Origin: Tuwongella immobilis | Lineage (GTDB): Bacteria; Planctomycetota; Planctomycetia; Gemmatales; Gemmataceae | Assembly: GCF_901538355.1 (NCBI RefSeq) | Contig: NZ_LR593887.1 | Span: 3,014,920-3,078,919 of the forward strand | Direction of reading: 5' to 3' | DNA: 64,000 nucleotides | Shown: piece by piece, positions 1 through 64,000 of the stretch | Numbering within the stretch: position 1 is the first letter of the stretch | Layout of the letters: each line of letters starts with the position of its first letter | Translations under genes and position numbers: made by a program | Notes under the pieces: model-generated | What the model saw: the letters and a program-made list of their open reading frames with translations, nothing else | Told to the model about the DNA's origin: nothing | Databases searched by the model: none

Positions 1-1
1 T

Positions 2-613
2 GGTTCTCCGGCGATGGGGCCGGGAATGCCTCCTGGAATGGGGTTCCCTGGCATGCCCAGCTTTGGTGGCCCCGAAGCGGTGACCAGTTTCTCGGAAGAT
101 CAACTGGCCGCATCGCTGGTCGAATTGTCGCTGTACGGAACTGCGTCGCTGTTTGAGAAATACGACGAAAAGATCAAAGACCTCACGGTTGAGGAGTTGC
201 TCAATCAACCGGGGATGATCGGCTACAAGGCCGATCCCAACGCGACGACGACGGAAGCGGCACCCGTGATTGCCAACCCGGCACCTCCGGTTCTGCCGCC
301 GATGTTGGATCCGGAAAAGGGAGCCAAGCCACCGGTTACGCCAGCAACACCGCCAGCGAACGGTGCGAATCCCATGGCCCCGATGTCGCCGATGCCGAAT
401 GCGCCGAATGGGGCCAATCCCCCAGCGGCCTCCCCGACACCGATGCCGATGCCGGGAACGCCCATGCCGCCGATGACCCCGATGGTTCCCCCGATGCCGG
501 GAACTCCCGGAGCGGCTCCCGCTCCCATGACCAACCCGACGACGCCGATGGCCCCCATGCCAATGCCGCCGTCCGGAGCACCGATGACCCCGATGGCTCC
601 ACGGCCGAATTGA
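2..613 (+). CDS. Pro/Met-rich protein, 3' part of a gene cut by the window start
   Basis: The reading frame is already open at the first base, so this is the C-terminal part of a longer protein; the first in-window ATG (14) need not be the start. A short soluble-looking segment (about residues 25-70 of the visible part, charged and helical, around ELSLYGTASLFEKYDEKI) is followed by about 130 residues made almost only of Pro, Met, Ala, Gly and Asn, with repeated PMPGTPMPPM-type units. It lies 60 bp upstream of a same-strand gene with similar low-complexity segments, so the two are probably co-transcribed. I do not recognise the family. The tail is probably disordered and may be a binding or surface segment; that is inference. 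Confidence 0.7.
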   Translation, partial: GSPAMGPGMPPGMGFPGMPSFGGPEAVTSFSEDQLAASLVELSLYGTASLFEKYDEKIKDLTVEELLNQPGMIGYKADPNATTTEAAPVIANPAPPVLPPMLDPEKGAKPPVTPATPPANGANPMAPMSPMPNAPNGANPPAASPTPMPMPGTPMPPMTPMVPPMPGTPGAAPAPMTNPTTPMAPMPMPPSGAPMTPMAPRPN

Positions 614-673
614 TGTTTGCGTGGGTGAACACTCCAAGTCCAACTGTCTTCTGAGAGGCAAAGGGGGCCAATA

Positions 674-3013
674 ATGGCCAAGGTAAAAATCGATTTCCAG
701 TCACTTCTGCTCCAAAAGGGCGAGAAGCTCGTGATCGGGATCGCCGGACTTGCCATGCTCGGCATGATGGCCTTTGGCTTATTCCTGGCGGTCAACACCG
801 AATCGTCGCAAGCCAACTCGGAAAAGCTCGAGTCGGGCGCGAAGTCGGTGCGTTCCAAAATCGCGAACCCCAATGCAACGGTGGATGATCTCCCCGAATG
901 GGCACGCGGAAAGTTTGAACTGTCGCAAGTGGCCATCAATTCGGTTCGGACAAATTCGCTGTTTTTCGATCCGATTGCGATGCCGGAAAACAAGCGGAAG
1001 AATCCCGAAATTCTGAAGCCGATCGAATCGCAAACCGATTTGGTGCACGCCAAAATTCTGGCGTATGACCTGCAAGACCCCGCGACGCCGAATGGTTCGC
1101 CCCGAGTTGGTGTTGTGGTCGCCAAGAAGGAAGTGAACAAGGGCGACGCGAAAAAGAATATGGACGCCCTTCGCAAAGCCCTGGAAAAGCGTCAGAAAGC
1201 GCTTCCGCCTGCCTATCGACTCGCGGCCATGGCTCGTGAAAAGATGATGCAACAAGGCGGCGGGCAAGGGATGCCCGGCGGGATGGAAGGCGGCCTGGGA
1301 GGAATTCCAGGTGGTGGCCGAGGCGCTCCCGGCGGCGGGATGGCGATGCCCCCGATGGGCATGGGCAGCGAAGGCGGCGGGATGGCCTCCATGCCAGGGA
1401 TGCCCGGAATGCCCGGCAGCGAAGGCGGCATGATGGGATTCGATCCCAACCAACAGCGAACCGAAGTCAATTACGTCGATCTGGACAAGATCGAAGATGG
1501 GTCGCAAAAGATTGCCTTGACCGTATTCCCCAAGCGAATGCTCGTCATCAATGCGGCGTTCCCGTACAGGGCTCAATTGGAAGAATTCCGCAAGGCACTT
1601 CGACTCAATACCATCGAAGAAGTGCTGCAAAGCCCCGATCTGGAACCGATCTTCGATGGAATCCTGGTGCAGCGTCAAGTGTTGACGTTGGATGAAAGCC
1701 GTGTGATCCAACCGTGGGCACCGTACGATTTCACGGATGCCTATCGTCGCACGATTTTCCCGCGTCAGGTGATGCCGTATCAAGATGATGTCAACTTGGC
1801 TTACGCATCCCTTCCGCCGTCGTTCAAACTGGTGTTGCCGTTGCCGCAACTGGTGAACAATGCGAAGTATCCGGATGTTAAGCTCGATTCGATCACCAAG
1901 TTGATTCAAAAGGTGCAAGAAAGCTCGCGAATTCCAGTGGCGGTTTCCGAAGCGGCACGGAAGTTCAAAGGCGAAGCCAGCGATATCTACAACTCCACTG
2001 GCTTTTTGCCGACTGGCGGAGCTGGCATGGCGGGGATGCCGGGCATGGAAGGTGGCCCACGTGGTGCGGGGCCAATGGGCTTCGGGCCGATGGGCTTTGG
2101 CCCCATGGGACCGGGCGGCCCGGGCGGCCCTGGCGGCCCTGGTGGTGTGATGCCGCCGGGTGTCGGGCCAGGTGGCTCGGGGTATCCGGGTGCTCCGGGT
2201 GCCCCCGGCCAGATGTTCAATGTGCAGGACATTCTGGACGTCGCTTGGATTCGCTTCTGTGATGCCGATGTGCGACCTGGTTTCGCTTATCAGTATCGAA
2301 TCTCCGTTCGCGTTCGCAATCCGAACTACAAGCGAGTGGAACTGGTTTCCAAGCCGACCTATGCCGAAGAAGAGTATCTTTACGGCATGCCGATCGAAAC
2401 GGCGGTCACGCGGGTTCCGCTGGAAAGCTTCCTGTATGCGATTGATCCTTCCGAGGATATGGATAAGTCGCTCAAGCTGAAAAACGGCGAAGCGATGATT
2501 CAAATGCAATCGTGGCTGGAGCAGATTCGAGTTGCGGCCACGATTCGTGAGCCGGTCGGTGATTGGATTGTGGCCAATTTCCCGGTGACTCGCGGGGAGT
2601 ATCTGGGGAATCGCCAACTGGTCAAGCTCCCGCTTTGGTCGTCGTTGACCGAAAGCTACTTGATTCGTGAGATTCCGCAACTCACCGCTCGCCGGACTTC
2701 CAAGGACAAAGATCCGAAGAAGGGCGTCGAGATTGACTTCACGCAACGCACGCTCGCGGTAGATATCGCTGGCGGGCATGAAGAGCGGAAAGTTGAGACT
2801 CGGACATACTCGGAAGATTCCGCATCCGAAATTCTCATCATGACCGATGATGGGAAGTATCGTGTGCTCTCTTCCGCAGCGGATGATTCCAATGCTGATC
2901 GGGAAAAACGGGAATCCCAATGGGATACCTGGGTTCGCGATGTAGAACGGAACAGTACGTTCACCCAGCCTGGCGGCGGGCCTGGTGGAACCTTCTCGCG
3001 TCCCGATAAATAA
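674..3013 (+). CDS. Single-pass membrane protein with Gly/Met/Pro-rich segments, unknown function
   Basis: A 779-residue protein starting at an ATG preceded by AAGGGGG. A cytoplasmic N-terminus of about 20 residues leads into one hydrophobic helix (about residues 21-41, around IGIAGLAMLGMMAF), so most of the protein should lie outside the membrane. Two low-complexity blocks rich in Gly, Met and Pro (about residues 195-255 and 450-515) separate three ordered-looking domains. The last domain contains regularly spaced aromatic residues and a beta-rich pattern. It follows the Pro/Met-rich gene and is closed by a strong terminator at 3040-3085. The topology resembles pilus-assembly or secretion accessory proteins, but no diagnostic motif is visible, so the function is left open. 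Confidence 0.85.
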   Translation: MAKVKIDFQSLLLQKGEKLVIGIAGLAMLGMMAFGLFLAVNTESSQANSEKLESGAKSVRSKIANPNATVDDLPEWARGKFELSQVAINSVRTNSLFFDPIAMPENKRKNPEILKPIESQTDLVHAKILAYDLQDPATPNGSPRVGVVVAKKEVNKGDAKKNMDALRKALEKRQKALPPAYRLAAMAREKMMQQGGGQGMPGGMEGGLGGIPGGGRGAPGGGMAMPPMGMGSEGGGMASMPGMPGMPGSEGGMMGFDPNQQRTEVNYVDLDKIEDGSQKIALTVFPKRMLVINAAFPYRAQLEEFRKALRLNTIEEVLQSPDLEPIFDGILVQRQVLTLDESRVIQPWAPYDFTDAYRRTIFPRQVMPYQDDVNLAYASLPPSFKLVLPLPQLVNNAKYPDVKLDSITKLIQKVQESSRIPVAVSEAARKFKGEASDIYNSTGFLPTGGAGMAGMPGMEGGPRGAGPMGFGPMGFGPMGPGGPGGPGGPGGVMPPGVGPGGSGYPGAPGAPGQMFNVQDILDVAWIRFCDADVRPGFAYQYRISVRVRNPNYKRVELVSKPTYAEEEYLYGMPIETAVTRVPLESFLYAIDPSEDMDKSLKLKNGEAMIQMQSWLEQIRVAATIREPVGDWIVANFPVTRGEYLGNRQLVKLPLWSSLTESYLIREIPQLTARRTSKDKDPKKGVEIDFTQRTLAVDIAGGHEERKVETRTYSEDSASEILIMTDDGKYRVLSSAADDSNADREKRESQWDTWVRDVERNSTFTQPGGGPGGTFSRPDK

Positions 3014-3039
3014 TCGACGCAAGAATATCTGAAATTTTC

Positions 3040-3085
3040 GTCCCCCTCAGGGTTCTTCGGAAATCTGAGGGGGACGTTGTTTTCC
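3040..3085 (+). terminator. Intrinsic terminator after the membrane-protein gene
   Basis: An 11-bp perfect stem, GTCCCCCTCAG (3040-3050) with CTGAGGGGGAC (3065-3075), has a 14-nt loop and is followed by a T-rich tail (GTTGTTTT). It starts 26 bp after the stop codon at 3013. Confidence 0.8.
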
Positions 3086-3106
3086 GGGAATGTGATGGAA
3101 TACAAT
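3077..3106 (+). promoter_or_regulatory. Sigma-70-type promoter for the gene at 3227
   Basis: TTGTTT (3077-3082), 18-bp spacer, TACAAT (3101-3106). It lies right behind the terminator and about 120 bp before the next start. The same TACAAT -10 box recurs before tatA, hpf and hisF. Confidence 0.5.
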
Positions 3107-3226
3107 AAAAGTGGAATTGCTCTTGCCATTCCATGCAGTTTTTTGTAGCAGTGGATCCGGTTTTGCTGCCAGCACATTCGACTCAAACCGAGTCATACGC
3201 ATTTCGGAAACGGGAGGCACCTTCCC

Positions 3227-3781
3227 ATGAAACCGATTCCCCTGGATCATCCTCTCCGACGACTATTCTCTGGTTGGACTGAGCACGCGTTTCTCGTGCA
3301 TCTGGGCGTCGCCGATCCACCACTGATCGATTATCTCTCCGACCTGTTGACGCGATTCATTCACATGGATTCGCTCTATCGACGGGTGGATCGTGGCAAG
3401 CACCCCGCCGAGCAAATTCTGGGGATGCTCGACGAAGCAAATGCGCTCCCTGCCGGGGGACGAACCCAGCGCGAGGTTTATCGTCACATCGGCGATTTCA
3501 CGCTCTTCTGGACCGGCTTATTCCCCGAGGCGGTGGCTCAGAGTCGTTCTCGATTGACCCGCGATCTCTTTGTCTCCTACTGTCAGTCCGGGAAGAAATC
3601 CTACGAAATCGCAAGCCATTATGTGGATGAGACTTGCGAGGCCGAAAGTGGTGTTCTCCGACGGTTGAGCGAACAGTTCGAAGTGTGTGCATACGGGCTA
3701 TCGCAAATCCGCCAGGAATGGGACCAACTCACCGGCCAATCCGATTCCACGATCCGCGGACGAATCGTCGATCTGCCGTAA
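3227..3781 (+). CDS. Hypothetical protein, all-helical
   Basis: A 184-residue protein with a good ribosome binding site (CGGGAGG, 3211-3217) before the ATG. The sequence is predicted mostly helical and soluble, without signal peptide or membrane segment. Conserved-looking features include an early Trp-Thr-Glu-His-Ala stretch and several Tyr/Trp/Phe residues in the middle (HIGDFTLFWTGLFPE). It sits alone between a terminator and the tatA promoter. I do not recognise a family; the codon pattern and the ribosome binding site support a real gene. Confidence 0.75.
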   Translation: MKPIPLDHPLRRLFSGWTEHAFLVHLGVADPPLIDYLSDLLTRFIHMDSLYRRVDRGKHPAEQILGMLDEANALPAGGRTQREVYRHIGDFTLFWTGLFPEAVAQSRSRLTRDLFVSYCQSGKKSYEIASHYVDETCEAESGVLRRLSEQFEVCAYGLSQIRQEWDQLTGQSDSTIRGRIVDLP

Positions 3782-3872
3782 CCGGGACCGTTCCGACACG
3801 AATCCGCTCCTCTCCCGAGCGGTTGGAACGATCGGTTCCGAGAACTTTCCATCAAATTCACCCGCCGCCCGC

Positions 3873-3902
3873 TTGCCGAGTTGGGAATCTCTCTGGTACA
3901 AT
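3873..3902 (+). promoter_or_regulatory. Predicted tatA promoter
   Basis: TTGCCG (3873-3878), 18-bp spacer, TACAAT (3897-3902), about 95 bp before the tatA start. Confidence 0.5.
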
Positions 3903-3996
3903 GACGGAAAGCTCGCGAGATCTTCTGCCGAAGAGGTTACCTTCAACCTCCTCCCTATTTCTGCTCACTCCCGCATTGAATTCGAGGAGGCTATCG

Positions 3997-4254
3997 ATGT
4001 TTGGATTAGGTGGTCAAGAACTCCTGATTTTGCTGGTTATTGGTGTGGTTCTCTTCGGCCGTCGGTTACCTGAAGTCGGGCGATCTCTGGGACGCACGTT
4101 CGTTGAGTTCAAGAAGGGCGTTAGCGGCCTCGAAGATGCGGTCGATAATCCGTCTTCGCAACAACCGACCGCACAAGTCGAAGCGCCGCGTCCTCCGCAA
4201 CGTGTGACACCACCCGCGCCGAAGTTCGATGAAACCAATCAGCCGCACGCGTAA
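3997..4254 (+). CDS. tatA: Sec-independent (twin-arginine) translocase subunit TatA
   Basis: An 85-residue protein with TatA architecture: a short N-terminal membrane helix (about residues 6-20, LLILLVIGVVLFG), the conserved FGRRLPEVGRSLG hinge starting an amphipathic helix, then a polar Pro/Gln-rich tail. TatA multimers form the passage for folded proteins with RR signal peptides across the cytoplasmic membrane. The ATG at 3997 is chosen because GAGGAGG (3984-3990) stands 6 bases before it; the open frame extends far upstream but that part has no family similarity. Several window proteins have RR-type leaders (the DUF1501 proteins at 15998, 23903 and 46111), which are possible substrates. 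No tatB or tatC gene is visible here. TatB is less likely because of the short length. Confidence 0.92.
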   Translation: MFGLGGQELLILLVIGVVLFGRRLPEVGRSLGRTFVEFKKGVSGLEDAVDNPSSQQPTAQVEAPRPPQRVTPPAPKFDETNQPHA

Positions 4255-4263
4255 TCGGTTGGA

Positions 4264-4330
4264 ATCGGATGATGCGGGAAAAACAAGATCCTGCTGTGGC
4301 TTGGCCTTGTGCGATCCTTCATCATCCGAT
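4264..4330. repeat. 11-bp perfect inverted repeat between tatA and tRNA-Val
   Basis: ATCGGATGATG (4264-4274) and CATCATCCGAT (4320-4330) are perfect complements separated by 45 nt that also contain short complementary pieces (ACAAG/CTTGT). No T-run follows, so this is not a standard terminator. It may end tatA transcription, be a processing site for the tRNA transcript, or bind a regulator. Confidence 0.5.
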
Positions 4331-4358
4331 AAGTTAAATCTATCGATTGAGACCGAAC

Positions 4359-4431
4359 GGGCGACTAACTCAGCGGTTAGAGTGCCATCCTCACACGGTG
4401 GAAGTCACAGGTTCGAATCCTGTGTCGCCCA
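4359..4431 (+). tRNA. tRNA-Val (anticodon CAC)
   Basis: The cloverleaf can be drawn by eye: acceptor GGGCGAC/GTCGCCC, D arm ACTC/GAGT, anticodon stem CCATC/GGTGG with loop CTCACAC (anticodon CAC, reading GUG), T arm ACAGG/CCTGT with TTCGAAT loop, discriminator A. The CCA end is not encoded. An intrinsic terminator follows 8 bp later. Confidence 0.95.
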
Positions 4432-4439
4432 ATCATGAT

Positions 4440-4475
4440 AAGTCGCAGAGTTGAATTCAACTCCGCGACTTTTTT
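4440..4475 (+). terminator. Intrinsic terminator of tRNA-Val
   Basis: A stem made of AAGTCGC (4440-4446) with GCGACTT (4465-4471) and inner GAGTTG/CAACTC around an AATT loop, followed directly by a T-run (to 4475). Confidence 0.85.
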
Positions 4476-4679
4476 CATTTCTTCCGCTCAATTCTCATTC
4501 ATCACAATCCGCATTGCTACCAACTGGGAATCGAATCCCCGGCGCGTTGATTCTCCATTCAGTCAATCCCTTCAACGATACTGCTCGTTTGCAGGGATCG
4601 CGAGGGTTTTCTCGTGATTCCACTCTTCGGAATGGCTATGCTGGGTTCGGGACGCCATCAAACCTCGGGAGTGGCCATC

Positions 4680-5750
4680 ATGCGGTTGATTCAATTTGCC
4701 GTGCCAATCGTCATCGGCTGGGTGATTCTCCCAATGGTGGGAACTGCTCAGCCATCGAAGCCCGCATACGAGTGGGAACTGGTGACGGCAAACGCACCCT
4801 TTGCGCCACGCGATGGGGCGGGGGCGTTGACGTATCGAAATCGGATGTGGCTGCTGGGTGGATGGAATCCGGGCGATCGGCGGCATTTTCCGCGAATCAC
4901 GAATAACGAGGTTTGGAGTTCGCCGGATGGGAAAATCTGGTCGCTCGTGAAGCCGAATACATATCTGGATCAGTCGTTTGATATTACCCGCGATTGGGAA
5001 GGTCGGCACACGGCCGGGTATGTGGTGCACCGCGATGCCATGTGGATCGTCGGCGGGGATGTCAATTCCGGGCATTACCATTCTGATGTGTGGCGTTCGA
5101 CAGATGGCCGATCGTGGCAGCACGTCAATGCCAAGAAGCCGGTTCCTTGGGGGCCACGGGCGCTGCATTACACGGTCGCGTTTCGGGATCAAATTTGGGT
5201 CATTGGCGGACAAACCGTGCCACAATTCGCCTCGGCCAAAGAGCAGTTTTACCGAGATATCTGGGTGAGTTCCGATGGGGTGGATTGGAAGCAGATCCAA
5301 CCGAACGAGCCGTTTTGGCCGCAGCGAGGCATGATCGGCGGTGCGGCGGTGTTTCAGGATCGAATTTGGATTCTCGGCGGGGGCACCTACGACACGGCGA
5401 ATCGACCGCAGCGGCAATACTTCAACGATGTTTGGAGTTCCGCGGACGGCGTGACGTGGACCTGTCACACGCCCAAAGCACCATGGGCCGCCCGGCAGTA
5501 TCACGACATTGCGGTGTTTGATGGGAAATTGTGGGTGCTTGAAGGTTATTCTGGCAGCAATCGCAAGGATGTCTGGTATTCCGCAGACGGCAAGAACTGG
5601 ACGGAACTGCCCAACACTCCGTGGAAGCCGCGACATGCTGCCAGTGTTTTTGTACACGATGGCAGTTTGTGGATGGTCGCGGGCAACAATATGGAAAGTG
5701 ATGTCTGGCGACTCCGCAAGCGAGATAGTCGCGGAAATCGCCCGGACTGA
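4680..5750 (+). CDS. Secreted Kelch-type beta-propeller protein
   Basis: A 356-residue protein. The ATG at 4680 gives a clean signal peptide (MRLIQFAVPIVIGWVILP, cleavage near VGTAQP), so it is preferred to a GTG at 4614. The mature part holds about six repeats of 45-55 residues, each with a WxLGG or WVIGG strand and a paired SxDGxxW turn (SSPDGKIW, RSTDGRSW, SSDGVDW, SSADGVTW, YSADGKNW). This is the Kelch/galactose-oxidase central-domain pattern and should fold as a beta propeller. No copper ligands or catalytic domain are seen, so a binding role outside the cytoplasm is likely. It is convergent with the PfpI-like gene 17 bp away. Confidence 0.85.
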   Translation: MRLIQFAVPIVIGWVILPMVGTAQPSKPAYEWELVTANAPFAPRDGAGALTYRNRMWLLGGWNPGDRRHFPRITNNEVWSSPDGKIWSLVKPNTYLDQSFDITRDWEGRHTAGYVVHRDAMWIVGGDVNSGHYHSDVWRSTDGRSWQHVNAKKPVPWGPRALHYTVAFRDQIWVIGGQTVPQFASAKEQFYRDIWVSSDGVDWKQIQPNEPFWPQRGMIGGAAVFQDRIWILGGGTYDTANRPQRQYFNDVWSSADGVTWTCHTPKAPWAARQYHDIAVFDGKLWVLEGYSGSNRKDVWYSADGKNWTELPNTPWKPRHAASVFVHDGSLWMVAGNNMESDVWRLRKRDSRGNRPD

Positions 5751-5767
5751 ATCGACTGCGACCGGCG

Positions 5768-6346
5768 TTAGCTGGCCGATTGTCGGCGTCGTTCGCGTTC
5801 CTGCTTCAGCAGTTGAATCCACGGGCCAACGTATTTGCCGTTGTCGTGATAGGTGCGGCCGCTGACGAGATTGCCATCGATGACACAGGGTTCGTTGACG
5901 TAGATGCCGCCGCAAACTTCGAGATCGAATTTGCATTTGGCAACGGTGGCCATGCGACGACCGCGAACGCAATCGGCGCGGGCGGGAATCTCCACGCCGT
6001 GGCAAACACTGGCAATGGGCAGTTGCTTGTCAAAGAAATAGCGGGTAATCCGCAGCAAATCCGGATCTTCGCGGATGTATTCCGGTGCGCGCCCGCCGCT
6101 GAACATGATTCCGAGGTAGCGTTCGGGCTGGATCTCCGCGAAGGTCACATCCGCATCCAGCGTGTAACCTTCCCACTCTTTGGTGATGGTCCAACCGGGC
6201 TTCACTTCGTGCATGACCATCTGATACTTGCGTTTTTCCGGGGCAGCCACGACGGGGGTGAAGCCGTCTTCTTGCAGGCGATAGTACGGATACAGCGTAT
6301 CCAGAGTTTCCGCAGCATCGCCAATGACGATCAAAACCGGATCCAT
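5768..6346 (-). CDS. DJ-1/PfpI family protein
   Basis: A 192-residue protein starting MDPVLIVIGDAAETLDTLYPYYRL, with the usual N-terminal strand and acidic residue of the DJ-1/PfpI superfamily. The nucleophile elbow ASVCHG (Cys near residue 98) and the following GRRMATVAKC segment match the PfpI/YhbO branch, which includes deglycase-like and chaperone-like proteins. GGRAPEYIRE matches the family's GG(R/Y)APEYLR motif. The ATG at 6346 has GGGGAG nine bases upstream; an earlier in-frame start would add 22 unrelated residues. It lies 41 bp downstream of ychF on the same strand and is probably co-transcribed with it. The exact activity (glyoxalase, deglycase or peptidase) cannot be read from sequence. 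Confidence 0.9.
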   Translation of the reverse strand: MDPVLIVIGDAAETLDTLYPYYRLQEDGFTPVVAAPEKRKYQMVMHEVKPGWTITKEWEGYTLDADVTFAEIQPERYLGIMFSGGRAPEYIREDPDLLRITRYFFDKQLPIASVCHGVEIPARADCVRGRRMATVAKCKFDLEVCGGIYVNEPCVIDGNLVSGRTYHDNGKYVGPWIQLLKQERERRRQSAS

Positions 6347-6387
6347 GATGGGCATCTCCCCGGAACAAGCAGCGACAATTGGTACGA

Positions 6388-7479
6388 TCACGAATTGACC
6401 AAGAAGTGGCAAATGTCGCCATCTTGCATGATGTAGCTTTTGCCTTCCACGCGGAGTTTGCCAGCGGCTTTGATTTCTTTTTCGCTCTTATATGTCTCCA
6501 AATCTTCGAGCGAATAGATTTCCGCGCGGATGAATCCCTTCTCGAAATCGGTATGGATCACCCCGGCGGCCTGCGGAGCAGTCGCGCCCACCGGAACGGT
6601 CCAAGCGCGGACTTCTTGCACGCCGGCCGTGAAGTAGCTTTGCAGCCCCAGCACCCGATACGCTGCGCGGGCCAACACCGTCAGCGCGGGTTCGTTCAGA
6701 CCAGCGGATTCCAGCATTTCCTTGCGGTCGGCTTCGTCCAATTCCGCGATTTCGGATTCGAGTTTCGCGCAGACCGGCACGACTTCCGCGCCGATTTTCT
6801 CGGCGAATGCCTTCAGTTTGCCCACCAACGGACCCTGACCCAAAATGTCGGTTTCGTCCACATTGGCGACATACAGAATCGGCTTCGCGGTCATCAGGCC
6901 GAAGCTCGAAATCGCCTTGGCGACTTCCGGATCGAGTTGGAGTTTGCGGAGCGGTTCGTCTTTGCCCAGCTGTTCCAAGCAGAGTTTGATGCCTTCCACG
7001 CGGCGGGTCGCTTCTTTGTCGCCGCCTTTGGCTGCGCGTTCGGCGCGGGGCAGAGCATTATCCAGTGTCTGCAGATCGGCCAGCATCAATTCCGTCTCGA
7101 TGACTTCGACATCCGCCAGCGGATCGACCGTGCCAGCGACGTGCACAATATCCGAATCTTCAAAGCATCGCACGACTTGCAGGATCGCATCGACTTCGCG
7201 AATGTGGCTCAGAAACTTGTTGCCAAGCCCTTGGCCTTCGCTCGCGCCTTTGACGATGCCCGCGATATCCACCAACCGCAGCGCGGCAGGCACAATTTTC
7301 TTGGGAACAATGTACTTGGTGATGCGTTCCAGACGATCATCCGGCACACTCACGACCCCTTCGTTGGGTTCAATGGTGCAGAAGGGATAGTTCGCCGCTT
7401 GTGCGGTCTTCGAGCTTGTCAATGCGTTGAACAAGGTGCTTTTGCCCACATTCGGCAGCCCAACAATGCCCGCTTTCAT
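6388..7479 (-). CDS. ychF: Redox-regulated ATPase/GTPase YchF (OLA1 family)
   Basis: A 363-residue protein of full family length. The G domain starts at once with [20 protein letters not shown] (P-loop), followed by the [20 protein letters not shown] switch region typical of Obg/YchF proteins and NVDE as the altered base-specificity motif, which in this family favours ATP over GTP. A helical insert follows, and the C-terminus carries the TGS domain ([31 protein letters not shown]). YchF binds ribosomes and is implicated in the oxidative-stress response. The start at 7479 is preferred over one 4 codons upstream because the family begins with the first strand. It faces the NHL gene divergently across about 230 bp. 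Confidence 0.97.
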
Positions 7480-7639
7480 ATCGCAAACCATCCTTACAAA
7501 TCATCGAATGCCGTCGTGGCGACTGTCCCGGAGCGGCCACGGATTGGTAGGCTATTCTGCGAATCGAGCAGGCATTCAGCAAGCTACTCGACGAATCGGA
7601 GGCCACTTTCCTCAATTTCACCGTGAATTCACCGGTCTT

Positions 7640-7669
7640 TTGCCGTTTGTGCCGGGGGAATGGTATCAT
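7640..7669 (+). promoter_or_regulatory. Predicted promoter of the NHL gene
   Basis: TTGCCG (7640-7645), 18-bp spacer, TATCAT (7664-7669), about 44 bp before the start at 7713. Confidence 0.45.
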
Positions 7670-7712
7670 CGACGCTCGTAAATCGGCGGCGGGCCGAAAT
7701 CCATCGATCCTG

Positions 7713-8804
7713 ATGAGAATTCTCATGAACGCATTTTTGACGACGGGAATGCTCTCCCTGATTCTGACGGGAACACCGGGTGCCGATACGATCGTTCGGA
7801 TTGCCGGGCCGGGGACCGGCGGCGACGGATCTCCGGCGTTGACGGCGAAATTGGTCGTGCCGTTTGGCTTGGAATTTTCCCCATCCGGGGAGCGAATTCT
7901 GATTGAATTCGACGGGCAACGGGTGCGAAAAATCGACGCTCAGGGGAACATCGTCACAATCGCCGGAAGCGGCAAAAAGGGGAGCAAAGGCGACGGTGGA
8001 CCGGCCGCGGATGCCGAGTTCAACGGCATGCACAATCTCGCCATTGGCAAAGATGGCACCATCTATGTTTGTGATACTTGGAATTACCGCGTGCGAGCGA
8101 TCGACCCGAAATCCGGCATGATTCGGACCGTCGCGGGGACTGGTACCAAAGGTGATGGCGCGGATTCGGCGGATGCCACGAAAACGCCCATCGGCGGAAT
8201 CTACTGCGTGAGTTGCGATGGGGACAAATCGAAGCTGATTCTCACCGATTTGGATTTTCGCAAAATTCGCAGTCTCGACCTTGCAACCGGCAAACTGACG
8301 ACGGTTGCCGGGAATGGGAAAAAAGGCGTGCCCACCGATGGATCGGTTGCGGTGGAGTCGCCGTTGGTTGATCCGCGAGCGGCGGTGACAGATCGGCACG
8401 GGAATCTCATCATTCTTGAACGCGGTGGCAATGCCTTGCGATTGGTGGATGTCAGCGGCAAGATTCGCACCGTCGCCGGGACGGGCAAAACCGGGCTGAC
8501 CGGCGACGGTGGCCCGGCATCGCAGGCGACGATGAACGGCCCGAAGCATCTTTGCATCGATCACGATGGAGAATCGGTACTGATCGCCGATGCCGAAAAT
8601 CATGTGATTCGCCGATGGGTGGCGAAAACCGGAATGATCGAACGGGTCGCCGGCACGGGCAAGAAAGGGACGGCGGGGCTCGATGGTCCGCCCGATTCCG
8701 CGCAGTTGAATCGGCCACATGGCGTGACACGGGGACCGAACGGTTCAATCGTGATTGTCGATAGTTACAACAATCGAATTTTACAAATTCTGCCCGGAAA
8801 ATGA
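7713..8804 (+). CDS. Secreted NHL-repeat beta-propeller protein
   Basis: A 363-residue protein with a signal peptide (MRILMNAFLTTGMLSLILTG, cleavage near GADT) and then about six NHL repeats. Each repeat has the form TVAGTGKKGxxGDGGPAxxAxxNGPxxLxxDxxGxxxxxD, e.g. IAGSGKKGSKGDGG, VAGTGTKGDG, VAGNGKKG, VAGTGKTGLTGDGG and VAGTGKKGTAG, followed by NRVRxID or NHVIRRW strands. The start at 7713 is chosen for its signal peptide; the ATG at 7725 in the same leader is an alternative. Such proteins are common in planctomycetes and probably act as extracytoplasmic binding propellers; the ligand is unknown. It converges on the ceramidase-like gene. Confidence 0.88.
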   Translation: MRILMNAFLTTGMLSLILTGTPGADTIVRIAGPGTGGDGSPALTAKLVVPFGLEFSPSGERILIEFDGQRVRKIDAQGNIVTIAGSGKKGSKGDGGPAADAEFNGMHNLAIGKDGTIYVCDTWNYRVRAIDPKSGMIRTVAGTGTKGDGADSADATKTPIGGIYCVSCDGDKSKLILTDLDFRKIRSLDLATGKLTTVAGNGKKGVPTDGSVAVESPLVDPRAAVTDRHGNLIILERGGNALRLVDVSGKIRTVAGTGKTGLTGDGGPASQATMNGPKHLCIDHDGESVLIADAENHVIRRWVAKTGMIERVAGTGKKGTAGLDGPPDSAQLNRPHGVTRGPNGSIVIVDSYNNRILQILPGK

Positions 8805-8811
8805 GGTGACT

Positions 8812-8858
8812 CCCACACCAATCGCGGAGCTTGACGTTTGCCCGGCAATTGGCGTGGG
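8812..8858. terminator. Possible bidirectional terminator between convergent genes
   Basis: CCCACACCAAT (8812-8822) and ATTGGCGTGGG (8848-8858) pair over 11 positions with one mismatch, in the gap between the NHL gene and the ceramidase-like gene. No clear T-run follows on either strand, so the call is tentative. Confidence 0.4.
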
Positions 8859-8875
8859 AATCGATCCCGGAACGG

Positions 8876-10354
8876 TTACTTCGATCCCGGCAAGGAGCGT
8901 GCTTGCCGTGCCGACAGATCGCCGAGCATGCTCAACAATTGCTCGGTGATCAGAACCGATGTGTCTTCTTGAACATTGTTGGTTCCCAGCCAAGTTTCAT
9001 ATCCGCCGAGTCGGTGCTGTTCGGGGGGGGGCAGGTAGCCATTGTAGCCATTGGCGATTCCCACCACGATCGTGTGCGCAAACGGGCTGCGTTTCTTGAT
9101 GTCCAGCCCGATTTCCACAAATGTCTCAAACGGAATGGCGACAATTGCGGTTTGACCAATCGCAATCGCCTGAAGCGGCAGCGTGACCGTCGCCGGTCGC
9201 TTGGCGAGATCGATGGTCCGATTGGCATACGAATCGGCGAGGGGGGGATATTGTTTCTTGGCTTCGGCATCGGTGGTCGATGCGATCGTCTCGGCCCGTT
9301 TGAGCATTTCCGGGTCGGGTTTGCGATATTTCAGCGTGATCGGCCGGGTGAGCATGCCCAGTTTCACGTCGGAGTGGTAAACGCTGATTTTCTGGCGAGC
9401 GTGCCAAACGGCATCGGCGGTTTTGCCCGCCACGATCCGAATCTGCTCCATCGGCTCACGCGGCGGACGGGGCATCGGCGAATTGAAGGGGATATTGTTG
9501 ATGTTCCCCGAGGCACCGTTGGTGAGGGCCGCAACAAAGTCGCTCGGGGCATTCAGTCGAGCGGGCATCAGCCGCGCGAATTCGCCAAAGTAATCGGCGG
9601 AGACTTTCTTGGACGGGGTGCCGCCGACGTAATGCAGCGCGTAATTGGCATAAATCCCCAGCGGTCGCTTCGAAGGAAGTTCCACCATCGAAAGCACCGC
9701 CACTTCGGGATCGGTGGTGCCTGCCGGGTGCAGCAATACATCCGGCGAAATGGGTGGATTCATCTTCACTAAGTCGGTTCCACCAAACGGGTTGAGCGGC
9801 ATTTTGCCCGGCTTCAAAAACCACCGGCGGTTGAACACTTCGTCAGGCAGTGCGTGACTTGCCGAGGCGATCCCCGCCGGGCGCAGTTTGGAATGTGCTT
9901 GCACGATCGAATCAACGATTCCGCCAAGTAAGCGCTTGCGATAACTCACCGCCGGGGCTGGACCATCGATCACGTTCGATGCCGGGGCCGAGTGCGTGTG
10001 CGTGGCCGAAATCAGAATGTGTTCGGGCAGAATCGGCGTTTTCCGTGAGGCGAGCAGCTTCGCCTCATCCACCACCGGTTGCGCGACACCGAGGTTATCG
10101 ACCAGCACCAACGCAATCGTCGTCTCGCCATCGGAAAGAACGAATGCTCGAGAATGCAGTGGATCATTCGACGATTCGGCCATATTCGGGCCGAATCCAC
10201 CCGGCATATTGATGGGGAACTCTTGCGGAGAAACATCCACGGCGGCGACACCAATTTTCAACGGTGCCGCCGCCGTTTGCAGCGGAAGTCCTAACAGGAT
10301 GGCCAACAGCAGCAGCCGACCTGAGCGAATTCCAGGAATGGAGTGGATGGACAT
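8876..10354 (-). CDS. Neutral/alkaline ceramidase-like secreted hydrolase
   Basis: A 492-residue protein. A signal peptide (SGRLLLLAILLGLPLQTAAA) precedes a domain beginning LKIGVAAVDVSPQEFP, the usual opening of neutral/alkaline non-lysosomal ceramidase N-terminal domains. ISATHTHSAP carries the zinc-binding histidines of this family, and NGASGNINNIPF and the late FVEIGLDIKKRSPF region are also typical. The planctomycete members are much shorter than true ceramidases and lack its C-terminal domain, so the substrate is uncertain (an amide-bonded lipid or another amide). The ATG at 10354 follows GAGGG and gives the signal peptide; the frame extends 23 codons further without support. Confidence 0.82.
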   Translation of the reverse strand: MSIHSIPGIRSGRLLLLAILLGLPLQTAAAPLKIGVAAVDVSPQEFPINMPGGFGPNMAESSNDPLHSRAFVLSDGETTIALVLVDNLGVAQPVVDEAKLLASRKTPILPEHILISATHTHSAPASNVIDGPAPAVSYRKRLLGGIVDSIVQAHSKLRPAGIASASHALPDEVFNRRWFLKPGKMPLNPFGGTDLVKMNPPISPDVLLHPAGTTDPEVAVLSMVELPSKRPLGIYANYALHYVGGTPSKKVSADYFGEFARLMPARLNAPSDFVAALTNGASGNINNIPFNSPMPRPPREPMEQIRIVAGKTADAVWHARQKISVYHSDVKLGMLTRPITLKYRKPDPEMLKRAETIASTTDAEAKKQYPPLADSYANRTIDLAKRPATVTLPLQAIAIGQTAIVAIPFETFVEIGLDIKKRSPFAHTIVVGIANGYNGYLPPPEQHRLGGYETWLGTNNVQEDTSVLITEQLLSMLGDLSARQARSLPGSK

Positions 10355-10453
10355 GACCGACCCTCGCGGAAAAAGAACCATTCGGAGATTCTCAGAATAG
10401 CCGGTGGGAGAGGATTCCGGCAAACGAAATCTGAATGGCCCGCGCGGTTGTGA

Positions 10454-11668
10454 TCAGACCTTCCGCAGGGTTTGCCAAATCTCCTTCATGCTGGGTTCTT
10501 TGCCAACCATGAGAATGCCCATGGCGAAAATCTTGCCCGCCAGCCGTCGTAGGGCCAGCGTTGCCCCGATCAGCAGCAGAATCGACAGCATCACTTCCCA
10601 AATTTCGACTGTCCCCAGCACCAATCGCATCGGCAGCACGGTGATGGATGTCCCGGGAACCAGCGTCAGAATTCGCATTGCCAGCGAATCCGGCTGCTCA
10701 AATCCCATGAACGCGATCCCCATTGGCAGCATGAATAGGAACATCAAACTCGACCGCGACGAGGTATTCGGGTCGTTGATGGTGGCGGCATATGCGGCGA
10801 TGAAGAAATTCCAGAAGAATAACCCCAATGCCGCGATGACCAGATTCAAGATCAGGAATCCCGGCGACAGCGCGAACGAGAGCTTCGCGAACAGATTCGT
10901 GCCGGAAATCGCCAGTCCGATCAAGAAAATCGCACCTGCCAATGCGTAGGTGAAGACGGTGGCGAGCGCAACCCCAGTCAGGCCAAGGACTTTGCCATCA
11001 ATCCAGGTCTGCGGCGAAATCGCGGAGACGACTTGCTCGGTCACGCGAATTTGCTTTTCGCTCGTGATTCCGACCAGCAAAAACGCCAGCGACAGAAACA
11101 CGGCGAAGAAACACGCACCCGAGAGTAACGACGCGACCAGCAGTTGCGGACGACCGGATTTCCCGTCTTCTTCGATGAAGGCCAGATCGATCTCCGGCGG
11201 TGCCAACATGCTGGAGGCAACAATCGCCCCGATCTGATTTTGCTTCATCTTCGATTGCGTGCGGGCTACCGTTAGCAGCAATTTCAGTTGGTCATCCCAG
11301 ATCGGCCGTTTGAAGACGACCAGTTGGATTTTGGAATCGGATTCGATTTTGGCGATGCCATCAAGTTCGCGTTTCTCGATGGCGGTGCGTAATTCCGGTT
11401 CGGATTCCGGGGGGTGTTTTTCCAGGGTGATTTTCGTCTTTTCGCCGAGAATCGTTTTCGGATCGATGTCGGTGATGCCTGGCATGCGCTCTTCGTGAAT
11501 CACCGCGATGCGAATCGGTTGGCCCGATTTTTCGACGAATTTCGTGATGCCCGCCGTCACCACCCCGGCGACAATCGCCATGGCCAGGGCGAGAATCTGA
11601 TCGCGAATCCGGAAAAATCGGCGAAATTCCCACAATCCCACCACTCGAAGCTGTTGCCAACGACTCAT
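10454..11668 (-). CDS. ABC-2 type transporter permease (NatB-like)
   Basis: A 404-residue membrane protein. One helix near residues 25-45 is followed by a large extracytoplasmic domain (about residues 50-180) and then five to six helices (LLVASLLSGACFFAVFLSLAFLLVGI, ATVFTYALAGAIFLIGLAI, LILNLVIAALGLFFWNFFIAAYA, SLMFLFMLPMGIAFMGF, VMLSILLLIGATLALRRLAGKIFAMGI). This is the NatB/YhaP arrangement of ABC-2 exporters. The gene overlaps the upstream ATPase gene by four bases (ATGA at 11665-11668), so the two form one translationally coupled transporter. NatAB systems export sodium or small toxic molecules; the cargo here is not known. Confidence 0.9.
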   Translation of the reverse strand: MSRWQQLRVVGLWEFRRFFRIRDQILALAMAIVAGVVTAGITKFVEKSGQPIRIAVIHEERMPGITDIDPKTILGEKTKITLEKHPPESEPELRTAIEKRELDGIAKIESDSKIQLVVFKRPIWDDQLKLLLTVARTQSKMKQNQIGAIVASSMLAPPEIDLAFIEEDGKSGRPQLLVASLLSGACFFAVFLSLAFLLVGITSEKQIRVTEQVVSAISPQTWIDGKVLGLTGVALATVFTYALAGAIFLIGLAISGTNLFAKLSFALSPGFLILNLVIAALGLFFWNFFIAAYAATINDPNTSSRSSLMFLFMLPMGIAFMGFEQPDSLAMRILTLVPGTSITVLPMRLVLGTVEIWEVMLSILLLIGATLALRRLAGKIFAMGILMVGKEPSMKEIWQTLRKV

Positions 11669-12606
11669 GCTTCCGTCTCCGTTCCGCGTGCCGTGAGGGT
11701 GCGAATGTAAATTTCGTGCAAACTCAGTCGCTCGGAATGAATTTCCACCAAATCGAGCTCCTGCGTGCAGCGACTCAAAATCGGAGAGATCGCCAGATCG
11801 TCCGGTAACAGCAGTCGCATCTGCGTCGGCGAAATCGGCTCCAGCACCGCGCCCGCCGGCAAGCCTTGCAGCGGAGTGGCACTCATCGGCGTGCGCAGAT
11901 CCAGCGTCATGCTGCGCGAAAAGCCCGCTTGCTGACGAATTTCGCCCAGTGTGCCTTGCAGCACGATTTGACCGCGATTCATCAACACGATGCGATCGGC
12001 AAGTTGTTCGATCAGTGCCATTTGGTGGGCACTCAACAAGATGGTCATGCCGTCGTTGCAGAGTTCGCGGATGATTTCCAGGAACAGATTCTGATTCAGG
12101 GGGTCCAGCCCCGAGAACGGCTCATCGAGAATGGCGAGCTTGGGGCGATGCAGAATTGCCGAGATAAACTGAATCTTCTGCTGATTGCCCTTGGATAAGG
12201 TGTCGAGTTTGTCCCATTCCCGACCAGCGAGGTCGAGTCGGCCCAGCCATTTTTTGGCTTCCTCGGTGGCGTCGCGGCGTGTCATGCCCCGCAATTGTCC
12301 GAAATAGACCAGCGTTCGCAAGACGGGAATATCTTTATACAACCCTCGATCTTCGGGCAAATAGCCCAAATCGGGCGGCTGCGGGACAAACGCCTGACCC
12401 GATTCGGATCGAAATTCGATCGATCCCTGATCGGGAAGCGTAATCCCCATAATCATGCGAACTAGCGACGATTTGCCAGCGCCGTTTGGCCCCAGCAAGG
12501 CAAAAATTTCCCCGGATCGCACTTCGAAAGACACTCCACGAACGGCATGCACCGTTGCGTAATGTTTCTCGACCGCGTCGATCACCAGAATCGGCGGATT
12601 TGGCAT
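11665..12606 (-). CDS. ABC transporter ATP-binding protein (NatA-like)
   Basis: A 313-residue ATPase. Walker A is GPNGAGKSS, the signature is LSKGNQQK, Walker B is LAILDEPFSGLD, and the switch His is in LLSAHQM. After the ATPase core, residues from about 215 on form the C-terminal domain seen in NatA-type exporters (DUF4162-like). The ATG has AGGGAGAG seven bases upstream. Its 5' leader contains a nested and possibly pseudoknotted RNA structure (12622-12684) that ends directly before the ribosome binding site. It forms an operon with the permease that overlaps its stop codon. Confidence 0.93.
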   Translation of the reverse strand: MPNPPILVIDAVEKHYATVHAVRGVSFEVRSGEIFALLGPNGAGKSSLVRMIMGITLPDQGSIEFRSESGQAFVPQPPDLGYLPEDRGLYKDIPVLRTLVYFGQLRGMTRRDATEEAKKWLGRLDLAGREWDKLDTLSKGNQQKIQFISAILHRPKLAILDEPFSGLDPLNQNLFLEIIRELCNDGMTILLSAHQMALIEQLADRIVLMNRGQIVLQGTLGEIRQQAGFSRSMTLDLRTPMSATPLQGLPAGAVLEPISPTQMRLLLPDDLAISPILSRCTQELDLVEIHSERLSLHEIYIRTLTARGTETEA

Positions 12607-12621
12607 TCGATTGCTCTCCCT

Positions 12622-12684
12622 CGTTCAAGATGCCAGCAACCGGATATTCGCCACGCGGTTCCGAATCTTGAACGATCCTGGCAT
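12622..12684 (-). promoter_or_regulatory. Structured 5' leader of the ABC exporter operon
   Basis: On the minus strand, CGTTCAAGAT (12674-12665) pairs perfectly with ATCTTGAACG (12631-12622) over 10 bp. Inside, AACCG (12660-12656) pairs with CGGTT (12642-12638). A further pair, ATGCCAG (12684-12678) with CTGGCAT (12636-12630), crosses the first stem and shares two bases with it, so either an alternative fold or a pseudoknot is possible. The element ends 4-5 bases before the AGGGAGAG ribosome binding site of the ATPase gene. This placement suggests control of translation, but no known riboswitch class is recognised. Confidence 0.5.
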
Positions 12685-12839
12685 TTCTCGGAAATGATGA
12701 ACCAGAAACGGGTTACGGAATCTGATACCGCCATGAATGATCTTTTTTTTGCGATTTCTTGAAAGAAGCCATTGTCTGTCGCCATTTTCGTTATGGGAAC
12801 ACTAGTCGAGAATCAATCGGAATTGTTTTGGGGTGCGCG

Positions 12840-14507
12840 ATGTTCACGGACCAAAAATGGATTGTCGTTCTGTTATCAATTGGGTTGATTGGACTTGGAA
12901 CCTTCTTTGTATTCGCCGATGGAATCTTGGAATGGTTTCGTTGGCGTCGGAAAATGCGTGATGCCGCTCGCCCACCTGGTGTGCTGCGACGGTTGATTCG
13001 CGGCTCGATTGCGGTTTTCTGGTGGATTCTGACCATCCTTGGAATGCTATTGGCACTGGCGATGCCGTTGATCGCCGTTGTGGGCATCTATCCCGGACTG
13101 TTTCGACTGCATCAGGCCAACCTTTCGATTCGAGATACGGTGATCTTCGCCGAGTCGCGAGCAATCCAAGATGCGTTTTTTCGCAAGTTGCTGCTGCAAA
13201 CCGAGCCGTTGCTCCCGAAGGAAAAGCTCGAGATTCCCGACTTTCTGAAGCTGCCCACGGGAAATCCCAGGGGATTTCTTGATTTCGGGGTTTCCACCCG
13301 TGGCGATGAAATTGTGGCTTGGGCCGGACGGATCAAAGACCGCTACGAATTCGGCTTCTTTCGGATGGATGATTGGCTCTCGGAGAGTTATCGCTGTGTC
13401 GCGGCGCAACTCGGGATGCGTTGGCAGGAGGCGATTCGTGCCACGGAAACGCTGACTCAAGGACGCGACGCCGAGACGATTGCCGCCCTGCGAGAAGCGG
13501 GAAAGCGGATTCTGGACCAAATGCCCGCATCGCCGCCGAAAGATCCTTGGTTGATCGATGTCGTGGCCGTCCGATTCTATCTTCCAAATGCGGAGCAACG
13601 ACAGATCGACGAAACAATCTGGCGCGAGATGCTCGGCGATCCGCAGCGATTCGGCAACGATATTTGGGCCATGTGGCTGGAACTCGGCGATGAATTTCGT
13701 CCCGCGATGAATCCTCGCCTGCAATCGCTTTACCCGAACGATTCGGAATTCGCATCTTTTATCGCCGTCCGCGATCGATTCTTGGGACTCGATTCCGTCT
13801 CAAATCGGGTCCAGGAGTTTGAAACCGCACAGGATCAACGTCGCGAAGAACGGCGGGATTGGCTCACGATTTCGTCAAATAATGTGCTGACTCCGATGGT
13901 GATGGGCAGCATGTTCTGTCCCAATGATGATGTGTCGATTCTCGCCTTCGGACGTGGGTTTGGCAAGCCGTTGCTCCTGGCGGAGGGCGGATGGATCGAT
14001 TATCTCGCATTGTTTTCGTTGGTGTTTGTGGGTGGCGTCATTCTGCAGCGGATTTTGCGAAAAATCAGCACATCGCTGTTCGGGCGCATGCTTTGGCTTG
14101 GCGAAAAGTCGCTGTTTCGGGAATTCGAGCGCGATGTGTTCCACCCGTGGACGAATTTGTTCACGATGACGATCGGTTTGCTGGCGAGTTGGTGGGTGAG
14201 TCGGACTTGGATGGATCCGATGATTGGGGTTCACTGTCGTTCGGAAATCGAACTGATGGCCGCCGTGGTTTGGAGTGTGTTGACGGGCGGATTGCTGGTC
14301 GAATTGATCGAAAACGGGCTGGTGGTGCTGATGATTCGCCTCAGTTTCAATCCGTATCGGACCATCTTGGACAATGTGGCGGTGATTCTCATTTCGATCG
14401 TGGTGATGCAGTTCTTCGAAAATTCGTGGATTGCGATCGTTTCCTCGCTGGTGATTGGTTTGGCCGGAAGTTGGGTGCATAAACTCCGTGCATGGTTTCG
14501 CTCGTGA
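12840..14507 (+). CDS. Multi-pass membrane protein of unknown function
   Basis: A 555-residue protein. Two helices lie at the N-terminus (about residues 6-28 and 55-90), then about 250 mostly helical soluble residues, then four to five helices in the last 170 residues (YLALFSLVFVGGVILQRIL, LFTMTIGLLASWWVS, LMAAVVWSVLTGGLLVEL, NVAVILISIVVMQFF, AIVSSLVIGLAGSWV). The ATG at 12840 starts directly before the first helix; a TTG at 12759 would add 27 polar residues and looks wrong. It is divergent from the ABC exporter genes. No family is recognised. Confidence 0.8.
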   Translation: MFTDQKWIVVLLSIGLIGLGTFFVFADGILEWFRWRRKMRDAARPPGVLRRLIRGSIAVFWWILTILGMLLALAMPLIAVVGIYPGLFRLHQANLSIRDTVIFAESRAIQDAFFRKLLLQTEPLLPKEKLEIPDFLKLPTGNPRGFLDFGVSTRGDEIVAWAGRIKDRYEFGFFRMDDWLSESYRCVAAQLGMRWQEAIRATETLTQGRDAETIAALREAGKRILDQMPASPPKDPWLIDVVAVRFYLPNAEQRQIDETIWREMLGDPQRFGNDIWAMWLELGDEFRPAMNPRLQSLYPNDSEFASFIAVRDRFLGLDSVSNRVQEFETAQDQRREERRDWLTISSNNVLTPMVMGSMFCPNDDVSILAFGRGFGKPLLLAEGGWIDYLALFSLVFVGGVILQRILRKISTSLFGRMLWLGEKSLFREFERDVFHPWTNLFTMTIGLLASWWVSRTWMDPMIGVHCRSEIELMAAVVWSVLTGGLLVELIENGLVVLMIRLSFNPYRTILDNVAVILISIVVMQFFENSWIAIVSSLVIGLAGSWVHKLRAWFRS

Positions 14508-14550
14508 CCGTGCCGAAATCCGCGGTTCCGCCGATGCGGGATCGAGCGGA

Positions 14551-15843
14551 TTAGCGGCGTTGTCGGGCGGTGAGCAGGGTGATTGCCGGGAGCGCGCGGC
14601 GGAGGCGTTGTCGGCCGCGACTGCTCATCGCCGAGCAATTTTGCGTATCCAACCATTCCAAAGTCGGTGTCGATTCGAGGCCACGCAGCGTCTCATCGGT
14701 TAAGCCGCGACAGTTCGCTAAATCCAGTGATTGCAGCGATTGCGATCGACACAGGGCGAGAACGGCGTCGTCGCTGAGTTGGGGACAGCCGCAGAGATCG
14801 ACGAACTTCAATTGCGGCCATTTGGCCAATTCTTCAAAAAACCACACCGGCAACGGCCCGGCCCAATGATGCAAACTCAAGGTGCGAAGGTGCGTCATTT
14901 GGCTGATGCGTCGGAGCAATCGCACGCCACCCTCGGTGGCCCATCCCAATCGCAGCGATGTGAGCGCCCGCAGTCGGGGGAGATTCAACAATCCTTGGGC
15001 CGTGAGGTTGCGAACATCGCTGAGATCGAGATGTTCTAATCCGTGAATTTCGAGGATTCCGGGCATTCCGAGATCGGTCAGTCCATGACAGGAATTTAAG
15101 CGCAACGACCGCAGGTGGGGCAACTCGGCGAATGCGCGAAACGCATCATCCGCAAGGTTCGGACAGCCAATGATTTCGAGTCGGTGCAGGTGTTGCAACT
15201 GTCGCCATGCGGAAACATGTAGATCGCTCAAACTGTGCATCCACGAATACTGCAGATGCTCCAAGTGGGGCATCGCCGTCATCCACGCTGCGTGATTGTC
15301 TCGACTGAGCTGCAAACTCCCCAAATGGAGTCGCCGTAAGGGATTGACCGGCTGTGTCAGCAGTGCGTGCAGATTGGGGTGATTCTCGACCAGCGATAGC
15401 CCCAAATGCAGATCGCCGCGTTTGGCGACTGTGGAAAAAATCTCGGCCAGATCGTCGTGATGATCCCGATTCACCAGCATCCAGATCGTGGGCAACAGCG
15501 GATACACGCCTTGTGTCAACCATCGCTGCAGCACGCTGGGATTGCTTTGAACCTTGAGTTTGCCCTGATCCATAGTCGGTTCAAACGGCCACCAGGGATA
15601 ATCCTGAAATGATTGCGAATGGGCATGCAGCCAATGGTGAATTTTGACTGCGACGGCGGGGGTATCCGCATCTTCGTGGCAGGAGAGTCGAATCACTTCG
15701 CTGCGGTGATCGTCGTGTTCTTCCAGCCAATCGGCAAGAACCAGCAGCGATTGGGGATGATGGTGCGGCGGGAGCATCAATCCGGTGAGGAGATCGCCGA
15801 AGGTTGATTTGGGGAGTTGGTGATCGGGCGGTGATTGGGTCAT
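14551..15843 (-). CDS. TIGR02996-type leucine-rich repeat protein
   Basis: A 430-residue protein. Residues about 12-55 contain the TIGR02996 signature of Gemmata-group proteins (LLVLADWLEEHDDHRSEVIRL). From about residue 165 there are around ten leucine-rich repeats of the cysteine-containing type, e.g. LHRLEIIGCPNLADDAF, LRSLRLNSCHGLTDLGM, LKFVDLCGCPQLSDDAV and LQSLDLANCRGLTDETL. These should form a curved binding surface. No signal peptide is present, so it probably acts inside the cell. The ATG has GAGGATT upstream. Proteins of this kind are expanded in Gemmata relatives; their partners are not known to me. Confidence 0.9.
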   Translation of the reverse strand: MTQSPPDHQLPKSTFGDLLTGLMLPPHHHPQSLLVLADWLEEHDDHRSEVIRLSCHEDADTPAVAVKIHHWLHAHSQSFQDYPWWPFEPTMDQGKLKVQSNPSVLQRWLTQGVYPLLPTIWMLVNRDHHDDLAEIFSTVAKRGDLHLGLSLVENHPNLHALLTQPVNPLRRLHLGSLQLSRDNHAAWMTAMPHLEHLQYSWMHSLSDLHVSAWRQLQHLHRLEIIGCPNLADDAFRAFAELPHLRSLRLNSCHGLTDLGMPGILEIHGLEHLDLSDVRNLTAQGLLNLPRLRALTSLRLGWATEGGVRLLRRISQMTHLRTLSLHHWAGPLPVWFFEELAKWPQLKFVDLCGCPQLSDDAVLALCRSQSLQSLDLANCRGLTDETLRGLESTPTLEWLDTQNCSAMSSRGRQRLRRALPAITLLTARQRR

Positions 15844-15914
15844 GACGAATCCTCATCCGGTACAGTTGGGTGGAGTATAGCCGGGGAATCGGATTCTCCC
15901 TAACTGCGTTGTCG

Positions 15915-15943
15915 TTGCGATTCGGAATGGGGATCGGTACACT
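15915..15943 (+). promoter_or_regulatory. Predicted promoter of the DUF1501 gene at 15998
   Basis: TTGCGA (15915-15920), 17-bp spacer, TACACT (15938-15943), 55 bp before the start codon. Confidence 0.45.
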
Positions 15944-15997
15944 AACATATCTCTCCAGTTCTCTGCCCGATTTGCAACCTCGTTTCGGAGCCGCCGC

Positions 15998-17404
15998 ATG
16001 ATCTTCCGAACGCAACTCGATCGACGAGAGTGGCTCGCCGGGATGGCTCCTGCGTTATCGGCCCTTGGAGTGTCGGTTGGCTTTCGCGGGTCGTCTCGAG
16101 CTACCGAGGCGGCAACCACCAATCGCACTCCTGGATTCGGTCGGGCGAGATCGGTACTTATCGTGTTCACTCCAGGTGGGCAAAGTCAACTCGAAACTTG
16201 GGATCCCAAACCGAATGCGCCAGCCGAAATCCGCGGCGAGTTTGGCAGCATTCCGACGAAAATTCCGGCAGTTCGGCTGACCGAATATCTCCCCAAGATG
16301 GCGCAATTGCTCCATCGAGGTGCGTTGATCCGTTCGATGACGCATGATGATCTGGATCATGGGTCGGCATGCTATCTGTCGCTCACCGGAGAATTCCACG
16401 CTCAGAAATCGGCCAATCCGCCGCCACGACCCACCGATCGGCCCACGTTGGCGAGTGTCTACACTCGTGTGCGACCATCGCGGAATCTGCCTTATTCTTC
16501 GATCCACGTCAATGGCCCGCTTCTGGTGCCGGAATTATTGTCGCCTGGGCAGAATTCTGGATTTCTTTCGCGCTCCGCCGAGCCGCTGTTGATTCCCGAC
16601 CCCAGCGATGTGCAAGGGTTTCTGCAAGAAATGCAACCACCGCCCGGACTCTCGACCGCGAGACTTCAGGATCGCTTAACCCTATTGGGCGAAATCGATC
16701 GGAATTTGCCGAACACCGCGCAATCTGGCGAACTCCGCAAAAAAGCCTTGGAATTGATGGCCGCCACCGAATTCCATCGGGCATTCGACTTGGAGCAAGA
16801 ATCCGCCCAGACCCGCGCTCGCTACGGACAGCATCGCACGGGGCAAGCCTGTTTGTTGGGCCGACGACTCATCGAAGCCGGCGTGCCCTGGGTGACGGTA
16901 TTCTACAATCCCAGCATTCGCGGGCAGGATCGCCACCCGGAATCGACCGATGCCTACGGCTGGGATACGCACAATGATCTGTTCGAGGCGATGCGGCGAC
17001 ACCTGTTGCCACGATTCGATGAATCGTTGTCGGCACTTGTGGCGGATCTCCATGAGCGAGGTTTGCTGGATGAGACGTTGTTGGTGGTGATGGGGGAATT
17101 TGGCCGTGCGCCGCGGATTGGTTACGAAAAGAATTTCGCTGGCAGCAGTCCCGGTCGCAAGCATTGGGCGGGAGCGTATTCGGTCTTTTTGGCCGGGGCC
17201 GGGATCACACCGGGGATGGTCTACGGTGCGAGTGATCGCATCGCGGCCTATCCACAAGATCGGCCCACTTCGCCGTTGGATTTGATCGCCACGCTATTTG
17301 CAGCGCTCGGAATTGATCCTGCGGGACACTTCCCCGATTCGACGGGCCGACCGTACCCGATCAGCCAAGGAACACCCATTTCGGGATTGTGGACCGGACG
17401 TTGA
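15998..17404 (+). CDS. DUF1501 (sulfatase-like fold) protein
   Basis: A 468-residue protein with a twin-arginine-like leader (DRREWLAGMAPALSALGVSVG). The DUF1501 pattern follows: LIVFTPGGQSQLETWDPKPNAP, IRSMTHDDLDHGSACYLSLTG, the central WDTHNDLF, and near the end LLVVMGEFGRAPRI with GRKHWAGAYSVFLAGAGI and GMVYGASDRI. These residues form the alkaline-phosphatase-like metal centre of the superfamily. DUF1501 proteins are abundant in planctomycetes and probably act in the periplasm. A same-strand thioredoxin-like gene follows after 64 bp. The start has CGGAG seven bases upstream. No PSD1 partner lies next to this copy, unlike the 23.9-28 kb pair. Confidence 0.92.
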   Translation: MIFRTQLDRREWLAGMAPALSALGVSVGFRGSSRATEAATTNRTPGFGRARSVLIVFTPGGQSQLETWDPKPNAPAEIRGEFGSIPTKIPAVRLTEYLPKMAQLLHRGALIRSMTHDDLDHGSACYLSLTGEFHAQKSANPPPRPTDRPTLASVYTRVRPSRNLPYSSIHVNGPLLVPELLSPGQNSGFLSRSAEPLLIPDPSDVQGFLQEMQPPPGLSTARLQDRLTLLGEIDRNLPNTAQSGELRKKALELMAATEFHRAFDLEQESAQTRARYGQHRTGQACLLGRRLIEAGVPWVTVFYNPSIRGQDRHPESTDAYGWDTHNDLFEAMRRHLLPRFDESLSALVADLHERGLLDETLLVVMGEFGRAPRIGYEKNFAGSSPGRKHWAGAYSVFLAGAGITPGMVYGASDRIAAYPQDRPTSPLDLIATLFAALGIDPAGHFPDSTGRPYPISQGTPISGLWTGR

Positions 17405-17468
17405 AACTTTCCCCGCGGCTCGGGATCGAACATCGCAGACACCAGTACTTCCCAAAAGGGGTGATTTT

Positions 17469-18065
17469 GTGACGACGATCCGATTTAGTATCTTCGGTTT
17501 GATATTTGCTTGGATGCAGGTTGGTTTGTGTGAGCTGGGCCATTCGCGGCAAGCGATTCTCGCAGCCGAACCGGAATCCGCCCCTGAATGGCCGAAATCC
17601 GCAACCTGGCTGCAAAGCGATCCGCTCACCTTTGCCCAACTCAAAGGGCGTGTGGTCATTGTGCATTTCTGGACCTTTGGCTGCATCAATTGTCAGCGCA
17701 ACTATCCCATCTACCGCGATTGGCAGCAACGCTATGCCAAGAAACCTGTCACCATCATTGGCGTGCATACCCCGGAATTCGATTCCGAGAAGGATGTCGA
17801 TCGCATTCGTGAACAAGCGAAGAAGAATGAATTGAAATTCCCGATTTTGGTTGACAACGATTGGAAGGTTTGGAAAGCCTGGCGGGTGCGCTATTGGCCA
17901 TCGATTCTGTTGGTGGACCGTCACGGGGTGGTGCGTTGGTATTGGGAAGGGGAGTTGCACCTGGATCAACCGGCGGCCAAACGCTTTGCCGATCGCATTG
18001 ATGAATTGCTGGCCGAGCCGGAAGCGACCGATGCCAAGTCCGCAGCTCCCGCAGCGAAACAATAG
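17469..18065 (+). CDS. Extracytoplasmic thioredoxin-like (TlpA/AhpC-TSA type) protein
   Basis: A 198-residue protein. A GTG at 17469 preceded by AAGGGGTG gives a signal peptide (TIRFSIFGLIFAWMQVGL), so it is preferred to the long upstream open frame that lies inside the DUF1501 gene. The thioredoxin fold has WTFGCINC with Cys72 and Cys75 as the redox pair, then VTIIGVHTPEFDSEKD and the cis-Pro segment RYWPSILLVDRHGVVRWYWEGE. The GCINC sequence is typical of the TlpA-like domain of NHL-repeat and peroxiredoxin-like proteins. It probably reduces or isomerises disulfides outside the cytoplasmic membrane. The last 20 residues are a disordered Ala/Lys tail. Confidence 0.9.
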   Translation: MTTIRFSIFGLIFAWMQVGLCELGHSRQAILAAEPESAPEWPKSATWLQSDPLTFAQLKGRVVIVHFWTFGCINCQRNYPIYRDWQQRYAKKPVTIIGVHTPEFDSEKDVDRIREQAKKNELKFPILVDNDWKVWKAWRVRYWPSILLVDRHGVVRWYWEGELHLDQPAAKRFADRIDELLAEPEATDAKSAAPAAKQ

Positions 18066-18175
18066 GTTTCAAATGGTTCATCTCTCGCAATGGCTGATAT
18101 TTGTGCTGGCGTGAGTTGGTCGGCGATTCTCCGGAAAAGTCAGAAAGATTCGGAAAATTCTTGGCAATCTTCGCA

Positions 18176-18220
18176 GAATCACGGCGAATGTGGAGGTAGA
18201 AGTGCCGCATTCGGTGATTC
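18176..18220 (+). repeat. Imperfect inverted repeat and CGGAAAA repeats before the sigma-factor gene
   Basis: GAATCAC-GGC-GAATG (18176-18190) pairs with CATTC-G-GTGATTC (18208-18220): 7 bp and 5 bp around a small bulge. In the same 249-bp gap a CGGAAAA motif occurs three times (18132, 18151 and 18222), each followed by an A/T-rich or TTCT-like sequence. This may be a leader hairpin or an operator for the sigma factor. Confidence 0.4.
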
Positions 18221-18314
18221 GCGGAAAAATTCTGGGGAAGTGCAACACCTTTGGCTGATTGGCCCGTATTCCGGTTATCAGGCATCCGTCAATCGCCCGA
18301 AAAGGAACGCTCCG

Positions 18315-19025
18315 ATGACCACGCAAGCCCCCATCACAACATACAGCCGTCAATTGTTCGATCAAATCACCTCGAATTATCATGACAACAAAGCCTGGCG
18401 TGAATTCATGGAATACTACACCCCGTATTTTCAGGGGTGGGCAACCCGATGCGTGGGCCGGGACGACGCCGAAGATTTAGTCTCGGAATTATTTCTGCGG
18501 GTCTGGCGCGAATTGAGCATGCAACGACTGAAGGCTCCCGAAGGACAAGGGATTCGCCCCTGGATGTCACGAGTCGCCGGCCGACTCATGACCGATTATC
18601 ACCGCAAAAGTGCGCGTGTTCGTCCGCAGGATATCAATTTCGATCAGCAGATTGATACCATGGTCATGGATATGATGGACACGCTGACGCTCAGCGAAAA
18701 ATGCGATCAATACGTCTCGGCCTGGACTGCTTATTGCGATGCGGGTCGGTTGCATCTGCAGCGCATCTGGAGTTACGTCTATACGGTGCGAAAAAATCAA
18801 CCGCGGGACTGGATCGCCTCTCGCTTTCAAATCCCAGCGAATCTAGTCAGTCAACATCTGACGCGCGTTCGGAGCGACTTGGCATCGACGTTGGAAATCG
18901 ATCCGCAACAGAGCCGGGATGTGGATGATTTGGATCGGATTTCGATGGAACATCCCAAACTACGTTGCATTCTTTTGGGAAGCACGCCTGATGAGCCCCA
19001 CGAACGAACCATCGGAACTGATTGA
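18315..19025 (+). CDS. ECF-like RNA polymerase sigma factor
   Basis: A 236-residue protein. Region 2 is clear at about residues 30-105: YYTPYFQGWATRCVGRDDAEDLVSELFLRVWREL, then GIRPWMSRVAGRLMTDYHRK. Region 4 (about residues 160-205, RDWIASRFQIPANLVSQHLTRVRSDLA) is recognisable but diverged. The ATG at 18315 has AAAGGAA 9 bases upstream. The gene overlaps the downstream kinase gene by 35 bp. Sigma/kinase pairs of this kind are frequent in planctomycetes, where the kinase is thought to control the factor or act in the same signal path. The kinase N-terminus, which lacks zinc ligands, is a candidate anti-sigma-like segment. Confidence 0.85.
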   Translation: MTTQAPITTYSRQLFDQITSNYHDNKAWREFMEYYTPYFQGWATRCVGRDDAEDLVSELFLRVWRELSMQRLKAPEGQGIRPWMSRVAGRLMTDYHRKSARVRPQDINFDQQIDTMVMDMMDTLTLSEKCDQYVSAWTAYCDAGRLHLQRIWSYVYTVRKNQPRDWIASRFQIPANLVSQHLTRVRSDLASTLEIDPQQSRDVDDLDRISMEHPKLRCILLGSTPDEPHERTIGTD

Positions 19026-21954
19026 GCCTTTTTCGGATGAGCTGCTGATTCAGTTCATTCGCCGGGAACTCCCGCTTGCCGAGCGACGGCGAATTGAAGA
19101 TGCGCTGGATGAGTCGCCGGAACTGGACGCGCGGGTTCAACAATTGCGGCAGCGGATTGCTGCGTCGGTACTGGGTGACCCTTCCAACGCACCGACCAAC
19201 CGCGCGTGGCTGCGCAATCTGCCCCAACAGATGTCGTTGGAGCAATTGCAATCCAAAAAACTCCCGCGGATTCCGGATCTGGAGTGGCATGCGGAATTGA
19301 GTTACGGCGGGAACGCCTCCGTATTCTTGGCATCGCATCCGCAGCATGGGTTCGTTGCGGTCAAAATCGTGTCGTTGTCCCACCTTCCAGGGGCTGTCGA
19401 ACGGGTCGTTAAAGAACGCGATTATTTGCAGCAATGTCAGGACATTCCCGGAGTGCTGCGGCTATATGACTCGGGGATTGATCCCGGCAATCAGTTATTT
19501 TGGATGACGTTGGAATGGGCCGTTGGCAAATCGCTCCAGGAATCGTTGCCCGAAACTGCGCTGCCGGCCAAGCCGCACGTCGGACGACCCGGGGAGCGCG
19601 AAGCCATCGCGCAGCATCTGCAATCGGTGCGTGCCCAGGCGCACGATTGGGTGCGACTGCTCCGCGATGCGGTCGGTGTGCTCGCCGCGATCCATGAGAA
19701 AGGCGTTCTGCATCGCGATCTGAAGGCGGCCAATTTGCTGTTGCAACCCGAAGATCGCAATCGCTGGGATGGGTCGCTATCGCAATGTCAAATTCGCGTG
19801 GCTGATTTCGGGGCGGGGCGTGCGATCGACGAACAGCCTGGGCATACGCTGATTGGCACCCCCGAATTTTTTCCGCCGGAAGTGCTCGCAGGACGGGCCG
19901 CTACTCCGCAAAGCGACATGTTCCAAATTGGCTGTTTGCTTTACCAATTCCTTACCGGTGGATTGCCATTCACGGGGCGAAACGCGTTCGATTTGATGAA
20001 CGCAATCTCGTATCAGCGTGCGCCGGCATTGCTACCCGATTCCGCGGGCGAACTGCTGCACTTGGAGCGAATCGCACTCCGCTGTTTGGAACGCGACCCC
20101 GCTCGACGATACCGCACGATCGATGCGTTGCGACGCGACTTCGACTCCTATCTCGCGGCAGAATACCAAGCGATTCAGGCGCCGGGATACACCCGATTGC
20201 GCCGCATGGGTTGGTTCTGTCGTCGAAACTGGGTCGCGCTGGCATCCATCAGTGTGTTAATGGTCATGTCCGGCATGCTGTTGGGCTGGAACCGCGACGC
20301 CCAGAAAGCATTGATCGAATCGGGGAAGGCGACTCGAGAATTCGAACTCCGCTCGATTGCCGCCGAAAATCTCGTTGCCGAGAAGAATAAGGGCGAATTG
20401 CAGCAACTCATCACCCGCGCCCACGATTTCGCACGGGTGGGGAATTGGCGGGAATCGCTGCCGTTATACGACCAAGCGATCGACCGAAGCGAACCGACCC
20501 AACAAATTCAATTGAAACTGGAGAGTTTGCCGGGATACTACGCGCAAGGGAAAATCCGCGAATTGGATCAGACACTCGCGGAATTAACGCAATCCCTCTC
20601 GCACGAATCGCCCGAATATCCATTGTTGCTGATGCATCGGGCCTCGCGAGCGATCTGCGATCCCGCCGAAGTCCAAAAAGCCCGTGAACTTGCGGCCCGC
20701 GCGTTGGAATACGATCGGCAATCGCCTCGATTATCCCAGGCCGATCGGTGGTTTACCTCGGCACTGGCGCGAACTCGGACCCGCGATTGCGTCGACGATT
20801 TACGCCAAGCCATTCGCGTGGATCGCTTCCACTTTCTCGCCCAAACTACCTATTCCACGCTGATTGCCGGGCTAGGACACCGAGACGAGGCGATGGTGCA
20901 AGCGGAGTTCCTCGAAAGTATTTTTCCAGATTCGCCAGTTGCGGATGTGGTCCGGTCGCTGGTCGCTTTAACGGAAACCGATTCGGAGAAGTTGCGCGCC
21001 GCTACGAAGCGCGCTGCCACGCGATTGGCACCCGAAGATTTACCGTCCTGGAAAAAAGTCGAAAAGACCTTCCTGGGAATGGTGGCGATCCATCAGATTC
21101 TTGTCGATTTTCAGCCAAGCAACGTATTTGCGATGCTGCGGCTTGGGCAACTTGGCGGCTCGGTGCATCAGGAATTATCGAAATCCGATCATTTCTCGGT
21201 ATTGCCATTTCCGTCATTCGGAATTCTGATCCAACGCTGGCGACCCGTCTGGGATTTTGCGGTGAATCATGCCCCTTCCATTTTGCTGGGGCAGCAAATT
21301 ACCGAGCAAATTTGGGCTTCCTTGGATCAACTCATTGATGACTATCCGGATCGGACTCTCATTCTGGCGCGTGCCAGCAATCGACTCGGCGTCTTAATTA
21401 CTGAATCGGGGTTGAACGGTGACGCCTCCCGCGAGAGCCTCCTTGAAATGGGGCGAGAGATGGCCGACGCGATGCAGCAGCCGAGCCTGTTGAACATCCG
21501 CCGCATGACCGAGTTGGCACGAGCATTTTCGATGTTTGTCGATCTGGGTATCCTGAAGCTGGTGCCCAATCCCGATCCGGGCACCCGCGACCGATTCCGC
21601 AGGAATCTCAGCGATTTGCTGCCATTTCTGAAAGTTGATCGAGAATTTGCACAGAAAGTCCCCGCTTTTTTCGGGGATCTGGTCATGTCCCCATTAACGC
21701 CGCACCAGTTTGAGACATTCTGGGGCCACGGTCCCGCAGTCGAACGCACCTTTCGAGACCGACAACAAGAACTTTCGGACTTCTGTTGGTTGTTAATCGA
21801 TCAGATTGATGTCGAATCGGGGCCGAGTCAAGCGAATGCGAAACTGCGCGTGCGGCTGGAACTTTGGGCCGAATCCGCGCAGTTGACCCGCGAGATCCTC
21901 CCCATGCCACGCTTGGCACCGAGCGACAATACGCGCCCAACCGTGTCGCCATAA
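18991..21954 (+). CDS. Transmembrane serine/threonine protein kinase with helical-repeat sensor part
   Basis: A 987-residue protein starting inside the sigma gene. Residues 1-95 are helical (ELPLAERRRIEDALDESPELDARV) and resemble the start of anti-sigma-type proteins. The kinase domain covers about residues 98-395: VAVKIV (Lys125), catalytic HRDLKAANLL (Asp243), ADFGAGR (Asp272), GTPEFFPPEVL activation segment and SDMFQIGCLLYQFLTG. One membrane helix is at about 415-432 (VALASISVLMVMSGMLLGW). The remaining 550 residues are TPR-like helices outside the cytoplasm. All catalytic residues are present, so it should be active. The 35-bp overlap with the sigma-factor gene implies coupled expression. 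Confidence 0.92.
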   Translation: MSPTNEPSELIEPFSDELLIQFIRRELPLAERRRIEDALDESPELDARVQQLRQRIAASVLGDPSNAPTNRAWLRNLPQQMSLEQLQSKKLPRIPDLEWHAELSYGGNASVFLASHPQHGFVAVKIVSLSHLPGAVERVVKERDYLQQCQDIPGVLRLYDSGIDPGNQLFWMTLEWAVGKSLQESLPETALPAKPHVGRPGEREAIAQHLQSVRAQAHDWVRLLRDAVGVLAAIHEKGVLHRDLKAANLLLQPEDRNRWDGSLSQCQIRVADFGAGRAIDEQPGHTLIGTPEFFPPEVLAGRAATPQSDMFQIGCLLYQFLTGGLPFTGRNAFDLMNAISYQRAPALLPDSAGELLHLERIALRCLERDPARRYRTIDALRRDFDSYLAAEYQAIQAPGYTRLRRMGWFCRRNWVALASISVLMVMSGMLLGWNRDAQKALIESGKATREFELRSIAAENLVAEKNKGELQQLITRAHDFARVGNWRESLPLYDQAIDRSEPTQQIQLKLESLPGYYAQGKIRELDQTLAELTQSLSHESPEYPLLLMHRASRAICDPAEVQKARELAARALEYDRQSPRLSQADRWFTSALARTRTRDCVDDLRQAIRVDRFHFLAQTTYSTLIAGLGHRDEAMVQAEFLESIFPDSPVADVVRSLVALTETDSEKLRAATKRAATRLAPEDLPSWKKVEKTFLGMVAIHQILVDFQPSNVFAMLRLGQLGGSVHQELSKSDHFSVLPFPSFGILIQRWRPVWDFAVNHAPSILLGQQITEQIWASLDQLIDDYPDRTLILARASNRLGVLITESGLNGDASRESLLEMGREMADAMQQPSLLNIRRMTELARAFSMFVDLGILKLVPNPDPGTRDRFRRNLSDLLPFLKVDREFAQKVPAFFGDLVMSPLTPHQFETFWGHGPAVERTFRDRQQELSDFCWLLIDQIDVESGPSQANAKLRVRLELWAESAQLTREILPMPRLAPSDNTRPTVSP

Positions 21955-21976
21955 GCGAGATGCGACCCCATGCCAA

Positions 21977-22459
21977 TCACGGCCGACGCTTGAGCGTGAT
22001 TACCAGTGCGGAGTTATCTGCCGTGCTTTCGATCATCGTCGGCCGATCCCCCTTCGCGGGATTGTCCCCCGACATCTTGACGCACCAACGCATCGTATCG
22101 TCCTTGATTTCGTAGATGCCTTCAAAGAGCTTGTCGGCATTCTCGATCGCCTTGGCATTGTCGGCGAAGTCGAGAATCTTGGGCGTCACCGTCGGATCGA
22201 TGCGATATTGCTTGACTTGCGTTTCAAACCCCTCGGCTTCGCCGCGAATCTCCAGCCGATCGCCATCGAACACAAAGTCGATGCCCAAGTTCACGAAGGC
22301 GTCGATTTCTTTGCCATCTTTGAGAATTGACGTGATTCGCCACGTCCCTTTCAGCGTGGCTTTTTCTTTGGCAATGGCCTTGTCATCCGCACGAAGTGAG
22401 CCAAGCGCGAGCGTGCAGAGCGCAACTGCAACACCGATGCCAGCGACAAACCGACGCAT
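21977..22459 (-). CDS. TIGR03067 domain protein, copy 1
   Basis: A 160-residue secreted protein. A signal peptide (RRFVAGIGVAVALCTLALGS, cleavage near RADD) is followed by the TIGR03067 pattern: DDKAIAKEKATLKGTWRITSI, then IDFVFDGDRLEIRG, IDPTVTPKILDF and the C-terminal LVITLKRR. The family is planctomycete-enriched, is predicted to be a lipocalin-like beta barrel and has no established function. The ATG at 22459 is chosen for the signal peptide. It is the most diverged of three adjacent copies and converges on the kinase gene 22 bp away. Confidence 0.9.
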   Translation of the reverse strand: MRRFVAGIGVAVALCTLALGSLRADDKAIAKEKATLKGTWRITSILKDGKEIDAFVNLGIDFVFDGDRLEIRGEAEGFETQVKQYRIDPTVTPKILDFADNAKAIENADKLFEGIYEIKDDTMRWCVKMSGDNPAKGDRPTMIESTADNSALVITLKRRP

Positions 22460-22614
22460 GGGCGAATCCTCGCAGGTGATAGAACCATCAGGGCGACTCG
22501 AACGAATCGCCCCGAAATCGTCTCTGGAGTATCGCCAATCGCCCTCCGCATGACAAGGCAAACCGTCAGAAACTCCACCGAATCGAAGGAACGATCCGAA
22601 CCATCATCGCATTG

Positions 22615-23103
22615 TCAGTCGCTGACTCGTTTTAGCTTGAAGATGATGATGTTGGATTCGGCGTCGGTTTTGAATTCCGTCGGTCGCTCTCGAAATCCAT
22701 CGACTCCGTCCTTGATGTGGAATGCCCACAGGAGCCGATCGCCCTTGATTTCGTAGATTCCTTCGCGTGTCCCCTTGCGGTTTTTGATCCCGTCGAGGGA
22801 TTCACCGATATCGATCATTTTGGGTGTGGTGGTGGGATCGATCCGATAAAACAGCGTCTCCGAGGGCATGGGACGATGATCCACGACAATTTTCACGCGA
22901 GTCCCATCGAAGTGATGCTCCATCGTGCGATTGGGCGGATTCTCAACGTCCTTCCCTTGAAACTCCATCGACGTGACCACCCAAATGCCTTTGAGTTTGG
23001 CCTGTTCTTTCGCAATGGCAGCATCATCGGCGTGTGCGGCACCAATCTGCCAGGTCGATGCGATCGGAATTGAGAGGAACATGGCGACCAGCAAACGAAT
23101 CAT
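22615..23103 (-). CDS. TIGR03067 domain protein, copy 2
   Basis: A 162-residue secreted protein with signal peptide (LLVAMFLSIPIASTWQIGAAHA) and the TIGR03067 domain: DDAAIAKEQAKLKGIWVVTSM, MEHHFDGTRVKIV, FYRIDPTTTPKMIDIG, GIYEIKGDRLLWAFHI, ESNIIIFKLKRVSD. It is closely similar to copy 3, with long identical stretches in protein and DNA (e.g. both end in near-identical codons for FKTDAESNIII), so the pair arose by tandem duplication. GAGG lies eight bases before the ATG. Confidence 0.92.
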   Translation of the reverse strand: MIRLLVAMFLSIPIASTWQIGAAHADDAAIAKEQAKLKGIWVVTSMEFQGKDVENPPNRTMEHHFDGTRVKIVVDHRPMPSETLFYRIDPTTTPKMIDIGESLDGIKNRKGTREGIYEIKGDRLLWAFHIKDGVDGFRERPTEFKTDAESNIIIFKLKRVSD

Positions 23104-23186
23104 GATCGAAACCTCGTGAATCAGAGTTGAAGTGCTGTTCGATGCAACGAAGCAGTCCGAGTAAACGATTGCTCTGCGAGAATTGA

Positions 23187-23209
23187 GATCGGATGACGAG
23201 CATCCGATC
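23187..23209. repeat. 9-bp perfect hairpin between TIGR03067 copies 2 and 3
   Basis: GATCGGATG (23187-23195), loop ACGAG, CATCCGATC (23201-23209). It lies downstream of copy 3 and 84 bp upstream of copy 2 on the minus strand. No T-run follows; it could be a weak terminator, an mRNA processing site or a protein-binding palindrome. Confidence 0.5.
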
Positions 23210-23255
23210 GAGTTGATTGCGAATGGAATTGTTGACGGGCCATTCCACCGGCCAA

Positions 23256-23744
23256 TTAGTCCGAGATGCGTTTGAGTTTGTAGATGATGATGTTGGATTC
23301 GGCGTCGGTTTTGAATTCCGTGGGTCGCTCACGGAGGCCGTTGACTCCATCCTTGATATGGAGTGCCCACAGAAGTTGATCGCCTTTGATTTCGTAGATT
23401 CCTTCGCGCATTTCCGTCTTGGTTTTGAACCCGTCAGTGGTCGTACCAACGTCAATCATTTTGGGTGAGGTGCTGGGATCGATGCGATAGAATAGCGTCT
23501 CGGAGATCATGGGACGAAGATCGAGATTGATTTTCAAGCGAGTCCCATCAAAGTGATGTTCCATTTTTCCGTTCCCGGGATGCTCAACGTCCTTCCCTTG
23601 AAACTCGATCGACGTGAGAACCCAAATTCCGTTGAGTTTGGCCTGTTCTTTCGCAATCGCAGCGTCATCGGCGTGCGCGGGGCGGAGGAAATGGCTGAGT
23701 GAAACGACAAGAGATAGCACGATCCAGGCAGCGGAACGAACCAT
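23256..23744 (-). CDS. TIGR03067 domain protein, copy 3
   Basis: A 162-residue secreted protein, the first copy transcribed in the array. The signal peptide (SAAWIVLSLVVSLSHFLRPAHA) differs from that of copy 2, but the domain is nearly the same: DDAAIAKEQAKLNGIWVLTSIEFQGKDVE, MEHHFDGTRLKIN, FYRIDPSTSPKMIDVG, GIYEIKGDQLLWALHIKDGV. The conserved mature domains with diverged leaders fit selection on the secreted barrel. GAGGGTCC precedes the ATG. Confidence 0.92.
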   Translation of the reverse strand: MVRSAAWIVLSLVVSLSHFLRPAHADDAAIAKEQAKLNGIWVLTSIEFQGKDVEHPGNGKMEHHFDGTRLKINLDLRPMISETLFYRIDPSTSPKMIDVGTTTDGFKTKTEMREGIYEIKGDQLLWALHIKDGVNGLRERPTEFKTDAESNIIIYKLKRISD

Positions 23745-23902
23745 CGGAGGACCCTCAGTGAGATGGGAAGTGATGGTGATTCGAACGAATCACCAAAAAA
23801 TCCTCGCTGAAGTATGCCCAGATGGCACTACACTTGCAAGACGATTCACTCCGAATTCCAGTCGAGCGAGCGATGGAAATTCGGAGTGAGGGTTGTCAAC
23901 AA

Positions 23903-25273
23903 TTAGGCCATGATCTCGGAAACGACACTTCCGGCGACATCGGTGAGCCGAAAATCCCGTCCCGCGTAGCGATACGTCAATCGCTCATGATCCAACCCCA
24001 TGAGCGCCAGCAGTGTCGCATGCAGGTCGTTGGTGTGCATGCGGCCTTCGGTCGCTTTGATGCCAAATTCATCCGTTCCGCCGTAGGTGAAGCCCGGCTT
24101 GACACCCGCCCCCATGAGGAACATCGGATAGCCAGTGATGTTGTGATCGCGGCCATCGACCCCTTGCGCGGTCGGTTGTCGGCCGAACTCGCTGCCGAAC
24201 AGCACGAGGGTATCTTCCAGCATGCCACGCTGTTTCAGATCGGTCAGCAACGCGGCAACGGGTTGATCGATCGATTGGCAGCGGTCGATGAGTCCCTTGT
24301 GCAGGTTGTTGTGGTGATCCCAGCCGGGCTGGCAGATTTCGACGAATCGCACCCCGGCTTCGCACAATCGGCGGGCCATCACGCATTGTCGAGCGAACGA
24401 ACCAGCCGGGCCATTCTTCACGCCGTAAGCGTCCAGGACTTTGCGGGGTTCCTTCGAGATATCCAGGAGATCCGGCACCTTGTCCTGCATCTTGAAGGCG
24501 AGTTCGTAGGATTCGATGATCCCTTCGACTTGATCGGGAGCAGAGGCTTTCCCGGCCAAGTCCCGATTCAACGATTGAATCAAGTCGAGCTGTTTTCGCT
24601 GCAATTGCGACGAAACGGCCGATTCCAGATTGGGGAAATATCCCTGATCGTTGATGCGGCTGCCTTGATAGTGAGCCGGCAGAAACGCACTCCCGAAATT
24701 CACGGCCCCGCCAAAATTGGGTGGCGGATTGATGGTGATGTATCCCGGCAGATCCTGATTCTCGGTGCCAAGTCCGTAGAGCAACCATGCCCCCATGCTG
24801 GGACGGGTCAGGGCCGCATTCGCGCTGCCGGTATGCAGTTGCACCACCGCTTGCGGATGCGCCGGGGTATCGGTGTGCAATCCACGCAGCCAGCAGAGAT
24901 CGTCCGCATGGCGGGCCAGATTCGGGAGCAATTCCGAGAACCACGATCCCGTCTGACCATATTGCTGGAATTTGAATTTCGAGGCGGTCAATTTCCCGCC
25001 ACCTGGACCACCTTTGCCATCATTTTTCTGCAGTTCCGGCTTGTACTCAAAGGTATCCACCTGCGAGATGGCCCCTTGCATGAAGACGAAGATGATCTTC
25101 TTCGCCTTGGCCGGGAAATGCGGTGCCTTGGGGGCGAGCGGCTTCGGACTTCCCGCCGGGGCCGCGAATCCGGGTTGATTGTGGCCCAGCAGCCCGGCCA
25201 ACGCGACCATGCCAAATCCGGCACTGGTCGATTTCAGCCAATTCCGCCGCGTCTGCGATGCCTGCATATCCAT
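23903..25273 (-). CDS. DUF1501 protein paired with a PSD1 cytochrome protein
   Basis: A 456-residue protein. The ATG at 25273 has CAGGAGAG five bases upstream and yields a Tat-type leader (QTRRNWLKSTSAGFGMVALAGLLG). DUF1501 landmarks: IFVFMQGAISQVDTFEYKPEL, LCWLRGLHTDTPAHPQAVVQLHTG, PGWDHHNNL, LVLFGSEFGRQPTAQGVDGRDHNITGYPMFLMGAGVKPG and YGGTDEFGIKATEGRMHTNDLHATLLALMGLDHERLT. It starts 31 bp after the PSD1 gene on the same strand, the usual planctomycete pairing, so both probably act on the same extracytoplasmic substrate. The substrate is unknown. Confidence 0.93.
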   Translation of the reverse strand: MDMQASQTRRNWLKSTSAGFGMVALAGLLGHNQPGFAAPAGSPKPLAPKAPHFPAKAKKIIFVFMQGAISQVDTFEYKPELQKNDGKGGPGGGKLTASKFKFQQYGQTGSWFSELLPNLARHADDLCWLRGLHTDTPAHPQAVVQLHTGSANAALTRPSMGAWLLYGLGTENQDLPGYITINPPPNFGGAVNFGSAFLPAHYQGSRINDQGYFPNLESAVSSQLQRKQLDLIQSLNRDLAGKASAPDQVEGIIESYELAFKMQDKVPDLLDISKEPRKVLDAYGVKNGPAGSFARQCVMARRLCEAGVRFVEICQPGWDHHNNLHKGLIDRCQSIDQPVAALLTDLKQRGMLEDTLVLFGSEFGRQPTAQGVDGRDHNITGYPMFLMGAGVKPGFTYGGTDEFGIKATEGRMHTNDLHATLLALMGLDHERLTYRYAGRDFRLTDVAGSVVSEIMA

Positions 25274-25304
25274 GAAGACTCTCCTGTTTTGATCGTTACT
25301 CAAC

Positions 25305-27944
25305 TCATGGGACGAAGCGAAATTCCGCAGTACCGAACAAGGCTTGAATCCAGGCCAACCATGCGGCATGGCGGGCATCATTGACGGCAATCTTCTCGAC
25401 GGCGACTTCTTCACCCGTTTGATCGACTTGGTCAGGATCGATCACTTCGGCGGCTGGTTTGCTGGTTCCCGATTTCGCCATCGACTTGGCAGGGGAGGGA
25501 GTGGTCGGCTTGACCTCGGGCTTCGCGGTCGCGGCGGATGCCAACTCCAACCGTGCGAGTGATTCGAATTCTCCGAGAAATTGCAGCGAGCGTTTCACTT
25601 CGTCTGCTGAGGGTTCACGATTCAAGACCCGACGATAGACGATCGCGATTCGTTCTTGATCCGAACGGTTCGATTCGCTCAAAATCTTCTGAGCAGCCGA
25701 ACTCGCCTGCTTGCGAATGAAGGCGGAATTCAGCACGAACAGCGATTGACTCGGGACCGTGGTGGCATCGCGTCGGCCGCTGACCAAGGTCTGATCCACC
25801 GGATCGAAGGCTTCCAACGATTGCGGCGTGACACCGCGAAGCAACGGCAGATACACGCTGCGATGGATGCTGGCATTGGCTTGCGTGTGAATCGTCGCGG
25901 CTTCGGGGCCGTTGTCCCGCATTTCGATCATCTTGAGATTCTTCGCGGGCGATGCCTCGGGTCGATTGCGTCGAAGCGACTCGGCGATTGCCAAGGTGGT
26001 ATCCCGAAACTCTTCGGCGGTGAGTCGTCGCGGGGCGTGCCGCCAGAGCAAGCGATTCGCGGGATCTTTGGCCCGATTCGCGGCGGTGGCATCGCTGCTG
26101 AGTTGATAGGTTCGCGTTAGCACCAGCGTGCGAATGAGCCGCTTGATGCTGTGGCCTTCCGAGACAAATCGCTGGGCGAGATGGTCCAGCAATTCGGGAT
26201 GCGAGGGGCGGTCGCCCGTGACACCGAAATTATCGACGGTCGAAACGATTCCCTGACCGAACAGATGCGCCCAAACGCGATTGACGATCACGCGGTGCGT
26301 CAACGGATTTTGCGGGTTGGTCAGCCATTGGGCCAACTCCAGTCGGCCGCTTTGATCCTTGCCGGGGAGCTTGGTTTCTGGCACTGCGAACGCCGTGAGG
26401 AACCCACGAGGCACGACCGGCCCGAGCTTCTCCGCTTCGCCACGCAGCCGAACTTCGGTATCCGCAATCACGGCGGCATCTCGAACCCCGTGAACCGCGA
26501 ATCCACGACTCGCCGGATCGGTCAGTGCCAGCAGTTCGCCCTGCAACTTCTCATACTTCAGCCGGAATGGTCGTTGCGTGGGCTGGCCATTCGCCATCGG
26601 CTTCAGCCCTTCGGGCGTGCCGCGGATGCTGTCCCAAGCCTTTTTCGCCTCGGCGACTTTCAGCTTCAACGCCTCCACTTCTTTGGTGTTGACTGGGGGC
26701 AACGTCGATTTCAGAGTCACCAGCATGGCTGGATCGTAATAATCAAGACCGCCGCCGCCCATCTTGTTTCGCACGCCGGAGCAGTTGTCGGTGCTCGTGA
26801 AAATGCCAGCCAATGCGTAGTAATCTGTCTGCGGGATCGGGTCGAATTTGTGATCGTGGCAGCGAGCGCAACTCACCGTCAGTCCCAGGATCGAACGGGT
26901 GACCACATCGATTTGCTCATCGACATTGTCCATCACGAATCGGACTTTGAATCGCTGATTGACATCCTTGACGCCCAGCGCCAGAAAGCCCGTCGCGGTG
27001 GCCAGTCGATCTCGCTCGTCGGAATTGGATGCTGGCAGCAGATCCCCGGCAATCTGTTCGGTAATCAGACGATTATACGGGATGTCCCGATTGAAGGCGT
27101 CGATGATGTAATCGCGATACCGCCAAGCATGCGGATACGGGATATTGCGGCTGGGGCCGGTCGATTCGCCGAATCGGGCCAAATCCAACCAGTGACGACC
27201 CCAATGTTCGCCAAATCGAGGCGATGCCAGCAAGCGATCGACCACCTTCTCGAAGGCAGCTGGCGATGTGTCGCGCTCAAAGGCGTCGAGTTCGGCGAGT
27301 GTCGGCGGAAGGCCGGTCAGATCGAAGGTCACGCGGCGCAGCAGTGCCGATTTCGAGGCATCGCCGACTGGGGCCAATTTTGCGGCTTCCAGTTTGGCCA
27401 ACACGAAGGCATCCACCGGGTCACGCACCCAATTCCGTTGAGTGGGCACGGGAATCTTCGGATTTTGCAACGGCTGCCATGCCCAATGGGTTTGTTTGAG
27501 CGCGTCAATTTCGGGCTTCAACTTCCCTAAATTGGCCGATGCTTTGACTTGTGGCCAGACCGCGCCTTCGGCAATCCAGCGTGTCAAATCCGCGATTTGC
27601 GAATCGGTCAGGTGATCGCCTTCGCTGGGCATCCGTCGTTTGCCCGCGCTGCTAACCACCCGTTTCAGCAACTGCCCGGACTTGGGATCGCCGGGGACAA
27701 TCGCCGGACCCGTGTTGCCGCCGGTGAGCAGGCCGTTGCGATCGTCCACCCGCAGTCCGCCCGCCGGCTTAGTTTCCGCGGAATGACATGCGTAGCAATG
27801 CGAGATCAACATCGGGCGAATCTTCGCTTCAAAAAAAGCGAGCTTCTGGGCATCGTCGGGGCCGTTCGCCCGGGCCCCGTTGGTGATCGTGAAGAATCCC
27901 GATAGCAGGATTCCCACAATCGCAATGGTCCGTGTCATGAACAT
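25305..27944 (-). CDS. PSD1 protein: cytochrome c-like, DUF1549 and DUF1553 domains
   Basis: An 879-residue secreted protein. A signal peptide (TRTIAIVGILLSGFFTITNGARA) leads to a cytochrome c-like domain with heme motif CYACH in ISHCYACHSAETKPAGGLRVD (about residues 45-130). DUF1549 follows (WVRDPVDAFVLAKLE, GEHWGRHWLDLARFGES) and includes a second heme-like motif, CARCH, in VSCARCHDHKFDPI. DUF1553 is C-terminal (QWLTNPQNPLTHRVIVNRVWAHLFGQGIV, YQLSSDATAANRAKDPANRLLWR, TVPSQSLFVLNSAFI). An Ala/Pro/Lys linker of about 45 residues near the end precedes a last helix. It is upstream of and probably co-transcribed with the DUF1501 gene. Electron transfer to or from a carbohydrate-like substrate is a plausible role, not shown. 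Confidence 0.93.
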   Translation of the reverse strand: MFMTRTIAIVGILLSGFFTITNGARANGPDDAQKLAFFEAKIRPMLISHCYACHSAETKPAGGLRVDDRNGLLTGGNTGPAIVPGDPKSGQLLKRVVSSAGKRRMPSEGDHLTDSQIADLTRWIAEGAVWPQVKASANLGKLKPEIDALKQTHWAWQPLQNPKIPVPTQRNWVRDPVDAFVLAKLEAAKLAPVGDASKSALLRRVTFDLTGLPPTLAELDAFERDTSPAAFEKVVDRLLASPRFGEHWGRHWLDLARFGESTGPSRNIPYPHAWRYRDYIIDAFNRDIPYNRLITEQIAGDLLPASNSDERDRLATATGFLALGVKDVNQRFKVRFVMDNVDEQIDVVTRSILGLTVSCARCHDHKFDPIPQTDYYALAGIFTSTDNCSGVRNKMGGGGLDYYDPAMLVTLKSTLPPVNTKEVEALKLKVAEAKKAWDSIRGTPEGLKPMANGQPTQRPFRLKYEKLQGELLALTDPASRGFAVHGVRDAAVIADTEVRLRGEAEKLGPVVPRGFLTAFAVPETKLPGKDQSGRLELAQWLTNPQNPLTHRVIVNRVWAHLFGQGIVSTVDNFGVTGDRPSHPELLDHLAQRFVSEGHSIKRLIRTLVLTRTYQLSSDATAANRAKDPANRLLWRHAPRRLTAEEFRDTTLAIAESLRRNRPEASPAKNLKMIEMRDNGPEAATIHTQANASIHRSVYLPLLRGVTPQSLEAFDPVDQTLVSGRRDATTVPSQSLFVLNSAFIRKQASSAAQKILSESNRSDQERIAIVYRRVLNREPSADEVKRSLQFLGEFESLARLELASAATAKPEVKPTTPSPAKSMAKSGTSKPAAEVIDPDQVDQTGEEVAVEKIAVNDARHAAWLAWIQALFGTAEFRFVP

Positions 27945-28187
27945 TGTCGATAATCCTCGACAGCAAAGGTTGGCCAATCGCGTGAACCGTGAAAGCAGTT
28001 CGGGGAATGGTCGTGGAGCGACGATTTCCTGAATGCTATATCGCACTAATTTGATGAACATGATCAACAATATCAAGATGCGGATTCCGGATTCGACAGT
28101 TCCCGGAACGGATCTTGTCAGGTCAGCAATCTCGTCAAGTCATGCACAAATTGGGATTGGATTTATCATCGGCGATGGGTGGGAGCG

Positions 28188-28547
28188 ATGAAAGCGAATT
28201 CCGAAAATTCCGACCCGCGAACGGATCTGCCACCCCCAATCGAGGCAGGGGATTTGGTCCCACCGGCGGCAATTCAATGGGTTGTCTATTTGTTGGAATG
28301 CGTGGATGGCTCGCTGTATGCCGGCATGACCAACCGGTTGCAACATCGCTTGCAGCAACACCTTGCGGGAAAAGCATCCCGATACACACGGGCGCGATTA
28401 CCCGTGAAATTGGTCTATTCGGAAGTCGTGGCCGATCGCTCCGCCGCACTCCGCCGCGAAGCCGCCATCAAACGATTGTCGCGGCCTCAGAAATTGGCAT
28501 TACTCGCGCGAATGGAACCCGAATCACTCGCCGCCCGACCCGCGTGA
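28188..28547 (+). CDS. GIY-YIG nuclease superfamily protein (UPF0213/YhbQ-like)
   Basis: A 119-residue protein. After about 25 polar residues the GIY-YIG core appears: WVVYLLECVDGSLYAGMTNRL with the two tyrosine-containing strands, then HRLQQHLAGKASRYTRARLPVKLVYSEVVADRSAALRREAAIKRLSR, which contains the family's Arg and Glu residues. These single-domain proteins may act on DNA with damaged or unusual structure; the E. coli relative is YhbQ. ATG 28188 is used; a GTG nine bases upstream is also possible. Its 3' end overlaps the 3' end of the opposing glycosyltransferase gene by 61 bp. Confidence 0.9.
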   Translation: MKANSENSDPRTDLPPPIEAGDLVPPAAIQWVVYLLECVDGSLYAGMTNRLQHRLQQHLAGKASRYTRARLPVKLVYSEVVADRSAALRREAAIKRLSRPQKLALLARMEPESLAARPA

Positions 28548-29752
28548 TGCAGGTGAATCGCATCAGTGAGCAAGGCTCGAAATTTCGGCAGACAGACATC
28601 GATTGAATAGTGCGATTGCACCAATTGTCGCCCCGCTTCGCCCAGGTGACGGTAGCGTTCCGGTGATTGCAGCACGTTCCACGCCTGTTCGGTGAGTCCA
28701 TCCACGTCGAAGAAATCCGCGAGCAGGCCATTTTCGCCATGACGAATGATTTCCTGCACCGGCGCTGTCGCCGAGGCGAGCACCGTCGCGCCGCACGCCA
28801 ACGCATTCAACAGCGACCACGACAAGACGAATGGAATCGTCAGATAAATGTGCAAGTCCGTGATCGAAAAGAGTTGCGCCAATTCACGCGGTGGAATCAA
28901 TCCTAAGAAGTGAATGCGGGAACGATCGTAATTATCTTGAGACAGTACCCAATCTTTGAACGAGGCCATTCCCGTGTGCCGCGCGTCGTTGCCATAGGCG
29001 GCCCGATCTTGGCCCGCAATCAGCACTTGCAGCGACGGCATGCGATCCATCAACCGCTTGGCCACCTTCATGAAAATGTCGAATCCGCGCATCGATTCCA
29101 TGCCGCGAGTCGCATAGGTCAGGACCGGCACATCATCGGGAATGACGCGCTCGCCGATCCGTCGCGGCGAACGCGACATCGGTTGCCAAAGTTGACAATC
29201 AATTCCATCGAAAATCGTGCGAATTTTATCCCGATAGCGGCTGGGGAATCGCTGACGCTGCCATTCCGTGGGGCTGTAGCCGAGTGTCGAATTCTCTAAG
29301 TCCAGAAGCAGAAAGGCGTTCCGATTCATCGCCCGGAGCCGATTCTCCGTCGAACTGGGGAAATCCGGTCGAAAGTCCAAGTCGGCCCCACGTGTTGAAT
29401 AGTAGTATTCAAAGAAACAGACAATGGGACAATCGAAATGTTCCCGAAGCCAGAGTGTCGGCCCCAATCCCGAATGTCCGACGATGACATCCGGTCGGAG
29501 ATCCGCTCGATCCACCACCGCCCGATAGACCGCCTCCATCTGCCAAGTCTGATTTTCAAACGTGCGACTGCAATAGTGCGTCTTCTCGGTGGCCCCGCCG
29601 CGCTGTCGGTACGAAATGACTTCGAATTCTGGATGTTGGGCGTTGGCGCGACCCGTCAGAAATGTGCAGCGATCGCCGTGCCGACGGACCAGTTCGGCGG
29701 CCAAATGGCCAAATTGGGCCGGAAAATTGTCGTGGATGAACAAGATGTGCAT
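28487..29752 (-). CDS. Glycosyltransferase, family 4-like
   Basis: A 421-residue GT-B protein. The N-terminal lobe starts MHILFIHDNFPAQFGHLAAELV and contains DVIVGHSGLGPTLWLREHFDCPIVCFFEYYYS. The C-terminal lobe carries GMESMRGFDIFMKVAKRLMDRMPSLQVLIAG, IHFLGLIPPRELAQLFSITDLHIYLTIPFVLSWSLLNALACGATVLAS and PVQEIIRHGENGLLADFFDVDGL, with the acidic/Gly donor-binding region of retaining family-4 enzymes in modified form. It probably adds a sugar to a surface polysaccharide or lipid; donor and acceptor are unknown. The ATG at 29752 is at the first beta strand. The gene is divergent from dprA. Confidence 0.9.
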   Translation of the reverse strand: MHILFIHDNFPAQFGHLAAELVRRHGDRCTFLTGRANAQHPEFEVISYRQRGGATEKTHYCSRTFENQTWQMEAVYRAVVDRADLRPDVIVGHSGLGPTLWLREHFDCPIVCFFEYYYSTRGADLDFRPDFPSSTENRLRAMNRNAFLLLDLENSTLGYSPTEWQRQRFPSRYRDKIRTIFDGIDCQLWQPMSRSPRRIGERVIPDDVPVLTYATRGMESMRGFDIFMKVAKRLMDRMPSLQVLIAGQDRAAYGNDARHTGMASFKDWVLSQDNYDRSRIHFLGLIPPRELAQLFSITDLHIYLTIPFVLSWSLLNALACGATVLASATAPVQEIIRHGENGLLADFFDVDGLTEQAWNVLQSPERYRHLGEAGRQLVQSHYSIDVCLPKFRALLTDAIHLHHAGRAASDSGSIRASNANF

Positions 29753-29923
29753 CGAATTGGCCCCGTGAGTGACTCCGTTACCGACCGGGTCGCGGCGAAT
29801 CTTGGAAGGTCCAATCAACTGGAAATCGTGATTTTTCGCAACCCAGACTTGCGATGGACCGGAACCGAAGTACCATCAAGCGAGAGTAAATCGCCGCGAA
29901 TTAGAATCCGGAGTCGCCCCGAG

Positions 29924-31147
29924 ATGAGCAGCATTCCCGACCCCGACGATCCATTGGCGGATTGGATCGCGTTGAGCCTGATTCCGGGATTGGGACCGAT
30001 TCTGACACGCAACTTGGTTAACCACTTTGGCTCGCCTGGCGCGGTGCGGCGCGCGACCGAGTCGGAATTGCTGCAAGTCGATGGCATTGGCGAAAAGACG
30101 GCGGCATTGTTCGTCCGCGCATTGCAGATCGTCGATCCTGCGACCGAAATGCAACTCATGCAGCAGCATGGCGTTCGGGTGATTGTCTACGGATCGCCAG
30201 AATATCCACAGCGATTAACGCAGATTGCCAATCCGCCGATGCTGCTTTACGTTCGTGGAACGATTCTTCCCGAAGATTCGCAATCGGTTGCGGTGATCGG
30301 TTCCCGGCAATGCACGGCCTACGGTCGAAAGGTTGCCGAACGATTGTCTTACGATTTGGGCCAAGCCGGGTACACCGTCATTAGCGGTTTGGCTCGTGGA
30401 ATCGATGCCTGTGCGCATCGCGGGGCACTCTCGGCCAAAGGACGCACGTTGGCGGTGTTGGCCGGCGGACTGGCGAAAATTTATCCGCCCGAGCATCGCG
30501 ATTTGGCCGATGAGGTTGCGGCATCGGGTGCGTTAATCACGGAATCGCCGATGCGGATGCAACCCGAGGCGGGGCTTTTTCCCTCTCGGAATCGGCTGAT
30601 TAGCGGCTTGGTGCGCGGCGTCGTAGTCGTCGAGGCCAACGAACGCTCTGGCACCATGACCACGGTGAGCCACGCTGCGGAGCAGGGGCGAGAGGTCTTC
30701 GCCATCCCCGGTGAAGTCACCCGAGTCGAATCCAGCGGATGTCATTTGCTCATTCGCAAAGGTGTTCGGTTGATTCGTGGAATCGACGATTTGCTCGAAG
30801 ATTTGCAGGGTGTCGATCCGCCGCCACCCGTGACGCCGCCCGCGCTGGACGCCACCCGCCCGCGCGGAAAGCGATCCGCCCCGGTGAAATCGCCCGCGAA
30901 TCCGAGTTCGCCCACCCCGACGCCTCCCCTTGGGCCGCCTCCCGTTGCAGCGCCCATGTTGCCGAGTGGCCCGCCGCTCGATCCGGAATTGCAGGCCATC
31001 GTCGATCTGCTGGGGCAACCGCAATCGGTCGATGATTTGGTTCGCCAGTTGAAACGCTCGGTCAGCGAACTCGCCCGGCAGTTGATGCAATTGGAGATGA
31101 AGAAGCGCGTTCGCCGACTTCCGGGAAATCTGTACGAACGCCGTTAA
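29924..31147 (+). CDS. dprA: DNA-processing protein DprA (Smf)
   Basis: A 407-residue protein. An N-terminal helix-hairpin-helix region (LLQVDGIGEKTAALF) precedes the Rossmann-like core: VAVIGSRQCTAYGRKVAERL, ISGLARGIDACAHRGAL, TLAVLAGGLAKIYPPEH, FPSRNRLISGLVRGVVVVEA, GREVFAIPGEVTR. A Pro-rich linker of about 60 residues leads to a C-terminal winged-helix domain (DPELQAIVDLLGQPQSVDDLVRQL). DprA loads RecA onto incoming single-stranded DNA during natural transformation. ATG 29924 begins a normal family N-terminus; the open frame upstream to 29438 lies opposite the glycosyltransferase gene and is not credible. The pilT gene at 51 kb would fit a DNA-uptake capacity, but that is inference. Confidence 0.96.
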   Translation: MSSIPDPDDPLADWIALSLIPGLGPILTRNLVNHFGSPGAVRRATESELLQVDGIGEKTAALFVRALQIVDPATEMQLMQQHGVRVIVYGSPEYPQRLTQIANPPMLLYVRGTILPEDSQSVAVIGSRQCTAYGRKVAERLSYDLGQAGYTVISGLARGIDACAHRGALSAKGRTLAVLAGGLAKIYPPEHRDLADEVAASGALITESPMRMQPEAGLFPSRNRLISGLVRGVVVVEANERSGTMTTVSHAAEQGREVFAIPGEVTRVESSGCHLLIRKGVRLIRGIDDLLEDLQGVDPPPPVTPPALDATRPRGKRSAPVKSPANPSSPTPTPPLGPPPVAAPMLPSGPPLDPELQAIVDLLGQPQSVDDLVRQLKRSVSELARQLMQLEMKKRVRRLPGNLYERR

Positions 31148-31159
31148 TGTCGGCTTCCA

Positions 31160-31516
31160 TCAGTGACCGACGGGGCCGTTCCGGAAGATGAAATAGACAG
31201 CCCCGCACATGCACAACCCGGCCCAAAGAAAATCCCATCGCAGACTTTGGCCCATGTAGTAAATCGAGAAGGGCACAAACACGGCCAGGGTAATCACTTC
31301 TTGGATGATTTTGAGCTGAGCGAGATCGTATTGGGTCGCGCCGATGCGATTGGCGGGCACTTGCACCAGATATTCAAAGAATGCAATGCCCCAGGAGACC
31401 AAAACGGCAATGATCCACGGCTTGGTTTTGAGGTCTTTCAGGTGCCCATACCATGCGAAGGTCATGAAGACATTCGAGACAAACAGCAGCAATACCGTCT
31501 GCGCGATGACCGGCAT
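31160..31516 (-). CDS. DMT family membrane protein (DUF486)
   Basis: A 118-residue protein with four predicted helices: VIAQTVLLLFVSNVFMTFAWYGHL, IIAVLVSWGIAFFEYLVQVPANRIG, LKIIQEVITLAVFVPFSIYYMG, FLWAGLCMCGAVYFIF. Length and the motif AWYGHLKD with the YDLAQLKIIQEVITL segment are characteristic of DUF486, a small-multidrug-resistance-like branch of the drug/metabolite transporter superfamily. The substrate is unknown. ATG 31516 gives the family length; the frame extends 46 codons upstream with no resemblance. It converges on dprA with only 12 bp between stop codons. Confidence 0.9.
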   Translation of the reverse strand: MPVIAQTVLLLFVSNVFMTFAWYGHLKDLKTKPWIIAVLVSWGIAFFEYLVQVPANRIGATQYDLAQLKIIQEVITLAVFVPFSIYYMGQSLRWDFLWAGLCMCGAVYFIFRNGPVGH

Positions 31517-31604
31517 CGAGATTCTCCGAGTCCAACCATGTCCACATCTTGGGCGGTGGATGGTACCGGGCGACGAAATTGCGGTCAATGCAACTCGCTC
31601 AGGC

Positions 31605-31633
31605 TTGCGAATCTGGGGGCATCTGGCCATAAT
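31605..31633 (+). promoter_or_regulatory. Predicted promoter of the Gfo/Idh/MocA gene at 31672
   Basis: TTGCGA (31605-31610), 17-bp spacer, CATAAT (31628-31633), 39 bp before the start. Confidence 0.45.
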
Positions 31634-31671
31634 CCGGCATTCGCTTTGCTGCACCTGTGGGGATGTTGACC

Positions 31672-32730
31672 ATGTCCGAGTTGGGATTTGCGATTGTGGG
31701 CTGCGGAATGATCGCTCGGTTTCATACCCGCGCCTTGGCGGAAGTGCCCGGCGCGAAATTGGCCGGGTTGGTGAGCCGATCGACTGAGAGCGCTCAGAAG
31801 CTGCTTGCCGACACCGAATCGGCCCCGGTCCCCATTTTCCAGAATCTCACCGATGCGCTGAAGCACCCCGGAATCGACGGCATCATCATCACCACGCCCA
31901 GCGGCCTGCATCGTGACCCTGCGATTGAGGCCGCCAAGGCCGGCAAGCATGTCGTGGTGGAAAAACCGCTCGAAATCACCGCCGAACGATGTGATGCCAT
32001 TATTCAAGCGTGCGATCAAGCGGGCGTGCATCTGTGTACGATTTTCCCGAGTCGATTCGGCGATGCTGTGCAGGAACTCAAGGCCGCCGTCGACGCCAAG
32101 CGATTGGGGCGATTGACCCTCGGCGAGACGACCTGCAAGTGGTGGCGATCGCAAGAGTATTACGATCTTGGCGGTTGGAAAGGCACGCAAGCCTTGGATG
32201 GCGGCGGGGCTTTGATGAATCAAGCGATTCACAATGTCGATTTACTTCTGTGGATGATGGGCAATGTCACGCATGTGAGCGGCTTTACCGCGACATTGGC
32301 CCATGAGCGCATCGAGGTGGAAGACACTGCCGTGGCGTGCATGCGCTTCGAGAGCGGCGCGCTGGGCGTGATTCAAGCGACGACGAGCGTGCATCCGGGA
32401 TTCCCCAAGACGATCGCGGTTCATGGCGATCGTGGATCGGTCGTTGTGGAGCAAGAAGATTTACTGCATTGGACGTTCCAAGATGAGTTGCCCACCGATG
32501 CCGCCGTGCGAGCGCGATTCGCTCAGAAGGTGGGAGCCAGCGGCGGAAGCAGCAACCCCGCGGCGATTTCGCATCAAGGCCATGCCCGACAGCTCACTGA
32601 CTTTGTGCAAGCGATTCGAGACGGTCGCAAGCCGGTTGTGGATGGCCGGGAAGGGCGAAAAGCGGTGGCGCTGATCGAGGCAATCTATGAATCATCTCGC
32701 ACCGGTCGCACGGTGATGCCGAGTTTGTAA
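31672..32730 (+). CDS. Gfo/Idh/MocA family NAD(P)-dependent oxidoreductase
   Basis: A 352-residue protein. The Rossmann fold opens with FAIVGCGMIARFHTRAL (GxGxxA), followed by GIIITTPSGLHRDPAIEAAKAGKHVVVEKPLEIT, where EKP carries the conserved catalytic-site lysine. The C-terminal domain has GRLTLGETTCKWWR, GGGALMNQAIHNVDLLLWMMGN and ARQLTDFVQAIRDGRKPVVDGREGRKAVALIEAIYESSRTGR. Members oxidise or epimerise sugars, inositols or related polyols; the substrate is not readable. It is cytoplasmic, with no signal peptide, unlike the second family member at 63467. GTGGGGA precedes the ATG at 31672. Confidence 0.94.
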   Translation: MSELGFAIVGCGMIARFHTRALAEVPGAKLAGLVSRSTESAQKLLADTESAPVPIFQNLTDALKHPGIDGIIITTPSGLHRDPAIEAAKAGKHVVVEKPLEITAERCDAIIQACDQAGVHLCTIFPSRFGDAVQELKAAVDAKRLGRLTLGETTCKWWRSQEYYDLGGWKGTQALDGGGALMNQAIHNVDLLLWMMGNVTHVSGFTATLAHERIEVEDTAVACMRFESGALGVIQATTSVHPGFPKTIAVHGDRGSVVVEQEDLLHWTFQDELPTDAAVRARFAQKVGASGGSSNPAAISHQGHARQLTDFVQAIRDGRKPVVDGREGRKAVALIEAIYESSRTGRTVMPSL

Positions 32731-32772
32731 CGGTTAAGACTGTTCACCCGCGTGTTTCAAGGAGGAAACCGC

Positions 32773-33720
32773 ATGGCCAAGCCACGCAATCCGATCGTCG
32801 ATCGACTGGTCTATGTCGCAGTGCGGTTCGTGGTGGCGATTCTGCAGAATCTTCCCGAGCCACTGCGACGCCCGATTCCCGGCATGCTCGCCGCGTTGAT
32901 GTACCGAGTCGATCGCCGACATCGCGAGGTGGCGCGGGAGAATCTCCGATTGTCGCTACCCGAACGCTGTGCCGATCCCGACGAATGCGATCGCATGGTG
33001 CGGGCGATGTATCGGCATTGCTGTCAAATGCTCATCGATATGATTATGCTTCCCCGGCAATTGCACCAGCAGAATTACAAGCGTTGGATTGATCTCGCGC
33101 AACTGCCGCCGATTCTGGACATGCTTACCCGCACGAATCAGCCGCTGATCATCGTGACCGGCCATTTCGGAAATTGGGAAGTGGCCAGCTACGTCTTGGG
33201 ATTATCGGGCTATCGGAGTTATGCGATTGCGCGGACGTTGGATAATCCGTATCTGGAGCGATTTTTCAAGAACTTCCGACAGCGCACTGGACAAACGATT
33301 CTGGCCAAAAAGGGCGACTTCGATCAGATCACGGAGGTGCTGCAAGCCGGTCGCGTGCTGTGTACGGTGGCCGATCAGGATGCCGGGGCACGCGGGCAGT
33401 TTGTGCAGTTTTTCGGTCGTCCGGCGTCGACGCACAAAGCTGTTGCGCTGATGGCGTTGGAATTCGATGCCCCGATTATGGTGATCGGTACGCCGCGGGT
33501 CAACAATGCGCAGTCGCTGTACCGAATCGAAGTAGAAGCGGTGTTGCGGCCCAGCGATTATGCCGGTCGGCCGGATGCCATCGCCGCAATCACGCAGGAT
33601 TACTCATCGGCACTGGAACGGATCATCCGCCGACATCCCGAGCAATATTTCTGGTTGCATCGGCGTTGGAAGCATCAGCCGCCGGTGCGAAAAGCGAAGG
33701 CGGTATCCGTGGCGGCGTGA
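32773..33720 (+). CDS. Lysophospholipid/lipid A acyltransferase (LpxL/HtrB-like)
   Basis: A 315-residue protein of the LABLAT family. Near the start is an in-plane or membrane helix (VYVAVRFVVAILQNL). The catalytic H(x4)E motif is HFGNWE (His131, Glu136) in PLIIVTGHFGNWEVASY. Also typical are GYRSYAIARTLDNPYLERFFKNFRQRTGQTILAKKG, VADQDAGARGQFVQFFGRPASTHKAVALMA and PEQYFWLHRRWK near the end. Such enzymes add secondary acyl chains to lipid A or related lipids on the inner face of the cytoplasmic membrane. GGAGG lies 7 bases before the ATG. It follows the oxidoreductase gene by 42 bp and may share its transcript. Confidence 0.93.
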   Translation: MAKPRNPIVDRLVYVAVRFVVAILQNLPEPLRRPIPGMLAALMYRVDRRHREVARENLRLSLPERCADPDECDRMVRAMYRHCCQMLIDMIMLPRQLHQQNYKRWIDLAQLPPILDMLTRTNQPLIIVTGHFGNWEVASYVLGLSGYRSYAIARTLDNPYLERFFKNFRQRTGQTILAKKGDFDQITEVLQAGRVLCTVADQDAGARGQFVQFFGRPASTHKAVALMALEFDAPIMVIGTPRVNNAQSLYRIEVEAVLRPSDYAGRPDAIAAITQDYSSALERIIRRHPEQYFWLHRRWKHQPPVRKAKAVSVAA

Positions 33721-33743
33721 TGATTCCACGAACCGGAATCGAG

Positions 33744-34370
33744 TCAATCGGTCGGCGGTTCGGGGTGGCTCCAGCGCGAGAACAGCGCGTGTTCCACCCC
33801 GAGCTGATCGCAAACACGTCCCACGACGAAATCCACGAGATCCTGAATCGACTTGGGCCGGGTGTAAAAACCTGGCATTGCTGGAAGCACGACGGCACCC
33901 GCTTCCGCACACGCCGTCAGATTCCGCAGTTGGATCAACCCCAGCGGCGTTTCCCGGGGCACCAGCACCAATTTGCGGCGTTCTTTCAGGTGGACATCGG
34001 CCGCCCGTTGAATCAAATTCTCGGACATGCCATGAGCCACCGCCGCGACTGTGCCCATGCTGCACGGGCAGAGGGCCATTCCGCCGGTCAGAAACGAGCC
34101 GCTCGCAATCCCGGCCGAAAAATCTCGAAAATGATGGTATTTCAGCCGCTCCAATGGCAGCGAATCGGCCACCTCACCCAATAAATCATGCGGGGAGAAT
34201 CGGTCGAGATTCAGCGTGCGCCCATGCTCCCGAAACAGCACTTCCGCTGCGCTGGGGCTGATGGTCAAGTGGACGGTTCGCCCGGCGCGGAGCATCATTT
34301 CCAGCAAGCGCAGTCCGTAGGGCGAGCCGCTGGCCCCGCTCATCCCGATCACCAAATCCTGCAAGGCCAT
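33744..34370 (-). CDS. ubiX: Flavin prenyltransferase UbiX
   Basis: A 208-residue protein matching UbiX/Pad1. LVIGMSGASGSPYGLRLLEMM holds the FMN-binding GxSGA loop; DFSAGIASGSFLTGGMALCPCSMGTVAAVAHGMSENLIQRAADVHLKERRKLVLVPRETPLG covers the substrate-binding core, and LNLTACAEAGAVVLPAMPGFYTRP-like sequence ends it. UbiX transfers a dimethylallyl group to FMN, making the prenylated FMN cofactor of UbiD-type decarboxylases. No ubiD gene is in the window. GAGGAGG precedes the ATG. The gene is divergent from the acyl-CoA synthetase gene and convergent with the acyltransferase gene. Confidence 0.96.
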   Translation of the reverse strand: MALQDLVIGMSGASGSPYGLRLLEMMLRAGRTVHLTISPSAAEVLFREHGRTLNLDRFSPHDLLGEVADSLPLERLKYHHFRDFSAGIASGSFLTGGMALCPCSMGTVAAVAHGMSENLIQRAADVHLKERRKLVLVPRETPLGLIQLRNLTACAEAGAVVLPAMPGFYTRPKSIQDLVDFVVGRVCDQLGVEHALFSRWSHPEPPTD

Positions 34371-34509
34371 GCGTATCCTCCTCGTCGCAAACGGCTACCC
34401 ATCCCATAATAGGCTTCGCATCGATCGAGATGGTAGGGTCGCTCGGGTCGTGGATCGAATTCTGGGCCGATCCACTACGATTCGGTTCCGCAAATGGAGA
34501 GTGTCGACA

Positions 34510-36039
34510 ATGGCCATCTGGCGATTTCTTCGGGAGACGGCATCGCGAATTCCCGATGCAATTGCCGTCTCGGTAGGCGGAATCGATGTGACCTATGCCG
34601 AACTCGACGATCGAGTGGAACGAGTCGCTGCCGGGTTGCGATTTCAAGGCTTGGGTTCGGCGGATCGAGTCATCACGGTTCTGGGCAACAGCATCGAGCA
34701 TCTGACATTGATTCTCGGCTGCTTCCGAGCATCGCTGGTCGCTGTCCCTTTGGCACCTTGGTCGATTCCAGCCATCATCCGCTATTCGCTCCGAAACAGC
34801 GGCGCGCGCGGCATCGTCGCGCCCACCGCCGTGTTGCAGAGTATCTTCGAGGGGAACGACGAACTCCGCCCCGATGTCATCATCACCATGGGCGACGCCA
34901 ACCCACCGATGCCGTGGATTCCCTTCGAAATTATCGAAGCCGGCCCGGGAGATGCGCCGGATTCGCCGCGCGAGCGCTGCGACCATCTGGGCATGATCGT
35001 CTACACATCGGGGACCACCAGTCGGCCCAAGGCGGTTGTCCACACGCAAGATCGCATGGCACGACGGGTGCGAACCTTCGCCGAAGAGATTCGACTCAAC
35101 CCCGCCGATGTCGCATTCGTGGCCCAGCAAATCTGTCGCCCTCTGCCGCTGTTGGGGCAAGTCGCCGCTTGCTTGCAAGTGGGGGGACGAATCGTGATGC
35201 ACGATGGGTTGACGCGCGGATTCTGGGACGCCTACGCCAATGGGCCACCGAAAACGATGGTCGTCACCATCCCAGCGGTGACGACCGATCTGCTCGCGGC
35301 ACCACAAGCATCGAAGGTCGATCATTCCCATCTTCGACTGTGGCTCTCCGGTGGCGACGCCGTCTCCGCCGCACTGCAAGCCACATTTCACGCGATCACC
35401 GGACGGAAGATCGTGGAAGTGTGCGGAATGACCGAAGCAGGATTCTTCACGATCAACCCCATCGATCACCCGCCGCGAGTCGGCTCCATCGGTCGCCCCC
35501 TGAAGGATGTCCAATTCCGAATTGTCGATGAACACGAACACGATGTTCCCACCGGAGCAACCGGCGAATTGTGGCTGAAGACGCCGGATTTGATGGTGGG
35601 CTATTGGAATGATACTGCCGAGTCGTTTCGGGTCTTTCGCGATGGTTGGATGCGAACGGGTGACTTGGCCCGCTGCGATCCGGATGGGTACCTTTGGCTC
35701 GCTGGTCGGACTTCCGAGGTCATCAATCGCGGCGGCCGCAAGATTGCCCCGCCAATGGTCGAATCCTGTTTGGAGGAACATCCAACTGTGGAGCGTTCGG
35801 TCGTGGTTCCCGTCCCGGATTCCGTCTGCGGGCAAGCACCCTATGCGTTTTTGCTGCTGCATCCGGGGGCCGAGCCGCCATCGGTAACCGAGTGGCAACA
35901 ATGGCTCGCAACCCGACTGGAATCATCAGCGATCCCCGTCGGGTTCACTGTCGTGAGCGAATGGCCACTGACCTACCAAGGCAAACTCGACCGCGCCCGC
36001 CTCGCCTGGATGGCGACCCTCGGTGGGACATGGATCTGA
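34510..36039 (+). CDS. AMP-dependent acyl-CoA synthetase/ligase family protein
   Basis: A 509-residue ANL-superfamily adenylating enzyme. The phosphate loop is YTSGTTSRPKAVVHT; A5 is EVCGMTEAGFFTINP; A7/A8 is GWMRTGDLARCDPDGYLWLAGRTSEVINRGGRKIAPPMVE; and A10 is TYQGKLDRARL with the catalytic lysine. All core motifs are therefore present. It should activate a carboxylate as acyl-AMP and pass it to CoA or a carrier; the long-chain versus aromatic preference is not readable. GGAGAG lies 8 bases before ATG 34510. UbiX on the opposite strand would fit aromatic-acid metabolism, but divergent placement alone is weak evidence. Confidence 0.92.
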   Translation: MAIWRFLRETASRIPDAIAVSVGGIDVTYAELDDRVERVAAGLRFQGLGSADRVITVLGNSIEHLTLILGCFRASLVAVPLAPWSIPAIIRYSLRNSGARGIVAPTAVLQSIFEGNDELRPDVIITMGDANPPMPWIPFEIIEAGPGDAPDSPRERCDHLGMIVYTSGTTSRPKAVVHTQDRMARRVRTFAEEIRLNPADVAFVAQQICRPLPLLGQVAACLQVGGRIVMHDGLTRGFWDAYANGPPKTMVVTIPAVTTDLLAAPQASKVDHSHLRLWLSGGDAVSAALQATFHAITGRKIVEVCGMTEAGFFTINPIDHPPRVGSIGRPLKDVQFRIVDEHEHDVPTGATGELWLKTPDLMVGYWNDTAESFRVFRDGWMRTGDLARCDPDGYLWLAGRTSEVINRGGRKIAPPMVESCLEEHPTVERSVVVPVPDSVCGQAPYAFLLLHPGAEPPSVTEWQQWLATRLESSAIPVGFTVVSEWPLTYQGKLDRARLAWMATLGGTWI

Positions 36040-36451
36040 GCCTTCGCGCTGAAAACGGTTCTCCCCTTGGGCCAGCAATTCGCCGTCCATGCTTCGTGTT
36101 CCATGGCTCACCTTCGGGATTCTCCGCATGATGTGGAGCGTCTGACGAGTTTGACTCGTCGGCGTTCCGATCATCTCCAAACACCATTTGTGCTTCAGTG
36201 AACGCGAGAATGGCCGACACGACTCGATTCGCCAATCTTCAATGCTGGTACCCGTCGCGGATCGAGCCGTTGGCATGCCGTCATCGCGTTCACGACAGAT
36301 GGTCATCCACGCAATCACGATGCGGCCCTGAATCTGGATCACAGCACAGCGAACGCGTTGGAGGATGCCGTGCAGCGTTCGCATTGTGCTGCGATTTTCG
36401 TGTCGGCGAATCAGCAAACAATTTCGACGTTGGTGCATTCAGATGGAAATC
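36040..36451. other. Gene-poor stretch, possibly decayed coding DNA
   Basis: No gene can be supported here. One plus-strand frame after a stop at 36199 stays open to about 36560 and reads with plausible codons (AVIAFTTDGHPRNHDAALNL, then AANALEDAVQ-like sequence), but it has no good start or ribosome binding site and runs opposite the neighbouring relic gene. It may be remains of a lost gene. Confidence 0.35.
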
Positions 36452-36660
36452 CTAATACGCGACTGCGGGATGGCGACGTACCCATTGCGGTCGGAGGTAT
36501 TCCGACAAGACAAAGTCAGCGACATCCTCACGCGAAATCTTCCAACCCCCATTCGGATTGAGTCGATCCTGGATTCGATACGGTCGGCCAGGACGATGTG
36601 AGACAAACATTGATGGCCGCACAATCGTCCATTCAAGCGGGGAGCTTTCGATGACTTGGC
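36452..36660 (-). pseudogene. Relic of an NAD(P)H-binding (NmrA/SDR-like) protein gene
   Basis: The minus-strand frame ending at 36452 reads VIESSPLEWTIVRPSMF, then PYRIQDRLNPNGGWKISRED, VADFVLSEYL and a final PAVAY. This is the C-terminal third of atypical short-chain reductases with the NAD(P)H-binding domain, whose family text is close to SGLDWTIVRP...ISRADVADFML...VAY. Upstream of about 36660 no frame continues the family, and the N-terminal Rossmann GATGxxG motif is absent. The gene is therefore truncated and probably non-functional. It sits between the gene-poor stretch and tRNA-Arg. Confidence 0.65.
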
Positions 36661-36862
36661 CGGTGCGGTGGCGAAATGACCGATTTTGACGAATGTTCTC
36701 GATGACCCGGTGATGCAAGCATCCACGAGCGAACCGAGGAAACCGAGCCGCGAAGTGGCGTCGTGCCGGGCGTAGAAGCAGGCAGCATCGCGATGCATTC
36801 GATGGCATCAATCGAAGCTGTGGAACATGGGTTGAGTGAATAGGGGGTGTTGACGCAACCCC

Positions 36863-36901
36863 ATAAAACGAAACAACCTGGGGCAAAATTGCACCAGGTT
36901 G
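36863..36901 (-). terminator. Intrinsic terminator of tRNA-Arg
   Basis: On the minus strand CAACCTGG (36901-36894) pairs with CCAGGTTG (36881-36874) around a 12-nt loop and is followed by TTTCGTTTTATGG. It begins 16 bp after the tRNA 3' end. Confidence 0.8.
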
Positions 36902-36916
36902 CATCGAGTTGCAGTT

Positions 36917-36990
36917 TACGCTCGACAGGAGTCGAACCTGTAACCTACGGTTCCGAAGACCGTTGCTCTATCCAGTTGAGCTACGAGCGC
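36917..36990 (-). tRNA. tRNA-Arg (anticodon TCG)
   Basis: Read on the minus strand: acceptor GCGCTCG/CGAGCGT (one G-U pair at the end), D arm GCTC/GAGC, anticodon stem ACGGT/ACCGT with loop CTTCGGA (anticodon TCG, reading CGA), variable AGGTT, T arm ACAGG/CCTGT with TTCGACT loop, discriminator A. CCA is not encoded. Confidence 0.95.
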
Positions 36991-37093
36991 GTTGCCAACA
37001 CCTGTAACGTAACGGATTTTTTGCAGAATACAAGTCGGGGCGGCATGGGAATCTGGGGATTGACAAGAATTTGCAACTCCGGCGCGCAATCGA

Positions 37094-37122
37094 TTGCACT
37101 TCGCGAGACGGACCGATACAAT
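37094..37122 (+). promoter_or_regulatory. Predicted promoter of the hpf-PTS gene cluster
   Basis: TTGCAC (37094-37099), 17-bp spacer, TACAAT (37117-37122). It is 140 bp before the hpf start and lies in the divergent gap with tRNA-Arg. Confidence 0.55.
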
Positions 37123-37260
37123 GCGGTTTGATTGGAATTCGATGTTGGCCATCCGTCAAATGGCTACTGGCTATGTGGTCTCGCATCCGAACTCAGCGGA
37201 TGGAGACGGCCCCGGTCGCATCAGGCTCTCGCGATCGAGTTTTGGAGAGGCGGTTGTATC

Positions 37261-37587
37261 GTGCAAGTGAAAGTCTCGATCCGACATGGGAATCTGAACG
37301 AAGAACACAAACGCAAAGTTCAGGAAAAAGCGGAACACCTCCTGCATTACTTCGATCGGCTGACGATGATTGAGGTGATTATCGACTTCCAGAACCACAC
37401 CTGTGCGGTTGAAGTCAAGGTGGGCGCGGAACACAAACACGACTTCGTTTCGCACCATACCGATGAGCAGTTGGATGTGGCGGTGGATGCGGCGGTGAAG
37501 AAGCTCGAAGCCCAAATCCATCGGTATAAAGAGAAAATTCAGGATCATCGCCGCGATCCCTCGACGGGCGAAGGACCTCGCTCCTAG
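37261..37587 (+). CDS. hpf: Ribosome hibernation-promoting factor (HPF/RaiA family, short form)
   Basis: A 108-residue protein. VQVKVSIRHGNLNEEHKRKVQEKAEHLLHYFDRLTMIEVIIDF gives the first beta-alpha unit of the S30AE fold, followed by CAVEVKVGAEHKHDFVSHHTDEQLDVAVDAAVKKLEAQIHRYKEKIQDHRR, the family's second helix and basic tail. It has no long C-terminal dimerisation domain. HPF binds the 30S decoding region and stores ribosomes in inactive form under slow growth. The start is a GTG at 37261 with GGAGAGG about 10 bases upstream; the upstream frame is not family-like. It heads a same-strand group with ptsN-like, HPr and enzyme I genes, as hpf and ptsN are often adjacent in other bacteria. Confidence 0.9.
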   Translation: MQVKVSIRHGNLNEEHKRKVQEKAEHLLHYFDRLTMIEVIIDFQNHTCAVEVKVGAEHKHDFVSHHTDEQLDVAVDAAVKKLEAQIHRYKEKIQDHRRDPSTGEGPRS

Positions 37588-37663
37588 TGGCACTTCCTGG
37601 GTGCTGACCAATCCGGGTGGCGGTTCCGGCTCGTCTCGCGTTTTTTTGAAGGAGTCCTTGGGA

Positions 37664-38140
37664 ATGCGGATGTCTAGTTTTGTGGTTCGGGAAGCCATTG
37701 TTCCCGCCTTGCATGCCACGACCAAGGAAGGCGTGATTCGCGAGATGGTCCAATCCCTTCATGCTGCAGGGTACTTTCGGGAAGGGGAGTTGGAAGAAAT
37801 CATTCGTGCCGTGTTGCGTCGAGAAGGGCTAGGCTCGACGGGCATTGGACGAGCCATCGCCATTCCCCACTCCAAACATGTGAGTGTGGATCGATTGGTG
37901 GGGACCCTGGCCATCTCTCAGTCCGGCGTCCCCTTCGATAGCATTGATGGCGAGCCGGTCTTTGTGTTTGTGCTCCTGGTTTCGCCGCCCGATCGGCCCG
38001 GTGAGCATTTGCGAGCGCTGGAAAATGTGGTTCGATCCATGCGCGATGATCGATTTGTCGCCGATCTGCGTCAAGCGGGCACCAAAGATGCCATCTGGCA
38101 GCTTCTGGACGCTGCGACAGCGAGCCTGGAACGTGCCTGA
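37664..38140 (+). CDS. PTS IIA component (fructose/PtsN type)
   Basis: A 158-residue single-domain EIIA protein. The phosphorylation site is His69 in GIGRAIAIPHSKH; LGTLAISQSGVPFDSIDGEPVFVFVLLVSPPDRPGEHLRALENVVRSMRDDRF covers the core of the fructose/mannitol-type IIA fold. AAGGAG lies 9 bases before the ATG. It has no attached IIB or IIC domain, so it is either a regulatory IIA of the PtsN kind or a soluble partner for a permease encoded elsewhere. It stands between hpf and the HPr gene, which would phosphorylate it. Confidence 0.9.
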   Translation: MRMSSFVVREAIVPALHATTKEGVIREMVQSLHAAGYFREGELEEIIRAVLRREGLGSTGIGRAIAIPHSKHVSVDRLVGTLAISQSGVPFDSIDGEPVFVFVLLVSPPDRPGEHLRALENVVRSMRDDRFVADLRQAGTKDAIWQLLDAATASLERA

Positions 38141-38265
38141 TTGACTCGGGTCGCATGGCATCGATTCCGAATGCTTCGATCCGTATGGGTGAAATGGGCG
38201 GTTTGGGTGGGATGGTGTTGGACACTCCAACCATCTCCAGGATTGGGTATCGTGAGAGAGTGGTT

Positions 38266-38649
38266 ATGAATGACAATCCGTTCTCCGCGTCCATGTTTGG
38301 TTCTCCCTCGGAGTTCCCCCATTCCGATGGTTCAACGGGTTCACCCTCCTTCCGTCAGGCCGTTCGAGTTGGGAATCCGCAAGGGTTGCACATGCGACCA
38401 GCCGCTGCATTTGCCCAGATGGCTCGGCAATTTGAAGCGAGTGTGACTGTTTGGCGCCACGATCGCTCGGTGAACGGAAAAAGTTGGCTCGATCTGCTGT
38501 TGTTGACCGCCGAGCCAGGCGATGAATTGATTGTTGAAGTTTCCGGAAGCGATGCTGCTGTCGCGCTTCCTGCATTGGCAGAATTATTAGCTTCCGAAGG
38601 AGCGATGGAGGATCTTCCCTCCACACTGGATTCGTCGGAATCCACTTAA
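38266..38649 (+). CDS. ptsH: Phosphocarrier protein HPr
   Basis: A 127-residue protein. The HPr domain starts at about residue 29 (RQAVRVGNPQGLHMRPAAAF) and has the phosphorylatable His42. VNGKSWLDLLLL aligns with the regulatory serine region of HPr, giving Ser73 as a candidate kinase site. The N-terminal 28 residues are a Ser/Pro/Gly-rich extension not found in standard HPr (about 88 residues), and the C-terminus has a short Ser-rich tail. GAGAGAG precedes the ATG at 38266. The gene lies between IIA and enzyme I genes. No HPr kinase gene is seen in the window. Confidence 0.93.
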   Translation: MNDNPFSASMFGSPSEFPHSDGSTGSPSFRQAVRVGNPQGLHMRPAAAFAQMARQFEASVTVWRHDRSVNGKSWLDLLLLTAEPGDELIVEVSGSDAAVALPALAELLASEGAMEDLPSTLDSSEST

Positions 38650-38717
38650 CCCCAATCGACCGTGCGCGTGTACCGCAGTCGATTGTCCGAATATCTCTTG
38701 ATTCGATTTGACTGGGA

Positions 38718-40472
38718 ATGGAAATCAAACGCGGTATTGCCGTTTCCCCCGGAATCGCCATTGGGCCAGCGTTGGTGCTGGATACCGAAGGGGTGCGGAT
38801 TCCGCATCGGCAAATTCCTGCCGCGAACGTCGGCGACGAAATCCAACGTCTCCACGAAGCCATCGCTCACGCCGCTCACGAAACGCGTCAATCGCAACTT
38901 GCACTGACGGCCAAACTCGGCTCGCAGTATGGTGCGATTTTTGCCGCGCACTCCATGCTGTTCGATGACCCAAGTCTGCTACGCGAACTCGATGAGGCCA
39001 TTCGGGCCCAACTATTCTCCGCCGAGTATGCGGTCTCCAAGGTAATTCGACGGTATGCGCGTGCGCTCGAAAGTTTGGGCGCGGATCATTATCTATCCAG
39101 TCGGACTGCCGATCTATTCGATGTCGAGCGTCGAATCCTCGATCGTTTGCTGGGGAATCGTCGCGAATCGTTGGATGCCTTGCGGGAACCCGTGATCGTT
39201 CTGGCTGGCGATCTGATGCCGAGCGAAACCGCGGCGTTGGATCCCAATAAGGTGTTTGCCTTTGCGACGGAGAGTGGCGGTCGAACCAGTCACACGGCAA
39301 TTATGGCCGGTGCGCTGGAAATCCCGGCCGTGGTGGGACTTGGGAAATTCCTCACCAATGTCTCAGGCGGCGATCTGGTCATCGTCGATGGCGACTCTGG
39401 ATTGGTGCTAATTGATCCCGATGCCGAAACATTAGAGCGCTATCAAGCGTTGCAAGTTCGCCACCAGCGGCAAGTGAGCCTGTTGTCCAATCAGCGGTCG
39501 CTCACCGCGACGACACTGGATGGGACGCGCATCACGTTGATGGCGAATATCGAATTTCCCCAGGAAGCCGAGCATTGCATTCAACGTGGCTCGGACGGGG
39601 TGGGGCTGTATCGCACCGAGTTTCTGTACGTTGGGAAATCGACCGATCCAACGGAAAGCGATCATTTCGATGCGTATATGACCGTGCTGCGGATTCTCGG
39701 ACCCGAACAGCCCGTCACGATTCGCACATTGGATCTCGGGGCCGATAAGTTCTCGAATCTTCCTTGGGCACCACCTGCGGAGAAAAATCCGTTTTTGGGG
39801 CTGCGCTCGGTTCGACTCTGCTTGCGGAATTTGACGCTGTTCAAAACGCAGATGCGTGCGATTCTCCGCGCCTCAGCCTTTGGCAATGTTCGCATCCTGT
39901 TTCCAATGGTGAGTACACTATTGGAATTGCGACAATGCAAAATGATTCTCTCGGAAGTGAAAGAGGATCTGGAAGAAGAAGGAATCGCGTTTCAGCGAAA
40001 TATTCCCGTTGGTACGATGATTGAAGTCCCATCCGCCGCATTAATTGCAAATAATTTGGCTCGGGAGGTTGATTTCTTTTCACTTGGGACCAACGATCTG
40101 GTTCAATACACCCTAGCAGCAGACCGCAACAACGAGCATGTCGCTTCGCTGAACAATCCAGCGGATCCCGCTGTGCTTCGGTTGCTCAAAATGGTGATCG
40201 ATTCCGCACGAAATGCCAAAATTCAGGCAAACGTCTGCGGAGAGATGAGTGGAGATCCACTTTACACCCAATTGCTGCTGGGGTTGGGGTACCGACAGCT
40301 TTCGGTGACACCCCACAATATTCCGGAAATTAAGAAATTGATTCGCTCGGTGACTTTGTCTGACGCTGAGCAGGTAGCACAGGACGCATTACAACTGGAG
40401 ACTGCACGCGACGTTACCAACTATTTGCGTGAACAAATGCGGAAGATTCTTCCCGATCAGCTCGAAGCTTAA
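38718..40472 (+). CDS. ptsI: Phosphoenolpyruvate-protein phosphotransferase (PTS enzyme I)
   Basis: A 584-residue protein of normal enzyme I length. It begins with the N-terminal domain (GIAVSPGIAIGPALVL), has the active-site His192 in GGRTSHTAIMA, and in the C-terminal PEP-binding barrel carries DGVGLYRTEFLY, NPFLGLRSVRLCLRN, GTMIEVPSAALIANNLAREVDFFSLGTNDLVQYTLAADRNNEHV and the catalytic Cys region IQANVCGEMSGDP. It takes phosphate from PEP and passes it to HPr. It is the last gene of the hpf-IIA-HPr-EI group. No sugar permease is present, so the pathway output here is probably regulatory or served by distant genes. Confidence 0.97.
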   Translation: MEIKRGIAVSPGIAIGPALVLDTEGVRIPHRQIPAANVGDEIQRLHEAIAHAAHETRQSQLALTAKLGSQYGAIFAAHSMLFDDPSLLRELDEAIRAQLFSAEYAVSKVIRRYARALESLGADHYLSSRTADLFDVERRILDRLLGNRRESLDALREPVIVLAGDLMPSETAALDPNKVFAFATESGGRTSHTAIMAGALEIPAVVGLGKFLTNVSGGDLVIVDGDSGLVLIDPDAETLERYQALQVRHQRQVSLLSNQRSLTATTLDGTRITLMANIEFPQEAEHCIQRGSDGVGLYRTEFLYVGKSTDPTESDHFDAYMTVLRILGPEQPVTIRTLDLGADKFSNLPWAPPAEKNPFLGLRSVRLCLRNLTLFKTQMRAILRASAFGNVRILFPMVSTLLELRQCKMILSEVKEDLEEEGIAFQRNIPVGTMIEVPSAALIANNLAREVDFFSLGTNDLVQYTLAADRNNEHVASLNNPADPAVLRLLKMVIDSARNAKIQANVCGEMSGDPLYTQLLLGLGYRQLSVTPHNIPEIKKLIRSVTLSDAEQVAQDALQLETARDVTNYLREQMRKILPDQLEA

Positions 40473-40640
40473 TCGGTACCCAGACTCGCCGATCTTCCCA
40501 TCGATCGCCAATACGTTCCAACCGTCCGATGCGCTCCCTGGTTTGGAGGAACGCGATTCCCCGAGCGAACCCCGCCACTCGGCACACACGTTGATTCGTG
40601 GTTGCGAGGGATCGGGTTTTGCCGGAATCGCCATCCCGGT

Positions 40641-41450
40641 ATGGATCGAGCAAAAGTCCGAATTCGATTTCGCAAATCGGGTGATCTGCGCTTAGTCAGT
40701 CACTTGGATCTGATGCGTTGCTTTGAACGAATGCTGCGTCGAGCAGGAATTCCGTTCCGATCAACCGAAGGTTTCCATCCGCAACCCCGGATGGTCTTTG
40801 CGTTGTCATTGCCCTTGGGAATCGTCGGGTTGCGGGAAGTGGTCGAGGTGGAACTCACCGAACCCGTCGAACCGGAACTCATCGAAGCCAAACTCGTCGC
40901 GACCGCACCTCCCGGAATTGAAATCCTGTCGGTTCACTCGATTCCGGGCAATCGCACCGGGCAAGTCCGCCAAGTGCGCTATCGCTTACCGCTAGCTGCG
41001 ACACGTGTACCGATTGGGCTGGCGGATCGGATCACCGAACTGCTCAGTCGCGCTCAGATCTGGGTGCAACGAGTCCGCCCACAGCGCAAGCTATTCAATA
41101 TTCGCCCATTTGTGCATTCGGTTTGGTTGGAATCGAATGCCGTGGGGATGGATCTTTGGGTCACCGGCAGTGGCACCGCGAAAGCGGAAGAACTGTTGGC
41201 GTTTCTGCATTTGCGAGATGAACTCTCCGCAGGTGCTGTTTTAGAACGGGTCGATGTCGAGATCTTCGACGAAGTCGATGCCCCGACCCAGGCAGCGACC
41301 CCCGACCCCGAAATGCTTCGGCAGTTGGCCAGTGAGGGAGCCTCCAGTGCAACCGCCGAAATTGACTTGGAACGCGAACCTCTCGCTCCGGTTTCGGTTT
41401 CCCCCGATATGGAATGGGGCGCTTCCCCGAATGGACCGGTGGTGCAATGA
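40641..41450 (+). CDS. TIGR03936 family protein (DUF2344)
   Basis: A 269-residue protein. The N-terminus RAKVRIRFRKSGDLRLVSHLDLMRCFERMLRRAGIPFRSTEGFHPQPRMVFALSLPLGIVGLREVVEVEL is the typical TIGR03936/DUF2344 opening, which in other bacteria is fused to or encoded beside a radical-SAM protein. Here it stands directly before the RNase E/G gene, a pairing known from several phyla, so a link to RNA processing or modification is likely. The last 60 residues are acidic and poorly ordered. Its molecular function is not established. ATG 40641 is chosen because the family sequence starts there. Confidence 0.9.
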   Translation: MDRAKVRIRFRKSGDLRLVSHLDLMRCFERMLRRAGIPFRSTEGFHPQPRMVFALSLPLGIVGLREVVEVELTEPVEPELIEAKLVATAPPGIEILSVHSIPGNRTGQVRQVRYRLPLAATRVPIGLADRITELLSRAQIWVQRVRPQRKLFNIRPFVHSVWLESNAVGMDLWVTGSGTAKAEELLAFLHLRDELSAGAVLERVDVEIFDEVDAPTQAATPDPEMLRQLASEGASSATAEIDLEREPLAPVSVSPDMEWGASPNGPVVQ

Positions 41451-41678
41451 TCGCATCTCGTTCATCGTGGCATCACCGACCGCTCATCGCTTGGACTTTG
41501 AATCGAGTGATCGACCGGTCTACACCGTACTCCGTCTGCTTGCTGAGCGCCGGCGACTCTCCCGCTTTGCGAACAGCGACTCATCGCATCCGATTGGCAC
41601 TCTCATTTCGGAACAAGCATGCACGAATGGGAACCCGTCAATCCTTCGGTCCTGCGGGACCGTCTGTAAGGATTCTCC

Positions 41679-44600
41679 ATGAAGAAAGAAATGTTGATTA
41701 ACGTCCTCCAATCGGAGGAATGTCGGATTGCCATTGTCGAAAATGGCATCCTGGAAGAACTGTACGTCGAGCGGGCCAGCCAAGAAAGTATTGTTGGCAA
41801 CATCTACAAAGGCCGCATCGTTAACATCGAGCCGAACATCCAAGCCGCGTTCGTCGACTTTGGCATCGGTCGAAATGGCTTCTTGCACGTCTCCGACGTC
41901 GATCCGATCTACTATCGCCATCTCGAATCGGGCAATCGATCCGGTCGTTCGGGCCGCGATGATTCCTCCGATCGGGATGATCGCCGGGAACGGGATGATC
42001 GTGGTGGACGGGAACGGGATGATCGTGGGGCACGCAACGATCGTGGCGATCGCAACCGCGGGCGAGATGATCGCCGAGGACGCGACGATCGGCGAGGGCG
42101 GGATGATCGTAGTGATCGTGGTGGCCGCGATCGGGATGATCGGCGTGGTCGTGGGGATCGTCGCGATCGGCACGAACGTCAAGATCGCCCGGCTTACAGC
42201 GTTTATCCCACCGATGTCGAAATTCCCTCGACCGTTCCCGAAGCGCAGCCGCTGACCTCCTGGTTGCCGCCCGAGCCAACTCCCGCTCCCGAAACTGGGT
42301 CAATCGCCGAAAGTAACTTTGGTGCCGGCCTTCTGGAAGAGTCGGGGTTTGGTGCGGGAATCGTCGATGAATCGCCCGAAGTCCAGATGGACGAAGGGTT
42401 TGATATTCCGCTTGCCGAACCGGTGGACGAACTCGAACCGGCTCTCGAACGTGCGGACCTACATCGAGACGAATCGGATCCCATCCCAACTGCGGATGCC
42501 GTCGTACGGACCGCGACCGCACCCGCCGAAGCGGTTGACGAGTCGGCCAGCGACGATGCACCGGGCGAAGATGCCACGGTTGCGGTGAGCGAACCGGAGC
42601 GAAAACCCCGCAAACGGACGCGCAAGGCTGCTCCTGCGGTGGAAGTGGAACCCGAACCCGCCGCTCCGAAGCGTCGGAAACGGCGTGCCGAAGCGGAAAC
42701 GCCCAGCGAGCCGGAACCCGAAGTGGCCGAAGCGGCCGAAGAATCGACGCCAACGACCGAAGAATCGGAAACTCCGAAACGGCGTCGCACCAAATCATCT
42801 GGCAGCACCTCACGGCGAAAACGCACCGATGCCGCCAAGAATCGGGATGCGGGTTCCGATGATGATGAGAAGCCACGATTGATGGATTCTGCGGAGCGTC
42901 GCACCTACGGAGATGAGTCGGAACTGTATGGCGATGATGAAGGTGGATTCGGTGCCGGGTTGGATCTGCCCGAAGAAGAACCGACCTCGTCTGCTGCCGC
43001 ATCGACTGCCCCGGAACCCGTGAAGGCATCGCTGCCGGAAGTCGATGCCGAGGAATGGCTTGAGGACGATCTGCCGGATGCTTCGGAGGCCGAGATTCTT
43101 GTCGAAACGGTCGCCGAGGTGGCAGACCCATCGCCTTTGGAATCGGTCAGCCATGATTTGGATGATCCGGTCGATTCGCTGTCCGATGATTCGGAAACTG
43201 AAGCGTTGCAGAGTCCGCTCGATGATTTGGAAGAACCGCATCAAGTCCGTCAAGAACGGTTTGATGATGATGTTCCCGAATCGTTCGATGACAGCGGGAA
43301 TGATGAGTCGGAAGACGATGGCGAAGATGAGACGAGTGGCGGTCGGGGCGGTCGCAACATGCGTGGCGGTCGCGGAGGCCGCAACATGCGTGGTGGTCGT
43401 CCGGGAACTGGTCGGCCTCGCCCGTTGATTCAAGACATCTTCAAACGTGGCCAAGAGGTCATCGTTCAAGTCATCAAGGAACCGCTGGGCACCAAAGGCC
43501 CAACGCTGTCCACCTATGTGAGCATCGCCGGTCGATACTTGGTGCTGATGCCGGGTCTGAATCGCATCGGAGTGTCGCGGAAGATCCAAGACGATCATAT
43601 CCGCACGCGACTGCGAGACATGCTGCAAGACATGCGGCCGCCGCGTGGTTTGGGCTTCATCATTCGGACCGCCGGAATGGACCGCAATGACCCGGATTGG
43701 GAAGCGGATCTGGACCGCTACCGCACCGAATTGCAAGCGGACTTCACCTATCTGCTGCGGTTATGGCAGGTGGTGGCGGAGCGGATTCGACGCAATCCTG
43801 GACCGTGTGAAATCCATCGGGAAACCGATATGATCACTCGGACGATTCGGGATATCTTCTCGTCCGATATCGATTCCATCTGGGTCGATGAGCCGAATGC
43901 TTACAAGCAAGCGGCCGAGTTTCTCCAGTTGGTCATGCCGCGTTACACCAACCGGATTCGCTACTACGAATCGACGGAACCGATCTTCCATCGCTATCGG
44001 ATTGAAGATGAGATTAGTCGCATTCAACAGAAGACGGTGCCGCTGCCGATGGGTGGCTCGATTGTGATCGAGCAAACCGAAGCGTTGGTGGCGATCGACG
44101 TGAATAGCGGTAGTTTCCGCGGTGAATCGAATGCCGAAGAATCGGCGTATCAGATGAATTTGCAGGCGGCGAAGGAAATCGCCCGACAATTGCGGTTACG
44201 CGATTTGGGCGGTGTGATCGTCAACGACTTCATCGATATGCGGGAAGAACGCCATCGCCGCAATGTCGAAAAGGCGCTGCGAGATGCCGTGCGACGCGAT
44301 CGCGCTCGGACGAAGGTGCTGCGTATCTCGGCGTTTGGCATCATCGAGATGACGCGGCAACGGATTCGCCCATCACTCAAGCGAAGCGTCTATCGAGAAT
44401 GCTCGCATTGTAAGGGAAGCGGCTCAGTGAAGACCAGCGAGAGCGTGAGCATCGAAGCCATGCGATTGCTCCAACTGGCGTCTCATCGGGCGGGAATCAG
44501 CAACATTCAGTTGCGAGTCCACAGCGATGTCGCCCACTACCTGCAAAACCGCAAGCGGCGGGAACTGCTGCGATTGGAAGAGTTGGGCAAGATGCAGATT

Positions 44601-44786
44601 TCGGTGGTTGCCGATCCGCATGTGCCGCCCGAAACGATGGATTTCACCTGTCTGGATGCCCAGAATTCCGAAGTGAAATTCCTGCACAACGATCCGCCGC
44701 AACGCCAGTTGCCGTATCAACGTCGTGGGAACTCGCATCATTCCGAACAGCGAAATCGTCACCAGCATTCGCGCGATCGAGATTGA
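41679..44786 (+). CDS. Ribonuclease E/G with very large insert in the S1 domain
   Basis: A 1035-residue protein. It starts like RNase G/E (MLINVLQSEECRIAIVENGI, VGNIYKGRIVNIEPNIQAAFVDFGIGRNGFLHVSD). After residue about 83 the S1 domain is interrupted by about 495 residues: an Arg/Asp repeat tract (about 88-172), a long acidic Glu/Ala/Pro region with basic Lys/Arg patches, and an RGG-like segment. S1 resumes at LIQDIFKRGQEVIVQVIKEPLGTKGPTLSTYVSIAGRYLVLMPG. The catalytic core follows, with magnesium aspartates in AIDVNSGSF and GVIVNDFIDM and a Zn-link type CSHC motif (YRECSHCKGSG). The enzyme cuts single-stranded A/U-rich RNA. Upstream AAGGA sets the start. The insert may recruit partners or RNA as E. 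coli RNase E does with its C-terminal tail. Confidence 0.95.
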   Translation: MKKEMLINVLQSEECRIAIVENGILEELYVERASQESIVGNIYKGRIVNIEPNIQAAFVDFGIGRNGFLHVSDVDPIYYRHLESGNRSGRSGRDDSSDRDDRRERDDRGGRERDDRGARNDRGDRNRGRDDRRGRDDRRGRDDRSDRGGRDRDDRRGRGDRRDRHERQDRPAYSVYPTDVEIPSTVPEAQPLTSWLPPEPTPAPETGSIAESNFGAGLLEESGFGAGIVDESPEVQMDEGFDIPLAEPVDELEPALERADLHRDESDPIPTADAVVRTATAPAEAVDESASDDAPGEDATVAVSEPERKPRKRTRKAAPAVEVEPEPAAPKRRKRRAEAETPSEPEPEVAEAAEESTPTTEESETPKRRRTKSSGSTSRRKRTDAAKNRDAGSDDDEKPRLMDSAERRTYGDESELYGDDEGGFGAGLDLPEEEPTSSAAASTAPEPVKASLPEVDAEEWLEDDLPDASEAEILVETVAEVADPSPLESVSHDLDDPVDSLSDDSETEALQSPLDDLEEPHQVRQERFDDDVPESFDDSGNDESEDDGEDETSGGRGGRNMRGGRGGRNMRGGRPGTGRPRPLIQDIFKRGQEVIVQVIKEPLGTKGPTLSTYVSIAGRYLVLMPGLNRIGVSRKIQDDHIRTRLRDMLQDMRPPRGLGFIIRTAGMDRNDPDWEADLDRYRTELQADFTYLLRLWQVVAERIRRNPGPCEIHRETDMITRTIRDIFSSDIDSIWVDEPNAYKQAAEFLQLVMPRYTNRIRYYESTEPIFHRYRIEDEISRIQQKTVPLPMGGSIVIEQTEALVAIDVNSGSFRGESNAEESAYQMNLQAAKEIARQLRLRDLGGVIVNDFIDMREERHRRNVEKALRDAVRRDRARTKVLRISAFGIIEMTRQRIRPSLKRSVYRECSHCKGSGSVKTSESVSIEAMRLLQLASHRAGISNIQLRVHSDVAHYLQNRKRRELLRLEELGKMQISVVADPHVPPETMDFTCLDAQNSEVKFLHNDPPQRQLPYQRRGNSHHSEQRNRHQHSRDRD
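41958..42190 (+). repeat. Degenerate GGGATGATCG repeats coding an Arg/Asp tract
   Basis: Units such as CGGGATGATCGT, CGAGATGATCGC and CGCGACGATCGG recur about every 9-24 bases and encode RDDR/GRDD repeats within the RNase E/G insert. The palindromic core GATC appears many times. Confidence 0.75.
43341..43400 (+). repeat. Tandem duplication coding GGRGGRNMR units
   Basis: Two adjacent copies of about 24-27 bases, each ending CGCAACATGCGT, encode the RGG-like motif at the end of the RNase E/G insert. Confidence 0.75.
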
Positions 44787-44814
44787 TCGATTGTGACTTA
44801 TGCATGGCGATGCC

Positions 44815-44871
44815 AAAAAAAAATCTCGGGGCCGTCGAAGAATCAGCAATGCTGAATCCTTCGACGGCCCC
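44815..44871 (-). terminator. Strong intrinsic terminator of the parvulin gene
   Basis: A 13-bp perfect stem, GGGGCCGTCGAAG (44828-44840) with CTTCGACGGCCCC (44859-44871), and on the minus strand a run of nine T (44823-44815) follows. It also stands between the convergent RNase E/G gene and may block both. Confidence 0.9.
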
Positions 44872-44909
44872 AAGTGTTGATTCGATGCATCTCGTGTGTG
44901 AAAAACACC

Positions 44910-45881
44910 TTACGGCAGGCTGATCGAGATGGAAGCCGAGCGACGCAGTTGCTGAATCAGATTCTGCCGCGTTTCTTCCATGTAGCAATCTCGAACGTCG
45001 TCCAGGCTTGCTTCGAAGGTGCTTTTCATCCCGGCAGTTCGATCGGTGACTTGAATGATGTGATATCCAAAATCGGTTTCAACCACATCGCTCAAATCGC
45101 CGACTTTCATGGCGAACGCGGCTTTTGCAAACTGTTCATCCAACATCCATTTGCGCGTGAAGAAGCCGATATCGCCGCCTTTCGGTGCGCTGGGGCACTG
45201 CGAATGCTTCTTGGCGAGCGTACCGAATTCTTTGGGGTCGGCATTCAGCGTTTGCCGAATCCCTTCCAGCTTTTTGCGGGCTTGTTCGCGATCATCCTTG
45301 GACGCATTTCCGGGCACACGAATGACGATGTGGCTCGCACGGACCGTAATCTTGTCGAAATATTCTTTGTTCGCTTGGTAGTATTTCTTCAGCTCCTCTT
45401 CTGGAGCTTTTTCCTTGACATACTTGGTCAATTGCAGCATTGCGAGAATGCTGTTGCGAACCTGTGTCTCGGTTTGGCCGCTTTCGCGGTAGAAATCGGC
45501 GAGGGTTTTGCCCTGTGTCTTTTGGGCTGCATCCAGCGCCGCGAGTTGCTTATCCACTTCGGCTGGTTCGATCTTCGGACCATTCGCTTTGAGAAACTGG
45601 CGAAGCAGCAAATCGTCGATCAATCCCGACAGCACTTCGAGCCGCGCTTGCCGTTGCTGCGAAATCGTCAGCGGGGCAATCGACGCGGGGCGTTGTTTGA
45701 GGACCGCTTCAATCTCGTCGAGAAAGATCGAATCCCCGTTGACGATCGCAGCCGCCATCGGAACGGACGCACCCGTTGGCGCTTGAGCGATGGCGAACGA
45801 AGCTGTGCATCCGAGCATTCCGAGCGAGAATACCGTCCGAAGCGCGAGCCGCCGAAATCGAGAGGCCAAGCACGACTGCAT
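44910..45881 (-). CDS. Parvulin-type peptidyl-prolyl cis-trans isomerase (SurA/PrsA-like)
   Basis: A 323-residue secreted protein. A signal peptide (RTVFSLGMLGCTASFAIAQA) precedes a SurA-like N-terminal helical domain (AAAIVNGDSIFLDEIEAVL, LIDDLLLRQFLKANG). The rotamase domain covers about residues 185-290: VRASHIVIRVPGN, KEFGTLAKKHSQCPSAPKGGDIGFFTRKWM, FAKAAFAMKVGDLSDVVETDFGYHIIQVTDR. It should help fold secreted or outer-membrane proteins. ATG 45881 has GGAGGG seven bases upstream; the open frame upstream lacks a leader. It is monocistronic, with a strong terminator behind it. Confidence 0.93.
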   Translation of the reverse strand: MQSCLASRFRRLALRTVFSLGMLGCTASFAIAQAPTGASVPMAAAIVNGDSIFLDEIEAVLKQRPASIAPLTISQQRQARLEVLSGLIDDLLLRQFLKANGPKIEPAEVDKQLAALDAAQKTQGKTLADFYRESGQTETQVRNSILAMLQLTKYVKEKAPEEELKKYYQANKEYFDKITVRASHIVIRVPGNASKDDREQARKKLEGIRQTLNADPKEFGTLAKKHSQCPSAPKGGDIGFFTRKWMLDEQFAKAAFAMKVGDLSDVVETDFGYHIIQVTDRTAGMKSTFEASLDDVRDCYMEETRQNLIQQLRRSASISISLP

Positions 45882-46057
45882 CCGAATCCCTCCGCTTGAG
45901 TCGTCCAGATTGAAGATCCCAGATCGAATCATCGCGCTATACCCGAATCCGGTTGCGCAGGGAAGGGCAACTCGCAGCAACTGCGATCGCTATTTCATCT
46001 GACGGAATTCAGGCAGGATCACTTGGGAAGCGTTCGAGACGAGCAGAATGGAGCGGC

Positions 46058-46101
46058 AAAAAACAGTCCCTGAGGTTGCGGCATGGCACAACCCCAGGGA
46101 T
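46058..46101 (-). terminator. Intrinsic terminator of the DUF1501 gene at 46111
   Basis: On the minus strand TCCCTG-GGTTG pairs with CAACC-CAGGGA (46100-46067) with single mismatches, then CTG and a run of six T (46063-46058). Confidence 0.8.
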
Positions 46102-46110
46102 GATCGGCAC

Positions 46111-47493
46111 TTAGATCAATTCCCGAATCGGTTCGCCGTCTGGCAAGATTGGCATGGGCCGGCCGGTATTGTCAATAAAATTCGTGTGAACATAATCGAT
46201 TTCGAGATGTCGGAACATGGTGGCCCACAAATCGTTCGGCGACATGGGGCGGTCCTTGGGGTGTTCGCCCTTGGAGTTGGTGGAGCCGATGACTTGGCCC
46301 ATTCGCAAGCCGCCGCCGGAAACGATCATCGACATCGATTGCGGCCAGTGATCGCGACCGGGCCGACCGTTGGCGTAGGTGATGCGCGGGGTGCGACCGA
46401 ATTCGCCGGTGACAATCAGCAGAACGCGGCGATCCAATCCCCGTGTGTACAAATCTTCGATCAACGCTGTCACAGCTTGATCGTAATACGGAAGACGGAA
46501 TTTGCTATCCGTGAACAGGTGGCAGTTGACCGCGTGCGAATCCCAGTTGTAACAGGTGTCTTTCGGCAATCCCTGCGTCGGAGTTGGGTTCTCCATCACC
46601 ACCGAGACGAAACTCGCGCCATGCTCGACGAGTCGCCGAGCGAGCAGGGCCCGTTGGCCATATACGTGCATCCCGTAGCGTTCACGAACTTTCGCCGGTT
46701 CCCGCTTCAAATCGAACCCGACCGCAGCCTGTTCGCTCATGAGCAACTTCATGGCGCGCGAACGGTTGGCATCCATGGCATCGCCACGACGCAACGGATC
46801 GAGCTGGTTTGGCATCGAATCCAACTGGCCCAACAGCGACACTCGTTCGGTCAACTTGGTGCGTTGGGTGTCGTTCGCATTGAGATTCTTGACTTGGAAT
46901 GTGGGCAGACTGACATCGCCGACCACCGTGAACGGATGGACGGACGGGCCAAGATACGCCGACCCAAAGGAGAACACATCAATCCCGGAACGACCATTGT
47001 CGACAATCGAAACGTAATTCGGCACCTGCGCTTGATGCTGTTCACGCATTTTGGCGACCATGGAACCAACCATCGGGTGATCATTCACGAATCCGACAGG
47101 TTGGAACGGATCGCGCCCCGTGAGGAATCGCTTGTGGCCGCCGCCGTGATCGGAGAACGTGTGGTGGAATGAGCGAATAATGGCGAATTTGTCGGCAATT
47201 TTCGCATGCAACGGTAAATGTTCGCAGACATCGATTCCAGGCACATTGGTGCGAATCGGGCGAAATTCCCCGCGATATTCCAAGGGTGCGTCTAGTTTGA
47301 GATCGTAGGTCTCCATGTGGGGAGCACCACCGGGTAACCAGACGAGAATGACCGCCGTGTCGGGGTCGCTGTCGGCGGAAGCCTCGAGCTTCCAAGGAGT
47401 GACACCGGCACCCATTCCGAGTGACAGAGCACCGATTCGGAGAAAATCACGACGAGATAGCGGACCGGGGCAGGAGAGGGGAGCGCGGGCCAT
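46111..47493 (-). CDS. DUF1501 (sulfatase-like fold) protein
   Basis: A 460-residue protein with a clear twin-arginine leader (LSRRDFLRIGALSLGMGAGV). DUF1501 pattern: AVILVWLPGGAPHMETYDLKLDAP, IIRSFHHTFSDHGGGHKRFLTG, YNWDSHAVNCHLF, VLLIVTGEFGRTPRITYANGRPGRDHWPQSMSMIVSGGGLRMGQVIGSTNSKGEHPKDRPM. The Asp/His residues of the alkaline-phosphatase-like centre are in place. ATG 47493 has GGAG eight bases upstream; a GTG three codons earlier is possible. It is a stand-alone gene with its own terminator, and a candidate Tat substrate. Confidence 0.93.
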   Translation of the reverse strand: MARAPLSCPGPLSRRDFLRIGALSLGMGAGVTPWKLEASADSDPDTAVILVWLPGGAPHMETYDLKLDAPLEYRGEFRPIRTNVPGIDVCEHLPLHAKIADKFAIIRSFHHTFSDHGGGHKRFLTGRDPFQPVGFVNDHPMVGSMVAKMREQHQAQVPNYVSIVDNGRSGIDVFSFGSAYLGPSVHPFTVVGDVSLPTFQVKNLNANDTQRTKLTERVSLLGQLDSMPNQLDPLRRGDAMDANRSRAMKLLMSEQAAVGFDLKREPAKVRERYGMHVYGQRALLARRLVEHGASFVSVVMENPTPTQGLPKDTCYNWDSHAVNCHLFTDSKFRLPYYDQAVTALIEDLYTRGLDRRVLLIVTGEFGRTPRITYANGRPGRDHWPQSMSMIVSGGGLRMGQVIGSTNSKGEHPKDRPMSPNDLWATMFRHLEIDYVHTNFIDNTGRPMPILPDGEPIRELI

Positions 47494-47593
47494 GGAGAGC
47501 ACTCCGGGATGAATCCAAAGTTGGAGATGGATGGGAGTTTACTCGGCAACTCCCCCGGTCGCAATCCAGAAAAAGCTCGGGCGATGAAAATGC

Positions 47594-47995
47594 CTAATTT
47601 TTGGCAGATTTATCCGCACTGCCCTTCACGGGCTTACTCCCAGGCAGCGGTTCACTATCGGCCACTTTCCGGTAACCAAGTGACCGAATGACCTCCAGCA
47701 CTTCCGACCAGGTCGGAAATGGCCGTCGATTTTCGCGCTTGTAGCGTTCCATCGCGGTCATAAATTCGGTTTCTTCGTCGGTGTAATCCCGCTCACAAGT
47801 CGTGGGATCGATCAATCGACGACGATCCGATTGATTTCGCTTCTCAGCAGCGTGAACCGCTCGTTCGCGGGCGGTACGACGTTCCGGGGAGCGGGACGAA
47901 GATGGTTCATTCGAAGGTGGAAGTTCTTCCATCGGGTGTTCGGTGTCACGGGGCAGGGTGGCGGCCGGTGCAGCAGGTTCCGCGGAATGGTTCAT
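47594..47995 (-). CDS. Small conserved hypothetical protein
   Basis: A 133-residue protein. The first 55 residues are a disordered Pro/Ser/Glu/Arg-rich tract. An ordered helical segment follows ([42 protein letters not shown]), then a Lys/Ser tail. The segment looks like a short winged-helix or helical adaptor module and I believe similar proteins occur in other planctomycetes, from memory only. ATG 47995 has GAGGCGG upstream and is preferred to the start nine codons earlier. Function unknown. Confidence 0.7.
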
Positions 47996-48290
47996 CGAAT
48001 CCGCCTCGTGAGAAAGCAGCATTGCTGGGTGTCAATCGTAAGCGATACGACGGATGGATGAGTCACCAACGGGTCACAAATCCACATCTCCAGGGTAATT
48101 TTTAAAGATCGAATGTCAATCAAAAACAGGGGTTGTCGGCGGGGGTTTCCTCGTGATTTCGGGAAAAACACCAGTCGTATCGATTCGGGGTTTTGCGCGA
48201 AGTAGAGAATTCATGCGGCTTCCATAAAATTTCGCAAACAAACCGCCGATATACCGAGAGAGTTGTTTGGAGTTCATCCACGGGTGACGC

Positions 48291-48944
48291 ATGGCGGAAA
48301 TTGGCCAATTGAATCTCATTCGAGTATTCGGCTTCTACTTGGCCGCAATGTTCGTGATTAGTACCTATCGACGGTTGGCACAATATCGAGATGTCACCGA
48401 ACTTGTCGTCCGCGCTCCGGGGCGCTGGCCGAACTTGTGTCGCGTGATTACCCAGCATCGACGGATGTTCCTGACCTGGGCGACGTTACGTCCGGCATTG
48501 TGGGCATTACTGGTGACGGTCTTATACATGTTCGCGTCTCGGGTCATCTGGCCGCAAGCCAATCTGACATTCGTCCAATTGCGAACCGAATGGTTCATGT
48601 GGCCCGTGTTACTCGCTTTGGGTGGCGCAATGTTGACGGTCGATCTGCTCGGTATCATTCGCGTTGCCGCGTTCGATCAAGCGTCAATCGAAAAGTACCT
48701 CGATGAAGCCGAACATTGGCTCACCTCGTGGAAAGCTCCGCTGGTGAGCATCGTCACCTTTGGGGCGATCCGCCCGCGTCGAATTGTCGATACCGAGGTC
48801 CGAAAAGCACTGGATATGGGTAAAGACTTGCTGCATCGTACCTTATGGTGGATGACCATGCAGGTGGGACTGCGGACGATCTTCGGACTGGCACTCTGGA
48901 CCGCCTGGATTTTGCGTGCGGAGTTGGATCTGCCGCCGAGCTGA
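48291..48944 (+). CDS. Hypothetical membrane protein with four helices
   Basis: A 217-residue protein. Predicted helices are at about residues 9-27, 67-87, 103-123 and 195-211 (VFGFYLAAMFVISTY, LWALLVTVLYMFAS, MWPVLLALGGAMLTVDLLGI, TIFGLALWTAWIL). Between them is a charged cytoplasmic segment (SIEKYLDEAEHWLTSWKAP). No family is recognised and the ribosome binding site is weak. It precedes the MntR-like gene by about 100 bp on the same strand. Confidence 0.75.
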   Translation: MAEIGQLNLIRVFGFYLAAMFVISTYRRLAQYRDVTELVVRAPGRWPNLCRVITQHRRMFLTWATLRPALWALLVTVLYMFASRVIWPQANLTFVQLRTEWFMWPVLLALGGAMLTVDLLGIIRVAAFDQASIEKYLDEAEHWLTSWKAPLVSIVTFGAIRPRRIVDTEVRKALDMGKDLLHRTLWWMTMQVGLRTIFGLALWTAWILRAELDLPPS

Positions 48945-49046
48945 GCGGATTGCGTGGGTTGCCACAATCCCGCAATAGTCGAATCCTGACGATGCCGATA
49001 TACTTCAAGAGTGTTGTGGAACCGGCGAATCTCTTGAGAATTCGGC

Positions 49047-49721
49047 ATGCTGCCCATCCAACCCAGCGAAGCCGTACAGGATTATCTGAAGACCATTCAT
49101 CGATTGGGTGGGGATGACCGTCTCGTCTCCCCGGTTGATATTGTGAATTGTTTGAAGGTGCGAGCACCGTCGGTGACGGGGATGCTCAAACGACTCGCCG
49201 AAGCGGGGTGGATTCGCTACGAGCCGGGCAAAGGGGCCCAACTCACGGAGATTGGTTTGACCGAAGCCCGACGGGTGATTCGTCGGCATCGCTTGGTCGA
49301 GCTGTTTCTGACGCGTGTTCTCGGATTGGATTGGTCGGAAGTCGATGCCGAAGCGGAACTTCTGGAGCATGCCATCTCGCCGCGATTGGAACAAGCGTTG
49401 GCGGATTATCTGGGCGAACCCGAAGAAGATCCGCATGGGCACCCGATTCCATCATCGGCGGGCGAGATGCGGCAACGGACGTTGCGGCGACTATCGGAGT
49501 TTCGCAGCGGTGAAGCGGTCATCATCCGTGAGGCCCAAGATGACAACCCCGATCGCCTCCGCCGTTGGCACAAACTCGGGTTAATCCCCGGGACGATCGT
49601 GCAAATTTTGAATTATGAGCCTCTCGATGATTTGTTCGAACTGCAAGTCGCCGAACAGGTGATTCGTGTTGGAAGTGAAGGGCTTTTCGGCCTGAGAGGT
49701 GAAATTTCAGATCCGGCATGA
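49047..49721 (+). CDS. DtxR/MntR-family metal-dependent transcriptional regulator
   Basis: A 224-residue protein with the three-part DtxR structure: winged helix (about residues 1-70, SPVDIVNCLKVRAPSVTGMLKRLAEAGWIRYEPGKGAQLTEIG), metal-binding and dimerisation domain (about 71-140, RHRLVELFLTRVLGLDWSEVDAEAELLEHAISPRLEQAL, DPHGHPIP), and a C-terminal FeoA/SH3-like domain (about 150-224). The metal site reads E-x2-E-H where iron regulators have C-x2-E-H, which points to the manganese-sensing MntR type. It would bind DNA with metal bound and repress uptake genes. No metal transporter gene is in the window. Confidence 0.9.
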   Translation: MLPIQPSEAVQDYLKTIHRLGGDDRLVSPVDIVNCLKVRAPSVTGMLKRLAEAGWIRYEPGKGAQLTEIGLTEARRVIRRHRLVELFLTRVLGLDWSEVDAEAELLEHAISPRLEQALADYLGEPEEDPHGHPIPSSAGEMRQRTLRRLSEFRSGEAVIIREAQDDNPDRLRRWHKLGLIPGTIVQILNYEPLDDLFELQVAEQVIRVGSEGLFGLRGEISDPA

Positions 49722-49775
49722 GTGTTCCGATTATGCCACCGGCCCGCAGACATTTCCTAGCCGATATGCCTTGTC

Positions 49776-49827
49776 TTTTCTCACCTGAAATTTGACACCG
49801 ACCGTTTTTTCACCTAATGTTCGACAG
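49776..49827. repeat. Direct repeat of about 23 bp around a promoter
   Basis: TTTTCTCACCTGAAATTTGACAC (49776-49798) and a second copy at 49805-49827 (TTTTTTCACCTAATGTTCGA and onward) match at 17 of 23 positions with a 29-bp offset. They overlap the predicted promoter at 49792-49820 and could be operator half-sites, for example for the MntR-like protein encoded just upstream. Confidence 0.4.
49792..49820 (+). promoter_or_regulatory. Predicted promoter of the small gene at 49898
   Basis: A perfect TTGACA (49792-49797), 17-bp spacer, TAATGT (49815-49820), 78 bp before the start codon. Confidence 0.55.
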
Positions 49828-49897
49828 TGTCGATTTCTTCACGGTTTGGGTTGATCGGCCCGTCTCCCGATCCACCCGCAGGAACCCTGAGTGGACC

Positions 49898-50062
49898 ATG
49901 TCGAACGAAGTCACAGTCCTGACCTGCAATGTTGCATCCTTCGCAATTGCAACATTGTACTACTATTGGCGTGATGTCTATCAAGCCAAACGCCTGAAAG
50001 AACGTGTGCTTCGGCAGCGCGTTGCCTACATGCTCTGGGCCGTTGCCAATCAGATGGATTAA
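49898..50062 (+). CDS. Small hypothetical protein, 54 residues
   Basis: The ATG at 49898 starts MSNEVTVLTCNVASFAIATLYYYWRD..., a possible membrane-interacting helix (about residues 8-25) followed by a basic helix (YQAKRLKERVLRQRVAYMLWAVANQ). A start at 49817 would add 27 residues but overlaps the promoter and repeat region. It is a plausible small planctomycete protein with no recognised function. It lies between the MntR-like gene and hisF. Confidence 0.55.
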   Translation: MSNEVTVLTCNVASFAIATLYYYWRDVYQAKRLKERVLRQRVAYMLWAVANQMD

Positions 50063-50144
50063 TTGCTGTCCGATGACCGGCCGGAGAGTCCCCCGATCTC
50101 TCCGGCTGGTTGATTCGCTTCCCATCGATTTTTCATTCAGCCGA

Positions 50145-50174
50145 TTGACCCATCGCAATTCCATCGGTTACAAT
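50145..50174 (+). promoter_or_regulatory. Predicted promoter of hisF-pilT
   Basis: TTGACC (50145-50150), 18-bp spacer, TACAAT (50169-50174), 41 bp before the hisF start. Confidence 0.55.
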
Positions 50175-50215
50175 TCAGCAGTCGATCGACCCTATCCTTG
50201 GATTGGTTTGTCTGC

Positions 50216-51010
50216 ATGTTGACCAAACGCATTATTCCGTGCTTGGATATTCACCAAGGTCGGGTTGTTAAAGGAATTCACTTCCTGCAGTTGCGTGATG
50301 CGGGTGACCCTGTGGAGGTCGCACGCCGTTACGAGGCCGACGGTGCAGATGAGTTGGTGTTGCTGGACATCAGTGCCAGCCACGAAGGTCGGGCGATTCT
50401 GCTGGAGACGGTTCGGCGAGTGGCCGAAGAGGTCTTCATGCCGTTTACAGTCGGCGGTGGCATTCGCACACTCGACGATGCGACTCAGTTGATTCAAGCT
50501 GGCGCCGAGAAGGTTAGCATCAACTCGGCCGCGGTGAAGAATCCACAACTGATTCGGGAAATCTCTCAAAAATTTGGTCGATGCGCGACCGTGGTGAATA
50601 TCGATCCACGGCGGGTCATGCGCGATGGCCGCGAGGTTTGGGAAGTTCATATCAACGGTGGCCGGACTCCAACCGGCCTGGAAGCGGTCGAATGGGCCCA
50701 ACAGGTCGAAGAGTTGGGTGCCGGTGAGATTGTCCTGACTTCGATGGATGCCGATGGCACCAAAGCGGGTTACGATCTGCCGATGACCCAAGCCGTGAGC
50801 CGAGCGGTATCGATTCCTGTGGTCGCCAGTGGCGGAGCCGGCAAGCCCGAGCATCTGGCCGAAGTGTTTGCCGTGGGTGCCGATGCCGCACTTGCGGCGA
50901 GTATCTTTCATTATGACGAATACAGCATTCCGGTGACGAAGGCGTACCTGGCTGCTCAAGGTGTCCCGATTCGCAAAATCGATGGGATGTTCGTAGGGAG
51001 GCTCATCTGA
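50216..51010 (+). CDS. hisF: Imidazole glycerol phosphate synthase subunit HisF
   Basis: A 264-residue (beta/alpha)8 barrel. The start [20 protein letters not shown] holds catalytic Asp11. The second catalytic Asp is in [10 protein letters not shown], and the phosphate-binding loops are [12 protein letters not shown] and [13 protein letters not shown]. HisF takes ammonia from HisH and closes the imidazole ring in histidine synthesis, also releasing AICAR. ATG 50216 fits the family exactly. No hisH or other his gene is nearby. The stop codon overlaps the pilT start by one base (TGATG), so the two are coupled. Confidence 0.96.
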
Positions 51011-52191
51011 TGTCGTCGACCGCCGAAGCTCATGGCCATGCTTCAACCGATCTTCCATTGCCGTCTGCGGAACCCGCGCTCAAAGCGACTCCGGGACGCG
51101 AACCGGAAGTCAACAAATTGTTCCGTGCGGTGATGACGCATCAAGGCTCCGACTTGCACCTGAAAGCAGGTCTGCCGGGGATGATGCGGCTTCGGGGCAG
51201 CATTCAGCGGATGAACATGCCTCCGCTTTCCAACGAACAGTTGGAACGCCTGCTGTATCCGATTCTGTCTCCCACCCAGCGCGATATTCTCGACAAAAAG
51301 GGCGGGGTGGACATGGCGTATGTGATCGGCAACGACGAATGCCGATTCCGCGTCAACCTGTTCAAACAACGGGGTAAGTTGGCACTGGTGGCCCGGCGTG
51401 TGAATACGTCGATTCCGACCTTTGAAGGGTTGGGTCTTCCCGAATCGATCGAAAAGCTCTGCCACTACGAACAAGGCATGGTGATTCTGGCGGGGGTGAC
51501 CGGGTCGGGGAAATCGACGACGATCGCCTCGATGCTCGATTATATCAACGCTCGCGAAGCATTGCATATTCTGACGATCGAAGATCCCATCGAGTTCATG
51601 TTTACCGACAAAATGTCGGTGGTGAACCAACGGGAAGTCGGCCTCGACGTGTCGGATTGGCATACCGCGCTGAAGCATGCGGTGCGGCAAGACCCCGACA
51701 TCATCCTGGTCGGCGAAATGCGTGACCGCGATACCTTCGAGGCAGGGATTCACGCGGCAGAAACCGGGCACGTCGTGTTCGGCACCATCCACGCTTCGTC
51801 AGCAGCCTCCACGATTAGCCGTATTTTGGACTTGTTCCCACCCGACATGCACCGCGCGGTTCGCCAATCGATGGCGTTCAACCTCAAGGCGGTCGTCGCT
51901 CAGAAACTCGTTCCATCGATCAAGCCGGGAAGTTCGCGTCTTCCGACCAATGAAATTATGATCGTGAACCCGACGATTCGGGAACTGATCATTAAGGAAG
52001 AAGACAAGAAGCTGCCCGACGCGATTCGCATCGGTTTCTTGGAAGGGATGCTCGACTTCACCGAAAGTCTGCGACGTCTCGTGGAATGGAATCACGTCAC
52101 CAAGGAAGTGGCGTTGGAATTTGCCCCGAACCCCGAACAGCTCAAGATGGCGATCAAGGGGATCAAGGTGGCTGCACCTGGGATTCTGTAA
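51010..52191 (+). CDS. pilT: Type IV pilus retraction ATPase PilT
   Basis: A 393-residue secretion ATPase. An N-terminal PAS-like domain (VNKLFRAVMTHQGSDLHLKAG) is followed by the RecA-like domain: Walker A GVTGSGKSTT, Asp box ILTIEDPIEF, Walker B DIILVGEMRD and His box HAAETGHVVFGTIHASSA. The GEMRD and AxxGH motifs are typical of PilT, so it should drive pilus retraction for twitching motility or DNA uptake. GGGAGG precedes the ATG. It directly follows hisF, an unusual partner, and is followed by a strong hairpin at 52205-52239. Confidence 0.95.
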   Translation: MSSTAEAHGHASTDLPLPSAEPALKATPGREPEVNKLFRAVMTHQGSDLHLKAGLPGMMRLRGSIQRMNMPPLSNEQLERLLYPILSPTQRDILDKKGGVDMAYVIGNDECRFRVNLFKQRGKLALVARRVNTSIPTFEGLGLPESIEKLCHYEQGMVILAGVTGSGKSTTIASMLDYINAREALHILTIEDPIEFMFTDKMSVVNQREVGLDVSDWHTALKHAVRQDPDIILVGEMRDRDTFEAGIHAAETGHVVFGTIHASSAASTISRILDLFPPDMHRAVRQSMAFNLKAVVAQKLVPSIKPGSSRLPTNEIMIVNPTIRELIIKEEDKKLPDAIRIGFLEGMLDFTESLRRLVEWNHVTKEVALEFAPNPEQLKMAIKGIKVAAPGIL

Positions 52192-52204
52192 TGTTCATGA
52201 TTGT

Positions 52205-52239
52205 CACAACCGCAACGACTTGGTGCAGTTGCGGTTGTG
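52205..52239 (+). terminator. 12-bp perfect hairpin after pilT
   Basis: CACAACCGCAAC (52205-52216) and GTTGCGGTTGTG (52228-52239) with an 11-nt loop, starting 14 bp after the pilT stop. No T-run follows, so it may be a factor-dependent terminator, an mRNA stability element or an attenuator before the next operon. Confidence 0.55.
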
Positions 52240-52269
52240 ATCGTTGGCCTTGCGAAAGAGGGATTGGGG

Positions 52270-54597
52270 ATGTCGCCTCGAAAGTCCGCGAAATCGAGTG
52301 CTAATCCTTCCAAGGCCGCTCCACGAGCGAAAGCAAGTCCAACCATCCGAGATCGAGTTCAAGCCGCATTGGACCGAAACGATTCGGAAGCCGCTTGGAC
52401 GCTTTGGGTGGATCATGTCGACAAAAATCCGTCTGAATTCGACTGGGCAATCTGGTCGAGGTTGGCAATTCCTGTCGTGACCAAGCGCATGCGACTGCGA
52501 AATCTCGCGGGTGCCGAGGCAATTCTCGCGGGAGCTGAGGCCGTTCGCGCCCTGCGTCCACCGAGTGATCAATCGCGGGTTGCGATGGTCATTCGTGTGC
52601 TGCGTTCCTTGTGCGGGGATTGGTCACTGCTACCGATCCTGGAATTGTTGCCAGCGCCGGAGCGTCTGGAGCTGCAATCGAATCTCGTGGATGCGGCGAT
52701 GATTCGTGCGGAGGTCGGCGAGTCGATTCCCGACCCGATGCAGAGTTGGATTGAGCCAATTCGAGCAGCCTGGCAAGCATACGCCGTCGGAGACACGAAC
52801 CAAGCTGCCGAGCGATTGCAGCAGGTGGGATTGCGCTCCCCGGCAATCCAATGGAAGCTGTTTTTGCGCGGGTTACTCGCTTGGGATCAGAAGGACGATC
52901 TGCGCGCAGCGGAAAACTGGGGGCGGCTGTTGCCGGGAACGCTGCCCGCCCAAATGGCCCGTGCGATCGTCGATCGCATGAATCCACCCCCGCCCGCGAT
53001 CTCCGCCAAAACGCCGTCCACGATGCCCGATCCGCTTTGGCCGCCGGATCCGCTGCTGGTGCAACTGCATTCGATCGAACGGGAGTCGTTATCGAAAGAT
53101 CTGGGCTTTGCGCCGATGCTTCGACTCTCGGAGAAGCTGCTCCCGATTTTGAATCAGCACGCGCCGCAATTGCTCCCGAGTTTCCACAAACTTTGCTACG
53201 CCTGGCTTGCTCGGTCAGCGATGCCTTCCGATCTGGAAAATCATCGCAAGCGACTCGGGGCGATGCCGCAAGATCCGAATTACCATCGACTTCGGATGTG
53301 GATCTTCGAACAAATCGAGAGTTTGCACCTCTGGGCAGAATCGTGTGTGCTGTTTGTGAATTCCCTTCCGGAACTCACTGCCTTTGCTTCAGAAAACGAT
53401 CGAATTGCGGTACAGAGTTATCTCTGGGAGCAGTTGCACAATCGGCTGTTCTATCTCCTTGATACGATGAACCCCGAAGATGCGAAACTGTTGAAGCCAG
53501 TCCTGAAGTTGCTCAAGGTCCGGACCACGAAGGAAGCGATCGACATCTCGATTGCGAATGCGATTCGAATCGCTCCAAATCGGCTGCAGCCCTATTTGTG
53601 TGCGATTGCATGGAATCAGCGAAGTAAACATCATGCCAAGGCGTTTGAACTGGTCTTGGCTGCACTCAAGGCGGTCAAGCCGACGGCGGAACTTCTGCTG
53701 TTGGCGGTGAGAATTGCCGATGTCGTGGCCCCGGAGCGCAGTTGGGAATTTGCGCAGCAGCTCTCCCGCATTTGTGGATTGGGGAGCGATCAAGTCTTTG
53801 AGATCCGCAAGCGGTTGTTGCAGCAGTTGCGCAGGCTATTGAGCCAAGAGGATTTTCAAGGCGTGGTGACACTCGCCAACTCGCAGGCAACCGCATCGGA
53901 TTGGTTTCAGCCGTCCATCGCCGCCGGGATTGCAATTGCGCAAGAGTCGCTTGGATTGGAACCGACTCGACCGAGTCGAATTCCGGCTCGGCTTTGGGAT
54001 CTGTTCCGCATCCATGAATTGGAAGTGACGCAACTGAACTCCCCAATTCTGAAGGCATTGCAGAAAGCCCAACGTGCTCGAAAATCGCTCCGATGGGAAT
54101 TGGACGAACTTGACGGATATTCGCAGTGGTTATCGCAAGTCGAACTGCTGGATCGGGATACGGCAATGTACCGCCGACATTTGCGCAACATGACCGGCCT
54201 GTTGCGAGATTATGTGCGCACCCATCCGCTCGATTTGAAAGGCAAGCCGAAGGGGCTTTGGCCGGCAGGGGGGCCAAACCAACTCGTTCGCTTCCTCTCG
54301 CTGATTGCGGATTGGAACCCACCCGCTCGGGCGATTGAGTTCCTCGCGGTCTGGTTGTCATTCGATGCCAATGAGCCAATCTGGTGCCAACTGCTTCTGC
54401 TGAGTGCGCGATCCCGGCACCGCAAACCGGCGATGCTGCCCCAATACGAAGCCCTCCGCCGAGCGTTGAACGACGCCTCGAAGAATGCACCTGCCGAATG
54501 GGTATCGTGGGCGGTATTCCGGAATTTCCGGATTCAGCAAACGTTATTCAATCAGCTCCAAGATCAATCGGAGTCGAAAGGACAATCCCGTGGATGA
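52270..54597 (+). CDS. Large helical-repeat protein, first gene of the chaperone-protease operon
   Basis: A 775-residue protein. A basic Ser/Lys/Ala-rich tail (residues 1-25) is followed by about 740 residues of alpha-helical, TPR-like pairs (RDRVQAALDRNDSEAAWTLWVDHV, LAGAEAILAGAEAVRAL, FLRGLLAWDQKDDLRAAENWGRLLPG). No catalytic motif, signal peptide or membrane segment is seen, so a cytoplasmic scaffold is likely. ATG 52270 follows AGAGGG; the frame upstream runs into the hairpin. Its last codons overlap the start of the J-like gene (GTG at 54590), so the genes are translationally coupled. I do not recognise a named family. Confidence 0.85.
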   Translation: MSPRKSAKSSANPSKAAPRAKASPTIRDRVQAALDRNDSEAAWTLWVDHVDKNPSEFDWAIWSRLAIPVVTKRMRLRNLAGAEAILAGAEAVRALRPPSDQSRVAMVIRVLRSLCGDWSLLPILELLPAPERLELQSNLVDAAMIRAEVGESIPDPMQSWIEPIRAAWQAYAVGDTNQAAERLQQVGLRSPAIQWKLFLRGLLAWDQKDDLRAAENWGRLLPGTLPAQMARAIVDRMNPPPPAISAKTPSTMPDPLWPPDPLLVQLHSIERESLSKDLGFAPMLRLSEKLLPILNQHAPQLLPSFHKLCYAWLARSAMPSDLENHRKRLGAMPQDPNYHRLRMWIFEQIESLHLWAESCVLFVNSLPELTAFASENDRIAVQSYLWEQLHNRLFYLLDTMNPEDAKLLKPVLKLLKVRTTKEAIDISIANAIRIAPNRLQPYLCAIAWNQRSKHHAKAFELVLAALKAVKPTAELLLLAVRIADVVAPERSWEFAQQLSRICGLGSDQVFEIRKRLLQQLRRLLSQEDFQGVVTLANSQATASDWFQPSIAAGIAIAQESLGLEPTRPSRIPARLWDLFRIHELEVTQLNSPILKALQKAQRARKSLRWELDELDGYSQWLSQVELLDRDTAMYRRHLRNMTGLLRDYVRTHPLDLKGKPKGLWPAGGPNQLVRFLSLIADWNPPARAIEFLAVWLSFDANEPIWCQLLLLSARSRHRKPAMLPQYEALRRALNDASKNAPAEWVSWAVFRNFRIQQTLFNQLQDQSESKGQSRG

Positions 54598-54883
54598 TCC
54601 CTACGAGGTGTTGGGCCTCACTCGGCAAGCCGAATCGGAAGCCATCCGGAATCGCTATCTGGAACTGGTTCGCCAGAATCCGCCAGAACAGAAGCCCGAG
54701 GAGTGCGCCCGCATTCGCCAGGCTTACGATGCCATTGCCGATCCCGAAGATCGCATTCGATTTCTGCTGAATTCGGATTTCCGCTCGCCAGCGTTCGCGG
54801 AATTCGCGAAGGCACTCCATCTCGCACTCCCACGACCCAAATTGACGTTCGCTCGATTCCTGGAGGCGATCGCATCGCAATGA
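54590..54883 (+). CDS. J-domain-like protein lacking the HPD motif
   Basis: A 97-residue protein. DDPYEVLGLTRQAESEAIRNRYLELVRQNPPEQKPEECARIRQAYDAIADPEDRIRFLL follows the J-domain layout of helices I to III, but the loop that normally has HPD reads QNPPEQ. It therefore should not stimulate Hsp70 ATPase in the normal way, though it may still dock the helical-repeat protein or the Hsp70 encoded two genes downstream. The start is a GTG (54590) with GAAAGGA about 10 bases upstream, overlapping the preceding gene by eight bases. Its stop overlaps the GrpE-like start as ATGA. Confidence 0.85.
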   Translation: MDDPYEVLGLTRQAESEAIRNRYLELVRQNPPEQKPEECARIRQAYDAIADPEDRIRFLLNSDFRSPAFAEFAKALHLALPRPKLTFARFLEAIASQ

Positions 54884-55749
54884 CCCCTGAATCGCTGGAA
54901 TCGTTGTTCCAAGACTTTCGCAATTGGCTGACGACTCAGTCGGAATGGTCGCTCGCGGAGCCGGTTGAGTCGTCCGACATGGCTGGATTGTCCCCCCTCG
55001 AACTCAGCGAGCATCTCACCGCTATTCGACACGAGTTGAAGTTGCTGACCCAAACCAATCGGGGGTTGAACGAGCGCGTTCAAGATGGGTTATCGCAACT
55101 CTCCGCTGCCGTGACCGAGAGCCGTTCCAGCCAGTCGAAGGAATCCGGGGAAGTCGCAGCGGATTCGTCTGAGGAGCAGTGGCGAGCGGCATTGAAATTG
55201 CTATTGGATCTTGGCGATTCGTTGGAAACCGCCGGGAAAGCGGTCCATACGTTGCGCGAACGCTTTCGACGCGAACTCGCCGTGGAATCATCCACGCTGG
55301 AATTTCCAGCATTTCCTGCTTTGCCGAGTCGCGACGCCCCCGTATCGACGTGGTTGGGCCGACGATTGGGAATCGATCCGCAAGGGACGCAATCGGCACT
55401 GCGGGAGTTGGATTCTGCGTGGCGAAACTGGGCGGAACAATTGCGATTGGCGTGGGAACAGCGTCGCGCTGCCGATCGTCAATTGGTGGAGTTGGCTCGG
55501 CAATGGGTCGAAAGTTTGGCTGCCGGGTATACCATGAGTTTGCAGCGGATCGAACGGTTGTTGCCGCAACTGGGATTGGAACGGATCGCCTGCTTGGCCA
55601 CACCATTCGACCCGGAAACGATGGAAGTGATCGCCGTGGAGTTGGACTCGGATCGCCCGCCGGAGGAGGTGGTTGAGGTGCTGCGTCACGGTTACCGTCG
55701 CGGGGGACGGCTGTTTCGCTTGGCCCAAGTTCGAGTCGCGGGGCGCTGA
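54880..55749 (+). CDS. GrpE-like nucleotide exchange factor, extended
   Basis: A 289-residue protein. The C-terminal part matches GrpE: LERIACLATPFDPETMEVIAVELDSDRPPEEVVEVLRHGYRRGGRLFRLAQVRVA, including the beta-wing that contacts Hsp70. Before it lie long helices (LKLLTQTNRGLNERVQDGLSQL, then WRAALKLLLDLGDSLETAGKAV) fitting the dimerising stalk of GrpE, with extra insert compared with standard GrpE (about 190 residues). It would release ADP from the Hsp70 encoded next. ATG 54880 overlaps the previous stop as ATGA and has TGGAGG upstream. It is probably a paralogue devoted to this operon. Confidence 0.85.
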   Translation: MTPESLESLFQDFRNWLTTQSEWSLAEPVESSDMAGLSPLELSEHLTAIRHELKLLTQTNRGLNERVQDGLSQLSAAVTESRSSQSKESGEVAADSSEEQWRAALKLLLDLGDSLETAGKAVHTLRERFRRELAVESSTLEFPAFPALPSRDAPVSTWLGRRLGIDPQGTQSALRELDSAWRNWAEQLRLAWEQRRAADRQLVELARQWVESLAAGYTMSLQRIERLLPQLGLERIACLATPFDPETMEVIAVELDSDRPPEEVVEVLRHGYRRGGRLFRLAQVRVAGR

Positions 55750-55763
55750 CCCCAGAGGCACGC

Positions 55764-57686
55764 ATGTCGGAAATCATCGTCGGGATCGACTTAGGAACGA
55801 CCAACTCAGAAATCGCCTTCGTTCACAATGGTCAAGCCAAGGTGATTACCGAAGGGGGCGACCCGATTCTGCCTTCGATGGTCGGTGTGACCGAGGATGG
55901 CCGACTGCTGGTGGGCCGGGCGGCGAAGAATCAATGGGTGCTCGCTCCGCAGCGAACCATCAAATCGATCAAGCGCAAGATGGGCGAATCGGTCCAGGTG
56001 CCGTTGGGCAACACCACCTATCGCCCGCCGGAAATCTCTGCATTGATTCTGCGGGCGCTGGTCGATCGCGCCCAGCGGGAAGCCGGGATCACCGTGCGCA
56101 AAGCCGTCATTACCGTGCCGGCATACTTCAATGATTCGCAACGCCAAGCGACCCGCGAAGCCGGGGAACTGGCCGGTCTGGAAGTTGTGCGGATTCTGAA
56201 CGAGCCGACCGCCGCCGCGCTCACCTATCAACCCGCACCCGAAGCCTGCGAACGGATTTTGGTCTACGATTTTGGCGGCGGCACCTTCGATGTTTCGATC
56301 GTGCAAACCGAGCGCGGCGTGGTCGAAGTGTTGGCCTCGAAGGGCGATACCCAACTTGGCGGCGATGACTTCGACGAGATTTTGCTGAATTTCGTCGCCG
56401 AACGCTTCTTGGGCGAGCATGGGATCGATCTGCGCTCGGATCGCGTATCGAAAGCCCGGTTGCTGCGAGCGGTCGAAGCTGCCAAGCGGGGGCTTTCCGA
56501 TCATCCATTCGCACGGATTGACGAAGAATTCATCGCCGAGAAAGATGGCGTGCCGTTGCATCTGAGTATGGAACTGGCACGTTCCGATTATGAAGATTTG
56601 ATTCGGCCATTGTTGGATCGCAGTATGGACTGCGTGAATTCTGCGCTGATGGATGCGGAACTGACCGCCAATGATCTCAGCCGCGTGATTCTCGTGGGCG
56701 GAAGTACGCGAACCCCACTGATTGGGCAGCTTTTGGAAGCGCGACTCGGGCAGGTGGCGCATCGGGAAATCAATCCGGATTTGTGCGTTGCAATGGGGGC
56801 CGCCATTCAAGGGGCGATGATCGCCGGGCAAGATGTGGGGCAGGTGCTGATCGACATCACCCCGCACAGTTTGGGCATCAAATGCTATGCACCCATGGAT
56901 GAACATGGGCGATCGACGTTGCATCGCTTCGCGCCGATTATCCCGCGAAATACCGCGCTACCAGTCAGCCGATCCGAACTGTTTCGCACCGTGGCGGATA
57001 TGCAGGCGGAAGTGGATATCGAAGTCTTCCAAGGCGAATCGAACGATGTGCGTGAAAATCATCGCTTGGGCGTGTTCACCGTCTCCGGGTTGGCCCGCGC
57101 TCCGTCCGGGAACCCCATCGTGGTGCAATTCGATCTGACCCTGGATGGCATTCTCAAAGTCTCGGCACGCGAACGGCAAACTGGACTGAGCAAACAGATT
57201 ACCATCGAGCAGGCGTTGAAACCAATCTCCGCCGAGGATCGTCGATCGTCGGTGGCACGGCTGGATGAGATGTTCGCCAATCGTGCGACCAACTGGACCG
57301 AATCGGCGACCGACAATTCGGATAATGACGATGATGCCGATTGGGATGAATCGGCGGATGATCTCGACGATGATGACTTGGATGATTCGGATGATGATGA
57401 TTTGGGTGACGATACCGACGATGCGGATGATGCGGAAGCGGCGGCGACTCCAGCGTTGCCAACCCTGGTCGTTGGGCCTCGGGAAGGGCAGCGCGAAGAA
57501 GTTCAAGCCCGCGCATTGCTCGAAAAAGCGGAACGTCTCCGCGGCAAGACCCTGGATGAAGATCGAGCGGAATTCGACGGACTGATTCGCAAAGTCCACG
57601 TCGCCTTGACCGATCGCAAATGGGCCGAGTTGGGGACCGCAATGGCCGAACTCAGCGATGTGCTGTTCTACCTGGAGGATGCCTGA
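55764..57686 (+). CDS. Hsp70/DnaK paralogue with Asp-rich insert before the lid
   Basis: A 640-residue Hsp70. The ATPase domain has GIDLGTTNSEIAF, TVPAYFNDSQRQATREAGELAGL, LNEPTAAAL, VYDFGGGTFDVSIV and VGGSTRTPLI. The substrate-binding part starts DITPHSLGIKC and contains FTVSGLARAPSGNPIVVQFDL. After about residue 515 an acidic run of about 45 residues (mostly Asp, around DDLDDDDLDDSDDDD) replaces part of the helical lid; the C-terminus is a short helical region ending FYLEDA, without the EEVD-like or standard DnaK tail. It sits after J-like and GrpE-like genes and before a zinc-ribbon gene, so it is a dedicated paralogue. Normal AGAGG before ATG 55764. Confidence 0.93.
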   Translation: MSEIIVGIDLGTTNSEIAFVHNGQAKVITEGGDPILPSMVGVTEDGRLLVGRAAKNQWVLAPQRTIKSIKRKMGESVQVPLGNTTYRPPEISALILRALVDRAQREAGITVRKAVITVPAYFNDSQRQATREAGELAGLEVVRILNEPTAAALTYQPAPEACERILVYDFGGGTFDVSIVQTERGVVEVLASKGDTQLGGDDFDEILLNFVAERFLGEHGIDLRSDRVSKARLLRAVEAAKRGLSDHPFARIDEEFIAEKDGVPLHLSMELARSDYEDLIRPLLDRSMDCVNSALMDAELTANDLSRVILVGGSTRTPLIGQLLEARLGQVAHREINPDLCVAMGAAIQGAMIAGQDVGQVLIDITPHSLGIKCYAPMDEHGRSTLHRFAPIIPRNTALPVSRSELFRTVADMQAEVDIEVFQGESNDVRENHRLGVFTVSGLARAPSGNPIVVQFDLTLDGILKVSARERQTGLSKQITIEQALKPISAEDRRSSVARLDEMFANRATNWTESATDNSDNDDDADWDESADDLDDDDLDDSDDDDLGDDTDDADDAEAAATPALPTLVVGPREGQREEVQARALLEKAERLRGKTLDEDRAEFDGLIRKVHVALTDRKWAELGTAMAELSDVLFYLEDA

Positions 57687-57687
57687 G

Positions 57688-58002
57688 ATGGAATCGGCGT
57701 CGCGTCGCTGCCCGGTATGCGGCTTGGTTCAACCGCTGAAACCCAACTGCCGTCGGTGCAAAGCGGATTGGACACTGGTGCTTCGGGTGGTTCGTTCGCA
57801 AGAGCGTCTGATTCGGTTGGCAACCACCGCGATCGAGCAGCAAGATTGGGAATCCGCCACAGCCCGACTTGACGAGGCGGCGCGGCTGGGGCACCATGAG
57901 CAGATCGGCCGTCTGCACGCGATGATCGCCTTAGCCCGACAGGATTTCGGTTCCGCATGGCGGTATTTTCGACAGGGAACCCCAGCGAGCGCATCGTCAT
58001 GA
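57688..58002 (+). CDS. Zinc-ribbon/helical small protein
   Basis: A 104-residue protein with an N-terminal zinc ribbon, CPVCG (Cys8, Cys11) and CRRCK (Cys21, Cys24), followed by helices of TPR-like type (LATTAIEQQDWESATARLDEAARLG, IALARQDFGSAWRYF). The start lies one base after the Hsp70 stop (TGAGATG), and its stop overlaps the next start as ATGA. It may be an adaptor for the Hsp70 complex. No named family is recognised. Confidence 0.8.
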   Translation: MESASRRCPVCGLVQPLKPNCRRCKADWTLVLRVVRSQERLIRLATTAIEQQDWESATARLDEAARLGHHEQIGRLHAMIALARQDFGSAWRYFRQGTPASASS

Positions 58003-59231
58003 CTGAAACGATCTTACTTGTCGAAGATGAAGTCGATGTGCGCCGCACGATCCTCGGTTGGTTGACTCGCAGCGATCTGGGTTGCACGGTCTTGGAAGCA
58101 GCCGATGAAGTGGCCGCCCTCCGACTCGCCGATCAGCAGCCGATCGACCTCGCCATCCTCGATTGGAATCTGGGAACCGGCTACACCGGATTGGAATTGC
58201 TTCAGGATCTCGTCGGATATTCTCCGGATATCGTCGCCATTCTCATTACCGGATACGCACAAAAGACCACCCCACTGGATGCGATGCGCATGGGGGTGCG
58301 TGATTATTTAGACAAGAATCAGGAATTCACCGAAATCAAACTGTTGGACGCGGTGCGGAAGCAGTTGAATAGCATTCGCCCGATCAAGCAGCGGAACGAA
58401 TTTCAGCGGCGGGTGGTGGCGTTCCGAGATGCGGTGCAGCAGATTCTGCCACTGGTGCAATCAACCTCGGCGATGAACGAGCCAGTGCCACTCCCGGAAG
58501 CCGTGCGGACGTTGCTGCGGTTTGTGATGCGCACCACCAAAGCAAGCGATGCGGTACTGCTCGTGCGGCATTTGTCGCAACAACAAGAACAGACCCAACT
58601 TTACGGGGCAACCGGCGAGTTGCTCTCGAAAGATGGGCTGGTGCCATTTTCGCAGTCGCTGGCGGCATCCGTCGTGAGCATGCAAGATGTCTATCTGCGC
58701 AATTCGCCGATTGTCGATGAAGCGGTTGGGATTCGCTGGCAGCCGTTTGAACGCGGACGATCGAATCTGCTGGCAACGTCGCTTTCGGTCGGGCCAGGGA
58801 TTCAGGTGGTGATCGAATTGTTTGATAAAGCCACGCCGGGGTTCACCGATGATGATCGTCGGGTGTTGGCCACCGCCGGCGAAATCGGCAGCGAATTGCT
58901 CCGGCATGCCTTGGCTGAGCGACAATCCCAACGCTTGCTGTTCGATGCCGTGGCCGCCGCGCTCGATGCCAGCGACCATGTCACGCAAGAACAGATCGCC
59001 ACGCCGCATGCCACCGAGAAGGCCATCTCGGAAACCATCCTGGATCGCCTGCGGTCGGGGCTGAATGCCGGGCCGGTGACGCTGGTGGATGGCGAGCAAG
59101 CCGTGCGATTGGCCGAAGTGGTGCGACAACTGGCGATTCAGCATGGCAATGCCGCGGTGGAGCATTGCATCCAAGTCATTCGAAGCACGCAAGAATTGCT
59201 CAATCACCTGCTTGGGGACGCGAACGGATGA
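57999..59231 (+). CDS. Receiver-GAF protein without a DNA-binding output
   Basis: A 410-residue protein. Residues 1-125 form a response-regulator receiver: ILLVEDEVDVRR, phosphorylatable Asp in LAILDWNLG, ILITGYAQKTT and DYLDKN with the conserved Lys. A GAF-like domain covers about residues 170-310 (LRFVMRTTKASDAVLLVRHLS, QSLAASVVSMQDVYLRN, SLSVGPGIQVVIELFDKATPGFTDDDRRVLATAGEIG). The last 90 residues are helical with no known output or kinase motif. It should integrate phosphorylation and a small-molecule or redox signal for the operon's system. Both junctions are ATGA overlaps. No histidine kinase gene is adjacent. Confidence 0.88.
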   Translation: MTETILLVEDEVDVRRTILGWLTRSDLGCTVLEAADEVAALRLADQQPIDLAILDWNLGTGYTGLELLQDLVGYSPDIVAILITGYAQKTTPLDAMRMGVRDYLDKNQEFTEIKLLDAVRKQLNSIRPIKQRNEFQRRVVAFRDAVQQILPLVQSTSAMNEPVPLPEAVRTLLRFVMRTTKASDAVLLVRHLSQQQEQTQLYGATGELLSKDGLVPFSQSLAASVVSMQDVYLRNSPIVDEAVGIRWQPFERGRSNLLATSLSVGPGIQVVIELFDKATPGFTDDDRRVLATAGEIGSELLRHALAERQSQRLLFDAVAAALDASDHVTQEQIATPHATEKAISETILDRLRSGLNAGPVTLVDGEQAVRLAEVVRQLAIQHGNAAVEHCIQVIRSTQELLNHLLGDANG

Positions 59232-60058
59232 CCGCGGGGAATTCGGGTGATGATCTGCTCCGGTCATTTGTCGCCCAGTTCAACCTCGATCAGCTCCTGT
59301 ACCATCCTCGGGCGACCGGTGAAGGGGTGCGAATCGCCGTCATCGATGGCGGGATCGATCGTCGCGTGATCGAGTCGCGCTTCGCCGCGCTGGCCGATCC
59401 AATCGAGCCCATCGAAGGGGCGATCTTCTCCGCCTCCGCGCCGGACCCGCTGCCGTATCTGGGCGAACAGAGTTCACCCCACGGAACGGCCGTGGCGGAT
59501 ATTCTGCTGCGATTGGCGCCTCGTGCCAAATTATTCTCGGCGGATGTCTTCGGTCCCAGTGGCGCCAGCGATGTCGATACGCTGGTCCGTGCGGTGCGTC
59601 ATGCCATGGATCATTGGCATTGCAAGATTATCAACCTGTCGTTGGGGATCTCCGAAGATCGACTCCAACCACTTCCCAAACGTCAGAAGCTCCTGCGACT
59701 CATGGAGGAAGCGTACTATCGCGATGTGCTGATCTTTGCGGCGGCGAACAACGATCATCCCGTCTCGAAAAGCTACCCCTCGGCGTTCTCCCTCCCGTTG
59801 ATTTCGGTCAACAAGGGGGCGTTCTCGCATCCGTTTGGATTTGCCTATCATCTCAGCGAAACCATCGAGTTTGAAGCATTCGCGCAAAGCAATTTCGGCC
59901 CATACGGACCCGAACCCGCCACCAGTTGGGCGACGCCACACCTCGCCGGAATCACCGCGAAACTCCTCTCCCTTCGCCCCAGTTTGAAGGTGTTCGAAAT
60001 CAAAACCCTGTTGTACTGGATGACGCAGTTGCGCGATCCATCGGGAATCGAAACATGA
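59228..60058 (+). CDS. Subtilisin-like (S8) serine protease, compact and leaderless
   Basis: A 276-residue protease domain alone. The triad is visible: Asp40 in RIAVIDGGID, His85 in SPHGTAVA, Ser233 in PATSWATPHLAG; the oxyanion Asn is in FAAANND. There is no signal peptide and no propeptide, so it probably acts in the cytoplasm and needs control by partners. It lies after the receiver-GAF gene (ATGA overlap) and before the double trypsin-fold gene (ATGA overlap at 60055-60058). The last 30 residues continue the S8 helix and stop early. An active fold is likely; substrates are unknown. Confidence 0.92.
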   Translation: MTAGNSGDDLLRSFVAQFNLDQLLYHPRATGEGVRIAVIDGGIDRRVIESRFAALADPIEPIEGAIFSASAPDPLPYLGEQSSPHGTAVADILLRLAPRAKLFSADVFGPSGASDVDTLVRAVRHAMDHWHCKIINLSLGISEDRLQPLPKRQKLLRLMEEAYYRDVLIFAAANNDHPVSKSYPSAFSLPLISVNKGAFSHPFGFAYHLSETIEFEAFAQSNFGPYGPEPATSWATPHLAGITAKLLSLRPSLKVFEIKTLLYWMTQLRDPSGIET

Positions 60059-62376
60059 TCAACGCCTGCGTCACGCTGTGGCTGGGGATTGCGATGCTCG
60101 CGCCGGTGGACTCAGTGGAACCGATTGCTTCCACGGTGGCGGTGATCCCTGCTGGCGAAGGGGGTGGGACCGGCGTTGTGATCGATCGGGAACGGCGATG
60201 GATTCTCACGGCGGCGCATGTGGTCGGTTCCGCAAAGCAGGTCGAACTATTCTTTCCGCGACGCGATTCCGCCGGCGGGTGGCTGAGTCATCGCGATTCG
60301 TATCTGGGCGACCGCGCCACATTGCGGCCGTTGGGGTTGGTCCAAACGGCGACGGTCGTGCGGCGATCGAGCGAGCTTGACCTCGCCCTGTTGGAGTGCG
60401 CCAAAATCCCGGATGGTATCCCCGCAATTGCGATGGCGGAGGCGGGCAAGATTGGCGAGCCGATTCGCCTGTGGGGAAATCGTCGAGATGTCGAGACATT
60501 CTGGAATGAGACGACTGGCACGATTCGTCAACTGCGCATGCCGTCGGAAGGATACTGGGTGGGGCGGGAGGCGTTCGCGGAGAAATCTCCAACGATGCTA
60601 TTGCAAGTGCCCGCGCTGCAAGGGGATAGCGGTGGGCCGGTCGTGAATTCACGCGGCGAATTGGTCGGTATGTTCGCGGCCACGGCGGGGCGAGCGCCGG
60701 AGTTGGGATACGCGATTCCGGTTGGGTCGATTCGCGCATTCCTGAAAGGGAAATCGCCTTCATCGACAACGATTTCCACGGATATTCCGGCGACGCTGCG
60801 AATGATGTCTGCCGTTGCGCGGGTGAATCCCTTGGCGACTACCGACCGTTGTGCGGCGATTTGCATCGATCGCGCGGCGGGAATCTTCCTCACAACAACG
60901 GCTGCCGTGGGGAAAAGCGACCGAGTCACGTTGTTATTGCCGAAAATCGAGGCCAACAGTCTGATTGCGGATTGGAGTGCGTATGCCGATCATTTCGCAT
61001 TGGCGAGCTCCGGGAATTGGCTCGCCGGTTGGGTGATCCATCGGGATGCGAAATCGGGAGTGGCGGTCGTTCGAGTGGCCCAACTGCCCGATTCCGTGCA
61101 GGCGATTCCGCTGGCTGATCGCACGCTTCAGGTGGGGGATCGCATCTCGACGGTGCAGCACGCCTTGGGTGTATCGGTGGGCTGGCTGGTGGGGCGTGGC
61201 TCGATTCGGCAGCGCGAACGTGGCGGCGATGTGGGAGTGGGGCGGTGGTTGGTGCAGTTGCCGGTGCAATCGCGGGCGTCCGGGGCGCCGATTCTCGACG
61301 ATTCGGGGAGCTTGCAAGGAATCCTACTGCCGATGGAAGGCATCGGTGGGAGTCTGGGTTATGCCTGCGATACCGCGACGATTCGGGAGCTGTTGCGTCC
61401 TCTGGCTTCGCAGATGAATCCGAAGAATGCGGCCGATTGGTCCACCATTGCGACTGGGCATCAATCGATCGCCGATGTGCCGGGTGCGATTCTGGCCTGG
61501 AACCAAGTTCTTCGGCACGATCCGCAATCGATTCCGGCCCGGATGGCGCTGGCGAACGCGGCTCGCTCTCGTGGAGATGTCCGCGAATTCGAGCAACTTT
61601 GGCGATCGATTCCGGAATCCGAGGCGAAGGCGTTGCAATGGGTGGAATGGCAGATGACCGAACTCCCACCGACCGAGTTCGTCAAACTCCTTCACCGGGT
61701 GAAAACCGACTATCCCAAATCGGAGCGAATCAGCCTGTTGGAGTTGCAATGGGCCGTTCGGGAAGGGGATCGCGCGGGCTGGCAGCGTCTGCAACTGCAA
61801 TTGCGCGAGCGATTTTCGAATTCCGCAGAATTCCGCGCAATCCTCGCCCAGGCCGCCGCATCTGGAGGGGTATGGGATTCGGCCTTTGCCGATCTGGACA
61901 TCGCATTGGAACAATCACCGACTCGCCCCGACTGGTTGGCTTTGCGAATCGAATGGCGGATTCGTCGCTCGGAATGGAAACAAGCCATTGCCGATTGCCG
62001 GACCTTGTTAGAATTCAACCCCTGTGATGGGAAGACGTTACGACGATTGCTGCCGTTGGAACTTCGGGAACGAAATGATCTGGCAGCTGAGTCGATGAGT
62101 CGAGATTGGGTGCGACTGTCGCCACAAGCGATCCGTGAGGTCATGACGGTCTGGCAGGCCGAGCGAATTCGGCGACGGGACGCCGGGGCATCGGCGTGGA
62201 TGCAAGCGGAATTGCTGAATCGGGGCATGCGAGCCTGTCGCGCGGGATTACCCCCCGATTCAACGATTGCGGTGGGGCCGACGGGGATTCAATCCGCCGA
62301 TTCTGAAAGAGCGGAACTGTGGTTGCAACGGTTCGATCGCTGGGTTGAAGCGGGCGATTCGACCCCGCAAAATTGA
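60055..62376 (+). CDS. Trypsin-like protease with a second, degenerate protease domain and TPR tail
   Basis: A 773-residue protein. The N-terminus is a short hydrophobic stretch (TLWLGIAMLAP), a possible leader. Domain 1 (about residues 22-232) has the trypsin triad: His55 in LTAAHVV, Asp109 in SSELDLALLE, Ser192 in LQGDSGGPVV. Domain 2 (about 255-450) repeats the fold but reads FLTTTAAVG at the His site, SGVAVVRV at the Asp site and SRASGAPIL at the Ser site, so His and Asp are lost and Ser409 remains. About 320 residues of TPR-like helices follow. It is the last gene of the operon. Domain 2 may bind or inhibit rather than cut. Confidence 0.9.
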   Translation: MINACVTLWLGIAMLAPVDSVEPIASTVAVIPAGEGGGTGVVIDRERRWILTAAHVVGSAKQVELFFPRRDSAGGWLSHRDSYLGDRATLRPLGLVQTATVVRRSSELDLALLECAKIPDGIPAIAMAEAGKIGEPIRLWGNRRDVETFWNETTGTIRQLRMPSEGYWVGREAFAEKSPTMLLQVPALQGDSGGPVVNSRGELVGMFAATAGRAPELGYAIPVGSIRAFLKGKSPSSTTISTDIPATLRMMSAVARVNPLATTDRCAAICIDRAAGIFLTTTAAVGKSDRVTLLLPKIEANSLIADWSAYADHFALASSGNWLAGWVIHRDAKSGVAVVRVAQLPDSVQAIPLADRTLQVGDRISTVQHALGVSVGWLVGRGSIRQRERGGDVGVGRWLVQLPVQSRASGAPILDDSGSLQGILLPMEGIGGSLGYACDTATIRELLRPLASQMNPKNAADWSTIATGHQSIADVPGAILAWNQVLRHDPQSIPARMALANAARSRGDVREFEQLWRSIPESEAKALQWVEWQMTELPPTEFVKLLHRVKTDYPKSERISLLELQWAVREGDRAGWQRLQLQLRERFSNSAEFRAILAQAAASGGVWDSAFADLDIALEQSPTRPDWLALRIEWRIRRSEWKQAIADCRTLLEFNPCDGKTLRRLLPLELRERNDLAAESMSRDWVRLSPQAIREVMTVWQAERIRRRDAGASAWMQAELLNRGMRACRAGLPPDSTIAVGPTGIQSADSERAELWLQRFDRWVEAGDSTPQN

Positions 62377-62471
62377 TGCGTCACCAGATGAGCCGCGTGG
62401 GGTTCATTCTTGGAGTCCTGATTCCTTCCGCTGGATGATCGATTCGATTGGTACGATCCGGGAGACGAGAG

Positions 62472-63191
62472 ATGACGACGACGTGGATTCGCCGAGTGAT
62501 CGGCATGCTGGCATTGGTCGCCTTGCTTGGGCTGACCAGCATTTCTGAAGCACAACAACCCGGTGGCAAGCGACAAGGCGGTCGTCCGGGCGGTGGTTTT
62601 GGCGGCTTCGGCGGCGGATTTGGCGGCGCTGGCGGCGGCGGCTGGACCGGCGTGATGAATTTCCCCGGTGTGCGCGAAGAACTCAAGCTGTCGGAAGAAC
62701 AGCAAGAAGAATTCGGCAAACTGATGTCCGAACAACGCGAAAAACAAAAGGGAATCTTCGAAAAGATGAAGGATCTCTCGCGTGAAGAACGGATGACCAA
62801 GTTCAACGAACTCCGCAAGGAAATGTCGGAAGAAAACACCAAGAATCTGACCAAAGTGCTGAAGCCGGAACAAATCACCCGGTTGAAGCAAATTTACTTC
62901 CAGCAAATTGGCGTGCTGGGCTACGAAGACAGCGACGATCTGAAGAAAGAATTGTCGCTGAGCGAAGATCAACGCGAAAAGCTGAAGTCGATCAGCACGG
63001 ATTTCCGCAAGGATATGCAAGATTTGTTCTCGGGCGGACCGGGGAATGCCGGGAATTTTGAGAAGATGCAGATGATTCGCAAAGAAGCGATGGAATCCGC
63101 CCAAAATCTCCTGACCGACGACCAAAAGAAGAAGTGGGAATCGCTGGTGGGCGAGCCGTTTGAAATGCGAATTCGCCGTCGCGATAACTGA
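62472..63191 (+). CDS. Secreted helical protein with Gly-rich leader (Spy/LTxxQ-like)
   Basis: A 239-residue protein. A signal peptide (RRVIGMLALVALLGLTSISEA) is followed by a Gly-rich linker (residues about 28-60, GGGFGGFGGGFGGAGG) and two helical regions that each contain a repeated LSEEQQEEF or LSEDQREKL motif plus LTDDQKKKW near the end. This recalls Spy/CpxP proteins with their LTxxQ motif, periplasmic chaperones or sensors. It starts 95 bp after the protease operon and has its own ribosome binding site, so it may be separate. Assignment to the Spy superfamily is a tentative reading of the repeats. Confidence 0.75.
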   Translation: MTTTWIRRVIGMLALVALLGLTSISEAQQPGGKRQGGRPGGGFGGFGGGFGGAGGGGWTGVMNFPGVREELKLSEEQQEEFGKLMSEQREKQKGIFEKMKDLSREERMTKFNELRKEMSEENTKNLTKVLKPEQITRLKQIYFQQIGVLGYEDSDDLKKELSLSEDQREKLKSISTDFRKDMQDLFSGGPGNAGNFEKMQMIRKEAMESAQNLLTDDQKKKWESLVGEPFEMRIRRRDN

Positions 63192-63355
63192 TCCCAACCG
63201 GTTGAAGGCATCCGTGGCACCCCACATGCCGTGGAGCGGGCATCGATCGAAGCCATCCCAGCTTCGTCGGTGCCTGTCTTCGTTTGAATCGATTGCACTT
63301 CTTGCCATGCCGCGCGAAAAGTTCTCTGAGAATTCACCACTTTTTCAGCAGATGA

Positions 63356-63384
63356 TTGCTTGCCTGAGATAGGCCGATTACACT
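63356..63384 (+). promoter_or_regulatory. Predicted promoter of the gene at 63467
   Basis: TTGCTT (63356-63361), 17-bp spacer, TACACT (63379-63384), 82 bp before the start. Confidence 0.45.
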
Positions 63385-63466
63385 GCAAGCACGGATTTCT
63401 CGGCGAAGCTCTCGCACCGAGATACGATTCCGCCTCGCCATCGATTTTGACTGGAAAGGGCCCTCA

Positions 63467-64000
63467 ATGTCGCACCGATTGGATCGTCGTGACTTCCTGC
63501 AAACGACCGCTGCCATCAGCGCCTCGGCGTGGTTGCTGCAAGATGAGTTGGTGACTGCTGCGGAACGCAAATCGCCCAACGAAAAGCTGAACATCGGCTT
63601 GATTGGTGCGGGCGGTAAGGGCGAAGCCAATCGCGATGGCGTGGCCAGCGAAAATATCGTCGCCCTTTGCGATGTGGATGACAACCGCGCGGCCAACTCG
63701 TTCCGCAAGTATCCGAAGGCGGCTCGCTATCGTGATTTCCGCCAAATGCTGGAAAAAGAAAAGCTCGATGCCGTCGTGGTCAGCACGCCCGATCACACGC
63801 ACGCGATTGCGGCCATCTCGGCGATGAAACTCGGGCTGCATGTGTATTGCGAAAAGCCGCTGACCTGGTCGGTCGAAGAAGCGCGATTGATGACCAAAGT
63901 GGCCCGCGAGCAAAAAGTCGCCACGCAAATGGGCAACCAAGGGACCGCCGAAAGCGGACTCCGCCAAGCGGTCGAAGTGATCCAAGCAGGCACTATCGGC
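63467..64000 (+). CDS. Gfo/Idh/MocA oxidoreductase with Tat-type leader, cut by the window end
   Basis: The frame is open from ATG 63467 to the last base (178 codons visible). The leader SHRLDRRDFLQTTAAISASAW is a twin-arginine signal, so this member is exported in folded form. LNIGLIGAGGKGEANRDGV gives the Rossmann GxGxxG loop, and AVVVSTPDHTHAIAAISAMKLGLHVYCEKPLTWSVEEARLM carries the conserved EKP. GNQGTAESGLRQAVEVIQAG is typical of secreted planctomycete members. The catalytic C-terminal domain lies outside the window. GGAAAGGG precedes the start. Substrates are probably sugars or cyclitols; this is inference. Confidence 0.92.
   Translation, partial: MSHRLDRRDFLQTTAAISASAWLLQDELVTAAERKSPNEKLNIGLIGAGGKGEANRDGVASENIVALCDVDDNRAANSFRKYPKAARYRDFRQMLEKEKLDAVVVSTPDHTHAIAAISAMKLGLHVYCEKPLTWSVEEARLMTKVAREQKVATQMGNQGTAESGLRQAVEVIQAGTIG

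Follow-up and report, generated by a model that had tools for sequence, protein, structure and literature searches.

The question raised by this locus is where an RNase E keeps its disordered scaffold and what that scaffold may dock. In the window, the whole stretch of 64,000 nucleotides of Tuwongella immobilis DNA that was analyzed, a ribonuclease gene carries a long low-complexity segment inside the part that encodes the RNA-binding S1 domain.

An ordinary ribonuclease core and a divided S1 domain

The gene of the Rne/Rng-family ribonuclease (41679..44786, + strand, as are all features given below) is an open frame of 1035 amino acids plus stop, and its coding part ends at 44783. It starts with ATG, AAGGA lies just 5' of the start, and the frame has no interruption. 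The protein scored 474 bits against the family model TIGR00757 (RNaseEG; cut-off 325.95) and 324 bits against PF10150 (RNase_E_G; cut-off 25.5), the latter Pfam match covering aa 615-895. It stayed below the cut-offs of the equivalog models for E. coli-type RNase E and RNase G (PRK10811, 400.9 versus 908; PRK11712, 403 versus 594). Pfam also placed a thioredoxin-like domain at aa 908-987 and matched S1 (PF00575) as a half-domain alone, at aa 39-75.

Residue conservation was evaluated in an alignment of the window protein with 41 of 70 usable relatives (42 sequences). The residues whose roles we take from E. coli RNase E are invariant in 42/42: R663 and T664 of the presumed 5'-sensor (IIRTAG, aa 661-666, 43659..43676), D807 and N809 of AIDVNSG and D850 of VNDFIDM in the presumed catalytic region (44091..44240), and C908 and C911 of the presumed zinc-link (CSHCKG, aa 908-913, 44400..44417). 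The S1 residues F58, F68 and K606 are invariant in the same 42/42. The initial annotation had described the enzyme core as normal, which is borne out by the score above the family cut-off and by the invariant core residues; as read from the sequence, the catalytic core of this RNase E/G is ordinary and intact.

The S1 domain is divided. The match to E. coli RNase E is broken into two pieces, one covering aa 3-79 and the other aa 579-986. The residues between them, aa 80-578, have no counterpart, and the S1 loop is 499 residues long here versus about 6 in E. coli RNase E. The first S1 half (aa 39-79, 41793..41915) includes the PF00575 match, and its pairing with E. coli RNase E runs to aa 79; the break falls about 6 residues past FLHVSD (aa 68-73), after DPIYY. 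Pairing resumes from aa 579, and the return into S1 (aa 581-618, RPLIQDIF...SIAG, 43419..43532) contains K606. The insert itself (aa 80-578, 41916..43412), delimited by the gap between the two pieces of the match, is predicted by pLDDT to be disordered. An interruption of about 495 residues after FLHVSD had been proposed at 41931-43420, which is right to within a few residues.

The composition of the insert had also been described correctly as Arg/Asp repeats, acidic-basic low complexity and RGG-like units. Direct reading showed an R/D/G-rich block at the entry side (aa 85-170, 41931..42188), Lys/Arg clusters (aa 329-387, 42663..42839), an acidic block (aa 529-551, 43263..43331) and an RGG-like tandem block at the exit side (aa 554-576, 43338..43406), the last with a 27-base tandem repeat at 43336-43399. 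In the average of 53 nonredundant inserts, RG/GR pairs peak in the first and last tenths and the net charge of the middle is negative. Alternating charge patches are present in the window insert, with a blockiness z of 5.7 that 0/500 shuffles reached; among the inserts of relatives, blockiness was above all shuffles in 25/51, about half.

The predicted model of the whole protein had a mean pLDDT of 56 and a pTM of 0.50. For aa 91-577, pLDDT was <50 nearly throughout and no helix or strand was predicted, with S1 strands on either side. When the model was compared with solved structures, both S1 halves (model range 40-601) could be placed on 1smx_A, the S1 domain of E. coli; 69 residues aligned at 2.8 A with Z 7.5, a value that by itself is within the range of chance matches. 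For the whole chain, E. coli RNase E was the best structural match. Its Z was 18.9 and its rmsd a large 18 A, because the domains are differently placed in the model and in the E. coli enzyme. Among the matches listed by the fold search, the Caulobacter structure 4OXP was aligned at aa 611-707 only. Since S1 pieces from both sides of the insert align to a solved S1, the domain is broken in sequence and, according to the model, the fold itself is probably uninterrupted.

The place and charge of the insert bear on one alternative, in which it is mainly a lid for autoregulation. An acidic arm mimicking RNA would gate the S1 groove, as has been proposed for Caulobacter. In the Caulobacter crystal structure, as given in excerpts of PMC4245959, a partly helical S1 insert fills the site of RNA in E. 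coli RNase E. The planctomycete insert comes from the same loop and is on the whole acidic (net charge averaging -0.085 per residue in 51 inserts). However, no helix was predicted in it, although the excerpts state that the Caulobacter helices had not been predicted either, and a lid requires neither 500 residues nor a motif shared with Rho. We therefore consider it unlikely that gating is the main function.

Occurrence and age of the insert

The S1-loop insert is old; it did not arise recently and is not an assembly error. Genomes of bacteria and archaea were scanned, and of the 559 relatives confirmed the best 80 were used. Both S1 halves lie in one open frame in 71/80; in the remaining 9/80 the first S1 half is missing and the contig starts there. 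One of these contig-edge relatives (L030) has an in-frame stop within the first 95 bases of its contig. Insert length among the 71 readable relatives is 212-774 residues in 47 and 25-87 in 24. In the 47 with long inserts, 0-68 residues follow the core (median 23).

An assembly error or a recent expansion, which the initial annotation had envisaged should close relatives lack the insert, is contradicted by the presence of an insert at the same site in 71/71 readable relatives and by the window genome, which is a single contig with one RNase_E_G gene. About 500 residues within a conserved domain is also the size of an intein. Yet no intein or mobile-element Pfam family, including splicing/Hint, was found at E up to 1, the composition of the insert is low-complexity, and its length at the common site varies among the relatives. 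Intein, mobile element and assembly error were rejected on these grounds and are given practically no weight. A gene split in two was likewise rejected, the frame being single in 71/71 readable relatives.

In the order of the window, the gene was found in 77/83 genomes, with open frames of 186-1245 residues among the listed pieces, which include short ones possibly at contig edges. In a tree of the catalytic core with the insert left out, 13 Isosphaerales rows form one clade with 100/100 support. These 13 had first been assigned by title and by look, and the core tree gave exactly the same 13. Two rows titled Isosphaera and Singulisphaera (L058 and L069) group with Gemmatales in this tree and were excluded from the Isosphaerales counts. 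Pan216 (L042) lies outside Gemmatales and Isosphaerales on a long branch and has an acidic motif flank. The 6 short-insert rows included in the tree form another clade; in this tree, taken without a root, one state change suffices to explain the two insert states. The short inserts of the 24 relatives (Pirellulales-type) appear to follow a reduced plan of conserved entry, acidic stretch and Arg-rich end.

Across the phylum, the gene was found in 235/244 planctomycete genomes. Extra sequence in other planctomycetes was read from 70 loci or stretches that were picked for long frames and are not a census. It reaches about 595 residues before the core (start codons unverified), about 310 in the S1 loop, with one Isosphaerales-type sequence of 618, and 306 behind the core. 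The disordered scaffold of RNase E is thus not bound to one end, as within one phylum it may stand before the core, inside S1 or behind the core.

Short motifs in the insert and in Rho

Reading of the insert revealed three copies of a short motif: FGAGLLEES (aa 214-222, 42318..42344), FGAGIVDES (aa 224-232, 42348..42374) and FGAGLDLPEEE (aa 424-434, 42948..42980). The first two, of the form FGAG[LI], are neighbours in an acidic context (aa 214-232). An unbiased search with degenerate four-position patterns was performed on the 53 nonredundant inserts, and the top pattern, [FYW]GxG[ILVM], occurred in 28/53 versus 0.78 expected from shuffles, which preserve overall and not local composition, among relatives that are not independent. 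As an order control, F[GAS]xG[ILVM] was found in 31/53 inserts and the reversed pattern in 4/53. When the insert is divided into tenths, sites of the F[GAS]xG type concentrate in the second, third and fourth. A second conserved motif, PRLMDSAERRT (aa 399-409, 42873..42905), is enriched in its relaxed MDSAERRT-type form (16/48 long inserts versus 15/9600 shuffled) and was found in 0/13 Isosphaerales rows. A third pattern, PN[DE]x[FYW], occurred in 14/53 inserts versus 0.23 expected.

The F[GAS]xG-type motif is missing from 24/48 Gemmatales inserts and is therefore not essential to the insert. FGxG was found in 0/24 short inserts, in 1/17 S1 inserts of the wider planctomycete set, that one being Isosphaerales-type, and in 0/5 C-terminal regions of other planctomycete RNase E. 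Its occurrence in 3/21 N-terminal extensions of RNase E from other planctomycetes, versus 0.09 expected, is suggestive, the cases being few and their start codons unverified.

Other RNA-decay proteins of the window genome include PNPase, two strong DEAD-box helicases, RNase Y and a metallo-beta-lactamase RNase (RMMBL) homologue, and because of the last two RNase E need not be the main decay scaffold. The PNPase has a DRGD-rich tail like the first block of the insert. Gemmataceae PNPase tails are mostly Arg/Gly/Asp-rich, with at least one RG/GR pair in 19/22, which is a hint only. The F[GAS]xG-type motif was absent from the PNPase, the two DEAD-box helicases and the RNase Y of the same genome, and from the PNPase tails that could be read at 22 of 31 loci; PNPase and the DEAD-box helicases were accordingly rejected as motif carriers.

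The transcription termination factor Rho of the window genome (TIGR00767, 675.9 bits versus a cut-off of 509.45) carries the motif in its disordered N-terminal arm, which reads ESSFGEGILPPEE. It was found by searching the genome with a loose DNA pattern, which gave 141 matches versus 43 for the reversed control; the protein context was viewed for 37/141 matches, 30 chosen by the tool and 7 picked as motif-like, with Rho among the picked. Because of this picked sample, separate tests of Rho N-termini serve as the evidence. In Gemmataceae, F[GAS]xG[ILVM] was present in 8/28 Rho arms in the first test versus 0.204 from shuffles, and in 10/39 after later additions. In Isosphaerales, with the pattern fixed beforehand, it was present in 7/30 versus 0.206 from shuffles (nonredundant, 5/23 versus 0.156). 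The reversed pattern was found in 0/39 Gemmataceae and 0/30 Isosphaerales arms, and 29/39 and 23/30 of the respective Rho sequences lack the motif. Other disordered-looking stretches of the same loci held 2 motif sites in 12,407 residues, both inside one RNase E wrongly sorted among these stretches. A stricter pattern, which would miss Rho, gave 47 matches in three complete genomes versus 9 for the control; among the 45 viewed in context, those in a plausible disordered context by eye were limited to two sites in the RNase E of the window genome and one 737-residue ORF of genome G300.

The residues upstream of the motif differ between Gemmatales and Isosphaerales, and RNase E and Rho show the same difference. 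In Gemmatales the flank is acidic at 46/50 RNase E sites (basic at 1/50) and at 9/10 Rho sites (basic at 0/10), whereas in Isosphaerales it is basic at 15/19 RNase E sites and 5/7 Rho sites. For Rho, the difference in basic flanks between orders (0/10 versus 5/7) gave a Fisher p of 0.003, calculated on sites that are not independent. One Gemmatales row with a basic flank is L014.

We also compared the two proteins genome by genome. Among 35 genomes with both genes read, the motif was present in both proteins in 8, in RNase E only in 11, in Rho only in 1 and in neither in 15. The association of any RNase E copy with the Rho motif is modest (Fisher p 0.022, uncorrected for kinship), and 11/19 genomes with the RNase E motif have a Rho without it. 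With a two-copy cut that was chosen after seeing the data, the Rho motif accompanied at least two RNase E copies in 8/11 genomes and was otherwise present in 1/24 (p 5.7e-5). Within one 15-row clade the association was 7/3 versus 0/5 (p 0.026). When mapped onto the RNase E tree, the Rho motif requires 7 changes, and since shuffles commonly match this value (99/500 as low), the genomes with the Rho motif are not one clade. The control pairing of the MDSAERRT motif with the Rho motif showed no association (3/16 versus 6/10, p 0.25).

With its few copies, its position-specific occurrence and its presence in Rho as well, the FGxG motif looks like a candidate docking site. Its presence in both RNase E and Rho suggests one partner or one body, in which termination would be coupled to decay. 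The fuller proposal, which we advance tentatively and at less than even odds, is that in Gemmatales and Isosphaerales termination may be wired to decay by a shared F[GA]xG-aliphatic docking motif in the S1 scaffold of RNase E and in the arm of Rho, with one hub, and that the acidic or basic flank preference may have shifted once between the orders, both proteins following. If the link to Rho is true, a short motif would offer a handle on termination-decay coupling in these bacteria.

The same motif could instead be a weak self-sticking element like FG repeats, so that RNase E and Rho condense separately with no shared partner. Its core is aromatic-Gly, and both proteins condense in other phyla, according to excerpts on Caulobacter and Sinorhizobium RNase E (PMC12691583) and on Bacteroides Rho (PMC10284900, PMC13269538). 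However, each protein has merely 1 to 4 copies, usually 1 in Rho, the Gly and aliphatic positions are fixed, and lineage-specific flanks common to both proteins fit a recognized ligand better than a generic sticker. We regard this explanation as doubtful, though not far-fetched.

In a further alternative the insert is simply tolerated: slippage of repeats and drift may have lengthened a permissive loop, which would contribute nothing as a scaffold except charge and RNA stickiness. The spread of insert lengths from 25 to 774 residues, the short tandem repeats and the lack of the top motif in half of the Gemmatales inserts agree with such tolerated expansion, as do the short Pirellulales-type inserts, which resemble a reduced version, acidic then Arg-rich, devoid of the motif. 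On the other hand, non-random motifs recur across two orders with their order kept and their spacing not, the RG-rich ends and acidic middle are recurrent, and the same motif stands in Rho with matching flanks. Expansion of this kind is, in our judgement, improbable as the whole explanation.

A proposed relocated scaffold and its known counterparts

The reading that we prefer, at a probability of roughly 0.6, is that the insert is a relocated degradosome or condensate scaffold. An S1 surface loop would have grown to ~500 disordered residues that do the job of the E. coli C-terminal scaffold and carry a docking motif common to Rho. The proposal starts from the computed position, conservation and predicted disorder of the insert, the motif enrichment in both proteins and the parallel flank difference; the roles that we infer are RNA holding, condensation, partner docking and coupling to Rho. 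Arg/Gly-rich segments at the exit and entry of the insert would hold RNA beside the groove of S1 and the 5'-sensor; because the insert is anchored at both ends by the RNA-binding face and is Arg/Gly-rich at both anchors, RNA held by it should be close to the groove. The alternating acidic and basic stretches may gather tetramers with RNA and with the Arg/Gly/Asp-rich PNPase tail into decay bodies. Docking motifs, of which [acid]-x-F-[GA]-x-G-[ILV]-x-[DE] is the main one, would recruit a partner, and the motif in the disordered N-terminus of Rho could bring Rho and RNase E to one partner or body, linking termination and decay. A scaffold whose two ends are both anchored next to the RNA groove would be a natural case in which the question of scaffold placement is testable.

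The initial annotation had suggested a different way to build a degradosome. This holds insofar as a low-complexity, charged segment rich in RG pairs and motifs lies inside S1, is ancient and is the sole sizeable disordered region of the protein. The idea of an altogether different construction is not borne out, as S1 inserts of about 50-150 residues, charged and predicted to be disordered, have been published for alphaproteobacteria and plants, and the Caulobacter catalytic fragment carrying the S1 insert binds the helicase RhlB (excerpts of PMC4245959). In Arabidopsis, deletion of the S1 insertion in chloroplast RNase E greatly cut activity (as cited in the excerpts of PMC4245959); the plant chloroplast enzyme is likened to the planctomycete one by description only, both having an insertion in the S1 domain.

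Alphaproteobacterial RNase E of the 4OXP kind was compared using four genes from a plasmid collection. A charged insert, predicted to be disordered, occupies the same S1 loop as in planctomycetes, and the four inserts are 59-235 aa long, between ...HPDYY and ...YKIQEVIK. The Methylobacterium insert of 235 aa (L152) is also beyond the published range. The planctomycete inserts differ in length, with 499 residues here and up to 774 versus the published sizes, and the alphaproteobacterial proteins have 272-475 residues behind the core (four read) versus 0-68 in the long-insert planctomycetes. The motif, in its narrower [FYW]GxG form, was found in 0/4 of the alphaproteobacterial S1 inserts.

The scaffold of E. 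coli and Pseudomonas RNase E is likewise disordered, with Arg-rich RNA-binding segments and short linear motifs, and its C-terminal motifs recruit PNPase and RhlB (excerpts of PMC11964227). It follows the core, whereas the planctomycete one interrupts S1, and the motif sequences differ. In the stretch read for Serratia RNase E, the S1 loop is 7 residues long and no fewer than 470 residues follow the core. The RNase E proteins of Caulobacter and Sinorhizobium form condensates (BR-bodies), have alternating charge patches and are driven to condense by charge blocks (excerpts of PMC12691583). The four alphaproteobacterial C-terminal regions resemble the insert in charge fraction and blockiness; the patches are C-terminal there and within S1 here.

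For Rho, excerpts of PMC10284900 and PMC13269538 describe a disordered extension and phase separation in Bacteroides, and planctomycete Rho has a disordered extension as well; a text search of PMC13269538 gave no mention of RNase E. Rho co-purifies with the Caulobacter degradosome and has also been reported for that of Rhodobacter capsulatus (excerpts of PMC5472812). A 2011 table, as available in part, gives planctomycete RNase E/G lengths of 509-588 aa (PMC3071783). Our searches of the open-licence literature turned up no description of either the planctomycete insert or the motif common to RNase E and Rho, and next to nothing on the RNA decay machinery of planctomycetes. Relative to the published S1 inserts, what is new is the size of the insert, its occurrence in planctomycetes, a protein with no sizeable scaffold elsewhere, and the conserved short motifs.

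Neighbourhood and placement of the RNase E gene

The DUF2344 gene (PF10105; window positions 40602-41450, + strand) lies directly upstream of the RNase gene, and this gene order and strand were kept in 60 of the 69 relatives that could be tested. The genome encodes RNase E alongside RNase Y and a homologue of an RMMBL-type RNase. In other planctomycete families (L112-L151), RNase E has its additional disordered sequence before, within or behind the core, so the scaffold position seems to have moved more than once among planctomycetes.

Irregular records among the relatives

L058 (titled Isosphaera), L069 (titled Singulisphaera) and L029 (titled Candidatus Kuenenia) each carry an RNase E that was of the Gemmatales type on the tree of the catalytic core, and these titles are probably wrong. 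A long-insert relative (L030) carries an in-frame stop near the contig start (L030:92), which may reflect a frameshift, a sequencing error or a real break.

Related sequence in Rho and PNPase

Three Rho-type genes are located on the single contig of the genome (G000:C1:3371254, 3413828 and 5204328). Most Gemmataceae genomes searched also gave three Rho matches per genome, and a short-form Rho2 paralogue is known to NCBIfam. The Rho N-terminal arm at G000:C1:3370678 (L252, L299) is disordered, spans approximately 170 residues and contains ESSFGEGILPPEE, which is the motif that occurs in the insert of RNase E.

DRGD, RGGD and RDDR repeats are abundant in the C-terminal tails of PNPase, both in the genome's own protein (L255) and at other Gemmataceae loci (L257-L286), with L268 exemplifying long RDDR repeats. 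These tail repeats resemble the block that comes first in the RNase E insert.
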